Source: an uncultured Alphaproteobacteria bacterium
GTDB taxonomy: Bacteria > Pseudomonadota > Alphaproteobacteria > HIMB59
NCBI GenBank assembly: GCA_902599045.1
Contig: CACKEA010000001.1
Coordinates: 1 to 64,000, forward strand
DNA length: 64,000 nt
Reading direction: 5' to 3'
This document shows positions 1-64,000 of the stretch, in pieces. Numbering within the stretch: position 1 is the stretch's first letter; each line of letters opens with the position of its first letter. A program made the position numbers and the translations under genes. A model generated the notes under the pieces. The model saw only the letters and a list, made by a program, of their open reading frames with translations, had not been told where the DNA came from and ran no database searches.

Positions 1-54
1 AGCTAAAAGTTGTTCAAAATACATTAAAGTGCCATAATTTTAAGGTTTTTTATA

Positions 55-1119
55 ATGATTAAAGGTAATGATTTCAGATCGAAAGAATATGAACTTTTTT
101 TGGAGCGCTCAGAAGAAATAGGTTTAGATCGAACAATGGTTCAAGCTGCTGGTGGTAATACTTCTATCAAAGAGGGTGATACAATGTGGATAAAAAGTTC
201 TGGGAAATGGCTTATTGATGCTCGATCTTCTGAGTTGATGGTCCCAGTGAGTATTTCTCAAATTAAAGATGCTCTAAAAGACAATAGTTGTTCTTATGAT
301 GAAATTTTAAAATCGATTGACTTAAAAATTTCACCAGAGGGGCTTCGTCCATCAGTTGAGGCGCCTATGCATGCTATTCTTGATTTCAAATTTATTTTTC
401 ATACACACGATATATTTATTAATGCGTTAGCTGTACAAAAAAATTCTCACATAAAATTTGAGAAAATATTTTCAGATCTTAATTGGAAATTTATACCTTA
501 TGTTAAACCTGGTATCGAACTGAGCTATAAATTAATGCAGCTTAAATCTTTTAAAGATAATGTATTTATACTTGAGAACCATGGTCTAATAGTTTGTGGT
601 GAAAGTTTAGAGGAGATACGACATCTGTATCAGGATATTCGAGTTCGACTAAAAAAATTACATAACAAAAACTCTAGTAAAAGTAATATTAAACCAGCTA
701 ATAGAATCGTTGATTTAAGAAATACTGGATATAAATTTTGTACAGATAAGTCTGTAAATAGTCTTGCTTTTTATCAGCCTTGGATTGATAAGCTTACTAA
801 TGGTGTCCTTCTCCCAGATTTTTTAGTTTTTCTAGGACCAAAGCTTTTGGCTCTCAATCCAAATAAAGATGATTTTATTGAAAAGCTAAATAAATCTTCT
901 AAGGCACCACTGCCTTTTAACTCATGTATAGTTTTAGTAGGATATGGCATCATAGTTCGTAACGATGCCTTAAGAGGAACTATAGAAATAATTCGCTGTG
1001 TGCATGACTTATTATGTTTGATTCCCGATAATGCAGATCTTCAATACCTAAATAGTAGCGAAACAAGCTTTCTTTTGAATTGGGAGGCAGAACATTATCG
1101 TCAAAAACAAAATCAATAA
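55..1119 (+). CDS. Class II aldolase/adducin-family sugar-phosphate aldolase (rhamnulose/fuculose-1-phosphate aldolase-like)
   Basis: Motifs AAGGNTSIKEGDTMWIKSSG, HTHD and ENHGLIVCG typical of class II aldolases; followed by an FGGY kinase. Confidence 0.8.
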   Translation: MIKGNDFRSKEYELFLERSEEIGLDRTMVQAAGGNTSIKEGDTMWIKSSGKWLIDARSSELMVPVSISQIKDALKDNSCSYDEILKSIDLKISPEGLRPSVEAPMHAILDFKFIFHTHDIFINALAVQKNSHIKFEKIFSDLNWKFIPYVKPGIELSYKLMQLKSFKDNVFILENHGLIVCGESLEEIRHLYQDIRVRLKKLHNKNSSKSNIKPANRIVDLRNTGYKFCTDKSVNSLAFYQPWIDKLTNGVLLPDFLVFLGPKLLALNPNKDDFIEKLNKSSKAPLPFNSCIVLVGYGIIVRNDALRGTIEIIRCVHDLLCLIPDNADLQYLNSSETSFLLNWEAEHYRQKQNQ

Positions 1120-1124
1120 GATCT

Positions 1125-2417
1125 ATGAATAAACCATATATTAGAAACAATATTGCTGTGTTAGACATAGGTAAAACGCATGCCAAAGTCATACTATTTG
1201 ATGCCCACAATTTGGAGGAGTTAGAAGTTTTTCAAATAGAAAATATTATATTAAAAGACTCTTTGTATCCCCATTTTGATTTAGACTCGTTAAAAGATTT
1301 TATCATTAACTCTTTGAGTAAACTTGCGAAAGGTTACATAGTTGATTCAATATTTACATCCACACATGGTGCATGTATGGCATTGATGTCTCAAGGAGAA
1401 TTAGCTCTTCCTATTCTTGATTATGAATTTGAAGGACCGGATCACCTTAGAGCAGAGTACGATCAAGTTCGACCAACATTTAATCAAACTGGAAGTCCTC
1501 GTATGGGTGTAGGTCTAAATCTTGGTGCTCAATTGTATTGGCAGAGAAAATATTTTCCAAAAGAGTTTGCAAAAGTTGATCAAATTTTATTTTGGCCACA
1601 ATTTTGGAGCTATTGGTTATCTGGTGTTGCTGTAAGTGAGATTAGCTATGCGAGCTGTCATTCAGATTTGTGGAAAATTAGAGAAAAAGAATTTGTTGAT
1701 CTGGAATCTTTTGGTGTTGGATCGCATGTGCAATATCCACCAATTAGATCTGCGGCAAGTGTGATTGGAACTTTGCGAAAAGATATATCACAAAATACTG
1801 GCCTACCTCAAAATGTATCAGTTTATTGTGGTGCCCATGACTCAAGCTTAGCTTTAGTCTCAGCATATTTAAATCAAGAATTGCCTTGTTCAATATTATC
1901 TACAGGTACCTGGGTTACTATTTTTGCTTTAGGCTCTAACAATGTAAATATTTCTGAACAAACAGGTTTAATGATTAGCAATGATTGTTTTGGAAATTTA
2001 GTACCCAACTACAGATTTCCCGCAGGCAAGATTTATGAGAGACAGATTCAACAAAAGAATAGATCTTCAATTAATCATAGAGAGCTCGATGCATCAAATA
2101 TTAGTATTAAAAATTTTGAAAATATTGAAAAAGCAAGTTTCGTTTATAAAGTCTCTGAAAAAGAAGTTGATTTTCAAGATATTGAGCCCCTGAGAACAGA
2201 GCATTTAGTTTCTGAAGTACTTGCTAATCAAACATTGATTGGATTGCAGGCAATAGGATCGAGTGGACCAATCATTTGCTCAGGTCCTTTTGCAAATAAT
2301 AAGAAATTTTTAAAAACGATTGAAAAAAACTGGGCCGATCCTGTTATCGTTGAGGACGATCACCTTGGAATATGCAAGGGTATTGCTAACTTGATTAATA
2401 GGAAAAGATTGATTTAG
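1125..2417 (+). CDS. FGGY-family carbohydrate kinase (fuculokinase/rhamnulokinase-like)
   Basis: N-terminal LDIGKTHAKV, CGAHDSSLAL and STGTWVTIF; ORF track starts at 1080, but ATG 1125 (MNKPYIRNN) just after the upstream stop is more likely. Confidence 0.8.
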   Translation: MNKPYIRNNIAVLDIGKTHAKVILFDAHNLEELEVFQIENIILKDSLYPHFDLDSLKDFIINSLSKLAKGYIVDSIFTSTHGACMALMSQGELALPILDYEFEGPDHLRAEYDQVRPTFNQTGSPRMGVGLNLGAQLYWQRKYFPKEFAKVDQILFWPQFWSYWLSGVAVSEISYASCHSDLWKIREKEFVDLESFGVGSHVQYPPIRSAASVIGTLRKDISQNTGLPQNVSVYCGAHDSSLALVSAYLNQELPCSILSTGTWVTIFALGSNNVNISEQTGLMISNDCFGNLVPNYRFPAGKIYERQIQQKNRSSINHRELDASNISIKNFENIEKASFVYKVSEKEVDFQDIEPLRTEHLVSEVLANQTLIGLQAIGSSGPIICSGPFANNKKFLKTIEKNWADPVIVEDDHLGICKGIANLINRKRLI

Positions 2418-2716
2418 TTTATATTTTTAACACAATTTTCTAAAATAGGTGGGAGAAAATCAAAGTTATTTGACCAAGCATAATGTATTTCTGTTCTCAT
2501 AAATTCAATGTCTTCTAAAGGGAAGTGTCCCTCTTCATATTTGTTTAATAATTCTTGCTTTCTAAAAGAAATGTCCTGAGAGGTTTTTTCATCTTTCATT
2601 TGGATAAAAAAATCTATTGCTAGCTCATAAGTTGCAACACAAATTATTTCATCCTCACTATAAGCAAAAAGATTGTTATAAAAAAATACCAAAATTAATA
2701 AGAATATTTTTCTCAC
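2414..2716 (-). CDS. Small secreted hypothetical protein
   Basis: N-terminal signal peptide-like MRKIFLLILVFFYNNLFAYS; 100 aa; 4 nt convergent overlap with the kinase. Confidence 0.55.
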   Translation of the reverse strand: MRKIFLLILVFFYNNLFAYSEDEIICVATYELAIDFFIQMKDEKTSQDISFRKQELLNKYEEGHFPLEDIEFMRTEIHYAWSNNFDFLPPILENCVKNIN

Positions 2717-2736
2717 TAGATGAACATAAATTAAAG

Positions 2737-3810
2737 TTAAGGTTTTAAAATAAATAAATTTGAGTCTGTTTCATCAGCAATAATGTATACATTACCTGAT
2801 TGATCGATTTCTATATCTCTGACTCTTCCAATTTTATCTTTAAATATGACCTCCTCCTCAACAAATTCATTATTTTTTCTATGTAATACAGATAGATATT
2901 TGAATTTTAGAGAGGAAACTAAAAGTGAATCTTTCCACTGCGGAAAAGCATTACCTTCATAAAATTTAATACCACTCACTGCAATAGAAGGCACCCATAT
3001 AAAGTCTGGTTTTAAAAAACCAGGTTCCCAAGCGTTGCCATCCCCAATTTTTGTACCAGAGTAGTTTATCCCTCCCCATCCAATTTTTTTCCAGCCATAA
3101 TTAGATCCACTGACAACTTTACCTATGAAATCTCCACCTTTAGGTCCATGATTAGATATATAAATAGTTTTTGTTTGAGGGTCCAACGTCATACCTTGAG
3201 GATTTCTAACACCGATCTGAAATAACTCATGTAACCAATTATTTCCTTTTATAAAAGGGTTATCTTTGGGGTATTCTCCATTTTTGTGAATTCTAATAAT
3301 GGAGCCAATAGAGTTTGTGAAGTCTTGAGCTATCATGCCCTTTCCTCTCTCACCAACGCTAACATAAAGATAATCATCGAGGATCTCTATTCTTGAACCA
3401 AAATGCTTACCATTATCTATGTAGGGAAGGGCTTCATATATAAGTTTTTCATTTATAAGTTTATTGTTTTGAAGTTCAGCTCGATAAACTGCGGTTGTAT
3501 ATTTTCTTCCTTTTTGAATGGAGCAGGTTACCCATACAATGTTGTTTTCACTAACAATATCAAGTAAGCCTCCTTGACCAAAAAAAATTGAAGGAATGTT
3601 ATGTGATATTTGAATCTGAGAAGAATTCTTTGTATTTACTAAATAAATTTCACCAGTTTTTTGGGTGATTAAAAGCTCTTCTGAATTTAACCAGCTCATT
3701 CCCCAAGGAAAATTTAGTTCTATCGGAGTCTTCTCTAAGACAAATGAATTAGCACTAAAGGTAAATAAAAAAAAAATTGATATAAAATATATAAGTTTTT
3801 TCTTAATCAA
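2737..3810 (-). CDS. PQQ-dependent soluble sugar (aldose) dehydrogenase family, exported
   Basis: Signal peptide plus beta-propeller motifs LNFPWGMSWL, IFFGQGGLLDI, RNPQGMTLDPQT and SNHGPKGGDFI. Confidence 0.8.
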   Translation of the reverse strand: MIKKKLIYFISIFFLFTFSANSFVLEKTPIELNFPWGMSWLNSEELLITQKTGEIYLVNTKNSSQIQISHNIPSIFFGQGGLLDIVSENNIVWVTCSIQKGRKYTTAVYRAELQNNKLINEKLIYEALPYIDNGKHFGSRIEILDDYLYVSVGERGKGMIAQDFTNSIGSIIRIHKNGEYPKDNPFIKGNNWLHELFQIGVRNPQGMTLDPQTKTIYISNHGPKGGDFIGKVVSGSNYGWKKIGWGGINYSGTKIGDGNAWEPGFLKPDFIWVPSIAVSGIKFYEGNAFPQWKDSLLVSSLKFKYLSVLHRKNNEFVEEEVIFKDKIGRVRDIEIDQSGNVYIIADETDSNLFILKP

Positions 3811-3821
3811 GGAGAATGAGA

Positions 3822-4856
3822 TTATTTTACTCCAAGTTTTTTTTGTAAGTCACTTGAAGAAGTAGTGTATCTAAAAACGTACTTTTTATCACTATGACAG
3901 TACTCAAACATTTTTTTAGCAGCGAGTGCAGCTTCATGAAAACCACTTAATATCAGTTTTAACTTACCCGGGTAGATACAAATATCTCCCACTGCAAAAA
4001 TTCTTGGTATCGAGGTTTCAAAATTTTCAGTGTTAACAGAAATGTGATTCTTTTCTAAGTTTAATCCCCACTCTGCAATTGGGCCTAATTCTATTTTTAA
4101 ACCAAAAAATGGAAATATTGCATCAATGTCGTCAATTATTTTATCGTCATCAAGAATCGCTGTTACTTTCCCATTTTCATTAAGAGTAACTTTTTTTAGG
4201 CTTCCCATATTGAAGTTTACCTCACCCTTATCAACCAATGACATAACTTTATTTACTGAGTCTTGGACACCTTTAAATTCTTTTCTTCTATGGACCAGTG
4301 ATACTTTTTTAGCGATACCTTGAAATCCCATAACATAATCTAAAGCGGAGTCACCACCACCAATAATTAAAATATTCTTGTCTTGAAAGTCTGTTCTTTT
4401 TTTGACTGAGTAAAAGATATTCTTATTTTCTAATTGGTCAGAGCCTTCTGCTGGAAGTTTCCTTGGAACAAAGCTTCCTGCCCCGGCAGCAATAACTACA
4501 GACTTACACTTAATTGAGGAACCTTTATCTGTTTCTACTAAAATATAATTTTCATTAATTTCAATTTTTGAGGTTAATTGGTTTAGGTGATAAGTAGGGT
4601 TGAAAGGTTCTGCTTGTTTAATTAAATCATCAGTTAACTCTTGGCCCGTGATAGCTGGTCTACTTGGAATATCATATAAGTTTTTATCAGGATAAAGCTC
4701 AGCACATTGTCCGCCAATCTTGTCTAGATTGTCAATGAGATGAGATTTCATATCTAAAAGACCAAGCTCAAATACTTGAAAAAGACCACAGGGCCCAGCG
4801 CCAATTATAACTACATCTGTTTCGTGATTAGATCCTGGATTTACAATATTATTCAT
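3822..4856 (-). CDS. Thioredoxin reductase-like ferredoxin/flavodoxin-NADP reductase
   Basis: DVVIIGAGPCGLFQVFELG, IIGGGDSALD and FAVGDICIYPGKLKLILSGFHEAALAA; lacks a CxxC redox motif. Confidence 0.85.
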   Translation of the reverse strand: MNNIVNPGSNHETDVVIIGAGPCGLFQVFELGLLDMKSHLIDNLDKIGGQCAELYPDKNLYDIPSRPAITGQELTDDLIKQAEPFNPTYHLNQLTSKIEINENYILVETDKGSSIKCKSVVIAAGAGSFVPRKLPAEGSDQLENKNIFYSVKKRTDFQDKNILIIGGGDSALDYVMGFQGIAKKVSLVHRRKEFKGVQDSVNKVMSLVDKGEVNFNMGSLKKVTLNENGKVTAILDDDKIIDDIDAIFPFFGLKIELGPIAEWGLNLEKNHISVNTENFETSIPRIFAVGDICIYPGKLKLILSGFHEAALAAKKMFEYCHSDKKYVFRYTTSSSDLQKKLGVK

Positions 4857-4935
4857 GTCTTATATTATAGTAATATATTAAATTTAAGATCAAACAGTTA
4901 TATATTATCAATAGTTATTGAGGAGAAATGAATAA

Positions 4936-5319
4936 ATGAAGACTTTTCCAGAGCTTTTAGAAGAAGCAAATGCTGAAATCAAATCAGTGAGCCCAGAAGA
5001 ATTAAAACAGCAATTAGATAATGAAGAAATTATACTTGTTGATGTTCGATCAAAAGATGCCATCGAGGCTGAAGGTCAAATAGAAGGATCAGTTCATGTT
5101 CCAAGAGACATGTTGGAATTTCACGCTGATCAAAGACCAGACAACCCTCTTAGAAAAGAAGAGCTTGATCCTGAGAAAAAAATTGTCGTTTATTGTGGAG
5201 TGGGTGGTCAAGGAACTTTATCAACTAAAACTCTTCAAGATATGGGTTATAGAGATGTATCTAACTTATCCGGTGGAACAAATGCTTGGGTAAAAGCAGG
5301 GTTTGAATTAAAAAAATAA
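4936..5319 (+). CDS. Rhodanese-like sulfurtransferase
   Basis: ILVDVRSKDAIEAEGQIEGSVHVPRDMLEF, VVYCGVGGQG (catalytic Cys) and LSGGTNAWVKAGF. Confidence 0.85.
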   Translation: MKTFPELLEEANAEIKSVSPEELKQQLDNEEIILVDVRSKDAIEAEGQIEGSVHVPRDMLEFHADQRPDNPLRKEELDPEKKIVVYCGVGGQGTLSTKTLQDMGYRDVSNLSGGTNAWVKAGFELKK

Positions 5320-5320
5320 A

Positions 5321-5413
5321 TTAATTATTTTTTTTATTATTTTCGTAGAGCATAATAGCATTTGCGAGAACAGCTCCAAAGGCGCCTGGAAGAATCTATG
5401 TGTCAAAAGTCAT
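5321..5413 (-). pseudogene. 31-codon micro-ORF with an in-frame amber codon (MTFDT*ILPGAFGAVLANAIMLYENNKKNN*)
   Basis: ATG lies 1 nt after the Rieske stop codon and the terminal TAA lies 1 nt from the rhodanese stop, so the frame fills the whole gap; hydrophobic core looks like a TM helix. Confidence 0.4.
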
Positions 5414-5414
5414 T

Positions 5415-6605
5415 CTAAACATTTAACATCTTTCTAGCATACCAATCGTGAAAGACATGAGTTGGTTCATCCATTACTGGTGAAAAACGCCCTCCATCAA
5501 AGCCTTCCGCATACCGGCCTCGCTGCATTCCCTCTACTACAAAAATATCTTCTTCAAATACGGTTCTCCAAAGCTTGGTATTCTCTAAGCGTGTTTGCTG
5601 ATATTCATCAGACAACATAGAAGAGTCAGAATAATAGATTTCAACATGCTCTTTGATTTGATCACATCCAATTGGCTCAATAATGAGATTAAAAACATGA
5701 TCTTTTTGAACACCCAATATTAAATTTGGAAATAAAACAATATATTCTCCTTTACTGTTCCATTCAGAGCTTAAATTTTTAAAATTTTGAAATTGTTTTC
5801 CCTTTGAATATCTTGGAATGTATTTATTACTAATTTGTCCAGAATAATGGCCATATTTAACAATATTTTCATGATCCTCTAACTTGGAATAACTATTTAA
5901 ACCTGGGTGTATCCAAGGAAGGTGATAGGACTCTAAGTAATTTTCGACTGCTAGTTTCCAATTAGTTTTGACCTCAAGCTCAAAAGATGAGTCGCTCATA
6001 TCTGAATGCATAGGTTGATCAAAAGAGGACCATCGTTTTAACAAAGGTTTATGAACTTCTTCAAAGGGTTTTGCCCTGCCATCAGGATTTACAAATATGA
6101 CATCTCTCCAAATATGAGAACGAACCTCAATTAATGATAATTCACTTTTATTAATATCGGAGTGATAGTTATAACCTGGTCCTCCAATATGAGGGGTAGC
6201 AACAACTTCTCCAGTTTGCTTGTAACACCAAGAATGGTAAGGACAGCGAATTGCACCCTTCAAAACTTTGGGGTCTTTAATGAGGGTCATACCTCGATGT
6301 CGACATACATTTTGAAAAACACGTATTTTTTTATCTTGGATACTGCGAATTAATAAGAGAGGATTTTTAAAATAGTTGACCGGTCTAACAGAGCCAGGTT
6401 GAGGTAGGTCTTTTACGAAGCCTACGGCAAACCAACCTTTGTTAAAAAGAATTTCTTTCTCTAAATCAAAATATTCAGTTTTAGTATAATATTCATTGGG
6501 GATGCCTTTTGCTTCGTGTATTGGTTTAATACATTGTTCTAATTTTTGAAGATTTTGAAAATAAACTTGATCGGTATCTTGTTGATCAACTTCTACTTCT
6601 CTCAC
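5415..6605 (-). CDS. Rieske [2Fe-2S] non-heme iron oxygenase alpha subunit (choline/quaternary-amine monooxygenase-like)
   Basis: CRHRGMTLIKDPKVLKGAIRCPYH (CxH...CxxH Rieske cluster) and ENYLESYHLPWIHPGL mononuclear iron site. Confidence 0.85.
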   Translation of the reverse strand: MREVEVDQQDTDQVYFQNLQKLEQCIKPIHEAKGIPNEYYTKTEYFDLEKEILFNKGWFAVGFVKDLPQPGSVRPVNYFKNPLLLIRSIQDKKIRVFQNVCRHRGMTLIKDPKVLKGAIRCPYHSWCYKQTGEVVATPHIGGPGYNYHSDINKSELSLIEVRSHIWRDVIFVNPDGRAKPFEEVHKPLLKRWSSFDQPMHSDMSDSSFELEVKTNWKLAVENYLESYHLPWIHPGLNSYSKLEDHENIVKYGHYSGQISNKYIPRYSKGKQFQNFKNLSSEWNSKGEYIVLFPNLILGVQKDHVFNLIIEPIGCDQIKEHVEIYYSDSSMLSDEYQQTRLENTKLWRTVFEEDIFVVEGMQRGRYAEGFDGGRFSPVMDEPTHVFHDWYARKMLNV

Positions 6606-6624
6606 AATTAATTCCTTTTTATTG

Positions 6625-8091
6625 TCACGTTAAATCTATCCAAATAGTTTTTAGCTCACAATACTGATCATGTGCAGCTAAAGATTTATCCCTGCCCCCG
6701 AAGCCGGAGAGTTTATAACCCCCAAAAGGAGTAGTGATATCGCCCTCACCGTAACAATTAACTGCTACAGTCCCAGCCTTAATTTTTCTTGCGGCTACAT
6801 GAGCTGTCTTATTAGAACTAGTAAAAACAGAAGCGGCCAGTCCGTACTTGTTTTGGTTGGCTAAAGCTATGCCTTCTTCTGGATCTTTAAAGGATGTAAT
6901 CCCTAAGACAGGGCCAAAAACTTCTTCAGAAAATAGAGTATTTTCAGGCTTAACGTTATCAAATATGGTTGGCTGAACAAAATATCCACCTGTATCTTCT
7001 CTGGTTCTTTTGCCTCCAATAACTAATTTATTTTTATCCTGGTTAGCTTGATCAATGAAGCCCATAACCTTGTCTAGATGTGCTTGTTCAATCATTGGGC
7101 CAATTTTAGTTGTAGCATCTAAAGGATCTCCCACTACCCACTCTTTAGATTTCTCGACAATTAATTCAAGTAGTTCATCTTTGATTGATTGATGGACAAG
7201 TAAACGAGAATTTGAAGAACAGTTTTCTCCCATATTCCAGAATATAGAATTAGTGGCATGATCAGCTGCTGTATCTAAATCCTCAGTGTCACCCATTACA
7301 ATAAAAGGATTTTTCCCACCACACTCTAGTAAAACTTTTTTAAGATTAGTATCAGCAGAGTAACGAAGAAACATTCGACCGGTTTCAGTAGATCCAGTAA
7401 AAGCTACACAATCAACATCAGTATGTTCACCTAGCGCTTTTCCCACGGTCTCACCAAAACCACAAACAACATTTATAACACCATCGGGAATGCCAGCCTC
7501 TGCAGCAAGCTCTCCAATTCGAATTGTTGAAAGAGAGGTTTGTTCAGCAGGTTTCAAAATCACAGTATTTCCTGTTGCAAGAATGGGACCGAGCTTCCAA
7601 GCAGCCATCATTGCGGGAAAATTCCAAGGTAGAATAGCCGCGACAACACCCATCGGCTCTCTGACAATCATCGAGAGGATACTTGGGTCACTTGGAGAAA
7701 TTTGATCATAGAGCTTATCAATGGCTTCGGCGTGCCAGCGAATAGTATTAACTGTTTCTGGCATATCTATTTCTAAACAATCAGTTATTGGTTTGCCTGC
7801 TTCCATAGCTTCCATCATCGCTAGCTCCTCTGAGTGAGCCTCTATGACTGTTGCAAATCTCAATAAAACTTTTTTTCTCTCAGCAGGTGCCATCTTAGAC
7901 CAAGGACCATCCTCAAAAGCTTTTCTTGCTGCGGATACAGCTTTATTAACATCTTCACCTGAAGCCTCAGCGATACTTGCTAAAACCTTTCCGTTAGAAG
8001 GGTTAATAGTTTCAAATGTTTTGCCCTCAGATCCAGGAAGAGGTCTACCTCCTATGATCAATTGTGTTGAAAAATCAACTGTTTTAGACAT
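6625..8091 (-). CDS. NAD(P)-dependent aldehyde dehydrogenase (PuuC/betaine-aldehyde dehydrogenase-like)
   Basis: ILPWNFPAMMAAWKLGPILATGNTVILKPAEQT, FTGSTETGR, LLECGGKNPFIV and FGPVLGI; full length. Confidence 0.92.
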   Translation of the reverse strand: MSKTVDFSTQLIIGGRPLPGSEGKTFETINPSNGKVLASIAEASGEDVNKAVSAARKAFEDGPWSKMAPAERKKVLLRFATVIEAHSEELAMMEAMEAGKPITDCLEIDMPETVNTIRWHAEAIDKLYDQISPSDPSILSMIVREPMGVVAAILPWNFPAMMAAWKLGPILATGNTVILKPAEQTSLSTIRIGELAAEAGIPDGVINVVCGFGETVGKALGEHTDVDCVAFTGSTETGRMFLRYSADTNLKKVLLECGGKNPFIVMGDTEDLDTAADHATNSIFWNMGENCSSNSRLLVHQSIKDELLELIVEKSKEWVVGDPLDATTKIGPMIEQAHLDKVMGFIDQANQDKNKLVIGGKRTREDTGGYFVQPTIFDNVKPENTLFSEEVFGPVLGITSFKDPEEGIALANQNKYGLAASVFTSSNKTAHVAARKIKAGTVAVNCYGEGDITTPFGGYKLSGFGGRDKSLAAHDQYCELKTIWIDLT

Positions 8092-8105
8092 TAATAGCTC
8101 CTTAA

Positions 8106-9071
8106 TTAATTCCTTTTAATTGAAGACTGGATTAACCAGTCTTTCTCTTCCTGCCAATCTCTCCAAACCAATCTATTGTTAGTAGTATGGTTGATTGGTA
8201 GTTTTGACATGGCAATTCTTAAATCATGGCGTGCAGGTGCTGCTACATTTGGTAGGGGTTTTCGGGGCGGGCCCATTTCTCTACCTGATAAATTCGCCGC
8301 CGCTTTAATCCCTGTAAGGTAGTCAACGTCGTGTCTATTTCCTCCCAACCATAAGCAGACGGGCTCCATCAATTTCCATAGATCCATAGCTTCTTGATAT
8401 TTTTTTTCTTCAATTAAATTAAATAGTTTAACACATTCATGAGGCATAAAATTTACAGCTCCCCAAATCATCCCTGTACATCCACTCATTAATGCAAATG
8501 GGGCAAAGGAGTCTATACCACAGAAAACTCTTCCTCCCGTCTTGATAAATTTTTGCAAATTTAAAAAGTCTCCTGAACTGTCTTTAATATAATCTAAATT
8601 TTCTATTGCTAATAATTTACGATAAGTGTCTTGGGAGAGGGGTGCGGCTTGCTGTGGAACATTATACATTACGACAGGAATTCTCACTGCTTTTGCTATA
8701 GCCTCATAGTGATAAATAACTCCACGTTCTGAGGGCGGTTCTAGAAAAGGTGGCATAACCATAATTGCAGTTGCACCTGCATCTTCTGCGGCCCTTGCTT
8801 TGTTGATACACTCATTAGTACTGAGTGCAGTAGTTTGTGCTATTGTAGGGCACCTGCCATTGATATGTTTAACACCCTCTGTAATTAAAGTTTGTTTCTC
8901 ATCAGCTGTTAGATAAGCGTATTCACCGGTGCCAGAACATAAAACTAAACCATGTACACCAGCTTCTAATAAGTCATCAATATGAGAGTGGTAACGCTTT
9001 AGATCAATTCCCTCTCCACTATCTTGGAATGGGGTACACATAGCTCCGTAGATACCTTTTAAAACAGTCAC
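8106..9071 (-). CDS. Dihydrodipicolinate synthase/N-acetylneuraminate lyase (DapA) family protein
   Basis: GIYGAMCTPF, GLVLCSGTGEYAYLT, VMYNVPQQ and YIKDSSGD (Schiff-base Lys); GTG start. Confidence 0.88.
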   Translation of the reverse strand: MTVLKGIYGAMCTPFQDSGEGIDLKRYHSHIDDLLEAGVHGLVLCSGTGEYAYLTADEKQTLITEGVKHINGRCPTIAQTTALSTNECINKARAAEDAGATAIMVMPPFLEPPSERGVIYHYEAIAKAVRIPVVMYNVPQQAAPLSQDTYRKLLAIENLDYIKDSSGDFLNLQKFIKTGGRVFCGIDSFAPFALMSGCTGMIWGAVNFMPHECVKLFNLIEEKKYQEAMDLWKLMEPVCLWLGGNRHDVDYLTGIKAAANLSGREMGPPRKPLPNVAAPARHDLRIAMSKLPINHTTNNRLVWRDWQEEKDWLIQSSIKRN

Positions 9072-9129
9072 TTTCCCATAATCTCCTTGTTTAGATTATC
9101 CAATGTATCATAATTGGTTATCATTTCTT

Positions 9130-10467
9130 TTATAAATCCTTGCCTGCTGTCATTTCTCGAGATTTAATTCTTAAGTTAGCCCCTATTTGGGTAAAAAAAT
9201 TAGGCGGCAAAGGACTAGGTTTTTCAATATTTTCATACTTATCAAGTTGAGATGAATTTGATTTACATGCCTTATCAATTATTAGTTTTCCTGCCAAAGT
9301 TCCTTTAACTGTTCCCAATCCATTTGAACAGCAAGCAGAAAAGAGATTTTCATCTAGCTCACCAAAAGCAGGAGCACCGTTTAAAGAAAGACAAACTCGA
9401 CCTCCCCAACTAAACTCAAAAGGTATTTGATTTAAGTTAGGAAAGCGTGCTAAAAAACTTTTTCGGTGTTTTTGACAAGAATTTTCAAAATCAGAATTAA
9501 GTGACTCGAGACTTTGACGACACCTCCAAGTATTCCTAATGAGAAGCCTAGATTGATTTTCATTGACCTTTATTTTTCTGACAGTGGTGCCTATAGGATT
9601 TGAGGAAGTCAAACCCCATGAAGGATCACTTTTTAAAATACCATCATCAAATTTTTTAGTAAGAGAGGAATAGGTAAAAATATGAATGAGTTGATTTTTG
9701 TAAAATCCAAAATTAGTAATATGCCCATTCACTGCAAAAATAATATTTTTAGTAACTATTTTTCCTTGTGGGGTATAGGCATCCCAATTATTATTTTTTT
9801 TTTCAATTTTTTTTATAGGGCTATTTTGAAAAACTTTAATTTTATCATTAAGTCTCTCTGCTATTCTTTTTATATACTCTGCAGGCTGAATTAAAATTGT
9901 TCCAGGGGTATAAATTCCATGTTGATAATAATTGGAACCAGTGATTTCAGACATCTGTTTGGAATCTAAAGACTGATAGTCCTCTCCTAACGCCTCTAAT
10001 TGTTTTTTATAATCTTTATTGAAAGAAATGCCTTTGGGTGTTGCTGCACCATTTAGCTTACCTATCTTATTGTATACACTTTGGGGAATATCAAACTCTT
10101 CAACCATTTGTGATGAAAATTCTATAGCCTCTCGATGAAGAGAAATTGTATCTTTATCTTTTTTAATTGAACTTAAATAGTCACCTTTTGCATTTATGTT
10201 ATGAGGAACATCGATCATGAAACCACTATTCTGGCCAGCAGCTCCTTCACCAATACCAATTGCATCAATGAGAATTATTTTGTCGCCACTACGAAGCTCC
10301 GTTAGTCTTTTTGCTGCAGATATGCCTGTAAAACCACTACCAATAACAAGCCAGTCACAGGTGTGATCTCGATCAAGAATGGGAGCAAAATATCGGCTGT
10401 CACTTGTTTTTAACCAGCCATTTTCCCCAATTTCCAATGGAAATTTGCTAGATGAGTAAGCAGTCAA
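9130..10467 (-). CDS. FAD-dependent amine/amino-acid oxidase (DAO family, PuuB-like)
   Basis: DWLVIGSGFTGISAAKRL (FAD-binding GxGxxG) and EGAAGQNSGFMI; C-terminal FSACCSNGLGTVKGTLAGKLI. Confidence 0.85.
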   Translation of the reverse strand: MTAYSSSKFPLEIGENGWLKTSDSRYFAPILDRDHTCDWLVIGSGFTGISAAKRLTELRSGDKIILIDAIGIGEGAAGQNSGFMIDVPHNINAKGDYLSSIKKDKDTISLHREAIEFSSQMVEEFDIPQSVYNKIGKLNGAATPKGISFNKDYKKQLEALGEDYQSLDSKQMSEITGSNYYQHGIYTPGTILIQPAEYIKRIAERLNDKIKVFQNSPIKKIEKKNNNWDAYTPQGKIVTKNIIFAVNGHITNFGFYKNQLIHIFTYSSLTKKFDDGILKSDPSWGLTSSNPIGTTVRKIKVNENQSRLLIRNTWRCRQSLESLNSDFENSCQKHRKSFLARFPNLNQIPFEFSWGGRVCLSLNGAPAFGELDENLFSACCSNGLGTVKGTLAGKLIIDKACKSNSSQLDKYENIEKPSPLPPNFFTQIGANLRIKSREMTAGKDL

Positions 10468-10484
10468 AGTACTCTAAATAGTTA

Positions 10485-11555
10485 CTACCCTTTAGGTAAC
10501 CACTTCTCTTCAGCTTTATATTTATCTTGATGCTTGGTATTAATGCTACTTAAAGTTTTATCTGTGCCTAAGATAAAATGTTTGCTCATGTCAGGATAGT
10601 ATTTGTAGGAGATAGGTTTACGACCTAAAGCCACAGCCATTTCTCTTACATGGTGTGGGGCTGCCCCACAGCATACTCCAATAAAATTAATATTTTTACT
10701 TTGACAATCTTTGGCAAACTCAGCCATTTCATATCGATTACAATAAAGATTATCAATACCCACAGGGAACGGTCTGTTATTAGGAATACAATCACAGCCC
10801 TCGTCTGGCAAAGAAAACCAAACGGGAAATTTATCTGTAGTTCTGACGGGAACAGGCAACCCTGCAACATGACAAGATACTTTTTCACGAATTTTAATTA
10901 AATGTTTCATTGTATGGATAGGTCCTCTAAAACAATTTAAGCCCACAACCTCAGCACCATTATCTTCAAACTTTTTACAGGCATCCTCCGGGGTATCATT
11001 ATCCCTTGTAAGGTCATTTGCTGGTATAGCTAAATTTACCACTGCTATTAAGCCTGCCTCTTTTATTTTTTTAAGAGCAATCAACGCTTCCCCAGTCCAT
11101 TGAATTGTTTCAGCTACAACAAAGTCCACGCCTGCATCCTTTGCCCAGCCAATCTGTTCTTCATACATCCTCTCTACTTCAACTAATGAGGATTTATTAT
11201 TAGGATCATATATATTCGTGTTCGCAACATCTCCTGCGATCATTAAATCTAAATCAGGAAATTCATTTGCAGCATCTTTTGCAATTTTTAAAGCATTTAA
11301 TTGAAGTGGTTCAAGTAATTCCTCTTTACCTATCAATCGAAGTTTTTCACGATGACCGTAATATGTGAACGCTTGAACAACATCACTGCCTGCTCTAATA
11401 AATTCTCGATGAAGCTGGGTGACCACTTCTGGATGCTCTAAAACTACTTCTGGTACGAAGGCGCCTGCCTGTAAATAGCCCCTTTTTTCCATTTCAAATA
11501 AATAACCCTCAGCACACAAAACTGGGCCCTTGTCTAATCTTTGAATTAAATCCAT
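10485..11555 (-). CDS. Betaine-homocysteine S-methyltransferase-like enzyme
   Basis: FTYYGHREKLRLIG, GLNCFRGP and IGVCCGAAPHHVREMA (GLNC...CC zinc ligands); M at 11555 preceded by GAGGAGAGG is a better start than 11576. Confidence 0.85.
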   Translation of the reverse strand: MDLIQRLDKGPVLCAEGYLFEMEKRGYLQAGAFVPEVVLEHPEVVTQLHREFIRAGSDVVQAFTYYGHREKLRLIGKEELLEPLQLNALKIAKDAANEFPDLDLMIAGDVANTNIYDPNNKSSLVEVERMYEEQIGWAKDAGVDFVVAETIQWTGEALIALKKIKEAGLIAVVNLAIPANDLTRDNDTPEDACKKFEDNGAEVVGLNCFRGPIHTMKHLIKIREKVSCHVAGLPVPVRTTDKFPVWFSLPDEGCDCIPNNRPFPVGIDNLYCNRYEMAEFAKDCQSKNINFIGVCCGAAPHHVREMAVALGRKPISYKYYPDMSKHFILGTDKTLSSINTKHQDKYKAEEKWLPKG

Positions 11556-11650
11556 AAACCTCTCCTCATAATGCATAAAACTCTATTATGGAAATAAACC
11601 CATTTCTAGTTTAAAAAAAGATAGGATATTAAAGGTTTAGGAGAGTAAAA

Positions 11651-12739
11651 GTGGGGGCAAAAAAAGCAGATTTTTTCGACTCGAGGGATAAATATTTATC
11701 TTTTGTCAATTCAACAAATGAAAAAAGTAAAATTGCTTTTGAACTCGCTAAATACATAAAAAAATCAAAGATAACTAAAGATGCTTTTAGAATTTTTGAC
11801 GCCGGAACTGGTGACGGGAGTGTAATCTCTACACTTTTATCTGCTACTCATGAGAAATTTCCCGAGGACCCTATTATTGTTGTAGGAAAAGAAATAAGCA
11901 TTGATGATATCAATAGTTTACTAGCTTTTTTAGGTTATCGGTTCTATGAACATAAAAATTTAGTTTTTTGTATTACAAATGCCTCTTACAAAGATATTCA
12001 TAAGAAAGAGTTTAAAGATTGCAAGCTTATAAAAAAAGAACTTTCAGGAAACTCTAGTTTTAGTTTTAATCAACAACTTATGAGTATGAGTGATGTAATT
12101 AAAAAGAATTGGGAAATAAAAGAAGTTACATCTTCTACAATATTACGACCCAAACATAAAAGCTTTATGGTTATTTATAGAAAAGATCAAAAAATTCCTT
12201 TAATTCATTTAATTCCTAAAAAATTAACTGATGTCCCCAAGGTTTATGATTTTATTATAGCCTCACAAGCCTTTCGATTGAGATCGCCCTATCAAAGAAC
12301 TTTGAATCTGGTGTTATTACCATTGATAAGGATGTTAGATTTTAAAGGGCAACTATTTTTTATCTACTCATCAGGAAATGATTTTACGAAAAAAATATTA
12401 AAACAATTTTTTCCTAAAATTAATCCATTTCAATTTAATGACCCAAAAACTTTTATAAAAACTATCTCGCAAAATATTCCTGAATTTTCAAAAAAATACA
12501 AAGTAAATGTATCGAGTTTCCTTTTCTCTTTCCTAAATATATCTCTTTCTTCAAAAAGAAAATTTTCTCCCATGAATTCACTAGGACTCTGGAATGCCAT
12601 TACTTATGTAGGTCAAATATCAGAAAATGAGCAAAATAAAATTAATATAAATGTTAAATTTTTGGATAAAATCAGCAGCAGTGCAAAAAAACTCTCTTTA
12701 AACTTTAAAGATAATATGATTAGGTTTGAAAAAAAATAA
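11651..12739 (+). CDS. Class I SAM-dependent methyltransferase-like protein of unknown function
   Basis: FDAGTGDGSVIS (motif I-like), KEISIDDIN, YDFIIASQAF and FKGQLFFIYSSG consistent with a Rossmann MTase; GTG start; 19 nt before dddP-like gene. Confidence 0.55.
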   Translation: MGAKKADFFDSRDKYLSFVNSTNEKSKIAFELAKYIKKSKITKDAFRIFDAGTGDGSVISTLLSATHEKFPEDPIIVVGKEISIDDINSLLAFLGYRFYEHKNLVFCITNASYKDIHKKEFKDCKLIKKELSGNSSFSFNQQLMSMSDVIKKNWEIKEVTSSTILRPKHKSFMVIYRKDQKIPLIHLIPKKLTDVPKVYDFIIASQAFRLRSPYQRTLNLVLLPLIRMLDFKGQLFFIYSSGNDFTKKILKQFFPKINPFQFNDPKTFIKTISQNIPEFSKKYKVNVSSFLFSFLNISLSSKRKFSPMNSLGLWNAITYVGQISENEQNKININVKFLDKISSSAKKLSLNFKDNMIRFEKK

Positions 12740-12758
12740 AATAAATTAATGTTTATAA

Positions 12759-14045
12759 ATGAGTAATTTTTCCAGCAAATTCGCAGATCGAAAAATTGGG
12801 CCAAAGTTTCTCGACTCCATCAATCAAAATTATCAAAATCAAATCTATAAGCCTCGACTCTATGAAGATAAGATAGATTTTGAACGTCTAAGAATGTACC
12901 GATTAAACAGGGTGCAAGAACAATTACGTTTAAATAATTTGGGAGCGTGCATTTTATTTGATCCCATTAATATTAGATATGCAACTGATAGCAGAAATAT
13001 GAGCTTATTTACAATGCATGAACTTGTTCGTTTTGTGTTTATTTCTGCAGACAATAAAGTAGTTTTATTTGATTATCCTAAAAGTGAACACCTTTCTAAT
13101 CACCTTTGTACAATTGACGAAATAAGAGAAGTAGTAAGTTGGGATTTTTTTTCTGCAAATAATTTTGTAGATAAAAATGCAAAACAATGGGCTAGCATTG
13201 TTCAAGATTTAATGCGTGAACATTCGCCTGATAACAACAGGCTAGCCATAGATGTATCTGACCCTGTTGGAATTCAAATGCTTCTCAAACAGTTTGATGT
13301 TGAAATATTAAATGCTCAAAAGATAGTTGAAACCGCCAGATCAATTAAATCAGAAGATGAGTTAGTATGCATGAAGGCCTCTATTGAAACAGCTGAAAAA
13401 GGAATGTGGCTGATGAAAGAAAAATTACATGCTGGAATGACGGAGGAAGAACTCTGGTCATATATGCATAAGGTTAATATTGAAAATGGGGGTGAGTGGT
13501 TCGAGACTCGTCTATTAGTATCTGGCCCAAGAACAAATCCATGGCTTCAAGAATGTAGTAATCGTGTGATTGAAGCAGGTGATGTAGTAGCTTTTGATAC
13601 TGATATGGTTGGGCCCTATGGTTATTGTGCTGATATCTCTCGAACCTTTGTTGAGGGAAATAAGTTTAATGATGAACAAAGAAGGCTTTATGATTTAGCC
13701 TTGGAACATATTAACCACAACAAGTCTTTGATTAAAGCTGGTTTAAACTTTCGAGAATTTGCAGAACAATCTTGGAAGTTACCTGATAATTGTTATGACA
13801 ATCATTATCCTTGTATTATCCATGGCGTGGGATTATGTGACGAGTGGCCTTTTGTTGCCTACCCCAATAAAGATTTTAGTAACTCTGATTACTCTGCCCA
13901 TTTTGAAGAAAATATGACTATTTGTGTTGAGAGTTATATTGGAGAGGTTGGCGGAAAAGAAGGTATAAAACTTGAGGATCAATTCTTGGTAACTAAAGAT
14001 GGGCTTGAACAGTTGAGTTCATTTCCTTATGAACAATCAAACTAA
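12759..14045 (+). CDS. dddP: DddP-type DMSP lyase (M24 metallopeptidase fold)
   Basis: FDPINIRYATDSRNM, GGEWFETRLLVSGPRTNPWLQECS, FDTDMVGPYGYCADISR, IHGVGLCDEWPFVAYP and CVES...KLEDQ closely match remembered DddP sequence; metal ligands and catalytic Asp conserved. Confidence 0.85.
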   Translation: MSNFSSKFADRKIGPKFLDSINQNYQNQIYKPRLYEDKIDFERLRMYRLNRVQEQLRLNNLGACILFDPINIRYATDSRNMSLFTMHELVRFVFISADNKVVLFDYPKSEHLSNHLCTIDEIREVVSWDFFSANNFVDKNAKQWASIVQDLMREHSPDNNRLAIDVSDPVGIQMLLKQFDVEILNAQKIVETARSIKSEDELVCMKASIETAEKGMWLMKEKLHAGMTEEELWSYMHKVNIENGGEWFETRLLVSGPRTNPWLQECSNRVIEAGDVVAFDTDMVGPYGYCADISRTFVEGNKFNDEQRRLYDLALEHINHNKSLIKAGLNFREFAEQSWKLPDNCYDNHYPCIIHGVGLCDEWPFVAYPNKDFSNSDYSAHFEENMTICVESYIGEVGGKEGIKLEDQFLVTKDGLEQLSSFPYEQSN

Positions 14046-14050
14046 AGGTT

Positions 14051-14070
14051 ATTTTCTAAAGAAAATTTTT
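14051..14070 (+). terminator. Possible AT-rich intrinsic terminator after the dddP-like gene
   Basis: ATTTTC-TAAA-GAAAAT followed by TTTT. Confidence 0.3.
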
Positions 14071-14395
14071 AAATTTTACTAGATATCCAGTTTTTTAAAT
14101 CAGCCTCTGAACCTAAGCCGATTTTAGTATCAACTATAGAACCGTCTTTGAATAAAATCATTGTTGGAATACTTCTTATACTAAAATTTGCTGGTGCTTG
14201 AGGGTTTTCATCAATATTAATTTTTTTGATCGAAATTTTATCTCCCATCTCTATGGCAATATTATCTAACATGGGAGCTATTGCCTTACAAGGGCCACAC
14301 CATTCAGCCCAAAAATCCACTAAAACAGGTGTATTTTTTGAATATTCCATAACCTTCTCTTGAAAGTTACCATCATCAATTTGTTCAACTAACAT
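14069..14395 (-). CDS. trxA: Thioredoxin
   Basis: VDFWAEWCGPCKAIAPMLD and SIPTMILFKDG. Confidence 0.95.
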   Translation of the reverse strand: MLVEQIDDGNFQEKVMEYSKNTPVLVDFWAEWCGPCKAIAPMLDNIAIEMGDKISIKKINIDENPQAPANFSIRSIPTMILFKDGSIVDTKIGLGSEADLKNWISSKI

Positions 14396-14414
14396 AGTTT
14401 ATATATGGGAATTA

Positions 14415-15056
14415 TTATTGGTTTTTCAAATATAATTCTTTTGTTCCCACATGTGGATTAACACTAAAAGTTTCATATCCATATAATTTTCCTTCAATAG
14501 AGCAATTAATCCAATAATCTTGGATGTTAAAAATATCAGGATAATGATTAAGAGATTTATTTCTGATTAAGTGACATCCCTGAAATCGTGTGTTGTGATT
14601 GATTGATGGAAAATTGATAATATTTTTATTTTTCATATCTAAATCAAAGATTTCACTACTTGAATTTACAAGTAGTAGATTTTCAACATGCTCATTTTCA
14701 TTAAAAAAATTTATGGATTCTTTTATTTCATTTACAAAAGTCTCTTGCCATAAATTATCAGTATTGAAAACTAATAAATCATCATTTTGTATTTTTTTTA
14801 TAGCGCCCCCTGTTCCTAGAATGTTGGGTTCATGAGATATAAAAATATCTATGTAATTTTCTTTGATGTAACTTTCTAAGATTTGGTTTTGATAATGTGT
14901 ATTAACAAAAATTCTTTGATGAGAAATTTTTTGTGCTATTTCTATTGCATAATCAATAAGCATTTTCTGGTTTATCTTGAGCATAGGTTTAGGAATATTT
15001 TTTGTTAAATCATCCATTCGGTTTCCATAACCAGCAGCTAATACTAAAATATTCAC
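14415..15056 (-). CDS. Nucleotidyltransferase, MurU-like (N-acetylmuramate-1-phosphate uridylyltransferase)
   Basis: LAAGYGNRMDDLTKNIPKPMLKI and GTGGAIKK; next to AmgK-like kinase. Confidence 0.8.
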   Translation of the reverse strand: MNILVLAAGYGNRMDDLTKNIPKPMLKINQKMLIDYAIEIAQKISHQRIFVNTHYQNQILESYIKENYIDIFISHEPNILGTGGAIKKIQNDDLLVFNTDNLWQETFVNEIKESINFFNENEHVENLLLVNSSSEIFDLDMKNKNIINFPSINHNTRFQGCHLIRNKSLNHYPDIFNIQDYWINCSIEGKLYGYETFSVNPHVGTKELYLKNQ

Positions 15057-16025
15057 TTATTTAGTTTTTTTATAAATATATATAAAAATTTCTCTTAAGT
15101 CCCAAAAACGTAAATATTCAACATGTTTAAAAATCTGCTTCCAAGTTTCTGTTCTATATTTTTTTAAATACTTAGGCTTTCCAGTATCAAATAGTTGTAC
15201 CCAGTTTCCTAAAATTCTTAAATTTCTTAATAAACTTACAAGATGAATGCTCTCTTTGAACTCTTTTAAGTTTATATTCTGTTTTTTTGCATAAATTCTC
15301 ATCAATCTTTCTTCTGTAATTTGTGAGTAAGACCTTCGTGAATCAAAAATTAATGATGCTATGTCTAAATGAGGATGATTGTAATGTAAGTCTTGATGAT
15401 CAATGACATATAAGAGACGCTTATAGTAAATAAGATTTTCTAAGAAAAAGTCTCCATGTGTAAGAACTGGTTTATATTTTTGTTGTTTTTCAGTATTTTT
15501 CTTTAATGAAAATACAATCAGTTTATTTAAATAAAAACCAATTTCAATCTTATGGTCATAATGTTGAATATATTTTCTAATGCCCCTGACGGCATCATTT
15601 AGTAAATTTGAGAGAGGTTTTGTTTTAATATCGGATATTTTTTTTTTAGTATTTTGTAAATTTATAATAGCTTGAGTTGCTAGAGGAAGTATTTGCTTCA
15701 TATAATTTTTTTTAAAATATCTTGCTGCATTCGTAGTTGGAAAATAATCCATTATTACAAATTTATGACTACGGCTAAGATCTATAATACTAGGGGTATT
15801 TACATTTTGTTTTATTAATACCTCCGTGGCTTTTACATATTTTTTAAAATCATTAGGTTTGTTTTGAAATGATAGTAATAAAAGTTTTTTATTTGCAGTT
15901 TTACAAAGTTTAAATACTTTATCTGAAGCATCAGACTCAAAATTAATAAAACCTCCAACTTTAAAATTCTTACTTGAAAGATGTTTTTTTATTTTTATTA
16001 AATTTAATTTATTTTCTGGAGCCAT
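15057..16025 (-). CDS. Aminoglycoside phosphotransferase-family sugar kinase, AmgK-like
   Basis: LTHGDFFLENLIY, YVIDHQD and HLDIASLIFD kinase motifs; tsaE-amgK-murU context. Confidence 0.8.
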   Translation of the reverse strand: MAPENKLNLIKIKKHLSSKNFKVGGFINFESDASDKVFKLCKTANKKLLLLSFQNKPNDFKKYVKATEVLIKQNVNTPSIIDLSRSHKFVIMDYFPTTNAARYFKKNYMKQILPLATQAIINLQNTKKKISDIKTKPLSNLLNDAVRGIRKYIQHYDHKIEIGFYLNKLIVFSLKKNTEKQQKYKPVLTHGDFFLENLIYYKRLLYVIDHQDLHYNHPHLDIASLIFDSRRSYSQITEERLMRIYAKKQNINLKEFKESIHLVSLLRNLRILGNWVQLFDTGKPKYLKKYRTETWKQIFKHVEYLRFWDLREIFIYIYKKTK

Positions 16026-16453
16026 TTGTTGTTACGAGATTGAATTTTAATTTCCCTAATTTTATTTTTCAAATCAATTTTGATAAATAAGGCCTCATCG
16101 AAATATTTGGTTTTTAAAGCTTCTAGAGGCCATTCAATAAAAATACAATTATTCAAAAGATATTCATCAATATCTATCGAGGAATTATCAACTTGATAAA
16201 AATCGAAATGTACAACATCATATTTTTTAAAATTATAAATGTGCTCCCGTTGGTAAGTCGGGCTTCCTTGAAAAAATAGTTTTTTTTTCTCAAGTTTTGC
16301 AATGCCTTCTAATAGATACCTAATAAGAGTTGTTTTGCCTGATCCCACCTCTCCTTCGAAAAAAAATATTTGATGCGCAGAAATAGATTTAATTAATTTT
16401 TTTACAATTTCATCAAGTTGTTTCTCTTGTGAGATAGAAAAATTTAAACTCAA
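16004..16453 (-). CDS. tsaE: tRNA t6A biosynthesis ATPase TsaE
   Basis: FFEGEVGSGKTTLIRYLL, SPTYQREHIYNF and HFDFYQ. Confidence 0.88.
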   Translation of the reverse strand: MSLNFSISQEKQLDEIVKKLIKSISAHQIFFFEGEVGSGKTTLIRYLLEGIAKLEKKKLFFQGSPTYQREHIYNFKKYDVVHFDFYQVDNSSIDIDEYLLNNCIFIEWPLEALKTKYFDEALFIKIDLKNKIREIKIQSRNNKWLQKIN

Positions 16454-17626
16454 CTAAGCAAGGGATTTAAAATCAGAGACTAAATCTAAACTCTCCCATG
16501 AAAAAGCACCAGTAGAGCTATCATGAGTTCTGCCAAAGTGACCATAAGCTGATGTTTGTTCGTAAATCGGTTTATTTAACTGCAGTTTCTCTCTAATTCC
16601 TCTTGGCGATAAGTTCATAATCTCAGGTATTGCTGCCTCAATTTTGGCTTCATCTATTTTATTTGTGCCTTGCGTGTTAACATAAATTGACAAAGGCTTA
16701 GCCACTCCGATTGCGTATGACAATTGAATTGTGCATTGATCACATAAACCTGCGGCAACAATATTTTTTGCAAGGTATCTAGATGCATATGCAGCAGAGC
16801 GATCAACCTTTGTTGGGTCTTTTCCAGAAAAAGCCCCTCCACCGTGTGGTGCCGCACCACCATATGTATCAACAATGATTTTTCTCCCAGTAAGGCCTGT
16901 ATCTCCATCTGGTCCACCTATTACAAAGTTACCAGTCGGATTTACGTAATATTCACTATCATCAAAATTTTTTAGAAGCTCTTCAGGTATTGATTGTTTT
17001 AAAGCTGGATTTACAATTTCTTTGACATCACTAGGAGAAAGTCCATCAGCGTGTTGAGTTGATATCACAACTGATGTTACAGCATTAGGTTTACCATCAA
17101 CATATTTAAGAGTTACTTGACTCTTAGAGTCAGGCTCCAATCCCTTCATGCTGCCATCTTTTCTTCCCTTAGCCATTAGCTCTAAAATTTTGTGAGAATA
17201 GTAAATCGGGGCAGGCATTAACTCTGGTGTTTCTGTACAAGCATACCCGAACATTATTCCCTGATCACCAGCGCCTTCATCTTTGTCAGATGATGAGTCT
17301 ACACCCATTGCAATATCTGCTGATTGTCCATGAAGTAGATACTGAACATCTGCGGTTTGCCAATGAAATCCGTCTTGTTCATAACCTATATCTTTAATGC
17401 AATTTCTAACTTTCGAGATTATTTCATCTTTGTCTTCTTGAACTGGGCCTCGAATTTCACCTGATAAAACAACCTTATTGGTCGTAGTGAGTGTTTCGCA
17501 AGCTACTCTTGCATATGGATCTTTTGCAATAAAATGGTCAACTACTGCATCTGAAATCCGATCAGAGACTTTATCTGGGTGACCCTCAGATACTGACTCG
17601 GATGTAAAAATAAAATCTTTTCTCAT
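16454..17626 (-). CDS. metK: S-adenosylmethionine synthetase
   Basis: [34 protein letters not shown] and [19 protein letters not shown]. Confidence 0.97.
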
Positions 17627-17628
17627 GG

Positions 17629-18909
17629 CTAATATCTATATGTATCTTTCTTAAATGGTCCTTGATTTTCGATACCCAAATAATCACTTTGATCTTTTGA
17701 CATTTGGGTCAATTTTGCTCCAACTTTTTCTAAATGAAACATAGCAACCATTTCGTCTAATTTTTTGGGGAGAACATAAACTTTATTTTCATAGTTTTTG
17801 TAGTTTTCCCATAACTCTATTTGAGCTAAAACCTGATTAGAAAATGATGCGCTCATAACAAAACTTGGGTGTCCAGTTGCATTACCTAGGTTCACTAATC
17901 TTCCTTTTGAAAGAATAATGAGTTTTTTGCCATCCGGGAATGTTACCTGATCAACCTGAGGTTTAATCTCTTCCCATTTGTAGTTTTGTAAATCATCTAT
18001 TTGTATTTCATTGTCAAAGTGACCAATATTACAAACAATGGCACGGTCTTTCATTTCTCTCATATGATCTTGTGTGATAATATCTTTGTTACCTGTTGCA
18101 GTTACGAATATATCGGCATACTTACAAGCATCATCCATAGTGACGACTTCATACCCCTCCATTGCAGCCTGTAGGGCACAAATAGGATCAACCTCAGTTA
18201 CTTGAACTCTAGCACCGGCTCCTCTTAGAGATGCTGCGCTACCTTTTCCAACATCTCCATATCCTGCAACGACTGCAACCTTACCAGCCATCATAACATC
18301 TGTTCCTCTTCGGATACCATCAACCAAACTCTCCTTACAACCATATAAATTATCAAATTTACTTTTTGTGACAGAGTCATTAACGTTTATAGCAGGTACT
18401 TGGAGAGTTCCTTTAGATGCCATTTGTTCTAAACGAAGAACACCAGTTGTAGTTTCTTCTGAAAGTCCTTTAACATTTTTAAGAAGTTCGGGATATTTCT
18501 CATGCATGCGAAGAGTCAGATCTCCCCCATCATCAAGAATCATATTTGGTTCCCATCCTTCAGCTTCAATAGTTTGGTCTATGCACCACCAAAACTCTTC
18601 CTCATTCATTCCCTTCCAAGCAAATACAGGAGTACCACTTTGAGCTACTGCTGCAGCTGCGTGATCTTGGGTTGAATAAATATTACACGAGCTCCATCGA
18701 CACTTAGCTCCAAGTTCGACGAGTGTTTCAATTAAAACTGCTGTTTGTATGGTCATGTGAAGACATCCCATAATATTTGCCCCAGCTAATGGCTTTGATT
18801 TACCATATTGTTCTCTTATGGCCATTAATCCTGGCATTTCAGTTTCTGCAATTTCGATTTCTTGTCTTCCGAAACCATGTTCAGAAATATCTTTTACTTT
18901 GTAATCCAC
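17629..18909 (-). CDS. ahcY: S-adenosylhomocysteine hydrolase
   Basis: [30 protein letters not shown] and [41 protein letters not shown] start. Confidence 0.97.
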
Positions 18910-18964
18910 ATAACCCTCCTTTTAGATAGACTATTTAAAATAAAATATGATTTATTTAGTGTTA

Positions 18965-19915
18965 TCAAGCTCTTTTTATCCTTGGTCCTAACTGCTGAAT
19001 GACTTCAACAGCCCTTGTGTTTCCGTTAATCAAAGCTTCATCGACAGACTTTCCTGACAAATAGAAATCTAAAAAACCTGCAGCAAAATTATCTCCTGCA
19101 CCTGTAGTATCAATTACATTTTCTATTTTTTTAGAGGGTTGATGACTCACATCATCATTATAAAAAAAATAAGCTCCCTCGGCTCCTGAAGTCATGACAA
19201 TTTTTTTTCCGTAATCGTTAAAAAATGAACTCACATCTGCCATAGTTTCAGATTGTGAAAACATTTTAGCCTCATCGAAGTTACAAAAGACCAAATTTAC
19301 ATTCTCTTTTATAAAATTGTTTAATTCATCTCTATGTCGATCAACACAAAAAGGATCTGAAAGAGATAATGAAATTTCTGTATTTTTAGATTTGGCTATA
19401 TCTCCAAATTTTTTTAAAGTTTTTTTTGTTAATTCATGATCCCAAAGATATGACTCCATATACATGTGGTCAATATTGTCGAGAATATTTTCGCTAACCT
19501 CATCAGGTTGCAACTGAGATCCAATACCAATGTGTGTTGCCATAGTTCTTTCACCATCAGGTGATACTAATATGTTACAACATCCGGTAGGTAAGTCACT
19601 TTTTCTTGAAACTCCTTTGAATGAGATATTTGCTTTTTCCAAATCTTGTATAAATGCATTTCCATATTCATCATCGCTCACCTTTCCATAAAAACTAGCC
19701 TCATGGGAACCAAAATTTAGTTCATGAACTGTATTGCAGACAGATCCACCTGAGGTGATTAAAGGATTGGTAAAATTTGATCTTATGTTTTGGATTTGAG
19801 ACTCTTCGATTAAAGTCATAGAGCCCTTAGACAAATTTAAGTCACTGATTATATTGTCTTCCACCTGGCAAATGACATCAACCAAAGCGGTTCCTACTCC
19901 AAGAATTTTTTTCAC
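18965..19915 (-). CDS. PfkB-family carbohydrate/nucleoside kinase, probable adenosine kinase
   Basis: GGSVCNTVHELN and IDTTGAGDNFAAGFLDF; position upstream of ahcY-metK. Confidence 0.85.
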   Translation of the reverse strand: MKKILGVGTALVDVICQVEDNIISDLNLSKGSMTLIEESQIQNIRSNFTNPLITSGGSVCNTVHELNFGSHEASFYGKVSDDEYGNAFIQDLEKANISFKGVSRKSDLPTGCCNILVSPDGERTMATHIGIGSQLQPDEVSENILDNIDHMYMESYLWDHELTKKTLKKFGDIAKSKNTEISLSLSDPFCVDRHRDELNNFIKENVNLVFCNFDEAKMFSQSETMADVSSFFNDYGKKIVMTSGAEGAYFFYNDDVSHQPSKKIENVIDTTGAGDNFAAGFLDFYLSGKSVDEALINGNTRAVEVIQQLGPRIKRA

Positions 19916-20202
19916 TAGATGAAATTAAGGAATTTTGCTTTGAGGTCTATTAAAAAATGCCTATTTTGCTATGAAAGTTGTACATAAAACTTTTAATTTA
20001 AAGTTAAATAAATGCTCGAATCAATTATTTAAAAAGTGGCTAAACTACTTAAGGATTAGATCTTCTTTTAACATATTCGTATGCCAAGAAAACTTTTATA
20101 AAAACCTGTGAATATTTCTGATTTAATTGTTAATTGAATCTCCAATTTCTAATTGAATTTATTAGGTTTTCAGAATTAAATACAAAATGATTTGACTATG
20201 AT

Positions 20203-20250
20203 TATCTATAAATTGTATAGTCACTAGGCAATAAACACTACATCTAGTGC
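20203..20250 (+). promoter_or_regulatory. Tandem NrdR-like boxes upstream of nrdA
   Basis: tatCTATAAATTGTAT (20203-20218) and ACACTACATCTAGTGC (20235-20250), start-to-start 32 bp. Confidence 0.6.
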
Positions 20251-20286
20251 TTATACGCATTTATACACGTAAACTTGGTAGGTAGA

Positions 20287-23025
20287 ATGGAAACAAATAA
20301 CGCAGAATCATTAGAAATTTCAACAAAAAACACCGTAATCAATAAGCAAAATGAAGAAATAAACTTATTAAGTTTGAGTGTTGTTAGACGAGACGGTTCC
20401 ATTACACCCTTTAAGTCAGATAAAATCGCTAATGCAATTAGAAAAGCTTTTTTAGCACAAACCGACCTTCGAGACAGTAAGCAAATTGATAAAAGTGTTT
20501 CTGATCTTACTGAAACTGTAACAGCAGCTCTAACAAGACGTATTGCTAACGGTGATATGATTCATATTGAAGATATCCAAGATCAAGTTGAATTAGCATT
20601 AATGAGAGGCGAGTATCACAAAGTTGCCCGTGCTTATGTTCTTTATAGAGAGCAAAGAGCTAACCAACGTTATAAAACTGCTCAACTTAATGAACAAATA
20701 GGTGCCAAAGTTTCAACAATGGCAGTTACCAAAAGGGATGGTAACAAAGAAGACATCTCTTTAGAAAAAATTACAAACCGTATATCTATTTTATCAAATG
20801 GATTAGAGATTGACTCTATTACGATTGCACAAAAAGCTATCCAAGGTTTATACGATGGTATCACAACAAACGAAATTGATACTTACTTAGCTGAGACAGC
20901 TGCTGCTTTGACAGTGGAACATCCTGACTATTCTTATTTGGCTGGAAGAATTAAAGCTAACGCATTACACAAAGAAACACCTGGTTTTATTATTGCAACA
21001 AAAAATCTTTACGAAGATGGTTTGTTACGCGATGAGTATTATGAAAAGGTAAAAGCTAATGCTGAAGAAATAGAAAAAATTATCGATTATGATCGAGATT
21101 ATTATTTTGACTATTTTGCATTAACAACTTTATTTAGAGCTTATCTTCTCCAATCAAATAACAAAACTGCAGAAAGACCTCAAGATTTATGGATGAGAGT
21201 AGCTCTGTGTGTTTCGGGTGATAAGTTTGATTTTTATCAGGTGAAAAAAACATATGACAGTTTATCCCAAGGTTTTTACACACATGCAACGCCTACTCTT
21301 TTCAATAGTGGATTGAAAATGCAACAGTTATCATCTTGCTTTTTAATTGGAATGGAAGACGATTCTATTGAAGGGATTTTTAATACAGTGAAAGACTGTG
21401 CTTTGATTTCCAAAACAGCAGGTGGTATTGGACTTCACGCCCATAACATTAGGGGTGGTGGAAGTCGTATTAAATCAACAAATGGTAAGTCGAATGGATT
21501 AATTCCATTTCTTAAAATTTTTAATGAAACCGCAAGATCTGTTGACCAAGGTGGTGGCAAGAGAAAGGGCTCTTTTGCAGTCTATTTAGAGCCATGGCAT
21601 GCTGATATTGAGTCATTTTTAGAACTTAGAAAAAACACAGGTGCTGAAGAATTCAGAGCTAGAGATTTGTTTTATGCTCTTTGGATACCAGATTTATTTA
21701 TGGAAAGAGTTGAAGAGGATGCAGATTGGACATTAATGAGTGAACATGAGTGTCCTGGATTATCTGACAACTATGGGAAAGAATTTGTAGAACTATACAC
21801 CAAATACGAAAATGAAATGCCTGATCTTAAAAGAATTAAGGCAAGAGCCTTGATGTCAAAGATCATTGAAGCACAAATTGAAACTGGTCAGCCGTATATG
21901 CTTTACAAAGATGCTGTAAATAAAAAATCTAACCAAAAGAATATTGGGGTAATTAAATCATCTAATCTGTGTGCTGAAATAGTTGAATACTCTGAAAAAG
22001 ATGAGACAGCTGTTTGTAACTTAGCATCAATTGCATTACCAAAGTTTGTTACAGATGAAAGTAAATTTGATTACCAAAACTTATACCAAGTCGCAAAACT
22101 AGCTACAAAAAACTTAGATCAGGTTATAGATATAAACTTTTACCCTACAGATAAGACAGAGAACTCAAATAGTCGTCATCGACCTATTGGCCTTGGCATA
22201 CAAGGTCTGGCTGATGTTTATTTCAAAATGAATATTGCATATGACTCTGTTCAAGCACAAATTATTAATAAGCAAATATTTGAAACAGTCTACTTTGGTG
22301 CCTTAGAAGCATCAATGGAGCTTGCTGCTGACAAAGGCCCCTATTCTACTTTCAAGGGTTCTCCTCTTTCTGAAGGGCAATTTCAATTCGATCTGTGGGG
22401 CGCTAAACCATCAAGTATGTGGGACTGGAAAGGCCTAATGGAGAAGATTCAAAAACACGGGGTACGTAATTCCCTGACCACAGCATGTATGCCGACAGCT
22501 TCAACTGGTATCATCTTGGGGAATACAGAAACCTTTCAAGTGCAAACATCAAATATTTATAAAAGACAAACTCTCTCTGGAGAATTCTTATTAGTAAATC
22601 GTCACCTTGTAAAAGAATTGATGAAGAGGAACCTTTGGAGTAAGGAATTACGCGATCAAATTATATTAGAAAATGGCTCTGTTCAGAATATTGAGGGATT
22701 CCCTGAAGACCTTAAAGATGTTTACAAGACTGTTTGGGAAACATCTCAAAAAACAGTCATTGATATGGCAGCGGACAGAGCACCATTTATCGATCAAACT
22801 CAATCCATGAACTTATGGTTGGCAACCCCTACTTTTGGAAAAGTGAACTCTATGCATATGTATGCATGGAAAAAAGGCTTAAAAACAGGCATGTATTACC
22901 TGAGAAGCCGATCAGCTGTAGACGCAGTTAAAGTAACCGTGTCCTCTGAAAAAAAAGCAAAAGAGTCTTATGTTAAAGAGGCGCAATCTAATGAACCAGA
23001 AGATTGCGTAACATGTAGTGCATAA
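20287..23025 (+). CDS. nrdA: Class I ribonucleotide reductase alpha subunit with two N-terminal ATP-cone domains
   Basis: VVRRDGSITPFKSDKIANAIRKAF and AVTKRDGNKEDISLEKITNRI ATP cones; SSCFLIGMEDDS; C-terminal CVTC; ATG 20287 preferred over TTG 20275. Confidence 0.95.
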   Translation: METNNAESLEISTKNTVINKQNEEINLLSLSVVRRDGSITPFKSDKIANAIRKAFLAQTDLRDSKQIDKSVSDLTETVTAALTRRIANGDMIHIEDIQDQVELALMRGEYHKVARAYVLYREQRANQRYKTAQLNEQIGAKVSTMAVTKRDGNKEDISLEKITNRISILSNGLEIDSITIAQKAIQGLYDGITTNEIDTYLAETAAALTVEHPDYSYLAGRIKANALHKETPGFIIATKNLYEDGLLRDEYYEKVKANAEEIEKIIDYDRDYYFDYFALTTLFRAYLLQSNNKTAERPQDLWMRVALCVSGDKFDFYQVKKTYDSLSQGFYTHATPTLFNSGLKMQQLSSCFLIGMEDDSIEGIFNTVKDCALISKTAGGIGLHAHNIRGGGSRIKSTNGKSNGLIPFLKIFNETARSVDQGGGKRKGSFAVYLEPWHADIESFLELRKNTGAEEFRARDLFYALWIPDLFMERVEEDADWTLMSEHECPGLSDNYGKEFVELYTKYENEMPDLKRIKARALMSKIIEAQIETGQPYMLYKDAVNKKSNQKNIGVIKSSNLCAEIVEYSEKDETAVCNLASIALPKFVTDESKFDYQNLYQVAKLATKNLDQVIDINFYPTDKTENSNSRHRPIGLGIQGLADVYFKMNIAYDSVQAQIINKQIFETVYFGALEASMELAADKGPYSTFKGSPLSEGQFQFDLWGAKPSSMWDWKGLMEKIQKHGVRNSLTTACMPTASTGIILGNTETFQVQTSNIYKRQTLSGEFLLVNRHLVKELMKRNLWSKELRDQIILENGSVQNIEGFPEDLKDVYKTVWETSQKTVIDMAADRAPFIDQTQSMNLWLATPTFGKVNSMHMYAWKKGLKTGMYYLRSRSAVDAVKVTVSSEKKAKESYVKEAQSNEPEDCVTCSA

Positions 23026-23058
23026 GATGTTTTATCAATTTATTATAAGGAGCAAGTC

Positions 23059-24048
23059 ATGATATCTAAAGGATGCAAATCAATTTTCCCTATTCAACAC
23101 CAAGAAATTTTCGATCGTTATAAACAGCACGTACAAGCGTTTTGGACACCCGAAGAAGTTTCACTCCAAGATGATTTAAGAGATCTAAAAACACTGGGTG
23201 AGGGAGAAATACACTTTATTAAACATGTGCTTGCATTCTTTGCAAATTCAGAGGCTATGATAAACGAGAACCTAGCTTCAAGATTTTATAATGAAATTTT
23301 AATTCCTGAGTCTCGATTATTTATTACCATGCAGATGCTAAATGAATCCATTCATGCTGAAATGTATGGTTTACAAATAGAAGCCTATGTCGAGGACCCA
23401 TCAGAAAAAGATAAGTTGTTCTCTGCAATTCAAAATGTTCCCTGTATTAATAAAAAAGCACAGTGGGTTTCAAAGTGGCTCAATGGAAATCAAAGTTTAC
23501 TTATGCGATTAATAGCTTTTGGTTTGGTAGAGGGGTTATTTTTTGCAGGATCTTTTTGTGCCATTTATTACTTTAGAAAAAGAGGTCTGCTTCCAGGCCT
23601 AGCACTTTCTAATGATTGGATTGCAAGAGATGAGGGAATGCATTTTAGTTTCTCTGCTTTAATGTTTAAAACATTAAGAGAAAAGTTTAATAAGGGTACA
23701 TTGTCAGATGAAGATATTAAATCAATGGATTTAATACCAGGTGCTGTAACTCAATCAGAGTTTGAAGAAATTGTTAGAGAAGCAGTTGAATTTGAAAAAG
23801 AATTTGTCACTGACGCGCTACCCGTTGATCTTATCGGCATGAACAAAGAGATGATGTGTATGTATATCGAAGCAGTATCAGATCGTATAGCTGATCTTTT
23901 TGGATTTGATAGAGTGTTTAATACAGAAAATCCATTTGACTTTATGAGAGCTCTGGATGTTCAAAATGTGACTAATTTTTTCGAAAAAAGAGTTACTGAA
24001 TATCAGCGTCCAACAGATCGCTCCTTGTCATTTGATGAGTCTTTCTAA
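23059..24048 (+). CDS. nrdB: Class I ribonucleotide reductase beta subunit
   Basis: FWTPEEVSLQDDLRD, FFANSEAMINENLASRF and NESIHAEMYGL (ExxHxxxY). Confidence 0.95.
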   Translation: MISKGCKSIFPIQHQEIFDRYKQHVQAFWTPEEVSLQDDLRDLKTLGEGEIHFIKHVLAFFANSEAMINENLASRFYNEILIPESRLFITMQMLNESIHAEMYGLQIEAYVEDPSEKDKLFSAIQNVPCINKKAQWVSKWLNGNQSLLMRLIAFGLVEGLFFAGSFCAIYYFRKRGLLPGLALSNDWIARDEGMHFSFSALMFKTLREKFNKGTLSDEDIKSMDLIPGAVTQSEFEEIVREAVEFEKEFVTDALPVDLIGMNKEMMCMYIEAVSDRIADLFGFDRVFNTENPFDFMRALDVQNVTNFFEKRVTEYQRPTDRSLSFDESF

Positions 24049-24288
24049 GTGCAAGTAAAGATATATAGCAAAGATAATTGTGTTTTTTGTACTATGGCTA
24101 AGTCAGCCTTAGCTACTCATGACCCTGAAATATTAATGTTAAATCAAGATTATAGCAGAGAACAATTCTTCGAAATATTTCCAACTGCTAAGACTTTCCC
24201 ACAGATAATTATCAATGGTGAAAAAATTGGTGGATACCATGAATTAGAAAAATGGATGGCCTTTAATAAACCCGATGATGATTTCTAA
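24049..24288 (+). CDS. Glutaredoxin
   Basis: YSKDNCVFCTMAK, TFPQIIINGEKIGGYHEL; GTG start abutting the nrdB stop. Confidence 0.9.
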   Translation: MQVKIYSKDNCVFCTMAKSALATHDPEILMLNQDYSREQFFEIFPTAKTFPQIIINGEKIGGYHELEKWMAFNKPDDDF

Positions 24289-26963
24289 TGAGCTTCGCCC
24301 CAATTTAAACCACCACCAAAGTCAACTTTTATAGGTGTTTTAAAAAATTTATATTTTTGATGTGATGTTTCCATCAGATTAGTTATTTCTGGAATAATAT
24401 CTTTTTCTTTTTTATGTATCTCAAACAAGAGTTCATCGTGAACTTGGGATGTCATTTTTGACTTACAATTATTTTTTCTTAAGTAATTATGTATATCTAA
24501 CATTGCAATTTTTATAAGATCAGATGCAGTGCCTTGAATTGGGGCATTGATAGCTTGTCTTTCTGCAAATGATCTCAACATAAAATTTTTAGCATTGATA
24601 TCTTTTATGTGAGACTTCCTTCCAAAAAGATTTTCCACAAAACCTAATTTTTTTGCTTTATCTGTAGTTAATTTCATAAAGTCATTAATATTTGGAAATT
24701 TTTGAAAATAATTATCGATGAAAAGTTTTGCCTCAGCGTTACTTACACCTAATTGTTTTGCAAGTCCATATTGGCTAATACCATATATTATTCCAAAGTT
24801 AATAATCTTGGCCATCCTTCTATCGTTATCATTGATTGATTTTTTATTAAAAACTAATTGGCCTGTGCTTTCATGAATGTCCTGATCTTCTTGAAAAGCT
24901 TTCAATAAATTTGGATCTTCGCAAGCCTCACATAAAACTCGAAGTTCAATTTGTGAGTAGTCAAAACTATAAAGTTCATGATCTTTTTCAGCTATAAAGG
25001 CTGTTCTTATCTTTTTTCCAATTTCAGTTCTGATTGGGATGTTTTGAAGATTAGGTTCAGATGAACTTAGTCGTCCTGTTATGGTTGCGGCAATATTAAA
25101 TGTACTATGAACCCTGTCTTTTTTATCTGCGTGATCAGCTAACGAAGAGGTGTAGGTAGAAACAAGCTTGGAGTATTGTCTCCATTGCAAAATATGTGAG
25201 GCTATCTCAACACCTTCAGACTCTAACTGCTCTAATACTTTCACATTTGTTTGAAAGTCTCCTGCCTTAGTCTTCTTTGTGACTTTTATATCTAATTTCT
25301 TGAAAATTTCAGTTAATTGTTTTGGGGATCCAATATTGAATTCTTCACCAGCAATCTTAAATATTTTCTGCTCAATTTTATCAATCTCTTTGTTGAGATC
25401 TTTTTCTAGTTTATTTAAAAATTTTAAATCTATTTTACAACCATTGCTCTCTACTTCTTGGAGAACTAAACTTAGTTTTTTATCAATATCATAATAAATC
25501 CAACTATCTAAGGACTCAGCTATCTGCTCATTGAGAGTTTCATATAATTTGAACGTGGCATATGCATCATGAGCCGCATAATTTGTAGCGGCTTCTAATG
25601 GCACTTCAGAAAAATCTTTGTATTTTCTCTTGGACTCATTTTTTATAACATCTTTGAACTTTTCTTTTTCTTCTCCAAAATAGTAATAATACAAATCTTC
25701 TAAGTTATGTTTTGTTAAACCATTGTTAACAAAAAAAGACATAAGTAATGTATCTTGGAAAGAGACAGTGTTGACACCAAAACGTTTTAAGATTACAGAG
25801 TCATATTTTGCATTGTGAAATAATTTTAATATGGATTCATCTCCACACAGTTCACTTAGATTTTTAAGAACACTTTCTTGATCTTTGTTGGATAATTCAT
25901 TTTCTGGGGATTTAAACGGTAAGTAATAAGCTTGGTCGACATTCGATAAAGATATGCCAATAATATTTGCAGTATTTACGTCTAAACTGTCAGTTTCTAA
26001 GTCTATAGCCAATATTTTTTCAGATTTAAGAGAATTTAGATATTCTATTATTTCTTTTGTTTTAGTAAATGATTTAAAATTTATATTTTTTTTGGTTGCA
26101 TGAGGTTTTGTTTCATTGGCACTAGTTCTTATAAGTGATTTAAATTCGTACTTTTTAAAGAAGTCATTCAACTTTGTGGAGTCATCAAATTGTTTTAACT
26201 TCTCTATTTTAATGGGTAACTCAAGATTGTTTTTTAAAATAACAAGCTTATGGCTAATTTTTGCAGACTCCTCATGATCATGAATAAGGTTTTTTATTCT
26301 GACATTTGAAATTTGATCTTTTTTTAACAAGAGCTCCTCAAAAGTGCCGAATTCATTAATTAATTTAGCGGCTGTTTTAGGGCCTATTCCTGGAACTCCC
26401 GGTATATTATCAACACTATCTCCTATAAGAGCTTGAACATCTGTAATTCTATCTGGGCTGACTCCAAATTTTTCCATTACTTTTGCTTCATCAATCTCAA
26501 CATTTTTCATTGGGTCCATGATGCGATTGTTCGCTGATAACAATTGAAAGAGATCTTTGTCAGAACTAAATACAGTAGTGGGTATTTTATTATCCTCTCC
26601 ATATTTAACATAACTTGCAATAACGTCATCAGCCTCAAAATCTTTTTTTTCAATAACGTCGAGTCCAAATGCTTCAATAGCTTCGCGAATAATACTAAAT
26701 TGGGGTATTAAATCCTCAGGTGCCTCTCCACGGTTCGCTTTGTAGTCGGGAAATAAAGTGTTTCGAAAAGTATTCTTACCAGCATCAAGTATTATTAGTA
26801 TTTTGTCACTGGGGTGTTCTTCTATTAGTCTAAGCATCATATTACAAAATCCATAAACAGCATTAGTAGGTATGCCTTTAGAATTATTCATTGGGGGTAA
26901 GGCGTAATAGGCTCGGAAAATATATCCTGAACCATCCACAAGAATTAACCGAGACTCAGACAT
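24285..26963 (-). CDS. polA: DNA polymerase I with 5'-3' and 3'-5' exonuclease domains
   Basis: LILVDGSGYIFRAYYALP, LAIDLETDSLD, FSFDYSQIELRVLC-type DYSQIELRVL and SQVHDELLFE. Confidence 0.97.
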   Translation of the reverse strand: MSESRLILVDGSGYIFRAYYALPPMNNSKGIPTNAVYGFCNMMLRLIEEHPSDKILIILDAGKNTFRNTLFPDYKANRGEAPEDLIPQFSIIREAIEAFGLDVIEKKDFEADDVIASYVKYGEDNKIPTTVFSSDKDLFQLLSANNRIMDPMKNVEIDEAKVMEKFGVSPDRITDVQALIGDSVDNIPGVPGIGPKTAAKLINEFGTFEELLLKKDQISNVRIKNLIHDHEESAKISHKLVILKNNLELPIKIEKLKQFDDSTKLNDFFKKYEFKSLIRTSANETKPHATKKNINFKSFTKTKEIIEYLNSLKSEKILAIDLETDSLDVNTANIIGISLSNVDQAYYLPFKSPENELSNKDQESVLKNLSELCGDESILKLFHNAKYDSVILKRFGVNTVSFQDTLLMSFFVNNGLTKHNLEDLYYYYFGEEKEKFKDVIKNESKRKYKDFSEVPLEAATNYAAHDAYATFKLYETLNEQIAESLDSWIYYDIDKKLSLVLQEVESNGCKIDLKFLNKLEKDLNKEIDKIEQKIFKIAGEEFNIGSPKQLTEIFKKLDIKVTKKTKAGDFQTNVKVLEQLESEGVEIASHILQWRQYSKLVSTYTSSLADHADKKDRVHSTFNIAATITGRLSSSEPNLQNIPIRTEIGKKIRTAFIAEKDHELYSFDYSQIELRVLCEACEDPNLLKAFQEDQDIHESTGQLVFNKKSINDNDRRMAKIINFGIIYGISQYGLAKQLGVSNAEAKLFIDNYFQKFPNINDFMKLTTDKAKKLGFVENLFGRKSHIKDINAKNFMLRSFAERQAINAPIQGTASDLIKIAMLDIHNYLRKNNCKSKMTSQVHDELLFEIHKKEKDIIPEITNLMETSHQKYKFFKTPIKVDFGGGLNWGEAH

Positions 26964-26995
26964 CTAGGCAGAATAACAAAGATTGCAGGTATATA

Positions 26996-27556
26996 CTATT
27001 CTTTAGGGGCGTGCTTATTTAGAATTCTTTGAAGAGTTCTTCGATGCATTTTTAATCGTCTTGCTGTTTCAGAAACATTACGGTTACACTGAGTAAAAAC
27101 TCTTTGTATATGTTCCCATCTAATTCTATCTGCAGACATTGGATTTTCAGGAGGTGGGGGCAGAGATGTAGCTGTGGAGGACATTAGTGACTTTTCAATA
27201 TCATCAATATTAGCTGGTTTTGTTAAGTAATCATCAGCGCCTAATTTTACAGATGACACTGCTGTAGCTATGTTGCCGTAACTAGTTAACATAACGGTCC
27301 GACACTCTGGGTTTTGCTCTTTTATTACCTTAATAACATCAAGTCCAGAGCCGTCTCCTAAGCGTAGGTCAACTATGGCGTAATTAAAGTTATTGCCTGA
27401 TAAAACGCCTAATGCCTCTTTTTTAGACGCAGCTGCTGTTACTGTGAAATCTTTTCGTTGAAAAGAAGTGGTTAATCGCTCTCGAAAGGGCTTATCGTCC
27501 TCAATAATAAAAAGTGTTTTGTCTTTTGTTACTGCGTTTTGTTCTAAATCTGCCAT
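26996..27556 (-). CDS. regA: RegA/PrrA/ActR-family response regulator
   Basis: DDKPFRERL, YAIVDLRLGDGSGLDVI and Fis-type HTH NVSETARRLKMHRRTLQRILNK. Confidence 0.93.
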   Translation of the reverse strand: MADLEQNAVTKDKTLFIIEDDKPFRERLTTSFQRKDFTVTAAASKKEALGVLSGNNFNYAIVDLRLGDGSGLDVIKVIKEQNPECRTVMLTSYGNIATAVSSVKLGADDYLTKPANIDDIEKSLMSSTATSLPPPPENPMSADRIRWEHIQRVFTQCNRNVSETARRLKMHRRTLQRILNKHAPKE

Positions 27557-28788
27557 GTTAAAGTTACTTCTGCTCCATTATTACTTTGTACTGATATTTC
27601 ACCATTTAGATTTTCAATCATTTGTTTTGTTATGAATAACCCAAGGCCCATATTTACCCCTTTTTCAGGCCTGCTAGAATAGAATGGTTTTCCAAAATTA
27701 GCTATAAACTTTTTATCAAAACCTGGGCCGTCATCACGGATTTTGATAGAATATGTATTTGTTGAAGTTTCTGAAATTATTAATATTTCTTTATATGCAA
27801 AACTAATTGCATTTTTGATTATATTGTTCATAGCAATATTAAGCTCAGGTGTAATTTTAATATTAATATTTTTAGAATTTTCATCCGATCTATAATCTAA
27901 ATTTATTGCACGATAATTATTTGAGAATTGTTCGCACAAAGATTGTGTATATGCATCTAATGACATATTAGTTATTTCAGAGGAGAGTTCTGTTGACTCA
28001 GGATTAGTTGAAAGTTCTTTAAGTATTGCCTTACATCTATCTAATTCTAACAATAAGGTTTTAATATCTTTTCCATAATCATCTTTTAGTTTTTTATCTT
28101 GATTAAAGTCTCCGACAATTAGGTTTATTGTATTCAATGGTGTCCCTAGTTCATGAACAGCTGCTGCTGCCAACCCACCTACTTTTAAAAGCTCTTTTTC
28201 ATTTTGAAGTTGCTTGCTTGCTAATTCATATGCTTTTTGCGTGCTTTTGTAGTTTAGAGAAAAGTAATAAAGATAAAAAACTAAAAATATGCTGCTTATA
28301 AAAAGAGAGATCATGATAGCTAGACTATATGTAAAATTAATATTGGGATGAACGGATGGAGGAAGAGCAATAAAGAAATTAAATATTAAGGCAAAGCAAA
28401 CTAACGCCAAACTTAAAATAATAATTATTCTCTCTATCGCTAGGTATGATGCTGCAATTGCAATAGGAGCTAAAATGATAAAAATGAAAGGATTAGTGTA
28501 TCCCCCGTTCAAAGCAATTAAACTCGAAATTTGAATGATATCAAAACATAAAAATATGAAGACTTGTTTTTCTGAAATAATTTTATCACCTTTGTTTAAG
28601 TAAAAACCTAAGATAATGCTAGCCATCAAGACAAAGGCTATAATCCATGAAGCAGTTGCAACTATTTTTGAAATCTCGAAAAAATACTGTGTAATTGATA
28701 AGGTAGCGGCCTGACCACCGAAAGCAATGGCTCGTATAATTAGAAAATCAGAGGAATTAACGAAAAGGAAGTTTTTTTGATTATCCAA
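27544..28788 (-). CDS. regB: RegB/PrrB-family redox sensor histidine kinase
   Basis: GGYTNPF (quinone-site heptapeptide), AAAAVHELGTPLNTI H-box and DRCKAIL conserved Cys. Confidence 0.93.
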   Translation of the reverse strand: MDNQKNFLFVNSSDFLIIRAIAFGGQAATLSITQYFFEISKIVATASWIIAFVLMASIILGFYLNKGDKIISEKQVFIFLCFDIIQISSLIALNGGYTNPFIFIILAPIAIAASYLAIERIIIILSLALVCFALIFNFFIALPPSVHPNINFTYSLAIMISLFISSIFLVFYLYYFSLNYKSTQKAYELASKQLQNEKELLKVGGLAAAAVHELGTPLNTINLIVGDFNQDKKLKDDYGKDIKTLLLELDRCKAILKELSTNPESTELSSEITNMSLDAYTQSLCEQFSNNYRAINLDYRSDENSKNINIKITPELNIAMNNIIKNAISFAYKEILIISETSTNTYSIKIRDDGPGFDKKFIANFGKPFYSSRPEKGVNMGLGLFITKQMIENLNGEISVQSNNGAEVTLTWQI

Positions 28789-32324
<3,536 letters not shown>

Positions 32325-33434
32325 TTAAATTCTCATTGGCATTAAAATATATAAACTTGTTGAGTCTTTAGGGTCCTTTACTATGACTGGTGATGATTGG
32401 TTGAGTAACTCTAAGATCATAGTATCTCCTTCAATCACATCTTGTAAATCCAAAATATATTTTGAATTAAAAAGTATTTCTAAACCCTCAGCAGCATAGT
32501 TTGCTGCAACCTCTTCGTCTCCTTTGTTGCTGTCTGTGCTTGTAGCCATAATCTTAATACTATTATTTTCAAATTGTAATTTAACTGTGGGTGTTTTGTC
32601 TTGATTTACAGTTGAGACTCTATCAATAGCATTAAAAAATGGTTCTGCTTCAACTTGTAGTAATTTGTCATTAGATACAGGTATTACTTTTTCGTAATCT
32701 GGGAAAGTTCCATCAATAAGCTTACTTATTATTATAAAATTATCTGCTTCTATGCTTACCTGAGTATCTGTGCATATTATTTTTACCTTACCTTCAAAGT
32801 CCCCTAACATACGGTCTAACTGAAGTATAAATTTTCTTGGGAGAATGATGCCTGATATGTTAATTACATTTGCTAGATCTAACTCTGTCTTAGCTAATCT
32901 ATGACCGTCAGTAGCAACACATCTTAAAGTAGAATTTGCTCCATTGGTGACAGTATGAAAGTAAATACCGTTGAGATAATATCTTGTCTCTTCGGCAGAT
33001 ATTGCAAATTTTGTTTTATTAAAGAGTCTTTTAATCTGAGGTATAGATAGCTCGAAAGAGTTTGTCGGGTCTAACGGTACAAACTTTGGGAACTCGTCTG
33101 CCGTTAATGCGTTTAATTCGAAAACAGAGTTATCAGAATTTATTATTAATCTGTTTCCCTCTAATTTACATTTTACAATAGAGTTTTTTTTTGTTTTACG
33201 AATTATATCAGTAAGTATTCTTGAGTTAACCGTTGCTTCACCATTTTTTGAAGAGTCAGTTGAAACAAACTCTCGAATAGAGATGTCCATATCTGTCGAT
33301 CTTATTTCAATTTGGTTGTTGTCACATTTAATATAAATATTGGATAAAATGGGAATAGTCGATCTACTGTCAACAATTGAACTGACATGAGTTAAAACTC
33401 TTAAAAAAGCCTCTCGACTAACTCTAAAATCCAT
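32325..33434 (-). CDS. dnaN: DNA polymerase III beta sliding clamp
   Basis: Full-length beta clamp; RYYLNGIYFH, ATDGHRLA and C-terminal YILMPMRI. Confidence 0.97.
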   Translation of the reverse strand: MDFRVSREAFLRVLTHVSSIVDSRSTIPILSNIYIKCDNNQIEIRSTDMDISIREFVSTDSSKNGEATVNSRILTDIIRKTKKNSIVKCKLEGNRLIINSDNSVFELNALTADEFPKFVPLDPTNSFELSIPQIKRLFNKTKFAISAEETRYYLNGIYFHTVTNGANSTLRCVATDGHRLAKTELDLANVINISGIILPRKFILQLDRMLGDFEGKVKIICTDTQVSIEADNFIIISKLIDGTFPDYEKVIPVSNDKLLQVEAEPFFNAIDRVSTVNQDKTPTVKLQFENNSIKIMATSTDSNKGDEEVAANYAAEGLEILFNSKYILDLQDVIEGDTMILELLNQSSPVIVKDPKDSTSLYILMPMRI

Positions 33435-34802
33435 TTAGGAAGTTTGCAATATTCTAGTCAAAAGTTCAATATCTTCTGCTAAGTTAGGGTCATTAACCAT
33501 AATTTCTTCAATAGTTTTAATAGCATGGATAACGGTAGTGTGGTCTCTGCCACCAAATTTTCTACCAATTTCAGGTAAAGATCTGGTTGTAATTGATTTT
33601 GCTAAATACATAGCTACCTGTCTTGGGCGCGCAACAGATCTTGATCTTCTAGGAGAATGCATATCTGATAGTTTAATATTGTAATGCTCAACAACTTTCT
33701 TTTGGATTTCATCAATTGTAATTTTTCTAGAGTTAGTTCTAAGTAAATCTTTTAATACATCTTTCACAAGGTCAACAGATATTTCAGAGTCTTGAATTGA
33801 TGCATGAACAGCCAATCTATTTAAGGCACCTTCCATTTCTCTAACATTATTGGTAATTTTATTTGCTAAAAATTCCATTACTTCTTGTTTTAGCTGTAAA
33901 GATTTTTGCTCAGCTTTTGCTTGAAGGATACCTAATCGTAACTCGTAGGTTAAAGGGTGTATATCTGCAACTAATCCCCAGCCTAATCTAGATTTTAATC
34001 TATCCTCTAAGCCGTCAAGATCTGCGGGTGATTTATCTGCTGAAATAATAATTTGTCTTTTTTTGTCAATTAAAGTGTTAAAAGTATGGAAAAATTCTTC
34101 TTGGGTATTGTCTTTACCGATAATAAATTGCACATCATCTATCATAAGAACATCTACTGATCTGAACTGTTCTTTAAAGCTCATAATATTTTTAAACCTG
34201 AGGGCTTTGATAAATTGATACATAAATTTTTCTGCAGTTAAATAAACAACATTTTTTTTTGGATTTCTTTTTTTTATGTTCCAAGCTACTGCATGCATTA
34301 AATGTGTTTTACCTAAACCAACGCCTCCATACAAAAATAATGGATTAAAACTTACTACCTCTGATTGCGCGACTCGCTGTGCAGCTGCGTATGCAAGCTC
34401 ATTGGGCTTTCCAACAATAAAATTATCAAAAGTAAATTTTGGATCTAATGGCGCAGAGATGTCATCATAATATGTGTCTTCATCATCATCTTTATCTTCA
34501 TAGATTACTTCTGTACCAGGAATAATCCGGTCATTATTCTCTTTTACGAGTATCGCTAGTTTATCAATACTATGACCTTGATCCATATAAGCTTTTTTGA
34601 TAACTGAGGCATAGTTTTTTATTATCCAATCACGTAAAAATCTTGTTGGAACTGAAAGAGTGAGAGAGGTATCTATATGAGATTCAAAATAAATGGGTTT
34701 TATCCAATTTTGAAAGGTATCTTTGTCTAGAGACTTTTTTAATTCGGATGTTATCTTGGACCAGGGCACATCTATGCCACCTTGATGCAGTTCGTCTTCC
34801 AC
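33435..34802 (-). CDS. dnaA: Chromosomal replication initiator DnaA
   Basis: LFLYGGVGLGKTHLMHAV, VDVLMIDDVQF and GGRDHTTVIHAIKTIE; GTG start. Confidence 0.98.
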   Translation of the reverse strand: MEDELHQGGIDVPWSKITSELKKSLDKDTFQNWIKPIYFESHIDTSLTLSVPTRFLRDWIIKNYASVIKKAYMDQGHSIDKLAILVKENNDRIIPGTEVIYEDKDDDEDTYYDDISAPLDPKFTFDNFIVGKPNELAYAAAQRVAQSEVVSFNPLFLYGGVGLGKTHLMHAVAWNIKKRNPKKNVVYLTAEKFMYQFIKALRFKNIMSFKEQFRSVDVLMIDDVQFIIGKDNTQEEFFHTFNTLIDKKRQIIISADKSPADLDGLEDRLKSRLGWGLVADIHPLTYELRLGILQAKAEQKSLQLKQEVMEFLANKITNNVREMEGALNRLAVHASIQDSEISVDLVKDVLKDLLRTNSRKITIDEIQKKVVEHYNIKLSDMHSPRRSRSVARPRQVAMYLAKSITTRSLPEIGRKFGGRDHTTVIHAIKTIEEIMVNDPNLAEDIELLTRILQTS

Positions 34803-34908
34803 TATGTATATTCCTTCCTCTAAACGAAGGCGTATTTAAACATGAAAAGTTAAAAAAGAAGAATAAAAAAAAACGTTTTTTTTAAAAAAAATATCTTGAA
34901 AAAAAGAA

Positions 34909-35175
34909 TTATTTAGAAATTGCAGAAATATCTTTTTGAAGTTTGGAAATAGTTCTTGAGGCTTTGTTAAGGTGCATAATTTTCTTCTTAGTAGACTTAT
35001 GCAAAACAGACATAACCATTTTTAATTTTTCCATTGATTCATCTACTTTTTTATCTTTGATAAGTTTATCAATTGCCTTCAATTGGGTTGAAACATTAGA
35101 TTTTACTGCTTTGTTTACAGTTTTTTTTCTATCAGATTGACGAAGTCTTTTTTTTGCTGATTTATGTTGCGGCAT
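34909..35175 (-). CDS. rpsT: 30S ribosomal protein S20
   Basis: MPQHKSAKKRLRQSDRKKTVNKAVKS; 88 aa. Confidence 0.95.
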   Translation of the reverse strand: MPQHKSAKKRLRQSDRKKTVNKAVKSNVSTQLKAIDKLIKDKKVDESMEKLKMVMSVLHKSTKKKIMHLNKASRTISKLQKDISAISK

Positions 35176-35234
35176 ATAAAAATATTGTTAACAGGTTGTT
35201 CGTTTAATAACGTTAATAACTTATATAGATTTTT

Positions 35235-36053
35235 TTATTTTTGTAAAGCAGGTGAAAAAAAGGTCGAACGACCATTTTGAATGATTTTTTTTATTTTATA
35301 GGATTTTTTTTTATAAATTACATGTTCCTTTTGGTAAACCTTAAACAAACTCTGGAAACTTCCCAGTGTTCCGTCTGGAGATTTGTAATCGTTTATAGAA
35401 GATCCACCGTTCTTCAAAGATAACTTTAATACGAATTTGCAAGAGCTTATTAGCTGAGTCAATTCTGCTAAATTAAGAGAGTTTGTAAGCCTTAGAGGGC
35501 TTAATCTTGAATGAAAAAGTGCCTCGTTTGCATAAATATTTCCAATTCCTACTATCAAACTTTGATTAAGCAACGCCTGTTTCAAAGATACTTTTTTGCT
35601 AATGAATTTATTATATATTTCTTGGTTCTTAACCTTATTAACTAATAAATCAGTGCCATAATTTTTAAAAAAAATTTCAACCTCTTTTATATCCTCGAGT
35701 CTAAAAAACATGCCAAACCTACGAGGATCATTGAAGACTATTTTAAATTTATCAAATTGAAGAATGACATGGTCATGTTTCTCTTTTTTATAATTTTCGT
35801 TTAAATAAAACTTTAATCTTCCGCTCATTCCTAAATGAACAATCAAATAATTATCATTATCTAGTCTTATAACGATATATTTTGCAAAACGTTTTACAGT
35901 TATAATTTTTCTTTGAGATATAGACTCAAGATCTTTAAAGGTTAAATTTTTTCTTAATTTTTTTTGTGACTTACTAATAGAAATAATTTTTTTTCCTTTA
36001 ACTTTTGAGGTTAAATATCTTATTGTAGTTTCTACTTCAGGTAATTCAGGCAT
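35235..36053 (-). CDS. mutM: Formamidopyrimidine-DNA glycosylase lacking zinc-finger cysteines
   Basis: MPELPEVETTIRYL, HLGMSGRLKF, GIGNIYANEALFHSRL and C-terminal IQNGRSTFFSPALQK. Confidence 0.95.
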   Translation of the reverse strand: MPELPEVETTIRYLTSKVKGKKIISISKSQKKLRKNLTFKDLESISQRKIITVKRFAKYIVIRLDNDNYLIVHLGMSGRLKFYLNENYKKEKHDHVILQFDKFKIVFNDPRRFGMFFRLEDIKEVEIFFKNYGTDLLVNKVKNQEIYNKFISKKVSLKQALLNQSLIVGIGNIYANEALFHSRLSPLRLTNSLNLAELTQLISSCKFVLKLSLKNGGSSINDYKSPDGTLGSFQSLFKVYQKEHVIYKKKSYKIKKIIQNGRSTFFSPALQK

Positions 36054-36753
36054 GATGTCTAAAAATAGTTCAAATCAATATAATATTACAGATATTTTTG
36101 AAAATGTATCTCATGCAAAATATGACTTAATGAATGATGTTATGAGTCTAGGCATACATAGACTTTGGAAAAAATATTTTGTAGATCTTGTCTCATCAAA
36201 ACATAACGCTAATGAAAAAATTTTAGATATAGCAAGTGGTAGTGGGGATATCTTCAATTTACTTCCTTTAACAAAAAATCTTTATGCAATAGACCCTGTC
36301 TCCGAAATGCACAATATATCTCGAAAAAAAAATAAATCTAAAAATATTAATTACCAAGTAGGATATGCAGAAAACCTACCATACAGGAAAAATTTTTTTC
36401 AAACGATAACTTGTACTTACGGTGTGAGAAATTTTAAAAATCGAAAAGATGGCTTTACTGAGGTCTATAGATGCTTAAAAAAAAATGGTTATTTTTTAAT
36501 TATGGAATTTGGCATACCAAAAAGAGATTTGCTTAAGAAACCATATAAAAACTTTTTAAAATATGTTTTGCCTTTTACTGGGAGTATCGTCGCTCATGAT
36601 AGACACAGTTATAAATACTTAGCTGAGAGTATTATCTCTTTTCCCTCTCAAATTAGTCTTGTGAATGAGCTGAAAAATATTGGTTTTTCTCATATTAAAA
36701 CTATTGATTTCATTTCTGGGGCGAACAACATATATATATTGCAGAAAAAATGA
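36052..36753 (+). CDS. ubiE: Ubiquinone/menaquinone biosynthesis C-methyltransferase UbiE
   Basis: YDLMNDVMSLGIHRLWKKYFV, ILDIASGSGDIF and YGVRNFKNRKDGFTEVYRCLKKNG. Confidence 0.93.
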   Translation: MMSKNSSNQYNITDIFENVSHAKYDLMNDVMSLGIHRLWKKYFVDLVSSKHNANEKILDIASGSGDIFNLLPLTKNLYAIDPVSEMHNISRKKNKSKNINYQVGYAENLPYRKNFFQTITCTYGVRNFKNRKDGFTEVYRCLKKNGYFLIMEFGIPKRDLLKKPYKNFLKYVLPFTGSIVAHDRHSYKYLAESIISFPSQISLVNELKNIGFSHIKTIDFISGANNIYILQKK

Positions 36754-37268
36754 AAATATTAATCATTATTACGGGAAGTGTTGGCTGCTACAAGTCTTTA
36801 GATTTAATTCGTGAATGCCAAAAAAAATCAATAGACTATGAAGTTATTGCAACAAAAAACACATTTGAATTTATTTCTAAATTATTACTTGAAACAATTT
36901 GTAATAAACAAGTTTATTCCGAACTTTTTGATTTAGATATGGAAAAAAAAATTGGACATATAAAATTAGCTCGAGATAATTCTCATATTATTGTTTACCC
37001 TGCAACAGCTAACATTATTTCTAAATTCGCAAAGGGTTTTTGTGATGATCTTGTATTGACATGTATGATTGCAGCAAACAAACCTATATATTTTGCTCCT
37101 GCTATGAACAAAGAAATGTGGGCTAATCCGATTATTCAAAATAATGTGGACTATTTAAAGAAAATTGGTCATCAGTTTATTGGGCCCGATGACGGATCTT
37201 TAGCCTGTGGTGAGTATGGAAGTGGCCGATTAGTTGACCCTGGCGAAATACTAAATCAACTTAAATAA
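36750..37268 (+). CDS. coaC: Phosphopantothenoylcysteine decarboxylase (CoaC domain, separate ORF)
   Basis: IIITGSVGCYKSLDLIREC, IGHIKLARDNSHIIVYPATANIISKFAKG, PAMNKEMWANP and ACGEYGSGRL. Confidence 0.9.
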   Translation: MKILIIITGSVGCYKSLDLIRECQKKSIDYEVIATKNTFEFISKLLLETICNKQVYSELFDLDMEKKIGHIKLARDNSHIIVYPATANIISKFAKGFCDDLVLTCMIAANKPIYFAPAMNKEMWANPIIQNNVDYLKKIGHQFIGPDDGSLACGEYGSGRLVDPGEILNQLK

Positions 37269-37907
37269 GTGAAAAAAGCATTAATAACCATTGGGTCTAC
37301 TCGTGAGTATATTGATCCGGTAAGATATATCTCGAATGAGTCATCGGGTCGGCAAGGTATGGCCTTAATAAAAAGTCTTTTAAAATCTAATTATAAAATT
37401 ATTTGTTTACATGGATATATACAAGTTAAACAAATAGTTTCAAAAAATGTTAAGTATGTTTTTACTTCCAGTGCAAAAGAGATGTTAAAAGAAGCAAAAA
37501 AATATAAGTCAGTAGATTTAGGAATTTTTAATGCAGCGGTTGGTGACTATAAAGTTGAAAAATATAGTAAAGTGAAAATAAAAAAAAATAATGGTTTATC
37601 TTTGAAACTGATTAACAATCCTGATGTTTTAAAATCAATGTCGACTGGAAAAAATAAACCTAAGATTACAGTTGGATTTGCTTATGAAACTGACAATGTA
37701 TTGCAGAATGCAAAAAAAAAACTATTAAGCAAAAATTGTGATTTTATTGTTTTAAATTATCCAACACCTAAAAATAAAATTTTTAATACCAACTATAACA
37801 ATGGTATTTTGATTGGGAAATCGGGTGCCTCATTAAAAATAGGCAGTGTTAGCAAAACAATTTTTGCAGATAAAATTGTTAAATATCTTAAAAATATTAA
37901 AGCTTAA
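37269..37907 (+). CDS. coaB: Phosphopantothenate-cysteine ligase (CoaB domain, separate ORF)
   Basis: GSTREYIDPVRYISNESSGRQGMALIK and VGFAYETDN; GTG start abutting the coaC stop. Confidence 0.9.
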   Translation: MKKALITIGSTREYIDPVRYISNESSGRQGMALIKSLLKSNYKIICLHGYIQVKQIVSKNVKYVFTSSAKEMLKEAKKYKSVDLGIFNAAVGDYKVEKYSKVKIKKNNGLSLKLINNPDVLKSMSTGKNKPKITVGFAYETDNVLQNAKKKLLSKNCDFIVLNYPTPKNKIFNTNYNNGILIGKSGASLKIGSVSKTIFADKIVKYLKNIKA

Positions 37908-37908
37908 T

Positions 37909-38352
37909 ATGGTTGATATTAAAGTAAAAAAAATAGATGACAGTGTTGATCTTCCAGCGTATGAGACATCGTCAAGCGCTGGAATGGATATTAGAGCATT
38001 CCTACCAAATGGAAATGTTGATATTGCTCCTCAACAAACAAAACTAATTGGGACGGGGTTGATTTTTGAAATACCTGATGGTCTAGAGGTTCAGATCAGA
38101 CCTCGAAGTGGATTAGCGTTAAAAAACTCAATTACTGTTTTAAATAGTCCTGGTACCATTGATTCAGACTATAGAGGCGAAATTAAAGTAATTTTAATTA
38201 ATCATGGATCAAAAGTTTTTGAGGTTACAAATAAAATGAGAATCGCACAAATGGTTGTATCAAAATATGAAAAGGTTAATTTAAAATTAGTAAGCGATTT
38301 AAATGCTACAAAGAGAGGAAGTGGTGGTTTTGGGTCAACAGGAACAAACTGA
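37909..38352 (+). CDS. dut: dUTP diphosphatase
   Basis: YETSSSAGMDIRAFLP, RPRSGLALKN, GTIDSDYRGEI and GSGGFGSTGTN; ATG 37909 preferred over 37846. Confidence 0.96.
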   Translation: MVDIKVKKIDDSVDLPAYETSSSAGMDIRAFLPNGNVDIAPQQTKLIGTGLIFEIPDGLEVQIRPRSGLALKNSITVLNSPGTIDSDYRGEIKVILINHGSKVFEVTNKMRIAQMVVSKYEKVNLKLVSDLNATKRGSGGFGSTGTN

Positions 38353-39073
38353 TAAACTAATAGAGGAGTTTGGAAGACAAATTCTAGTTCCTGGTATTGA
38401 TGAGGCAGGTCAACTTAATATTTCTAAGAAAAAGGTTTGTATAGTTGGGTTAGGCGCCTTGGGAACCGTTGCATCACAATATCTAGTTCGATCTGGAGTT
38501 GGTGAAATACATCTTATTGACCATGATAAAATTGAAAAGTCGAATTTACATCGTCAAATAAACTATGATCAAAATGATATTGGAAAGTCAAAGTCAAATA
38601 TCTCAAAGCATAAACTTAAAAATGTAAATGATACAACTATAATAAAAGAGCATTCAATAAATTTTGAGTCTTTTACTGAAGAAAATCAAAAAATTAAATT
38701 TGATTTAATATTTGATTGCACTGACAGCCATCAAAATAAAATATTTTCTTCAAAATTTTCTAAGACAAACAATACATCTTTTGTATCTATCTCAATTAAC
38801 TCATCAGAAGGCATTTATTTTGCACAAGACTATCAAAAAAATAATTCGTCATGTTTCGAGTGTCTTTTTCCTTATGCTGATCAGAATCACCGCTGTTTGA
38901 ACAGTGCTATGATTGGACCAGTTGCAGGTTTTGTTACTAGTTTTGCTTGTATGAAAATTGTATTTGCACTTGCAAAAAATAAAACTCAATTGGTGAATGA
39001 GATCAGCTTGATAGACCTTTTGACTTCAGACATAAACAAACTACAATTGAAGAATAAAGTTTGTCCTCACTAA
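38303..39073 (+). CDS. MoeB/ThiF/HesA-family E1-like adenylyltransferase
   Basis: RYGRQ-like FGRQILVPGIDEAGQ, VGLGALGTVASQYLVRSGVG, DHDKIEKSNLHRQ and CFECLFP; true start is probably internal GTG/TTG at 38321-38330. Confidence 0.88.
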   Translation: MLQREEVVVLGQQEQTDKLIEEFGRQILVPGIDEAGQLNISKKKVCIVGLGALGTVASQYLVRSGVGEIHLIDHDKIEKSNLHRQINYDQNDIGKSKSNISKHKLKNVNDTTIIKEHSINFESFTEENQKIKFDLIFDCTDSHQNKIFSSKFSKTNNTSFVSISINSSEGIYFAQDYQKNNSSCFECLFPYADQNHRCLNSAMIGPVAGFVTSFACMKIVFALAKNKTQLVNEISLIDLLTSDINKLQLKNKVCPH

Positions 39074-39074
39074 T

Positions 39075-39590
39075 ATGAACACATTTACACCCCAATCTAG
39101 TTATAGTTATGAAGAGATTATTGAATGTGGAAAAGGGAATTTATTTGGAGAAGGGAATGCTCAACTACCCGCTCCACCCATGCTTATGTTTGATCGTATT
39201 ACCAGAGTTAATAAAGACGGCGGGGTTCATGGAAAAGGCGAAATAACCGCTGAACTCGATATTAACGCTGATTTATGGTTCTTTAAGTGTCATTTTTTAG
39301 GCGATCCTATCATGCCAGGATGTTTGGGTCTTGACGCTTTATGGCAAATGTTAGGTTTTTATTTAGGTTGGCTTGGATACCTTGGAAAAGGTCGTGCTTT
39401 AGGAGTTGGGGAAATCAAATTTGTAGAAGAAATAAAGCCAGATAAAGAATTAATTGAATATAAGGTTAGTTTAAAAAAATCTTTAAGTAAAAAAGGGTTA
39501 TCAATTGGTTATGGAGATGGACAAATAATACACAAAGAAAAAATAATATATCACGCTAATGATTTAAGAGTGGGTTTGTTTAATGAGTAA
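39075..39590 (+). CDS. fabA: 3-hydroxydecanoyl-ACP dehydratase/isomerase FabA
   Basis: [40 protein letters not shown]. Confidence 0.97.
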
Positions 39591-40800
39591 CAAAAGAGTT
39601 GTCATTACAGGATACGGTATAGTTTCTTGTATAGGCGATAACAAAAAAGAGGTTTTGCAAAGTTTAAAAGATGTGAAGTCTGGTATCAGTCATTGTGAAG
39701 AATATGAAGAGCTTGGGATGAGGAGTCACGTACATGGTAAACCTAAAATAAATATTGAAGAAAATGTAGATAGAAAAATCTTACGTTTTATGGGTGAAGG
39801 TGCTGCTTATAATTATATTGCAATGAAAGAGGCAATTGAACACTCAGGACTTGATGAAACTCTCATATCAAACGTGAATACCGGTTTAGTAATGGGGTCA
39901 GGTGGTCCGTCAACATTTCAATTACAACAAGCATTTGATATAGCAAGAGAAAAAGGTGTTAAAAAAATTGGACCATATATGGTTACAAGAACAATGGCAT
40001 CAGGAAATTCTGCTACCTTGGCAACTCCATTTAAAATTAAAGGTGTTAATTATTCTATCAGCTCAGCATGCTCGACAAGTTTGCATTGTATTGGCAACGC
40101 CTACGATCTTATTAGACATGGTCAACAAGAGATTGTATTTGCTGGTGGTGGAGAAGAAACGCATTGGACAATGTCAATTTTATTTGACGCTATGGGAGCG
40201 CTTTCAAGCAAATATAATGAAACTCCCGAAGTTGCCTCCCGTGCGTATGACTCTTCTAGAGATGGCTTTGTCATTGGAGGTGGTGCAGGCGTTTTAGTAG
40301 TCGAAAGTCTTGATAGTGCTAAAACAAGAGGTGCAAATATTGTAGCGGAAATTCAAGGTTTTGGTCAAACATCAGATGGGTATGACATGGTTCAACCCTC
40401 TGGAGAAGGGGCCGTGAGATGTATGAATATGGCAACTCAAGGAAGGCCCGTTGATTATATTAATGCTCATGGAACCTCCACCCCTGTGGGAGACATGATT
40501 GAATTAAAAGGTATAAGAGAGGTTTTTGGTGATAATGTTCCTCCAACAAGTTCCACAAAGTCCTTAACTGGTCACTCACTAGGTGCTACTGGTGTACAAG
40601 AAGCTGTTTACTCTCTTTTAATGATGGAAAATGATTTTATGGTTGAGTCCGCTAATATTTCAAACCTAGATGAAAAGGCTGAAGGAATGAATATTCTTCG
40701 AGAGAATAAAAATGATGTTAAAATTAATTCTATCCTATCAAATAGTTTTGGTTTTGGTGGAACCAATGCCTCTATCTATCTAACTAGTTATAATGACTAA
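39583..40800 (+). CDS. fabB: Beta-ketoacyl-ACP synthase I FabB
   Basis: [37 protein letters not shown] and [10 protein letters not shown]. Confidence 0.97.
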
Positions 40801-41569
40801 GATTTTAGAAGGTAAAAAGGGATTAGTTGTAGGCATCGCTAATGATCACTCTATTGCTTGGGGCATTGCAAAATCTTTAAATGATGAAGGTGCAAGTATG
40901 TACTTAACTTATCAAAATGACTCTATAAAAAAAAGAGTTGAGCCCCTGTCTGAGAAAATTAATTGCCTTGGAATTATGCCATGCGATGTATCTGACACCT
41001 CCTCTCTTGAAAGTGTTCGTGATGGAATTAATGGTAATATAGATTTTTTTGTTCATGCTGTCGCCTATTCAGATAAAAATGAACTGTCTGGAAAATATTT
41101 AAATACCTCCAAAGAAAACTTTCTCAAAACTCTACATATTTCTGCATACTCTTTAACTGAGATGATAAGATTATTCTCCCCAAAGATGAACGACGGAGCT
41201 TCTATCATGGCACTAACTTATTATGGATCAACAAGATATATGCAAAGTTATAATGTAATGGGCGTTGCAAAGGCTGCGTTAGAAACTTCGATAAGGTATC
41301 TTTCTGTTGATATGGGTGACAGAGGAATAAGGGTTAATGCGATTTCAGCAGGCCCAATGAGAACTCTAGCTGGCGCTGTAATTAATAAATCAAGAAAGAT
41401 ATATAATTATACCATTGAAAACTCCCCTATTAAAAAACCATTATCGTTAGAAGATATTGGGAAGTCATCAGTTTACTTAATGAGCGACCTTTCAAAAGGT
41501 GTTACAGGAGAGATACTTTACGTGGATAATGGTTATAACAATGTAGGAATGAGTATACAAGATTTATAA
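40793..41569 (+). CDS. fabI: Enoyl-ACP reductase FabI
   Basis: [20 protein letters not shown] and [20 protein letters not shown]. Confidence 0.96.
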
Positions 41570-41575
41570 AAACTC

Positions 41576-42106
41576 TTAAAAATGTATTTTTCTATTTTTT
41601 CGAATTTTCTCAAAAAAACCCTCACCTTTTTTGCAATTTTCTTGCCAATTTAAGTTAGCATCTTCATTTGCATTGTCAGAAATATACTTAAAGCATAAAA
41701 AATTAATATTGCTTTTTTTGCATACTTTTGCGATAGCATAAGCCTCCATATCAACCACATCAGTTTGAAGCTCAATTTTATTATTAACAAAGTTATCTCC
41801 GCTACCGCAAGAAAAACCTCTCTTTAAAATAATTTCACTAATTTCATCAAAAGGTGTCTCTCCCAGTTTAAAGCTTAATAAGCCTCTGCAATCCATATCC
41901 CTTTGATAAAATTTTGTGCACTCTATTAAACCGGACAAATTATTATTCAATGCTCCAGCTGTCCCATAGTTAATAATTGTGGTTGGTTTATATTTTTGAA
42001 TTAATTCGCAAGCTTTAATAGTTGCATTAATTTTGCCAACACCAGATATGTGAAAATAATCTAGATTTGGTACTTCATCTTTCAGAGCTGCAATAAAAAC
42101 ATTCAT
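41576..42106 (-). CDS. Short phosphorylase-superfamily nucleosidase (MTA/SAH nucleosidase-like)
   Basis: GVGKINATIKACELI, INYGTAGAL and VVDMEAYAIAKVCKK; 176 aa. Confidence 0.75.
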   Translation of the reverse strand: MNVFIAALKDEVPNLDYFHISGVGKINATIKACELIQKYKPTTIINYGTAGALNNNLSGLIECTKFYQRDMDCRGLLSFKLGETPFDEISEIILKRGFSCGSGDNFVNNKIELQTDVVDMEAYAIAKVCKKSNINFLCFKYISDNANEDANLNWQENCKKGEGFFEKIRKNRKIHF

Positions 42107-42239
42107 ATAAGATTAATATAATTTATAAAGAATACTTAAAAAAGAGCATATTAATTTGGTAAATCATATTTAATTATAAGAACTTATTTTCATAAGTAGC
42201 ATAATTAGCCTAAGCAGAATATGCTGCTATAAAGTATTT

Positions 42240-44303
42240 TTAGAGTTCTTTCATACTGAGCTTAACTTTACCCGCTCGATCAACATCTAAAACTTTCACT
42301 TGAACCTCTTGCCCTTCTGACAAAACATCTGAGACATTCTCAACTCTTTTTTGTGAGATTTGTGAGACGTGCAGTAAACCATCACGAGCACCCATAAAGT
42401 TAACAAAGGCACCAAACTCAACGATTTTTACAACTTTACCATTGTATACCTTGCCTATTTCAGGCTCAGCGACGATGTCCTCAACCATTTGTTTTGCAGT
42501 ATTAATAGACTCCTCATTACTAGATGCAATTTTGACAATACCGTCATCGTTGACTTCAAGTTTTGCTCCTGAGACCTCTACAATATTTCTGATCACTTTT
42601 CCACCAGACCCAATAACATCTTTAATCTTAGCTTTATCGATAGAAATAGAAATTACCTGAGGTGCATGCCTTGAGAACTTAGTACGAGCTTCTGGTAAAG
42701 CTTCTGACATAATTCTTATTATGTGTTTTCTTCCACCTGATGCTTGATTTAAAGCTATCTCCATAATTTCTTTTGTTATACTTGTAATTTTAATATCCAT
42801 TTGAAGTGAAGTAATACCATCCATGGTACCTGCCACTTTAAAGTCCATATCACCCAAGTGATCTTCATCGCCAAGGATATCGCTCAACACAACAAAGTCA
42901 TCGCCCTCTTTGATTAGTCCCATTGCAATTCCACCAATATGTTTTTTAATGGGAACTCCTGCTGCCATTAAAGCAAGAGATGAGCCACAAACGGTAGCCA
43001 TAGAACTAGAGCCATTTGATTCAGTTATCTCAGAGACCAATCGAAGCGTATAAGGAAAATCCTCTTTTGTAGGTAACATCGGATGAACTGCTCTCCATGC
43101 TAGCTTACCATGACCTATCTCTCTTCTACCCGTTGAACCCATTCTTCCAACCTCTCCAACAGAGTATGGGGGGAAGTTGTAATGCAACATAAAATGTTGT
43201 TTGTGCATAGGGTCAAGAGAGTCAATCATTTGTTCATCGTCACCTGTGCCAAGCGTTGTAACAACTATTGCTTGGGTTTCTCCTCTAGTAAATAGACAAG
43301 AACCATGAGCTCTAGGAAGAAGGTCTAACTCGCATGTAATTTTTCTGACCTCATCAAGTTTTCTACCATCAATTCGATTTTTATTTTTGATGATGTCACC
43401 ACGTACAACATCTTTTTCAATATTTTTAATAATTGTAGTGGCGGCTAATACTTGATCATCTTCAACGTTATCCATAATTGAAGATCTGATTTCGTCTAAC
43501 TTCTGACTTCTTTCTTGTTTATCAACAAGACCATAGGCCTCTTTAATCGGATCTGCAATTTTTGAGGCAATATCCTTATGAAGACCCTCATAAAAGTCAG
43601 GTAATGAAGGTACATCAAATTTTTTGATCTCTGTCATTCCAGCAAATTCATGAACTTCTTTTATAAAAGTTTGATAAAAATCGTGACCAAACATTACAGC
43701 CTCAAGCATAGTGCTTTCTGGAAGTTCTTTTGCTTCGGATTCAACCATTAAAACACCTTCTTCTGTCCCGGCCACAACTAAATCTAGAGCTGAATTTGCT
43801 AACTCTTCAATCGTTGGATTAGCTACTAGCTTGCCATCAATATGACCAACTCGAGCGGCACCAAGTGTTCCTGCTACGGGCAGGCCAGATATTGCAAGTG
43901 CGGCACCAGTTGCGTACATTGCTATGACGTCTGGATCCACTGATCCATCATATGACAAAACTGTTAGTGTAACTTGAGTTTCATTTTTAAAATTTTTGTG
44001 AAAAAGAGGTCTAATAGGTCTATCAATCAATCGACAGATTAATGTCTCTCTTTCTGTTGGCCTTGCTTCTCTTTTAAAAAAACCTCCTGGAATTTTTCCA
44101 GAGGCATAATATTTTTCCTGATAGTTAACTGTTAAAGGAAAAAAATCGATATCAGGTTTTTGTGTTTTGGCTGCACATATGTTTGCCATAACCATGGTTT
44201 CGCCACAAGTTACAACAACAGATGCATCTGCTTGCTTTGCAATTCGATTAGTTTCTAAAGTGATTTGTTGGTTACCCAACGTAAAAGTATGTTCTATTTT
44301 CAT
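42240..44303 (-). CDS. pnp: Polyribonucleotide nucleotidyltransferase (PNPase)
   Basis: FFPLTVNYQEKYYASGKIPGGFFKREARPTERETLICRLIDRPIRPLF; KH and S1 domains. Confidence 0.98.
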   Translation of the reverse strand: MKIEHTFTLGNQQITLETNRIAKQADASVVVTCGETMVMANICAAKTQKPDIDFFPLTVNYQEKYYASGKIPGGFFKREARPTERETLICRLIDRPIRPLFHKNFKNETQVTLTVLSYDGSVDPDVIAMYATGAALAISGLPVAGTLGAARVGHIDGKLVANPTIEELANSALDLVVAGTEEGVLMVESEAKELPESTMLEAVMFGHDFYQTFIKEVHEFAGMTEIKKFDVPSLPDFYEGLHKDIASKIADPIKEAYGLVDKQERSQKLDEIRSSIMDNVEDDQVLAATTIIKNIEKDVVRGDIIKNKNRIDGRKLDEVRKITCELDLLPRAHGSCLFTRGETQAIVVTTLGTGDDEQMIDSLDPMHKQHFMLHYNFPPYSVGEVGRMGSTGRREIGHGKLAWRAVHPMLPTKEDFPYTLRLVSEITESNGSSSMATVCGSSLALMAAGVPIKKHIGGIAMGLIKEGDDFVVLSDILGDEDHLGDMDFKVAGTMDGITSLQMDIKITSITKEIMEIALNQASGGRKHIIRIMSEALPEARTKFSRHAPQVISISIDKAKIKDVIGSGGKVIRNIVEVSGAKLEVNDDGIVKIASSNEESINTAKQMVEDIVAEPEIGKVYNGKVVKIVEFGAFVNFMGARDGLLHVSQISQKRVENVSDVLSEGQEVQVKVLDVDRAGKVKLSMKEL

Positions 44304-44340
44304 CTTCCTCTTTCCTACTTATTACACTAATTAAAAAGTT

Positions 44341-44595
44341 TTACTTTTTTCTTAGTTTTAGTTTATCTGCTACTTCTGAGTACTTTCCTACATTCCTCTT
44401 CTTTAAATACGCCATCAATCTATTTCTTTTACCAACCATCATCAGCAGACCTCTTCGAGAATGAAAATCTTTCTTATGTATTTTGATATGTTCTGTTAAC
44501 AGATTAATTTTCTTTGTGAGAAAAAAAATTTGGGACTCTGGTGAACCAGTGTCATTATCAGCACGTGCTATATCGTTTATTTGTATTTCCGACAT
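44341..44595 (-). CDS. rpsO: 30S ribosomal protein S15
   Basis: [35 protein letters not shown]; internal start MSEIQIND (44595) preferred over 44622. Confidence 0.95.
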
Positions 44596-44643
44596 CAATA
44601 CTCCTTTCAAAGTAAACGTCATCTGACCAGGATGTCGCCCAGT

Positions 44644-45342
44644 TCAAATGGTAATCAAGTTAATATGTAAATCATTTATGCTTGAGAAATCAAGAATTTT
44701 TTCATAGGGAATAGCTTGATTTAAAGTAAAAGTCCCTATTTTCAGTCTTTTTATCATACTAGCATATGCGATATCCCCTAAAGAATTTGCAAACTCTTCT
44801 GCAAATGCCCTCACATAAAATCCTGAATGACAATGCAACTCAACGTTCATTTTAGAGGTACTAGAAAGTAAAACTTTTAAACTCTGAACTGATACTTTTT
44901 TATAGCGTTCTTCAATTTTTTCATTTTTCCTAGCCAGCTCATAAAAATTCTTGCCCTTTAATTTGTGAGCCGAAAAGTCTGGTATTTTTTGTTGATATGC
45001 TCCTATGTATTTTTTTAAATGATTAATTCTGTCTATAGTTTTATGACCAATAGGGTTCATTTTTAAAAATCTTCCCTCGGAGTCTAAAGTGTTTGTTGAA
45101 GCACCAAATCGTATCTCAACTTCATAACTTTTTTGATATTGGTGTATATCTGGTATTTTTTTAGTTGCTTTATTAATGCCTATTAATAATAAACCAGAAG
45201 CAAGAGGATCTAAGGTTCCTGCAAAACCAATTTTATTAAATGAATAACGAAATTTTAATTTTCTTATAACTCCTAAAGACTCAATGCCCTCTGGTTTATC
45301 TATAAGTAACCATCCACTACTATGAAACTTTTCTTTCATCAA
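44644..45342 (-). CDS. truB: tRNA pseudouridine-55 synthase TruB
   Basis: GWLLIDKPEGIESL and KIGFAGTLDPLASGLLLI. Confidence 0.95.
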   Translation of the reverse strand: MMKEKFHSSGWLLIDKPEGIESLGVIRKLKFRYSFNKIGFAGTLDPLASGLLLIGINKATKKIPDIHQYQKSYEVEIRFGASTNTLDSEGRFLKMNPIGHKTIDRINHLKKYIGAYQQKIPDFSAHKLKGKNFYELARKNEKIEERYKKVSVQSLKVLLSSTSKMNVELHCHSGFYVRAFAEEFANSLGDIAYASMIKRLKIGTFTLNQAIPYEKILDFSSINDLHINLITI

Positions 45343-45345
45343 AAT

Positions 45346-45690
45346 TTATAACTTATCTAGCAGTGATTGTACTTTTAAAGACTCTTGAAAAGATTGGTCG
45401 AATATTAGAGATATCTTTGGAGTGTATTTACTTGTCAGAGTTCTTGCTATTAAGTTTTGTATTTCTCTGAGATAAAGTTTGTTAAATTCTTTAAATTCTG
45501 CCTCTGTAATATTATGAATAAGAAATATTTTTGCAAATCTTAGATCTTTACTTACTTTTACTTCAGTGATTTCAAAGCGAACAGTCGGAAATTTTATAAG
45601 ATAATCTTTTTGGGTTACGAGATATTCGGAGACAAGCCTTTTAATTGAAAGTTCAACTTTTTTGGTTCGAAAACTTGGCTTATTGTCCAC
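45346..45690 (-). CDS. rbfA: Ribosome-binding factor A
   Basis: Size, VRFEITEVKVSKDLRFAKIFL and position in the infB operon. Confidence 0.88.
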   Translation of the reverse strand: MDNKPSFRTKKVELSIKRLVSEYLVTQKDYLIKFPTVRFEITEVKVSKDLRFAKIFLIHNITEAEFKEFNKLYLREIQNLIARTLTSKYTPKISLIFDQSFQESLKVQSLLDKL

Positions 45691-45691
45691 A

Positions 45692-47707
45692 CTACAATTC
45701 TTTTTGAACTTCCTTAGTTATGTAAAATTCAATTTCATCTTTTTCTAAAATATCTGAGTAATCTTTAAATGAGATACCGCACTCATAATTTTCTCTGACC
45801 TCTTTAACGTCATCTTTAAATCGTTTAAGGGTTCCCACTTCTCCCTCATGGATAATCTTCCCTTCTCTAACGAGCCTGATTTTGGCCGAGTTTTGAACGA
45901 TTCCATCAGTAACAAAGCAACCGGCTATGGTGCCAAACTTTGAAGATTTGAAAGTATCGCGAACTTCAGCGTGACCAATAATTTCTTCTTTAGTGTCCGG
46001 GGTGAGTAGACCAGAGAGCATTTTTTTCATATCATCGATTAATTCATAAATAATAGAATAATATCTAATGTCTACCTTATCGCGTTTTGCAATTGTTCGG
46101 GCTTGAGGGATAGCTCTAATATTAAAACCAATTACTAATCCTTGAGCGGAACTCGCTAAGCTCACATCACTTTCGTTAATTGCACCAATTGAATTATGGA
46201 CAACATTAATTTTAACTTCTTCATTGCCCACTTTTTCTAAGGAAGAAACTATTGCTTCAAGAGAGCCTTGAACGTCTGCTTTAACAATAATTGGAAGTTT
46301 TTTCATGTCTCCCTTCGATACATTCGCCATCATTTCTTCTAATGAAGATTTTTTTACTGACTCCGTGTTTTCTAGTTTTTTTTGTTCTTTTACTTTTTCT
46401 GTAATATCTTTTGCAATATCTTCATTAGGCATAACATAAACTGTATCACCTGCTTGAGGGACTGAGTCAAAGCCCAACACTTCAATCGGCATACCTGGAT
46501 TTGCAGATTTAATTCTGCTTCCATTCTCATCGAGTAAAGCTCTTACTCTTCCAAAAGCAGTACCACAGGTAAAATGATCACCTTCTTTGAAAGTTCCATT
46601 TTTTACTATTACTGTTGCAACCGGCCCTTTACCTGTTTCAATTTTAGACTCAACAACTATTGCTTCAGCAAGTTTATCATGCTCGACGTTAAGGTCTAAA
46701 ATTTCAACTTGTAATAAAATATTATCTAGTAATTTTTCTAAGTTTGTTTTTTTGATGGCAGATATCTCTGTTTCTAGTACATCACCACTGTAACTTTCTA
46801 CGACCACTTCGTGTGTTAACAAATCATTTCTAACAATGCTTGGATCGACATCTGGTAAGTCCATTTTATTAATGGCAAGAACGATCGGCACTTTAGCTGC
46901 TTTGGAATGTGAAATAGCCTCAATTGTTTGAGGTTTTACACTGTCGTTAGCAGCCACTACTAAAACAACAAGGTCCGTTAAATTAGCACCTCGCGAGCGG
47001 ATATTTGAAAAGGCTGCGTGACCGGGTGTATCTAAAAATGTGATAGGATTGTTTTTATGTTGAATTTGATAGGCGCCAATATGTTGGGTAATACCACCTG
47101 ACTCCTTTGAGGTAACATTGGTATTTCTTAGTGCATCCAATAATGACGTTTTGCCATGATCAACGTGGCCCATGACAGTTACGATTGGGGGCCTTGGTAA
47201 AATTTTGGAATTTTTAGTTTTTTGATGATTTGCAATTTCGTCTTTTAGACTAATTGCCTCTGCTCTTTTAGGAGTGTGTCCTAATTCTGTAACAATTAAT
47301 TCGGCCGTATCACCATCAATATATTGATTAGCTGTAGCCATAATCCCACTTTTCATTAAAGCTTTTACAACGTCTCCTGTTTTTTCGGACATTCTACTAG
47401 CTAATTCTTGAACAGAGATTTTGACTGGAATGTCAACTTCACGAACGATTTTTTGAGAGCTGGTTAGGTTTGGTTTATATTTAGTTTTTTGTTTTTCTCT
47501 ATTTCTTTTTGTTTTTGCCAAACTAGGCATTTTTTCATAATCAGGTTCTTCGTCTAAAAGGTTGTTAACTGAAATAGATGATAGTTTTTTTTGAAATGCT
47601 GTTGTATTGAGAGTAAGTTTTTTTCTAGGCGCAGCAGGGCCTGCAGGGGCGGGTGTGGCAGGTTTGCTTGTCGTTGTTGGTTTTGTGTTCTTAGTCTCTT
47701 TTGTCAT
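45692..47707 (-). CDS. infB: Translation initiation factor IF-2 with short N-terminal region
   Basis: RPPIVTVMGHVDHGKTSLLDALR, FLDTPGHAAF and AINKMDLP. Confidence 0.98.
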   Translation of the reverse strand: MTKETKNTKPTTTSKPATPAPAGPAAPRKKLTLNTTAFQKKLSSISVNNLLDEEPDYEKMPSLAKTKRNREKQKTKYKPNLTSSQKIVREVDIPVKISVQELASRMSEKTGDVVKALMKSGIMATANQYIDGDTAELIVTELGHTPKRAEAISLKDEIANHQKTKNSKILPRPPIVTVMGHVDHGKTSLLDALRNTNVTSKESGGITQHIGAYQIQHKNNPITFLDTPGHAAFSNIRSRGANLTDLVVLVVAANDSVKPQTIEAISHSKAAKVPIVLAINKMDLPDVDPSIVRNDLLTHEVVVESYSGDVLETEISAIKKTNLEKLLDNILLQVEILDLNVEHDKLAEAIVVESKIETGKGPVATVIVKNGTFKEGDHFTCGTAFGRVRALLDENGSRIKSANPGMPIEVLGFDSVPQAGDTVYVMPNEDIAKDITEKVKEQKKLENTESVKKSSLEEMMANVSKGDMKKLPIIVKADVQGSLEAIVSSLEKVGNEEVKINVVHNSIGAINESDVSLASSAQGLVIGFNIRAIPQARTIAKRDKVDIRYYSIIYELIDDMKKMLSGLLTPDTKEEIIGHAEVRDTFKSSKFGTIAGCFVTDGIVQNSAKIRLVREGKIIHEGEVGTLKRFKDDVKEVRENYECGISFKDYSDILEKDEIEFYITKEVQKEL

Positions 47708-47716
47708 TCAAAAAAT

Positions 47717-49219
47717 TTAGCTATTAAGAAAAATCTCCCTAGCGTCCATGATAATTTTTTCAGCAGCAGACTTTTCGACTCTTTTTTGGAGTATGCCCTC
47801 TTTACCAACTAGTTCATCAGTTGCTAAATCAGCAAGATCTTGACGGGAAAAAATATTATTTTCTATCAGAGTAGCTAAAATTTTATTATCAAACTCTGAT
47901 ATACCTTTAATGTAATCATCTAAATTTGAAGCTTGGATTAATTTTTCAAGTTCTGCTTTTTCATTTTCCATAAACTGTGTTGCACGAGCATATATCTCAG
48001 CTGCAAGTTCATTGTCAAAGCCTTCAATTTTTTCTATGTCTTGGATTGATGCGTTCGCTATTTTTTCTATGCTTGAGTATCCCTCAACCGCCAGTAATTG
48101 TGCGATCATGTCTTCGAGGTCGAGCTTTTCAGCAAAAAGAGATGTAATTTTTTTAAATTCTTCTTGTCTTCTCTCGGCGTCTTCTTTTTCTGTTAATATA
48201 TCAATTTCTAAATTAGTTAAAATTGAGGCTAATTTAACATTTTGGCCTCTTCTACCGATAGCGATGCTGAGCTGATCTTCAGGTAAAACAATCTCTACGC
48301 GATTAGAGTCTTCAAACTCATTGACTTTTGCAACTTGTGCAGGAGCGATAGCGTTTTGAACATACATCGACTTTAATTCATTCCAATTTACAATATCAAT
48401 CTTTTCCCCTTGTAATTCATTAACAATAGCTTGGACTCTAGAGCCTCTCATACCTACGCATGCTCCAACAGGATCGATGGACTTATCATTTGCTCGAACT
48501 GTAATCTTTCCTCTACTGCCCGGGTCTCTTGCAACAGATAGAATTTCTATTTGACCTTCATAAATTTCAGGGACTTCTTGTTCAAATAATTTTGCCATAA
48601 ATTGAGGATGTGTTCTTGATAGAAAGATTTGATGACCTTTAGCTTCTTCTTTGATATCAAAAAAATAAGCTCTAATACGATCTCCATTTTTAAAATTTTC
48701 CCTTGGTATAAGTTCATCTTTCCTCAAAAATCCTTCTGCTTTACCAAGGTCAACAATTATATTTCCAAATTCAATTCTTTTAACAATTCCTGATAGGACT
48801 TCTCCAACACGGTCTTTGAAGTCATTAAACTGTCTACTTTTTTCTGCCTCTCTGACTCTTGAATAAATTACTTGTCTTGCCATGTTGGCTGTAACTCGTC
48901 CAAAATTAACTGAAGGCAAAGGAATTGTTATTTGTTTTCCAACTTCTGTATTAGCATCATACTTTTTTGCATGATCTAATAAAATTTGATTAGACTGTAA
49001 AACAGGGTCAATTGTTTCAACTACATCTTTAATATGGGATAAACTGATATTACCAGTCATTCGATCAATCACTGCTTTGATATTATTATCCATACCATAT
49101 TTTGACTTTCCAATTATTTCAAAAGACTCCTCAAGAGCCTTCATGACTATGTCCATTTCGATGCCCTTCTCTTGTGAGACGACTTCGGCAATTTTTAATA
49201 TTTCTGTGTTATTTAGCAT
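47717..49219 (-). CDS. nusA: Transcription termination/antitermination factor NusA
   Basis: VDPVGACVGMRGSRVQAIVNELQGEKIDIV (KH) and S1 region. Confidence 0.97.
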   Translation of the reverse strand: MLNNTEILKIAEVVSQEKGIEMDIVMKALEESFEIIGKSKYGMDNNIKAVIDRMTGNISLSHIKDVVETIDPVLQSNQILLDHAKKYDANTEVGKQITIPLPSVNFGRVTANMARQVIYSRVREAEKSRQFNDFKDRVGEVLSGIVKRIEFGNIIVDLGKAEGFLRKDELIPRENFKNGDRIRAYFFDIKEEAKGHQIFLSRTHPQFMAKLFEQEVPEIYEGQIEILSVARDPGSRGKITVRANDKSIDPVGACVGMRGSRVQAIVNELQGEKIDIVNWNELKSMYVQNAIAPAQVAKVNEFEDSNRVEIVLPEDQLSIAIGRRGQNVKLASILTNLEIDILTEKEDAERRQEEFKKITSLFAEKLDLEDMIAQLLAVEGYSSIEKIANASIQDIEKIEGFDNELAAEIYARATQFMENEKAELEKLIQASNLDDYIKGISEFDNKILATLIENNIFSRQDLADLATDELVGKEGILQKRVEKSAAEKIIMDAREIFLNS

Positions 49220-49233
49220 TATCTTTTCTAGTT

Positions 49234-49258
49234 AAAAAAAAAGGCGGGATAACCCACC
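49234..49258 (-). terminator. Intrinsic terminator between trmB and nusA
   Basis: Minus strand GGTGGG-TTAT-CCCGCC followed by T9. Confidence 0.75.
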
Positions 49259-49271
49259 TCCTCATTGTTGG

Positions 49272-49916
49272 TTAATAATTTTTAAGAACGCTAAAATAGA
49301 ATAATTTATGATTTTTGTCTAAGGCTTTTTTCTCAAATTTAGTGTGTAAAGCATTGGAGTCACTGTATTCCCAAGATTTCGGGCTAATATTTGGCATGGT
49401 GTATTTAAATTTTTTCATCAAAGCCAATGCTTCAATAAAATAATCACCATGGTCGGTTGCAAAACGAATAAAGCCTTTTTTTTTGAGTTTTTTAGTAAGG
49501 TCTTTGACAAGTGTTTGGTTAACGGTTCGCCTTTTTTTATGCCTATTTTTTGGCCAAGGATCTGGAAAATATATCCTTATTTCCTCAAAATAGTTATCTG
49601 GCATTAAGGGTAACAGCTCTTGGATGTTTAAATGGAATACTTGAAGGTTCTTTAATTTATGATCAACAGAGTTTCTAATGGCTCTCAGTACACCATCAGC
49701 AAAAATATCACAACCTATAAAGTTGACTTTAGAATTAGATTTTGCGTCTTCACTTATTTTTTCTCCATCCCCTATTCCAATTTCTAAAATTCTAGGAGTT
49801 TTAATTTTGTTAAATATTATTTTTTTTGGTTCGACAAGATATTTTGTATATTGTTCGAGTCTTAAAAAAGACTTTCCTTTCTTTCTTCCAAAATATTTAT
49901 TTTTTGATTCGAACAT
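49272..49916 (-). CDS. trmB: tRNA (guanine-N7-)-methyltransferase TrmB
   Basis: ILEIGIGDGEKI, IYFPDPWPKNRHKKRR and FATDHGDYFIEAL. Confidence 0.95.
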   Translation of the reverse strand: MFESKNKYFGRKKGKSFLRLEQYTKYLVEPKKIIFNKIKTPRILEIGIGDGEKISEDAKSNSKVNFIGCDIFADGVLRAIRNSVDHKLKNLQVFHLNIQELLPLMPDNYFEEIRIYFPDPWPKNRHKKRRTVNQTLVKDLTKKLKKKGFIRFATDHGDYFIEALALMKKFKYTMPNISPKSWEYSDSNALHTKFEKKALDKNHKLFYFSVLKNY

Positions 49917-51411
49917 ATAAAAAACTAAATAGGAAAATAAAGAAAAGTAAAACCATTACTGAATTTAGTGTTGAGGAGCAGATAGATTGGTTTTTAGTAA
50001 TTGGGTGTTGGTAATACAGATAACCTTTTTTATTACTTGCAATAGTTTGAATAATTTTACCTGAATGATCCACTATAGAAGTAATCCCAGAGGGTGTTGA
50101 TCTAATGAGAGGTTTTTGAAATTCAACACTTCTTAAAAGAGAGTTTGCTAGATGTTGATGGGGTCCATACCATTTACCAAACCAAGAGTCATTTGAAATT
50201 TGTATAACCATATCTGAGCCACAAATCTCTTTATTAATAGATTGATAATTGAATATTGACTCAAAACAAATCATGGGGACAGCATTTATATCTTTGTGTA
50301 GATTAAGAGTTTTTTGGACATGACCTGGTGTATAGTTCATTCCTAAATTTAAAAACTTACTCACTAAGGGTTTTATAAAAGGTATGTATTCACCAAATAA
50401 AACTAATTTTTGTTTATCATAAAAATCTATGATCTTTCCCTGATGATCAATAACATACAAACGATTAAATAATTGATCTTCTTCAATGGCACTTGAGCCA
50501 ATTATTATTTTTTGATCTTCGTTAATCAAGGAGGATACTCTGCTCAGTAGTCCTAGCCTATTATTTAAATCAATAGGCAAGGACCCCTCCGGCCAGATAA
50601 TTAAATCTGTTTTTGGTGATTTTGAAAGGGCTTCAATTGTTAATTGTTCATATTTTTCAAGATTTTTAAGGACATCAAATTCAACTAGTGACTCATAGAG
50701 GTTGGGTTGTATTAGAAGTATATCAAGTGTCTCATCTTCTGTTTTTTTAATATTATTGTTTTCAATAAAACCAAAAAAATAAAAGAAAATACTTAGTACT
50801 AATAAAACAGTAGGTATGAATTTATTTTTGTAATAAAGAAAATAAATCATTAAACCTACTATCAAATGAACCACAAGACCTAAGCCATATACACCTAGAT
50901 AAGGTAATGTTTTTAAAATCCAAATATTTTTGTAGTAAATAATCGCTGTGGGATTCCAAGGAAAGCCCCCAAAGATAAATTCTTTTAATAACTCAACTAT
51001 AGAGAGGCCTAAAGGAAGTAAAAAAATTAGTAATAATTTTTTTTTATAAAATGTTAAAATTAAAATAGTTGCTGAATAGTGTAAAAATGCAACAAACAAA
51101 GAAAGGATAGAGACTAAAATTATTCCCAAAAATAAATATTCTGTTCCTCCTGAATAAAATGACTGGATAATCCAGCTAAGAGTAACTAATTGGGTTACTA
51201 AAAAAAAATAAAATATTTTTTTTTTAAAAAAAACATCGCTATTTAAAATATTTAAAAAAAATATTACAAAAGACAGATAATAGAAAAAAGATATACCAAA
51301 CGGGGGAAGTGAAAATATATATAAAACAGAACAAATAATTATTAGGTATGATGGCCTAGATATAGAGCTTAATAAGTTATTGAGATTTAATACCACTGAC
51401 CACAACTTCAA
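49897..51411 (-). CDS. lnt: Apolipoprotein N-acyltransferase
   Basis: N-terminal multi-pass region plus nitrilase domain: LIIWPEGSLP, YDKQKLVLFGEYIPF, ICFESIF and QISNDSWFG. Confidence 0.92.
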   Translation of the reverse strand: MKLWSVVLNLNNLLSSISRPSYLIIICSVLYIFSLPPFGISFFYYLSFVIFFLNILNSDVFFKKKIFYFFLVTQLVTLSWIIQSFYSGGTEYLFLGIILVSILSLFVAFLHYSATILILTFYKKKLLLIFLLPLGLSIVELLKEFIFGGFPWNPTAIIYYKNIWILKTLPYLGVYGLGLVVHLIVGLMIYFLYYKNKFIPTVLLVLSIFFYFFGFIENNNIKKTEDETLDILLIQPNLYESLVEFDVLKNLEKYEQLTIEALSKSPKTDLIIWPEGSLPIDLNNRLGLLSRVSSLINEDQKIIIGSSAIEEDQLFNRLYVIDHQGKIIDFYDKQKLVLFGEYIPFIKPLVSKFLNLGMNYTPGHVQKTLNLHKDINAVPMICFESIFNYQSINKEICGSDMVIQISNDSWFGKWYGPHQHLANSLLRSVEFQKPLIRSTPSGITSIVDHSGKIIQTIASNKKGYLYYQHPITKNQSICSSTLNSVMVLLFFIFLFSFLYVRIKK

Positions 51412-52204
51412 GAATTTTTCTTGTTGATACCTTGTGAATGGTGAAAGATAATTTTTTATTAATTGTAAATTTTTCTTTTTTTTTGGGGATACGCCCTGCC
51501 ATATTGAATATTATACCGCCTATTGTTCCAACATCCTCTTTTAAGTCCTCAGGGATATTTAAATCGAATTCCCTCTCGAAATCATCCACTAGCATTGCAG
51601 CGTCCATGATAATGTTCTCGTTCTTTTGGCGGTACATTGGCGCTTCGTCCTTATCATGCTCATCTTCAATCTCACCAACTATTTCTTCCACTAGGTCTTC
51701 AATGGTTACTAAACCCGTCACACTATTAAATTCATCCATCACAATCGCTAAGTGAATGTTTTGTTTTTTCATTTTTTGTAGGAGGTTGAAAACTGGTGTC
51801 GCTGAAGGAATATAAATAACTTCTCTTAGTAAACTCTTGACATTAAAGGATTTATTATTAATTTTTTTAAATAAGTCTTTAATATGAACCATTCCTAAGC
51901 AATGCTCTAGGTCATTTTTAACCACAGGCATCCTTGAGTGTGCTTCTTTGTTAATAATTTTAATGATGTTTTCTTTGTTAATGTTTTGATCGATAAAGAT
52001 TATCTCACCCCTGGGCACCATAACATCATCAACTGTTTTTTTGTGTACCTTCAAAAGATTATTAAAAATCTTCTTCTCTTCACTTTTTGCAATCCCTGAG
52101 CTGTCCGATGTTGCAGAAATAAGATCTATAATATCTTTTTTAAAGTTTTCATCTTGTATTAGTTCTCTGACTAATTTAATTGCTAAGTTTTTTTTAATTT
52201 TCAT
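51377..52204 (-). CDS. CorC/HlyC-family CBS-domain protein
   Basis: VDDVMVPRGEIIFID, RMPVVKNDLEHCLGMVHIKDL, VMDEFNSVTGLVTIEDLVEEIVGEIEDE. Confidence 0.92.
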   Translation of the reverse strand: MKIKKNLAIKLVRELIQDENFKKDIIDLISATSDSSGIAKSEEKKIFNNLLKVHKKTVDDVMVPRGEIIFIDQNINKENIIKIINKEAHSRMPVVKNDLEHCLGMVHIKDLFKKINNKSFNVKSLLREVIYIPSATPVFNLLQKMKKQNIHLAIVMDEFNSVTGLVTIEDLVEEIVGEIEDEHDKDEAPMYRQKNENIIMDAAMLVDDFEREFDLNIPEDLKEDVGTIGGIIFNMAGRIPKKKEKFTINKKLSFTIHKVSTRKILEVVVSGIKSQ

Positions 52205-52643
52205 GTACTTTTTGTAAACCTAAAAATTTCATAAAAGTATTCTCTAAGAATCTCATATTGCTTCTTGATTGTTTATCATAGTGATCATAACCAAATAGAT
52301 GATGTAATCCATGGCTCACAAGCATAAAAAAATTTTGTTCATTAATGTTTTTATTTTTATTTAAAATATAACTGTCTGCAATAGCTATATCACCTGCAAA
52401 GTCTCCATCAGGAAAAGATAGTACATCTGTTATTTTATTTTTTTTTCTAAAATTTTTATTCATACTTTTTATTTCATCATTCGAAACTATTTTTATTGTA
52501 ACTTGTGTTTTGTGATCTGCTTGATGAATCGTTTGAAAGTATTCTGATAATTTTTTTATTTTTTCTTTTGAGCTTTTAAGAAAATTTTCTAAATTATCGT
52601 CTCCGATTATCTCTATCACAAATTTTTTGTTACTAATCCTCAA
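52194..52643 (-). CDS. ybeY: Endoribonuclease YbeY
   Basis: VLSFPDGDFAGDIAIA and SHGLHHLFGYDH metal-binding motif. Confidence 0.95.
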   Translation of the reverse strand: MRISNKKFVIEIIGDDNLENFLKSSKEKIKKLSEYFQTIHQADHKTQVTIKIVSNDEIKSMNKNFRKKNKITDVLSFPDGDFAGDIAIADSYILNKNKNINEQNFFMLVSHGLHHLFGYDHYDKQSRSNMRFLENTFMKFLGLQKVHEN

Positions 52644-52645
52644 AA

Positions 52646-53602
52646 TTACTTATCGTAAGCATTAATTATTTTTTCAACTAATGTATGTCGACACACATCA
52701 CTACTATTTAAATGTACAAAGCCAATATCTTTTACTTTTTCTAATTTTTCCATCGCATCCAGCATTCCACTTTTTGCATTATCGGGTAAATCTTTCTGGC
52801 TTAAATCTCCTGTAATCACCATTTTTGAATTTTGCCCTAATCTAGTTAGAAACATTTTCATCTGAGTGGATAATGTATTTTGTGCTTCATCTAAAATGAT
52901 AAAAGATTTATTCAAGGTTCTTCCTCTCATAAAAGCGAGGGGAGCTATTTCTATTAAATTATTGACCATTTTTCGATCAATTTCCTCGCCCGGCATCATT
53001 TCATATAAAGCGTCATACAAAGGACGTAGATAAGGATCTATCTTCTCTTTCATATCTCCTGGTAAAAAACCAAGTCGCTCTCCCGCTTCAACGGCAGGTC
53101 TTGATAATATCAAGCGATTAATTTTACCTTCAACAAACAAACTTACTGCAAAAGCAACAGCTAAATATGTTTTACCCGTACCAGCAGGACCAACTGCAAA
53201 AACAATATCTTTTGATCTCATCTCTTTTAAAAAGATTTCTTGGTTTTTAGTCTTTGGATAAATTGTTTTTAATTTTGTATTAATTTGAAACTTTTGATCT
53301 TGTTCGATTTGCTCTTTGATATAGGTAGGTTTTGCTAAATCAATATTACTTTCAATTTCCTCTGCAGAAATATCATTATTTTTTAATTTTTTATATAAAC
53401 CTTCAATTATAAAATATGCTTTTTCAACTGGATCTCGATTACCTTTGATAGATAAAAGATTGCCCCTAGTATAAAGCTTTACTTTAAATTTGTTTTCTAA
53501 AACTTTTAAATTTTTGTCGTGATAGCCAAATAAGCTTGCGAGAAATTGATTATCCTCAAACTCTAATTGTTTTTGATGAGAAGAAATATTTACTGGACTC
53601 AA
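52646..53602 (-). CDS. phoH: PhoH-family ATPase
   Basis: FAVGPAGTGKTYLAVAFAV and LSRPAVEAGERLGFLPGDMKEKIDPYLRPLYDAL. Confidence 0.96.
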   Translation of the reverse strand: MSPVNISSHQKQLEFEDNQFLASLFGYHDKNLKVLENKFKVKLYTRGNLLSIKGNRDPVEKAYFIIEGLYKKLKNNDISAEEIESNIDLAKPTYIKEQIEQDQKFQINTKLKTIYPKTKNQEIFLKEMRSKDIVFAVGPAGTGKTYLAVAFAVSLFVEGKINRLILSRPAVEAGERLGFLPGDMKEKIDPYLRPLYDALYEMMPGEEIDRKMVNNLIEIAPLAFMRGRTLNKSFIILDEAQNTLSTQMKMFLTRLGQNSKMVITGDLSQKDLPDNAKSGMLDAMEKLEKVKDIGFVHLNSSDVCRHTLVEKIINAYDK

Positions 53603-54931
53603 TTAAATTTTTTCTCCAAGTAAAGAGTGTGTTAAAACCTCTTTAATTTGTACAGGAATTATTTGACCGATAGTTTCTTTTTCGCCTTGAAGTGCTACAC
53701 TTTGATTAAATTGTGACTTTCCTTTAATTTGTCCTGTGCGATTACCGGCACCATTGATTAAAACTTGCACCGTTTTCTTCACAAACTGGTTGTTGTATTC
53801 AATTTGTTGTTCGTTTAATAAATCTTGTATGATCTTTAAACGTTCATTTAAGATCTCTTCATCTATTTCCTCACGATCAGCCGCGGGGGTACCTGGCCTC
53901 GGGCTATACTTAAAAGAGTAGGAGTTCATATATTTAACTCTTTCAATTAGATCGATTGTGTCTTCAAAGTCTTTGTCAGTTTCTCCAGGAAAACCAATAA
54001 TAAAGTCTGAGGAAAGCGCTATGTCAGGTTTGACTTTTCTTACTTTTTCGATGATTTCAAAGTAGTAATCTCTTGTATGCTTTCTGTTCATCAGCTTTAG
54101 GACTTTGTCAGATCCTGATTGAACGGGCAAATGAAGAAAAGGCATCAGTTTAGAATTTTCACCATGAAGGGAAATTAAATCATCCGTCATGTTGACTGGG
54201 TGACTTGTAGAATAGGTAATTCTTTCAACGCCATTTATTAAACTAATACTGTTAATAAGCGAAGCTAGATTATTTGATTGCCCTTGATTATCTAAACCAT
54301 GATAAGCATTCACATTTTGACCTAGCAGAGTGAATTCAACGACTCCTTGATCAATTAAGGATTTCACCTCATCTGAGATTTCCTTCACTGTTCTAGAATA
54401 TTCTGAACCTCTGGTGTAGGGAACCACACAAAAGTGGCAAAACTTATTGCAGCCCTCTTGTATTGTAACGAATGCAGATTTGCTAGAGGTATGAGTTTTT
54501 ATATGGTTGAGTGTGTCAAACTTTTCATTTACATCAAATTCAGTGATAGAGGTTTTTGGTAAGTTATTTTTATCTAAAAATTTATTAAGGGACTGGATAG
54601 ATTGTGGGCCAATGACCAAATCAACATAGGGTGCTCTTTTTTGAATTAACTCCCCCTCTGCTTGCGCTACACACCCTGCAACGATAACTTTTTGGTTATC
54701 TTTACCTTTTTTATGTATTCTTCCTAAATCTGAAAATGTTTTTTCCGTTGCCTTTTCACGAATGTGACAAGTATTTAAAACTACATAGTCTGCTGTTTGA
54801 AAGTCATCTGTTTGATTAATATTATGCGATAGAAAAATATCTTTCATTTTATCAGAGTCATAAACATTCATCTGACAACCAAATGTTCTAATATAAAATT
54901 TCTTATTTGATGACATTAAGGGATTTGGCAA
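53603..54931 (-). CDS. miaB: tRNA-2-methylthio-N6-dimethylallyladenosine synthase
   Basis: IRTFGCQMNVYDSDKM, VTIQEGCNKFCHFCVVPYTRG and C-terminal TRAM region. Confidence 0.97.
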   Translation of the reverse strand: MPNPLMSSNKKFYIRTFGCQMNVYDSDKMKDIFLSHNINQTDDFQTADYVVLNTCHIREKATEKTFSDLGRIHKKGKDNQKVIVAGCVAQAEGELIQKRAPYVDLVIGPQSIQSLNKFLDKNNLPKTSITEFDVNEKFDTLNHIKTHTSSKSAFVTIQEGCNKFCHFCVVPYTRGSEYSRTVKEISDEVKSLIDQGVVEFTLLGQNVNAYHGLDNQGQSNNLASLINSISLINGVERITYSTSHPVNMTDDLISLHGENSKLMPFLHLPVQSGSDKVLKLMNRKHTRDYYFEIIEKVRKVKPDIALSSDFIIGFPGETDKDFEDTIDLIERVKYMNSYSFKYSPRPGTPAADREEIDEEILNERLKIIQDLLNEQQIEYNNQFVKKTVQVLINGAGNRTGQIKGKSQFNQSVALQGEKETIGQIIPVQIKEVLTHSLLGEKI

Positions 54932-55379
54932 ACAAAATTGCGTCTTGAGTATGCGGAGCGTTTATAGACTTACTCCGATAATAGTTTTTTCTTTCATTGT
55001 AGGCTTTATAGCCTAATTTTTCATAAAGTTTAATAGCAAATTTATTTTCAGCACTAACTTCAAGATAAATTTTTACACTGTTTTTAATACTTCTAAGCTG
55101 TTTTTCTAATTCGGACAGTAAAAGAAAGCCTACACCTTTTCCCCTATGCTTGTTTAAAACTGCTAAATGTAGTATTTCGTACTCAATGCTTTTTTGATCT
55201 TCATAAAGGAAATGACCGAGTATCATACCTAGTGTCTTTTTTTCAATTGTAAATATATTGAGGGCTCTTTTATTCTTAAAATGATCGTCTATTGCGACTT
55301 TAGTCCATGATAATTCTAGTTCAATATGATGCTCGTGGAGCCAATTTAAATGTTCTTTATATTTAATACTGTAATTCAA
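54903..55379 (-). CDS. GNAT-family N-acetyltransferase, RimI-like
   Basis: LAVLNKHRGKGVGFLLL, EVSAENKFAIKLYEKLGYKAYNERKNYY; position before miaB. Confidence 0.85.
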   Translation of the reverse strand: MNYSIKYKEHLNWLHEHHIELELSWTKVAIDDHFKNKRALNIFTIEKKTLGMILGHFLYEDQKSIEYEILHLAVLNKHRGKGVGFLLLSELEKQLRSIKNSVKIYLEVSAENKFAIKLYEKLGYKAYNERKNYYRSKSINAPHTQDAILFAKSLNVIK

Positions 55380-56368
55380 GCAACAATATTATCATAAAAA
55401 ACTCTTGAGCATTCTTTCCAATTAAATTTTTTTGTGTATTCTTGGCACTTGGTGCGATCGAGGTTAATACAATTTATAATGTTTGATTTTAAATCATCAC
55501 CTATATAACCATTAATACCATTTACAATAATATCTTTTGGTCCGATGACATTAAAAGCAGCAACAGGTGTACCTGTTGCATTGGCCTCTGTAATAACATT
55601 TCCAAAAGTATCAGTTAGGCTTGGGAAAACCATAACATCAGAGCTAGCATAATAATCAACTAAATCCTGTCCATGTTGATATCCAACATAATTTACATCG
55701 GGATATTTTTTTTTTAAAGAATTTAACTGTGGACCATCACCAACTACAACTTTAGTACCGTCTAGCTTAATTTTTAAAAAGGCTTCAACATTTTTTTCTG
55801 TTGCCACTCTTCCAATATAGGAAAAAATTGGACCTTTACCTAAATTAAGTTTATTAAATTTACTAAATTTTTCATGATTAACTCCGCGGGACCATATTTC
55901 AGTATTTTTAAATTTTCTCTTTATTAATTCCTCTTGCATTGAAGGAGTAGGCACCAAAACTTTTTTTGCTTTATTATGAAATTTTCTTATGAAAAAATAG
56001 AAAAAACTTGCAGGTATCTTTGTTCGCTTTTGAATGTATTCAGGGAAACGAGTATGAAATGAAGTGGTAAATGTAATGTCGTCCTTAAGACAAATATTTC
56101 TTGCTAAATACCCAAGCGGGCCTTCGGTTGCAATATGAATATGGTCTGCATTAGCACTTTTTATCATATATTTCAGTGTTTTTTGTCTTGTTAAAACAAT
56201 TTTAATTTCATTATAAGAGGGTAGTGAAAAGCGTAGCTTAAATAATTCAGGATGAATCACTTGTACCTCCATTCCCATTTTCTCTAACTCGGGAATGGTG
56301 TTAAGATATGAGCGAACAACTCCGTTTACTTGTGGCTTCCAAGCATCGGTGACAAGTAAAAGTTTCAA
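55376..56368 (-). CDS. GT4-family glycosyltransferase, candidate diacylglycerol glycosyltransferase (Agt-like)
   Basis: DAWKPQVNGVVRSY, FSYIGRVATEKNVEAFL, VGDGP and FPSLTDTFGNVITEANATGTPVAA; 4 nt overlap with PlcP-like gene. Confidence 0.8.
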   Translation of the reverse strand: MKLLLVTDAWKPQVNGVVRSYLNTIPELEKMGMEVQVIHPELFKLRFSLPSYNEIKIVLTRQKTLKYMIKSANADHIHIATEGPLGYLARNICLKDDITFTTSFHTRFPEYIQKRTKIPASFFYFFIRKFHNKAKKVLVPTPSMQEELIKRKFKNTEIWSRGVNHEKFSKFNKLNLGKGPIFSYIGRVATEKNVEAFLKIKLDGTKVVVGDGPQLNSLKKKYPDVNYVGYQHGQDLVDYYASSDVMVFPSLTDTFGNVITEANATGTPVAAFNVIGPKDIIVNGINGYIGDDLKSNIINCINLDRTKCQEYTKKFNWKECSRVFYDNIVA

Positions 56369-57150
56369 GCAACTCTTTCTTCTTGGAGTTTATCTTCAAT
56401 TTGATTTATTTTTTTTTCATTCCAAAAGATTATTTCTAGTTTACCCGTATAGTCCTCTACCATAGCACTACAGCTGTCTACCCAATCACCTAGATTATGA
56501 TAAGTTTTATCTCCTAATAATTTTATTTTTGGGTCATGAATATGTCCGCACACAATACCGTCACATTTATTTTTTTTAATTCTTTCAAGACATGCGTTTT
56601 CAAAATTTTGAATAAATCGCTGAGCGTCTTTCACTCTAGTTTTTAAATATCCCGATAGAGACCAATAAGATAGTCCTAGTCTTCTTCTAAAAAAATTTAA
56701 AATATTGTTAAACCATACCGAGTAGTCGTATAGCTTTGCTCCAATTTTAGCAATCCATTTAGAATTTAAAACAATATTATCAAACTCGTGGCCATGCATT
56801 AACAATAATTTTTTATTATCCGCAGTTGTATGAATTCTATGTTTTCTTATTTTTATATTTGCAAAGCTAAAGCCACAGTAATCAGCAATTATTTCATCAT
56901 GATTACCTGGAATATAATAAACTTTCGTTCCAGACCTTGCCTTTTTTAAAACTTTTTGAATGAACGTATTAAAGTCTTGATTCCAAAACCAATTTTTTTT
57001 TAGACGCCATCCGTCTATAATGTCTCCAAGTAAATAAAGATGATCACAATCATTATATTTTAAAAAGTGTAAGAGCTCCTTTACTTTTGAAGCACGTATG
57101 CCAATATGAATGTCTGAAATGAATATGGATCGATGTTTTTTGATTTGCAT
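56365..57150 (-). CDS. Calcineurin-like metallophosphoesterase (PlcP/LpxH-like)
   Basis: ISDIHIG, LLGDIIDGWRLKKNW, IPGNHDE, MHGHEFD, VCGHIHDPKI and NLGDWVDSCSAMVE. Confidence 0.85.
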   Translation of the reverse strand: MQIKKHRSIFISDIHIGIRASKVKELLHFLKYNDCDHLYLLGDIIDGWRLKKNWFWNQDFNTFIQKVLKKARSGTKVYYIPGNHDEIIADYCGFSFANIKIRKHRIHTTADNKKLLLMHGHEFDNIVLNSKWIAKIGAKLYDYSVWFNNILNFFRRRLGLSYWSLSGYLKTRVKDAQRFIQNFENACLERIKKNKCDGIVCGHIHDPKIKLLGDKTYHNLGDWVDSCSAMVEDYTGKLEIIFWNEKKINQIEDKLQEERVA

Positions 57151-57211
57151 AGAATCTAAAAATAGATATACCTACGATTGATAGTATTGAAGTATGTTAA
57201 ATTTTTATTAA

Positions 57212-57730
57212 ATGCTCTCTTCACAAAAGCTTTATATTAGAAAAAATTCTAAAATTCATGCATCTGGTCTTTTTGCAAAATCTGATATCAGTGCTGGCAC
57301 TAGAATCATTGAATATCGGGGGTTAAAGATAACTAAAGCTCAATCCGACAAGATTGCTGATGTTCACATAGAGGCAAACAAAAGGGCTAAAACAGTAGGG
57401 TCTGTTTACATTTTTACACTGAATCAAAAATACGACATCAATGGAAAAGTAACATGGAATTTAGCAAAATATATTAATCATTCCTGCAATCCTAATTGTG
57501 AAACTGATATCATCAAAGGAAGAATATGGATTAGCGCAATTAAAGATATAAAGAAAGGCGAGGAGCTGTCCTACGACTATGGATATGACATGTTTTGTTT
57601 CGAGGATCACCCGTGTCGATGTGGGTCTCAAAACTGTATTGGATATATTGTTCGAAGCAATCTTAGATGGAGACTTAAAAAAAAGTTAATTGAAAATAAA
57701 AAGTCAAGATTTAACAAAAACTTCATATAA
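57212..57730 (+). CDS. SET-domain protein with post-SET cysteine motif (putative lysine methyltransferase)
   Basis: GLFAKSDISAGTRIIEYRG, YINHSCNPNCET, GEELSYDYGYDM and CRCGSQNCIGYI. Confidence 0.9.
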   Translation: MLSSQKLYIRKNSKIHASGLFAKSDISAGTRIIEYRGLKITKAQSDKIADVHIEANKRAKTVGSVYIFTLNQKYDINGKVTWNLAKYINHSCNPNCETDIIKGRIWISAIKDIKKGEELSYDYGYDMFCFEDHPCRCGSQNCIGYIVRSNLRWRLKKKLIENKKSRFNKNFI

Positions 57731-57747
57731 GTAGTTAAACTTTAGAT

Positions 57748-58095
57748 ATGGATTTTAAAAATAAAAATATAGTAGATGCTTTTTGGTGTTCAATTGGAGG
57801 CCTAAAAATTCTCCTTCAAGAAAAAGCAGCAAGAAGAGAGCTATTATTGTTTCCATTGTCTGCTCTATACATTGTAATTTTTCAACCAGCTCTTTTGTTC
57901 ACACTTTGGCTAATAATTTTACCTTTGCTCATACTTAGTATTGAGGCTCTAAACACTGCAATAGAATATACCTGTGATAAAATTACTATGGATAAGTCAA
58001 ACAAAATAAAAAAAGCTAAAGATTTGGGCTCTGCTGCAATTTTTTTATCTCTAACAGCCTATGGAATAGTTTTAATCTTAGGTTTATTTAATTAA
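57748..58095 (+). CDS. dgkA: Diacylglycerol kinase
   Basis: EKAARRELLLFPLS and IEALNTAIEYTCDKI plus three hydrophobic segments. Confidence 0.85.
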   Translation: MDFKNKNIVDAFWCSIGGLKILLQEKAARRELLLFPLSALYIVIFQPALLFTLWLIILPLLILSIEALNTAIEYTCDKITMDKSNKIKKAKDLGSAAIFLSLTAYGIVLILGLFN

Positions 58096-58098
58096 TTT

Positions 58099-58173
58099 GG
58101 GAAGATTGACATGATTTTTCTACAAGTAGAGGAGGTCTATGTTTCAATCACAGGGGAAATGCCAATCTTCCAC
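58099..58173. other. Long-range inverted repeat between convergent genes; possible structured RNA
   Basis: GGAAGATTG (58100-58108) and CAATCTTCC (58163-58171), extended by CAT/ATG across one mismatch; no T-tract on either side. Confidence 0.4.
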
Positions 58174-58211
58174 CTAATAAAATAATCATTTATATTAAAT
58201 TAAAATTAAAT

Positions 58212-58682
58212 TTAGATTAAATTTCCAATTTCTTTTATTTGATCGATATTTAATAAGTTGTTTTGCTTATAATTTTGAACTAGTGCAAGACATCTTTTTT
58301 TAAGAACATTGAATACTTTTAAAAATTCTATCTCAACTTCCTCTTCAGTGCCTTTAAATTTTGCAGGATCAGCTACACCCCAATGTGCCTTTAATGTATT
58401 TTTGAGATACACGGGGCAAGTTTCTCCAGCTGCGTTATCACAAACAGTAATAACCAAATCAAAATTAATATCTGAAAAATCATCCCATGATTGACTTTTA
58501 AAATTGTGTAGGAAAATTTTATTTTTTTCTAATGTTTTGATGCTTAATGGATGCACATATCCTGCAGGGTGGCTTCCTGCACTATAAGCATTAAAAAAGT
58601 CTTTACCATAATGGTTTAAAAGCCCCTCTGTCATAATTGATCGACAAGAGTTACCTGTACAAAGTACAAGAATTTTAATCAT
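58212..58682 (-). CDS. arsC: Low-MW phosphatase-family arsenate reductase
   Basis: VLCTGNSCRSIMTEGLLNH and VCDNAAGETCPVYL. Confidence 0.88.
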   Translation of the reverse strand: MIKILVLCTGNSCRSIMTEGLLNHYGKDFFNAYSAGSHPAGYVHPLSIKTLEKNKIFLHNFKSQSWDDFSDINFDLVITVCDNAAGETCPVYLKNTLKAHWGVADPAKFKGTEEEVEIEFLKVFNVLKKRCLALVQNYKQNNLLNIDQIKEIGNLI

Positions 58683-58683
58683 T

Positions 58684-59373
58684 TTAATTTTCTGAGTCGA
58701 TAGAGTAGCCAGCGGATCTAACTGTTCGAATGAAATCTTTTTCTCCTGTTAAATTCAGCTCTTTTCTGAGTCTTCTTATGTGAACATCAACTGTTCTAGG
58801 TTCAACGTAAGCATCATTTAACCAAACGTTATCCAATAGTTGCTGCCTAGAATAGACTCTACCTTTATTTTCAATAAAAAATTTTAAAAGATTAAATTCA
58901 GTCGGTCCTAAATTTAACTTTCTCTCACCCCTTGTTACCCTTCTGTTGGTGAGATTAATGTTAATATCATGAAACTTGAGTGAGTCGTTTTCTTCTCTTG
59001 ATTTTGTTCTTTTAAGTAATGATTTAATTCTAGCGAGAATCTCACTTGGAAGAAAAGGTTTGGTTACATAATCCTCTACACCTAATTCAAAACCTCTAAT
59101 TTTATCATCTTCTTGACCTTTAGCTGTTAACATTATAATTGGAATTTTTTTTAGATTATCTTTTCTTTTAATTCTCTTTAAAACTTCAATGCCCGATATA
59201 TTTGGTAGCATCCAATCTAATAAAATTAAATCAGGTAGCCAATGTTCGATCTCTTGAATTGCAGATTCTCCGTCGTATGAAAATTTTATTTGGTAGTTTT
59301 GTTGTTCTAAATGAAATCCAATTAATTCTGAGATTGGTTTTTCATCCTCTACAACTAAAATCTTGTCTGTCAT
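58684..59373 (-). CDS. phoB: Phosphate regulon response regulator PhoB
   Basis: LVVEDEKPISELIGFHLE, LILLDWMLPNISGIEVLKRI and winged-helix C-terminus; adjacent to phoU-pst. Confidence 0.95.
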   Translation of the reverse strand: MTDKILVVEDEKPISELIGFHLEQQNYQIKFSYDGESAIQEIEHWLPDLILLDWMLPNISGIEVLKRIKRKDNLKKIPIIMLTAKGQEDDKIRGFELGVEDYVTKPFLPSEILARIKSLLKRTKSREENDSLKFHDININLTNRRVTRGERKLNLGPTEFNLLKFFIENKGRVYSRQQLLDNVWLNDAYVEPRTVDVHIRRLRKELNLTGEKDFIRTVRSAGYSIDSEN

Positions 59374-60062
59374 TCAAAATCAGATTTTTTTAAATCAATA
59401 TAATGACCTGTAATGTTAAAAATGACCTCTTCAGCTATGTTAGTAGCATGATCACCTATTCTTTCTAAGGACTTTGCAATTAAAATTGGCTTAGTGCCTT
59501 CATCAACAACACTTGTTTGTTTATTGTGCATTCTTTCTATTAAATCAGATAATAAAGATTTGTACTGCCTGTCAATTTCTGCATCTTGATTCCATGAGAT
59601 CCTTGCCTGTACCTCATCTTTTTTAAAAAAACTCTCAAGTGTTTGATTAACCATTTTTTGGACACCTTTACCTAAATTATGCATTTGGTCCGTTAAATCC
59701 TCGTCAAATGAAGAAGAAATTGAAATAGCTCTTTTTGCTAAATTTCTAGAGTGATCTCCCATTCTCTCAAGCTCTTTTGAAACTTTGAGGGCAGTGAAAA
59801 CTAGTCTTAAATCACTGGCAACGGGTCTATGTAAAGTCATAATTTCGAAACTTAAATCCCTAACATCTCTTTCCACTTCATCAACTTGTTCATCAAGATT
59901 TTGTGTTGTCTGTGCATCAGATGAATCTTTAGATTTAATAACATTTACTGCAATTTCAATTTGTTTCTCAACAATATTGCTCATTTTAATTAAATTATCT
60001 GTAAGATGATTTAACTTTTGTTCAAAGTTTTTATCTGTGTGTGCTGTTTCCATTTTAACCAA
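59370..60062 (-). CDS. phoU: Phosphate uptake regulator PhoU
   Basis: [34 protein letters not shown] and [16 protein letters not shown]. Confidence 0.96.
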
Positions 60063-60831
60063 ACCTTCCAGTTATGTAGTCATTTGTTTGTTCTTTATCA
60101 GGTTTTGTAAATATCTTACCAGTTTCTCCATATTCGACAAGGTTACCTAAATGAAAAAACGCAGTTTTAGATGATACACGTGATGCTTGAGACATAGAAT
60201 GAGTTACTATAATAATTGTGTAATTTTCTTTCAATTCGTTAATTAAATCCTCTATTTTTGCGGTTGCTATTGGATCTAATGCAGAACAAGGTTCGTCCAT
60301 CAAAATGATTTCCGGTCTTATAGCAATCGCTCTTGCGATGCACAATCTTTGCTGTTGTCCTCCTGATAAACCGGTAGCAATATCCTCCATTCTATCTTTT
60401 ACCTCTTCATAAAGACCCGCTCTATGAAGTGAGTCTTTAACTATTTCATCTAATTCATTTTGAGAAGAAGCAATACCATGAATTTTTGGTCCGTAGGCAA
60501 CATTTTCATAAATAGTTTTTGGAAAAGGATTGGGTTTTTGAAAAACCATTCCAACTTTTTCGCGAAGAGTTTCTACCTGTATATCAGGGCTATATATATC
60601 AACATTGCCATTCAACAAAAACTTACCTTTAACATTACAAATATCTATTACATCATTCATACGGTTTAAACATCGCAAAAATGTCGACTTACCACAACCT
60701 GAGGGTCCTATAAGAGAAGTTACTTCATTTTTTGGAAAATTAAGAGCCACGTTATTGATTGCCATTTTTTTTCCATAGTGGACATATACCTCACTTGTTT
60801 GCAAAGCATAATTGCTGTTTTGATCTACCAT
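60055..60831 (-). CDS. pstB: Phosphate ABC transporter ATPase PstB
   Basis: [40 protein letters not shown] and [14 protein letters not shown]. Confidence 0.97.
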
Positions 60832-62075
60832 TTCACCTCCAATTTTCTTCTTACCAACACTGCCACAGTATTCATTATGATCAAAAAAGATAAAAGTAGC
60901 ATTATTCCTGCAGATGTTTTTTCGAGGAAACCTCTTTCAGCGCTCTCAGACCATAAATATATTTGTGAAGGAAGACCAGTGGCAGGGTCGAATGCCCCTC
61001 CCGGTATTTCCATCACAAAAGCAACCATACCTATCAATAATAAAGGGGCTGTCTCACCCAAAGCTTGTGCCATTCCAATAATTGTTCCAGTAAGAGTACC
61101 TGGCAAAGATAAAGGGATTACATGATGAAATACAGTTTGCATTTTAGTAGCCCCCACAGCAAGTGCTCCCTCTCTAATTGAAGGAGGGACGCCTCGGAGC
61201 GATGCCCTAGATGCTATAATAATTGTTGGTAAAGTCATAAAACCTAAAACTAATCCTCCAACTAAAGGGACTTGATATGGCATCCCAAAAACTCCAATTA
61301 GCATACCTAAGCCTAAAAGTCCGTAAACAATAGAGGGAACCGCAGCAAGGTTATTTATATTTACTTCAATAATGTCAGTTATTTTTCCTGGTTTAACAAA
61401 TTCCTCTAAGTACACAGAAGCCAAAAGTCCGATTGGAAAAGCAAAACTAAAACAGATTAATAAAGCGTAAAAAGACCCCATAAGTGCTCCAAGTATTCCG
61501 GCTGTTTCTGGATCTCTTGAGTCTCCATTTGTGAAAAACCAAAAATTGAATGTCTTAGACATTTTACCTTTGGAGTCTAAAGAGTCTAAGATAGAAAGTT
61601 GATAATCATTTATTTTTCGTTGTGCTTCGGGAACATTTCTTGGATAGTTTCCTTTGACAATTTGGTCAAGATCTGATGAGGCAGATATATCTAAATTGAC
61701 AGTTTTTCCAATTACATTTGGATTGTTTGCAATATAATCTCTCAGCTGATAATCAAATTTTCTTGTGTACATTTCTCTGACTTTAATAAAATTTTCTTCA
61801 TCTAATCCAGAATGGTTTTGGTTAATCACTTGATCAGCAAGATCAACATAAGATGCTTTCATTATTTCTTTTTTGGAGGAGTTACTAGAAACCTCTATAA
61901 AATTTGGGTCAAAATAAACATCAGCATTAATAGTTGTTCTAACAAAAGCACCACTGCCGGTAGAAAAAATTTTATACATTAAAATAAGCACGAAGAACAA
62001 AGAAAGAGTCATCGCAAACATTCCATAAAATTTGAAACGTTTCTCTGCTGCAAGTCTCTTTTCTAAACTACTCAT
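60825..62075 (-). CDS. pstA: Phosphate ABC transporter permease PstA
   Basis: [37 protein letters not shown] and [10 protein letters not shown]. Confidence 0.95.
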
Positions 62076-63504
62076 ATTTTTCTCTGTACTTTTTTACTAT
62101 TGTTATAGCAGCAATATTAAGAATTAATGTCATTACAAATAAAGTTAGGCCTAAGGCAAAAGCAACTAAGGTTTTTGGATTATCAAACTCGACATCTCCT
62201 ATCAAACTTGTAACAATCTGTGTTGTTATTGTAGTCGCTGGCTCCAAGGGATTAAAAGTAAGATTTGCTCTTAGGCTGGCGGCCATAACGACAATCATTG
62301 TCTCACCTATTGCCCTAGATATAGCTAATAAAAATGAGCCCATTATTCCAGCTAGAGCTGCTGGTAAAATTACTTTTTTAATAGTTTCTGATTTAGTTGC
62401 TCCAATTGCATAAGAACCCTCTCTTAAAGACTGAGGAACTGCTTTTATGACATCGTCACTAAGAGAGGAAACAAAAGGGATGATCATGACACCCATCGCT
62501 AAACCTGCAGCTAGAGCACTTTCAGCGGACACCGGTAATCCAACGCCTTCACCGACATCTTTTATGAAAGGCGCCAGTGATAAAGCAGCAAAAAATCCAT
62601 AAACAACTGTGGGTATGCCAGCAAGAATTTCAATTATTGGTTTAGCTATATCTCTTACTTTTGATGACGCATACTCTGCTAAATAAATTGCTGTTAGCAG
62701 TCCTAAAGGAACAGCGACTAACATGGCAACAGATGCAATTAAAAGCGTTCCGGTCAGCAAAGGTACAAAACCAAAAGCCTCTTTTAAAGCCTCTTGATCG
62801 AAGCCTTCTGATGCATTGATAACAAAAGCTCTATTGGGATTCCATGCCGTATTAAAGAAAAAGTCCATAAAATTTACGTACCGAAAAAAATTAATGGCCT
62901 CGAAAACAAGAGAAAAGAAGATTCCAAAAGTAATGAATATTGCAATATAAGAACTGCCCTTGATAACATATGAAATAATTTTCTCAACAATTGGCTGTGC
63001 ATTTAGTTTTCCTGATATTGATTTCGTAGCCAAAAATCCTAAAAGCACAGGTAGAATGATAAATAGAGTTAAATTCGACCATCCGTAGATCTTGTCAAAA
63101 TTTGCTAAATTTTTTGCTGCAATTATCTCACTCTCACTGGCCATTTTTAAAATTGATTTGTCGCCTACGGTCAAATCAATTTCTGATAAATTAACAATCA
63201 TAGATAGGTTGCTAATCTTGTTCATAATTAAACCGAATTTTCCAGTGCTCCATGTAGCGACATCTGGAAATAACACAGGGGACATTACAAACATCTCTTG
63301 AAAGTTTGATTTAAAAAGAAGTAAAAAGAACCAAATAATTATTGCTGGAAAAAAAACTAAAAGGACAACGTAATATCCATAATAATCTGGAAGAGAGGAA
63401 AGATTTTCATTTTTTTTAAATTTTAGGCTTAATGCTCTTTTTTTACCATAGAAGTAAAAAGAATAAGAAAGTATAAAAACTAAAACAAGTGATAAATAAA
63501 GCAT
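62068..63504 (-). CDS. pstC: Phosphate ABC transporter permease PstC
   Basis: AEYASSKVRDIAKPIIEILAGIPTVVYGFFA and SLREGSYAIGATKSETIKKVILPAALAGI. Confidence 0.95.
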   Translation of the reverse strand: MLYLSLVLVFILSYSFYFYGKKRALSLKFKKNENLSSLPDYYGYYVVLLVFFPAIIIWFFLLLFKSNFQEMFVMSPVLFPDVATWSTGKFGLIMNKISNLSMIVNLSEIDLTVGDKSILKMASESEIIAAKNLANFDKIYGWSNLTLFIILPVLLGFLATKSISGKLNAQPIVEKIISYVIKGSSYIAIFITFGIFFSLVFEAINFFRYVNFMDFFFNTAWNPNRAFVINASEGFDQEALKEAFGFVPLLTGTLLIASVAMLVAVPLGLLTAIYLAEYASSKVRDIAKPIIEILAGIPTVVYGFFAALSLAPFIKDVGEGVGLPVSAESALAAGLAMGVMIIPFVSSLSDDVIKAVPQSLREGSYAIGATKSETIKKVILPAALAGIMGSFLLAISRAIGETMIVVMAASLRANLTFNPLEPATTITTQIVTSLIGDVEFDNPKTLVAFALGLTLFVMTLILNIAAITIVKKYREKYE

Positions 63505-63536
63505 ACTGTCCTATTCCTCTATAAACTGAATTTGTC

Positions 63537-63562
63537 TTAGGGGCAAGAAATCTTGCCCCTAA
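63537..63562 (-). promoter_or_regulatory. Strong pstS-pstC intercistronic stem-loop
   Basis: TTAGGGGCAAGA-AA-TCTTGCCCCTAA: 12 bp perfect inverted repeat (10-11 bp usable stem), no downstream T-tract on the minus strand. Confidence 0.7.
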
Positions 63563-63584
63563 AAATAAGATAATTAATTAATGC

Positions 63585-64000
63585 TTACTTACAAAGTCCG
63601 CTTGAAAAAGCGTAACCAGCATCTTTTAATGGGTGTTTTGCTTCAGCACATGCTGCAATATCAAATCCCATTGCATCTAAGTTGTCAGTAACGTTTCTTA
63701 CTCTACTGATAAGGTCTGGTACCATAGGTGCAGCACCAATTTTTGTTAGGTAACCGTTATCACCAATTGCTTCATCACTTACCATCATTTGTGCAAACTC
63801 CTGAATGCCAGGTACAACCCCGATGTGATCTGCTTTTAAGTATATGAAAAGAGGTCTTGCCATTGGATACTCATAAGTGGCAATGGTATCAGCAGATGGT
63901 ATTACTCCCTCAACAGTAGATGGTTGTAATTTATCTCCGTTGTCTTTTAGATAGGAATAACCAAAGTAACCAAAACGTTGTGGATCCTCAACTAGTTTTT
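63585..64000 (-). CDS. pstS: Phosphate-binding protein PstS, C-terminal part (runs off the window)
   Basis: Frame stays open to the window edge (KLVEDPQRFGYFGYSYLKDNG...IATYEYPMARPLFIYLK); order pstS-pstC-pstA-pstB. Confidence 0.85.
   Translation of the reverse strand, partial: KLVEDPQRFGYFGYSYLKDNGDKLQPSTVEGVIPSADTIATYEYPMARPLFIYLKADHIGVVPGIQEFAQMMVSDEAIGDNGYLTKIGAAPMVPDLISRVRNVTDNLDAMGFDIAACAEAKHPLKDAGYAFSSGLCK

Follow-up and report, generated by a model that had tools for sequence, protein, structure and literature searches.

Among the DMSP lyase genes of marine bacteria, dddP is counted as the commonest (PMC10686828), and DddP-like relatives are commonly annotated as Xaa-Pro peptidases in genomes. 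The DNA analysed here, a stretch of 64,000 nucleotides that we call the window, comes from a 1.37 Mb, ~95% complete genome of the HIMB59 group (G000). It carries an M24 gene that a sequence-only reading had presented as a DddP-type DMSP lyase with a complete set of metal-binding and catalytic residues. Does this residue set tell us that the enzyme makes DMS from DMSP? The answer that we prefer, with moderate confidence, is that the protein is an M24 metalloenzyme of the DddP superfamily acting on a methylated zwitterionic osmolyte, and that it stands outside the tested DMSP-lyase clade. A literature search for dddP in HIMB59 or AEGEAN-169 found no report.

The gene and its neighbourhood

The gene is a single intact ORF, from ATG to stop, and the opposite strand of the same segment is interrupted by stops throughout (Table 1). 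Its product matches Pfam M24 (109.6 bits) together with Creatinase_N, and about 40 residues at its N-terminus find no match in the DddP model. Of 49 congeneric genomes, about 35 have an ortholog, in most cases 83-97% identical; in the sister family the gene appears in two of 31 genomes (64 and 67% identity). One congener has a degenerate DddP-like copy with several in-frame stops (G038:C1:47133-48383). The source genome also encodes a second M24 protein (L002, G000:C4:146691-147860), 25% identical, that lacks the DddP residue set.

Table 1. Features of the window at and around the DddP-like gene
Feature	Positions	Strand	Basis or remark
Rieske oxygenase, carnitine / glycine betaine monooxygenase type	5415..6605	-	NCBIfam GbcA 113 bits, cut-off 670; nearest solved CntA, 8e-31
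Aldehyde dehydrogenase	6625..8091	-	many NCBIfam ALDH models, none over cut-off
DHDPS-family lyase or deaminase	8106..9071	-	Pfam DHDPS
FAD-dependent (DAO family) oxidoreductase	9130..10467	-	Pfam DAO
Betaine-homocysteine methyltransferase (BHMT)-like protein, divergent neighbour	10485..11576	-	Pfam S-methyl_trans; nearest solved relative mammalian BHMT, 7e-44
Upstream ORF of 362 aa with no assigned family, separated from the M24 gene by 19 bp	11651..12739	+	likely co-transcribed; same strand as M24 gene
DddP-like M24 metalloenzyme, 428 aa	12759..14045	+	Pfam, NCBIfam, PDB, AlphaFold evidence
Codon F84, at RlDddP Trp95 position	13008..13010	+	column counts
Codons D280, D282, D292 (RlDddP D295, D297, D307), metal ligands	13596..13634	+	alignment
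Codons Y350, H355, D361, the last a putative catalytic base (RlDddP Y366, H371, D377)	13806..13841	+	alignment
Codons E391, E406 (RlDddP E406, E421)	13929..13976	+	alignment

The ORF immediately upstream finds no match in Pfam, NCBIfam or the PDB, and its AlphaFold model (pLDDT 38) is unusable. It recurs in about 36 loci of the genus at 68-97% identity, directly upstream of the M24 gene in the loci inspected. It contains the string DAGTGDGS, reminiscent of motif I of SAM methyltransferases. Beyond this ORF the neighbourhood of the M24 gene varies within the genus, a point against the reading that we prefer. HIMB59 has the same island without the Rieske gene and with two BHMT-like genes, the Rieske gene being retained in other congeners. 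AEGEAN-169-like relatives carry, near the gene, a Rieske oxygenase 42-44% identical to that of the window, plus a small SAM methyltransferase. Near the methylated-osmolyte island of the window, positions 16454-19915 of the reverse strand hold genes that by sequence belong to the S-adenosylmethionine cycle (metK, ahcY and an adenosine kinase-like gene), in an order conserved across the compared loci of the genus.

Fold and active site

Compared with the PDB by phmmer, the protein retrieves the DddP structures 4rzy, 4s01, 4s00 and 4b28 with E-values from 1e-92 (4rzy) to 1e-86. Its predicted monomer (AlphaFold, pLDDT 82.8, pTM 0.83) superposes on RlDddP 4rzy with a TM-score of 0.87 and an rmsd of 1.8 Å, which answers the call of the sequence-only reading for a structural superposition on DddP. 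That reading had quoted three strings, IHGVGLCDEW among them, all of which are found in the translated ORF, and had matched residues to DddP by their spacing. A true alignment to 4rzy bears out the correspondence: D280, D282, D292, H355, E391 and E406 fall on the metal ligands D295, D297, D307, H371, E406 and E421, and D361 on the catalytic Asp377. The counterpart of the catalytic Tyr366, Y350, absent from the original list, is kept as well. This match is not a matter of chance, given the E-value against 4rzy and the maintenance of orthologs at high identity in most congeners.

In DddP, the metals bind the carboxylate of DMSP, a Trp and a Tyr bind its sulfur, and an Asp takes the alpha proton (PMC5395565). 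With a DddP-like catalytic machinery, the HIMB59 protein probably works like DddP in its chemistry. A small zwitterionic osmolyte with methyl groups, whether a sulfonium or a quaternary ammonium compound, would be bound by its carboxylate to the two metals; D361 would then remove the alpha proton, with departure of the onium group as in DddP. The enzyme would belong functionally to an island of catabolic genes for demethylation and oxidation, namely those of the BHMT-like protein, the Rieske oxygenase, the DAO-family oxidoreductase and the aldehyde dehydrogenase.

How diagnostic are the residues?

If the substrate is DMSP, the protein is a genuine, divergent DMSP lyase: a di-iron site would bind the carboxylate of DMSP, and abstraction of the alpha proton by D361 would set free DMS and acrylate. 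We regard this as possible, though less probable than the broader reading that we prefer. In its favour stand the full set of metal and catalytic residues and the closeness of the model to RlDddP. The fold, the six metal ligands, Tyr366 and Asp377 are indeed common to the HIMB59 protein and to DddP (RlDddP 4rzy/4s00/4s01; RdDddP 4b28; the enzymes of R. nubinhibens and P. marinum IMCC1322), as is a marine alphaproteobacterial host, at ~38-44% identity.

How much does the residue set weigh? We scored an eight-residue signature in an alignment of the matches of a genome scan. Each of the 22 DddP-clade rows has it, as do all 31 rows of the HIMB59 lineage; it is also present in 61 of the 82 other paralogs that fall outside the DddP clade, many of them from soil bacteria, so that it does not mark out DMSP lyases. 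The suggestion, made from the sequence, that the set points to DMS production goes further than the set allows: taken alone, it does not imply that the protein is a DMSP lyase. A separate subclade, 15 of the 82 paralogs, has Gly in place of Asp377.

The NCBIfam model for DddP (NF043017) has a cut-off of 600 bits. Among 385 alphaproteobacterial genomes, strong matches to the model occur in 77 (at most four per genome), and the cut-off is passed in only 12. The HIMB59 protein scores 384.6 bits, under the cut-off; this value is close to the 367 bits of rhizobial homologs linked to Rieske genes and lower than the 452 of Mesorhizobium homologs linked to MttB, which argues against a DMSP lyase. The cut-off is a strict one, since the DddP of IMCC1322 (571.6 bits) is under it too. 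Failure at the cut-off was for this reason dropped as a decisive argument against DddP, and the shortfall of IMCC1322 helps the case of a divergent lyase.

In the substrate pocket, we take the sulfur-binding Trp to be Trp95 of RlDddP, the review that describes the mechanism giving it no number. Column counts show no variation at Trp95, Asn99 or Ala103 among the 22 rows of the DddP clade, and in our protein these positions are F84, E88 and F92. The claim of a 'complete' set consequently stands for the metal ligands and the catalytic base and lapses at these three positions. Within the HIMB59 lineage, the changes are W95F in 31 of 31 rows, N99E in 28 of 31 and A103F in 28 of 31. Loss of the Trp, with changes at its neighbours, in a place where Trp and Tyr are reported to bind sulfur (PMC5395565), speaks against DMSP cleavage. 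It is not unique to the lineage, as Phe also occupies position 95 in 21 of the 82 other paralogs (Trp in 54). The other Trp residues fixed in all 22 rows of the DddP clade (248, 262, 277) are kept in the HIMB59 protein. W95F, N99E and A103F are concrete residues for probing what makes DddP a DMSP lyase.

Phylogenetic placement

Two maximum-likelihood trees, one of 119 rows and one of 91, with branch support by SH-aLRT and built without the fungal DddPs and the O. doudoroffii DddP2, give a DddP clade with 100% support. It holds RlDddP, IMCC1322 and, in the second tree, Oceanisphaera and Oceanimonas, the latter a row that could correspond to the tested O. doudoroffii DddP1 or DddP2. Both trees put the HIMB59 lineage outside that clade, on a long branch of its own with 100% support. 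An AU test rejected its nesting in the DddP crown (p-AU 0.0024) and did not reject a position as sister to the DddP clade (p-AU 0.142), both groupings having been picked after viewing the tree, in which deep branches are weakly resolved. The sequence-only reading had named a place among prolidases or creatinases, outside the tested clade, as telling against itself: the lineage does lie outside on these trees, it does not lie among prolidases, and a place beside the DddP clade is not rejected.

For a DMSP lyase, the place outside the tested clade is unfavourable and the unrejected sister position favourable. Distance alone does not exclude that function, as one fungal DddP is functional at an identity of only 32% to RdDddP (PMC4108388); fungal DddP was found sister to SAR116 DddP by Choi et al. 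(PMC4304780). As a member of DddP proper our protein is a candidate at most: it lacks Trp95, scores under the model cut-off and sits outside the clade in the ML trees, with the sister position not rejected. Immediately upstream of a basal member of the DddP clade (L047/L204 in genome G157; 570.8 bits) there is a gene for a Rieske oxygenase with 47% identity to that of the window.

Genes for DMSP metabolism

Is DMSP metabolised at all in this genus? The gene dmdA is found above the cut-off in 40 of 52 genomes of the marine genus, the source genome included, and in one congener (G013) the DddP-like gene is divergently oriented next to a true dmdA (492.8 bits, cut-off 410). This adjacency is the sole direct link to DMSP. 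Together with the prevalence of dmdA it makes DMSP a natural candidate substrate. At the G013 locus (L064:3990-6472), where the DddP-like gene is 66% identical to ours, nearby genes resemble TmpA/gamma-butyrobetaine dioxygenase and an enolase-superfamily enzyme.

By contrast with the genome taken as IMCC1322, where acuI (428 bits) adjoins dddP on its upstream side, in agreement with PMC3338564, no acuI above the cut-off was found in HIMB59-group genomes searched genome-wide (best score 85 bits, cut-off 297), which weakens the case for a DMSP lyase. Only this genome-wide absence counts: Roseobacters lack the acuI-dddP linkage as well (PMC3338564), and the want of acuI next to the M24 gene is accordingly not taken as evidence. 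A short N-terminal acuI query found no match; it had no positive control and was set aside. The HIMB59 protein thus departs from the DddP DMSP lyases in its position outside their clade, in W95F, N99E and A103F, in a genome with no acuI above the cut-off, and in its neighbourhood.

Related loci in other bacteria

Besides Alpha-, Beta- and Gammaproteobacteria, the DddP-like M24 superfamily takes in halophilic Bacillota as well as some Chloroflexi and Actinobacteria. Plasmids of rhizobia, Paraburkholderia and Caballeronia carry homologs, 43-50% identical, near genes for Rieske oxygenase and reductase. In rhizobia, the M24 gene comes after the Rieske and reductase genes, also beside a 4-hydroxyproline epimerase, and in two of three records read it is flanked by glycine betaine/proline transporter genes; in Mesorhizobium, homologs are downstream of MttB and DMGDH-like genes. 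The rhizobial, Paraburkholderia and Mesorhizobium loci are apparently devoted to the catabolism of N-methyl osmolytes. These paralogs share with the HIMB59 protein most of the residue set and the vicinity of demethylation genes (Rieske, MttB or DMGDH), and differ in having mostly Trp at position 95, in their soil or host-associated hosts and in their other flanking genes. Our literature search found no biochemistry for the paralogs outside the DddP clade. A hydroxyproline-betaine pathway of the rhizobial type was considered for the cluster of the window and not adopted, as the HIMB59 genomes searched contain no epimerase of the proline racemase family.

Of 49 non-clade loci, 14 have an MttB or DMGDH gene within ~6 kb, against none of the 14 background loci taken from those genomes (Fisher p=0.018); the comparison has a small background and includes related loci that are not fully independent. 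Such neighbourhoods suggest a role of the wider DddP-like family in breaking down methylated osmolytes. Linkage to a Rieske gene does not exclude DMSP, however, as an oxygenase of the same type is found near a canonical DddP in Oceanimonas. In Oceanimonas sp. CHS3-5 (L335:6001-13245) that DddP (627 bits) lies ~3.4 kb from the GbcA/CntA-like Rieske gene, which is followed by an aldehyde dehydrogenase; the oxygenase is 44% identical to that of the window.

Which substrate?

Under our preferred reading, of an enzyme acting on a methylated zwitterionic osmolyte, a betaine-type substrate is no less probable than DMSP. For this reading speak the DddP-like residues and fold, the place outside the DddP clade, the presence of the residue set in most other paralogs, the changes at positions 95, 99 and 103, and the neighbouring genes, both here and around relatives. 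A wider proposal, more tentative than that of a divergent DMSP lyase, is that the members of the DddP-like M24 superfamily are cleavers of onium osmolytes that partner Rieske or MttB demethylases on betaines, DddP being a branch specialised in DMSP and the HIMB59 enzyme a separate branch with another substrate.

An ordinary M24 hydrolase cutting a C-N bond, be it a dipeptidase or a creatinase-like or ectoine-hydrolase-like enzyme, is unlikely: despite the same fold class and the Xaa-Pro peptidase label in many genomes, the protein has HGVGLCDEW and no HxxGH pattern of prolidases, its best peptidase or prolidase match in the PDB (2e-16) is far weaker than that to DddP, and the adjoining genes show no context of peptide metabolism. 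M24B prolidases and aminopeptidase P, the ectoine hydrolase EutD (DoeA) and creatinase share the pita-bread fold and the N-terminal creatinase domain, yet at ~20% identity and TM-scores of 0.61-0.72 (prolidases ~0.67); in the fold search, prolidases, EutD and creatinase rank right behind DddP. The M24 outgroup rows compared have His or Thr where the HIMB59 protein has D361, and the eight-residue signature is found in none of five prolidase-like outgroup rows. In this the sequence-only reading was right, both in setting the residue set apart from generic Xaa-Pro peptidases and in placing the protein with DddP, a kinship that sequence, fold and residues uphold.

The distinction matters for the environment. 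If paralogs such as this one, candidate lyases with a complete residue set in a streamlined marine group of wide distribution, go into counts of dddP, estimates of DMS production would be inflated; if the HIMB59 enzyme does cleave DMSP, the group would be a further source of DMS, besides having its own dmdA.

Two further observations concern the superfamily at large. Halophilic Bacillota (Halobacillus, Pontibacillus, Alkalicoccus; L290, L291, L294, L298, L300) have homologs ~49-50% identical to the HIMB59 protein. In four genomes (G337, G112, G164, G413; L080, L085, L092, L099), DddP-like paralogs stand in tandem, at least two in a row, some of them beside MttB genes.
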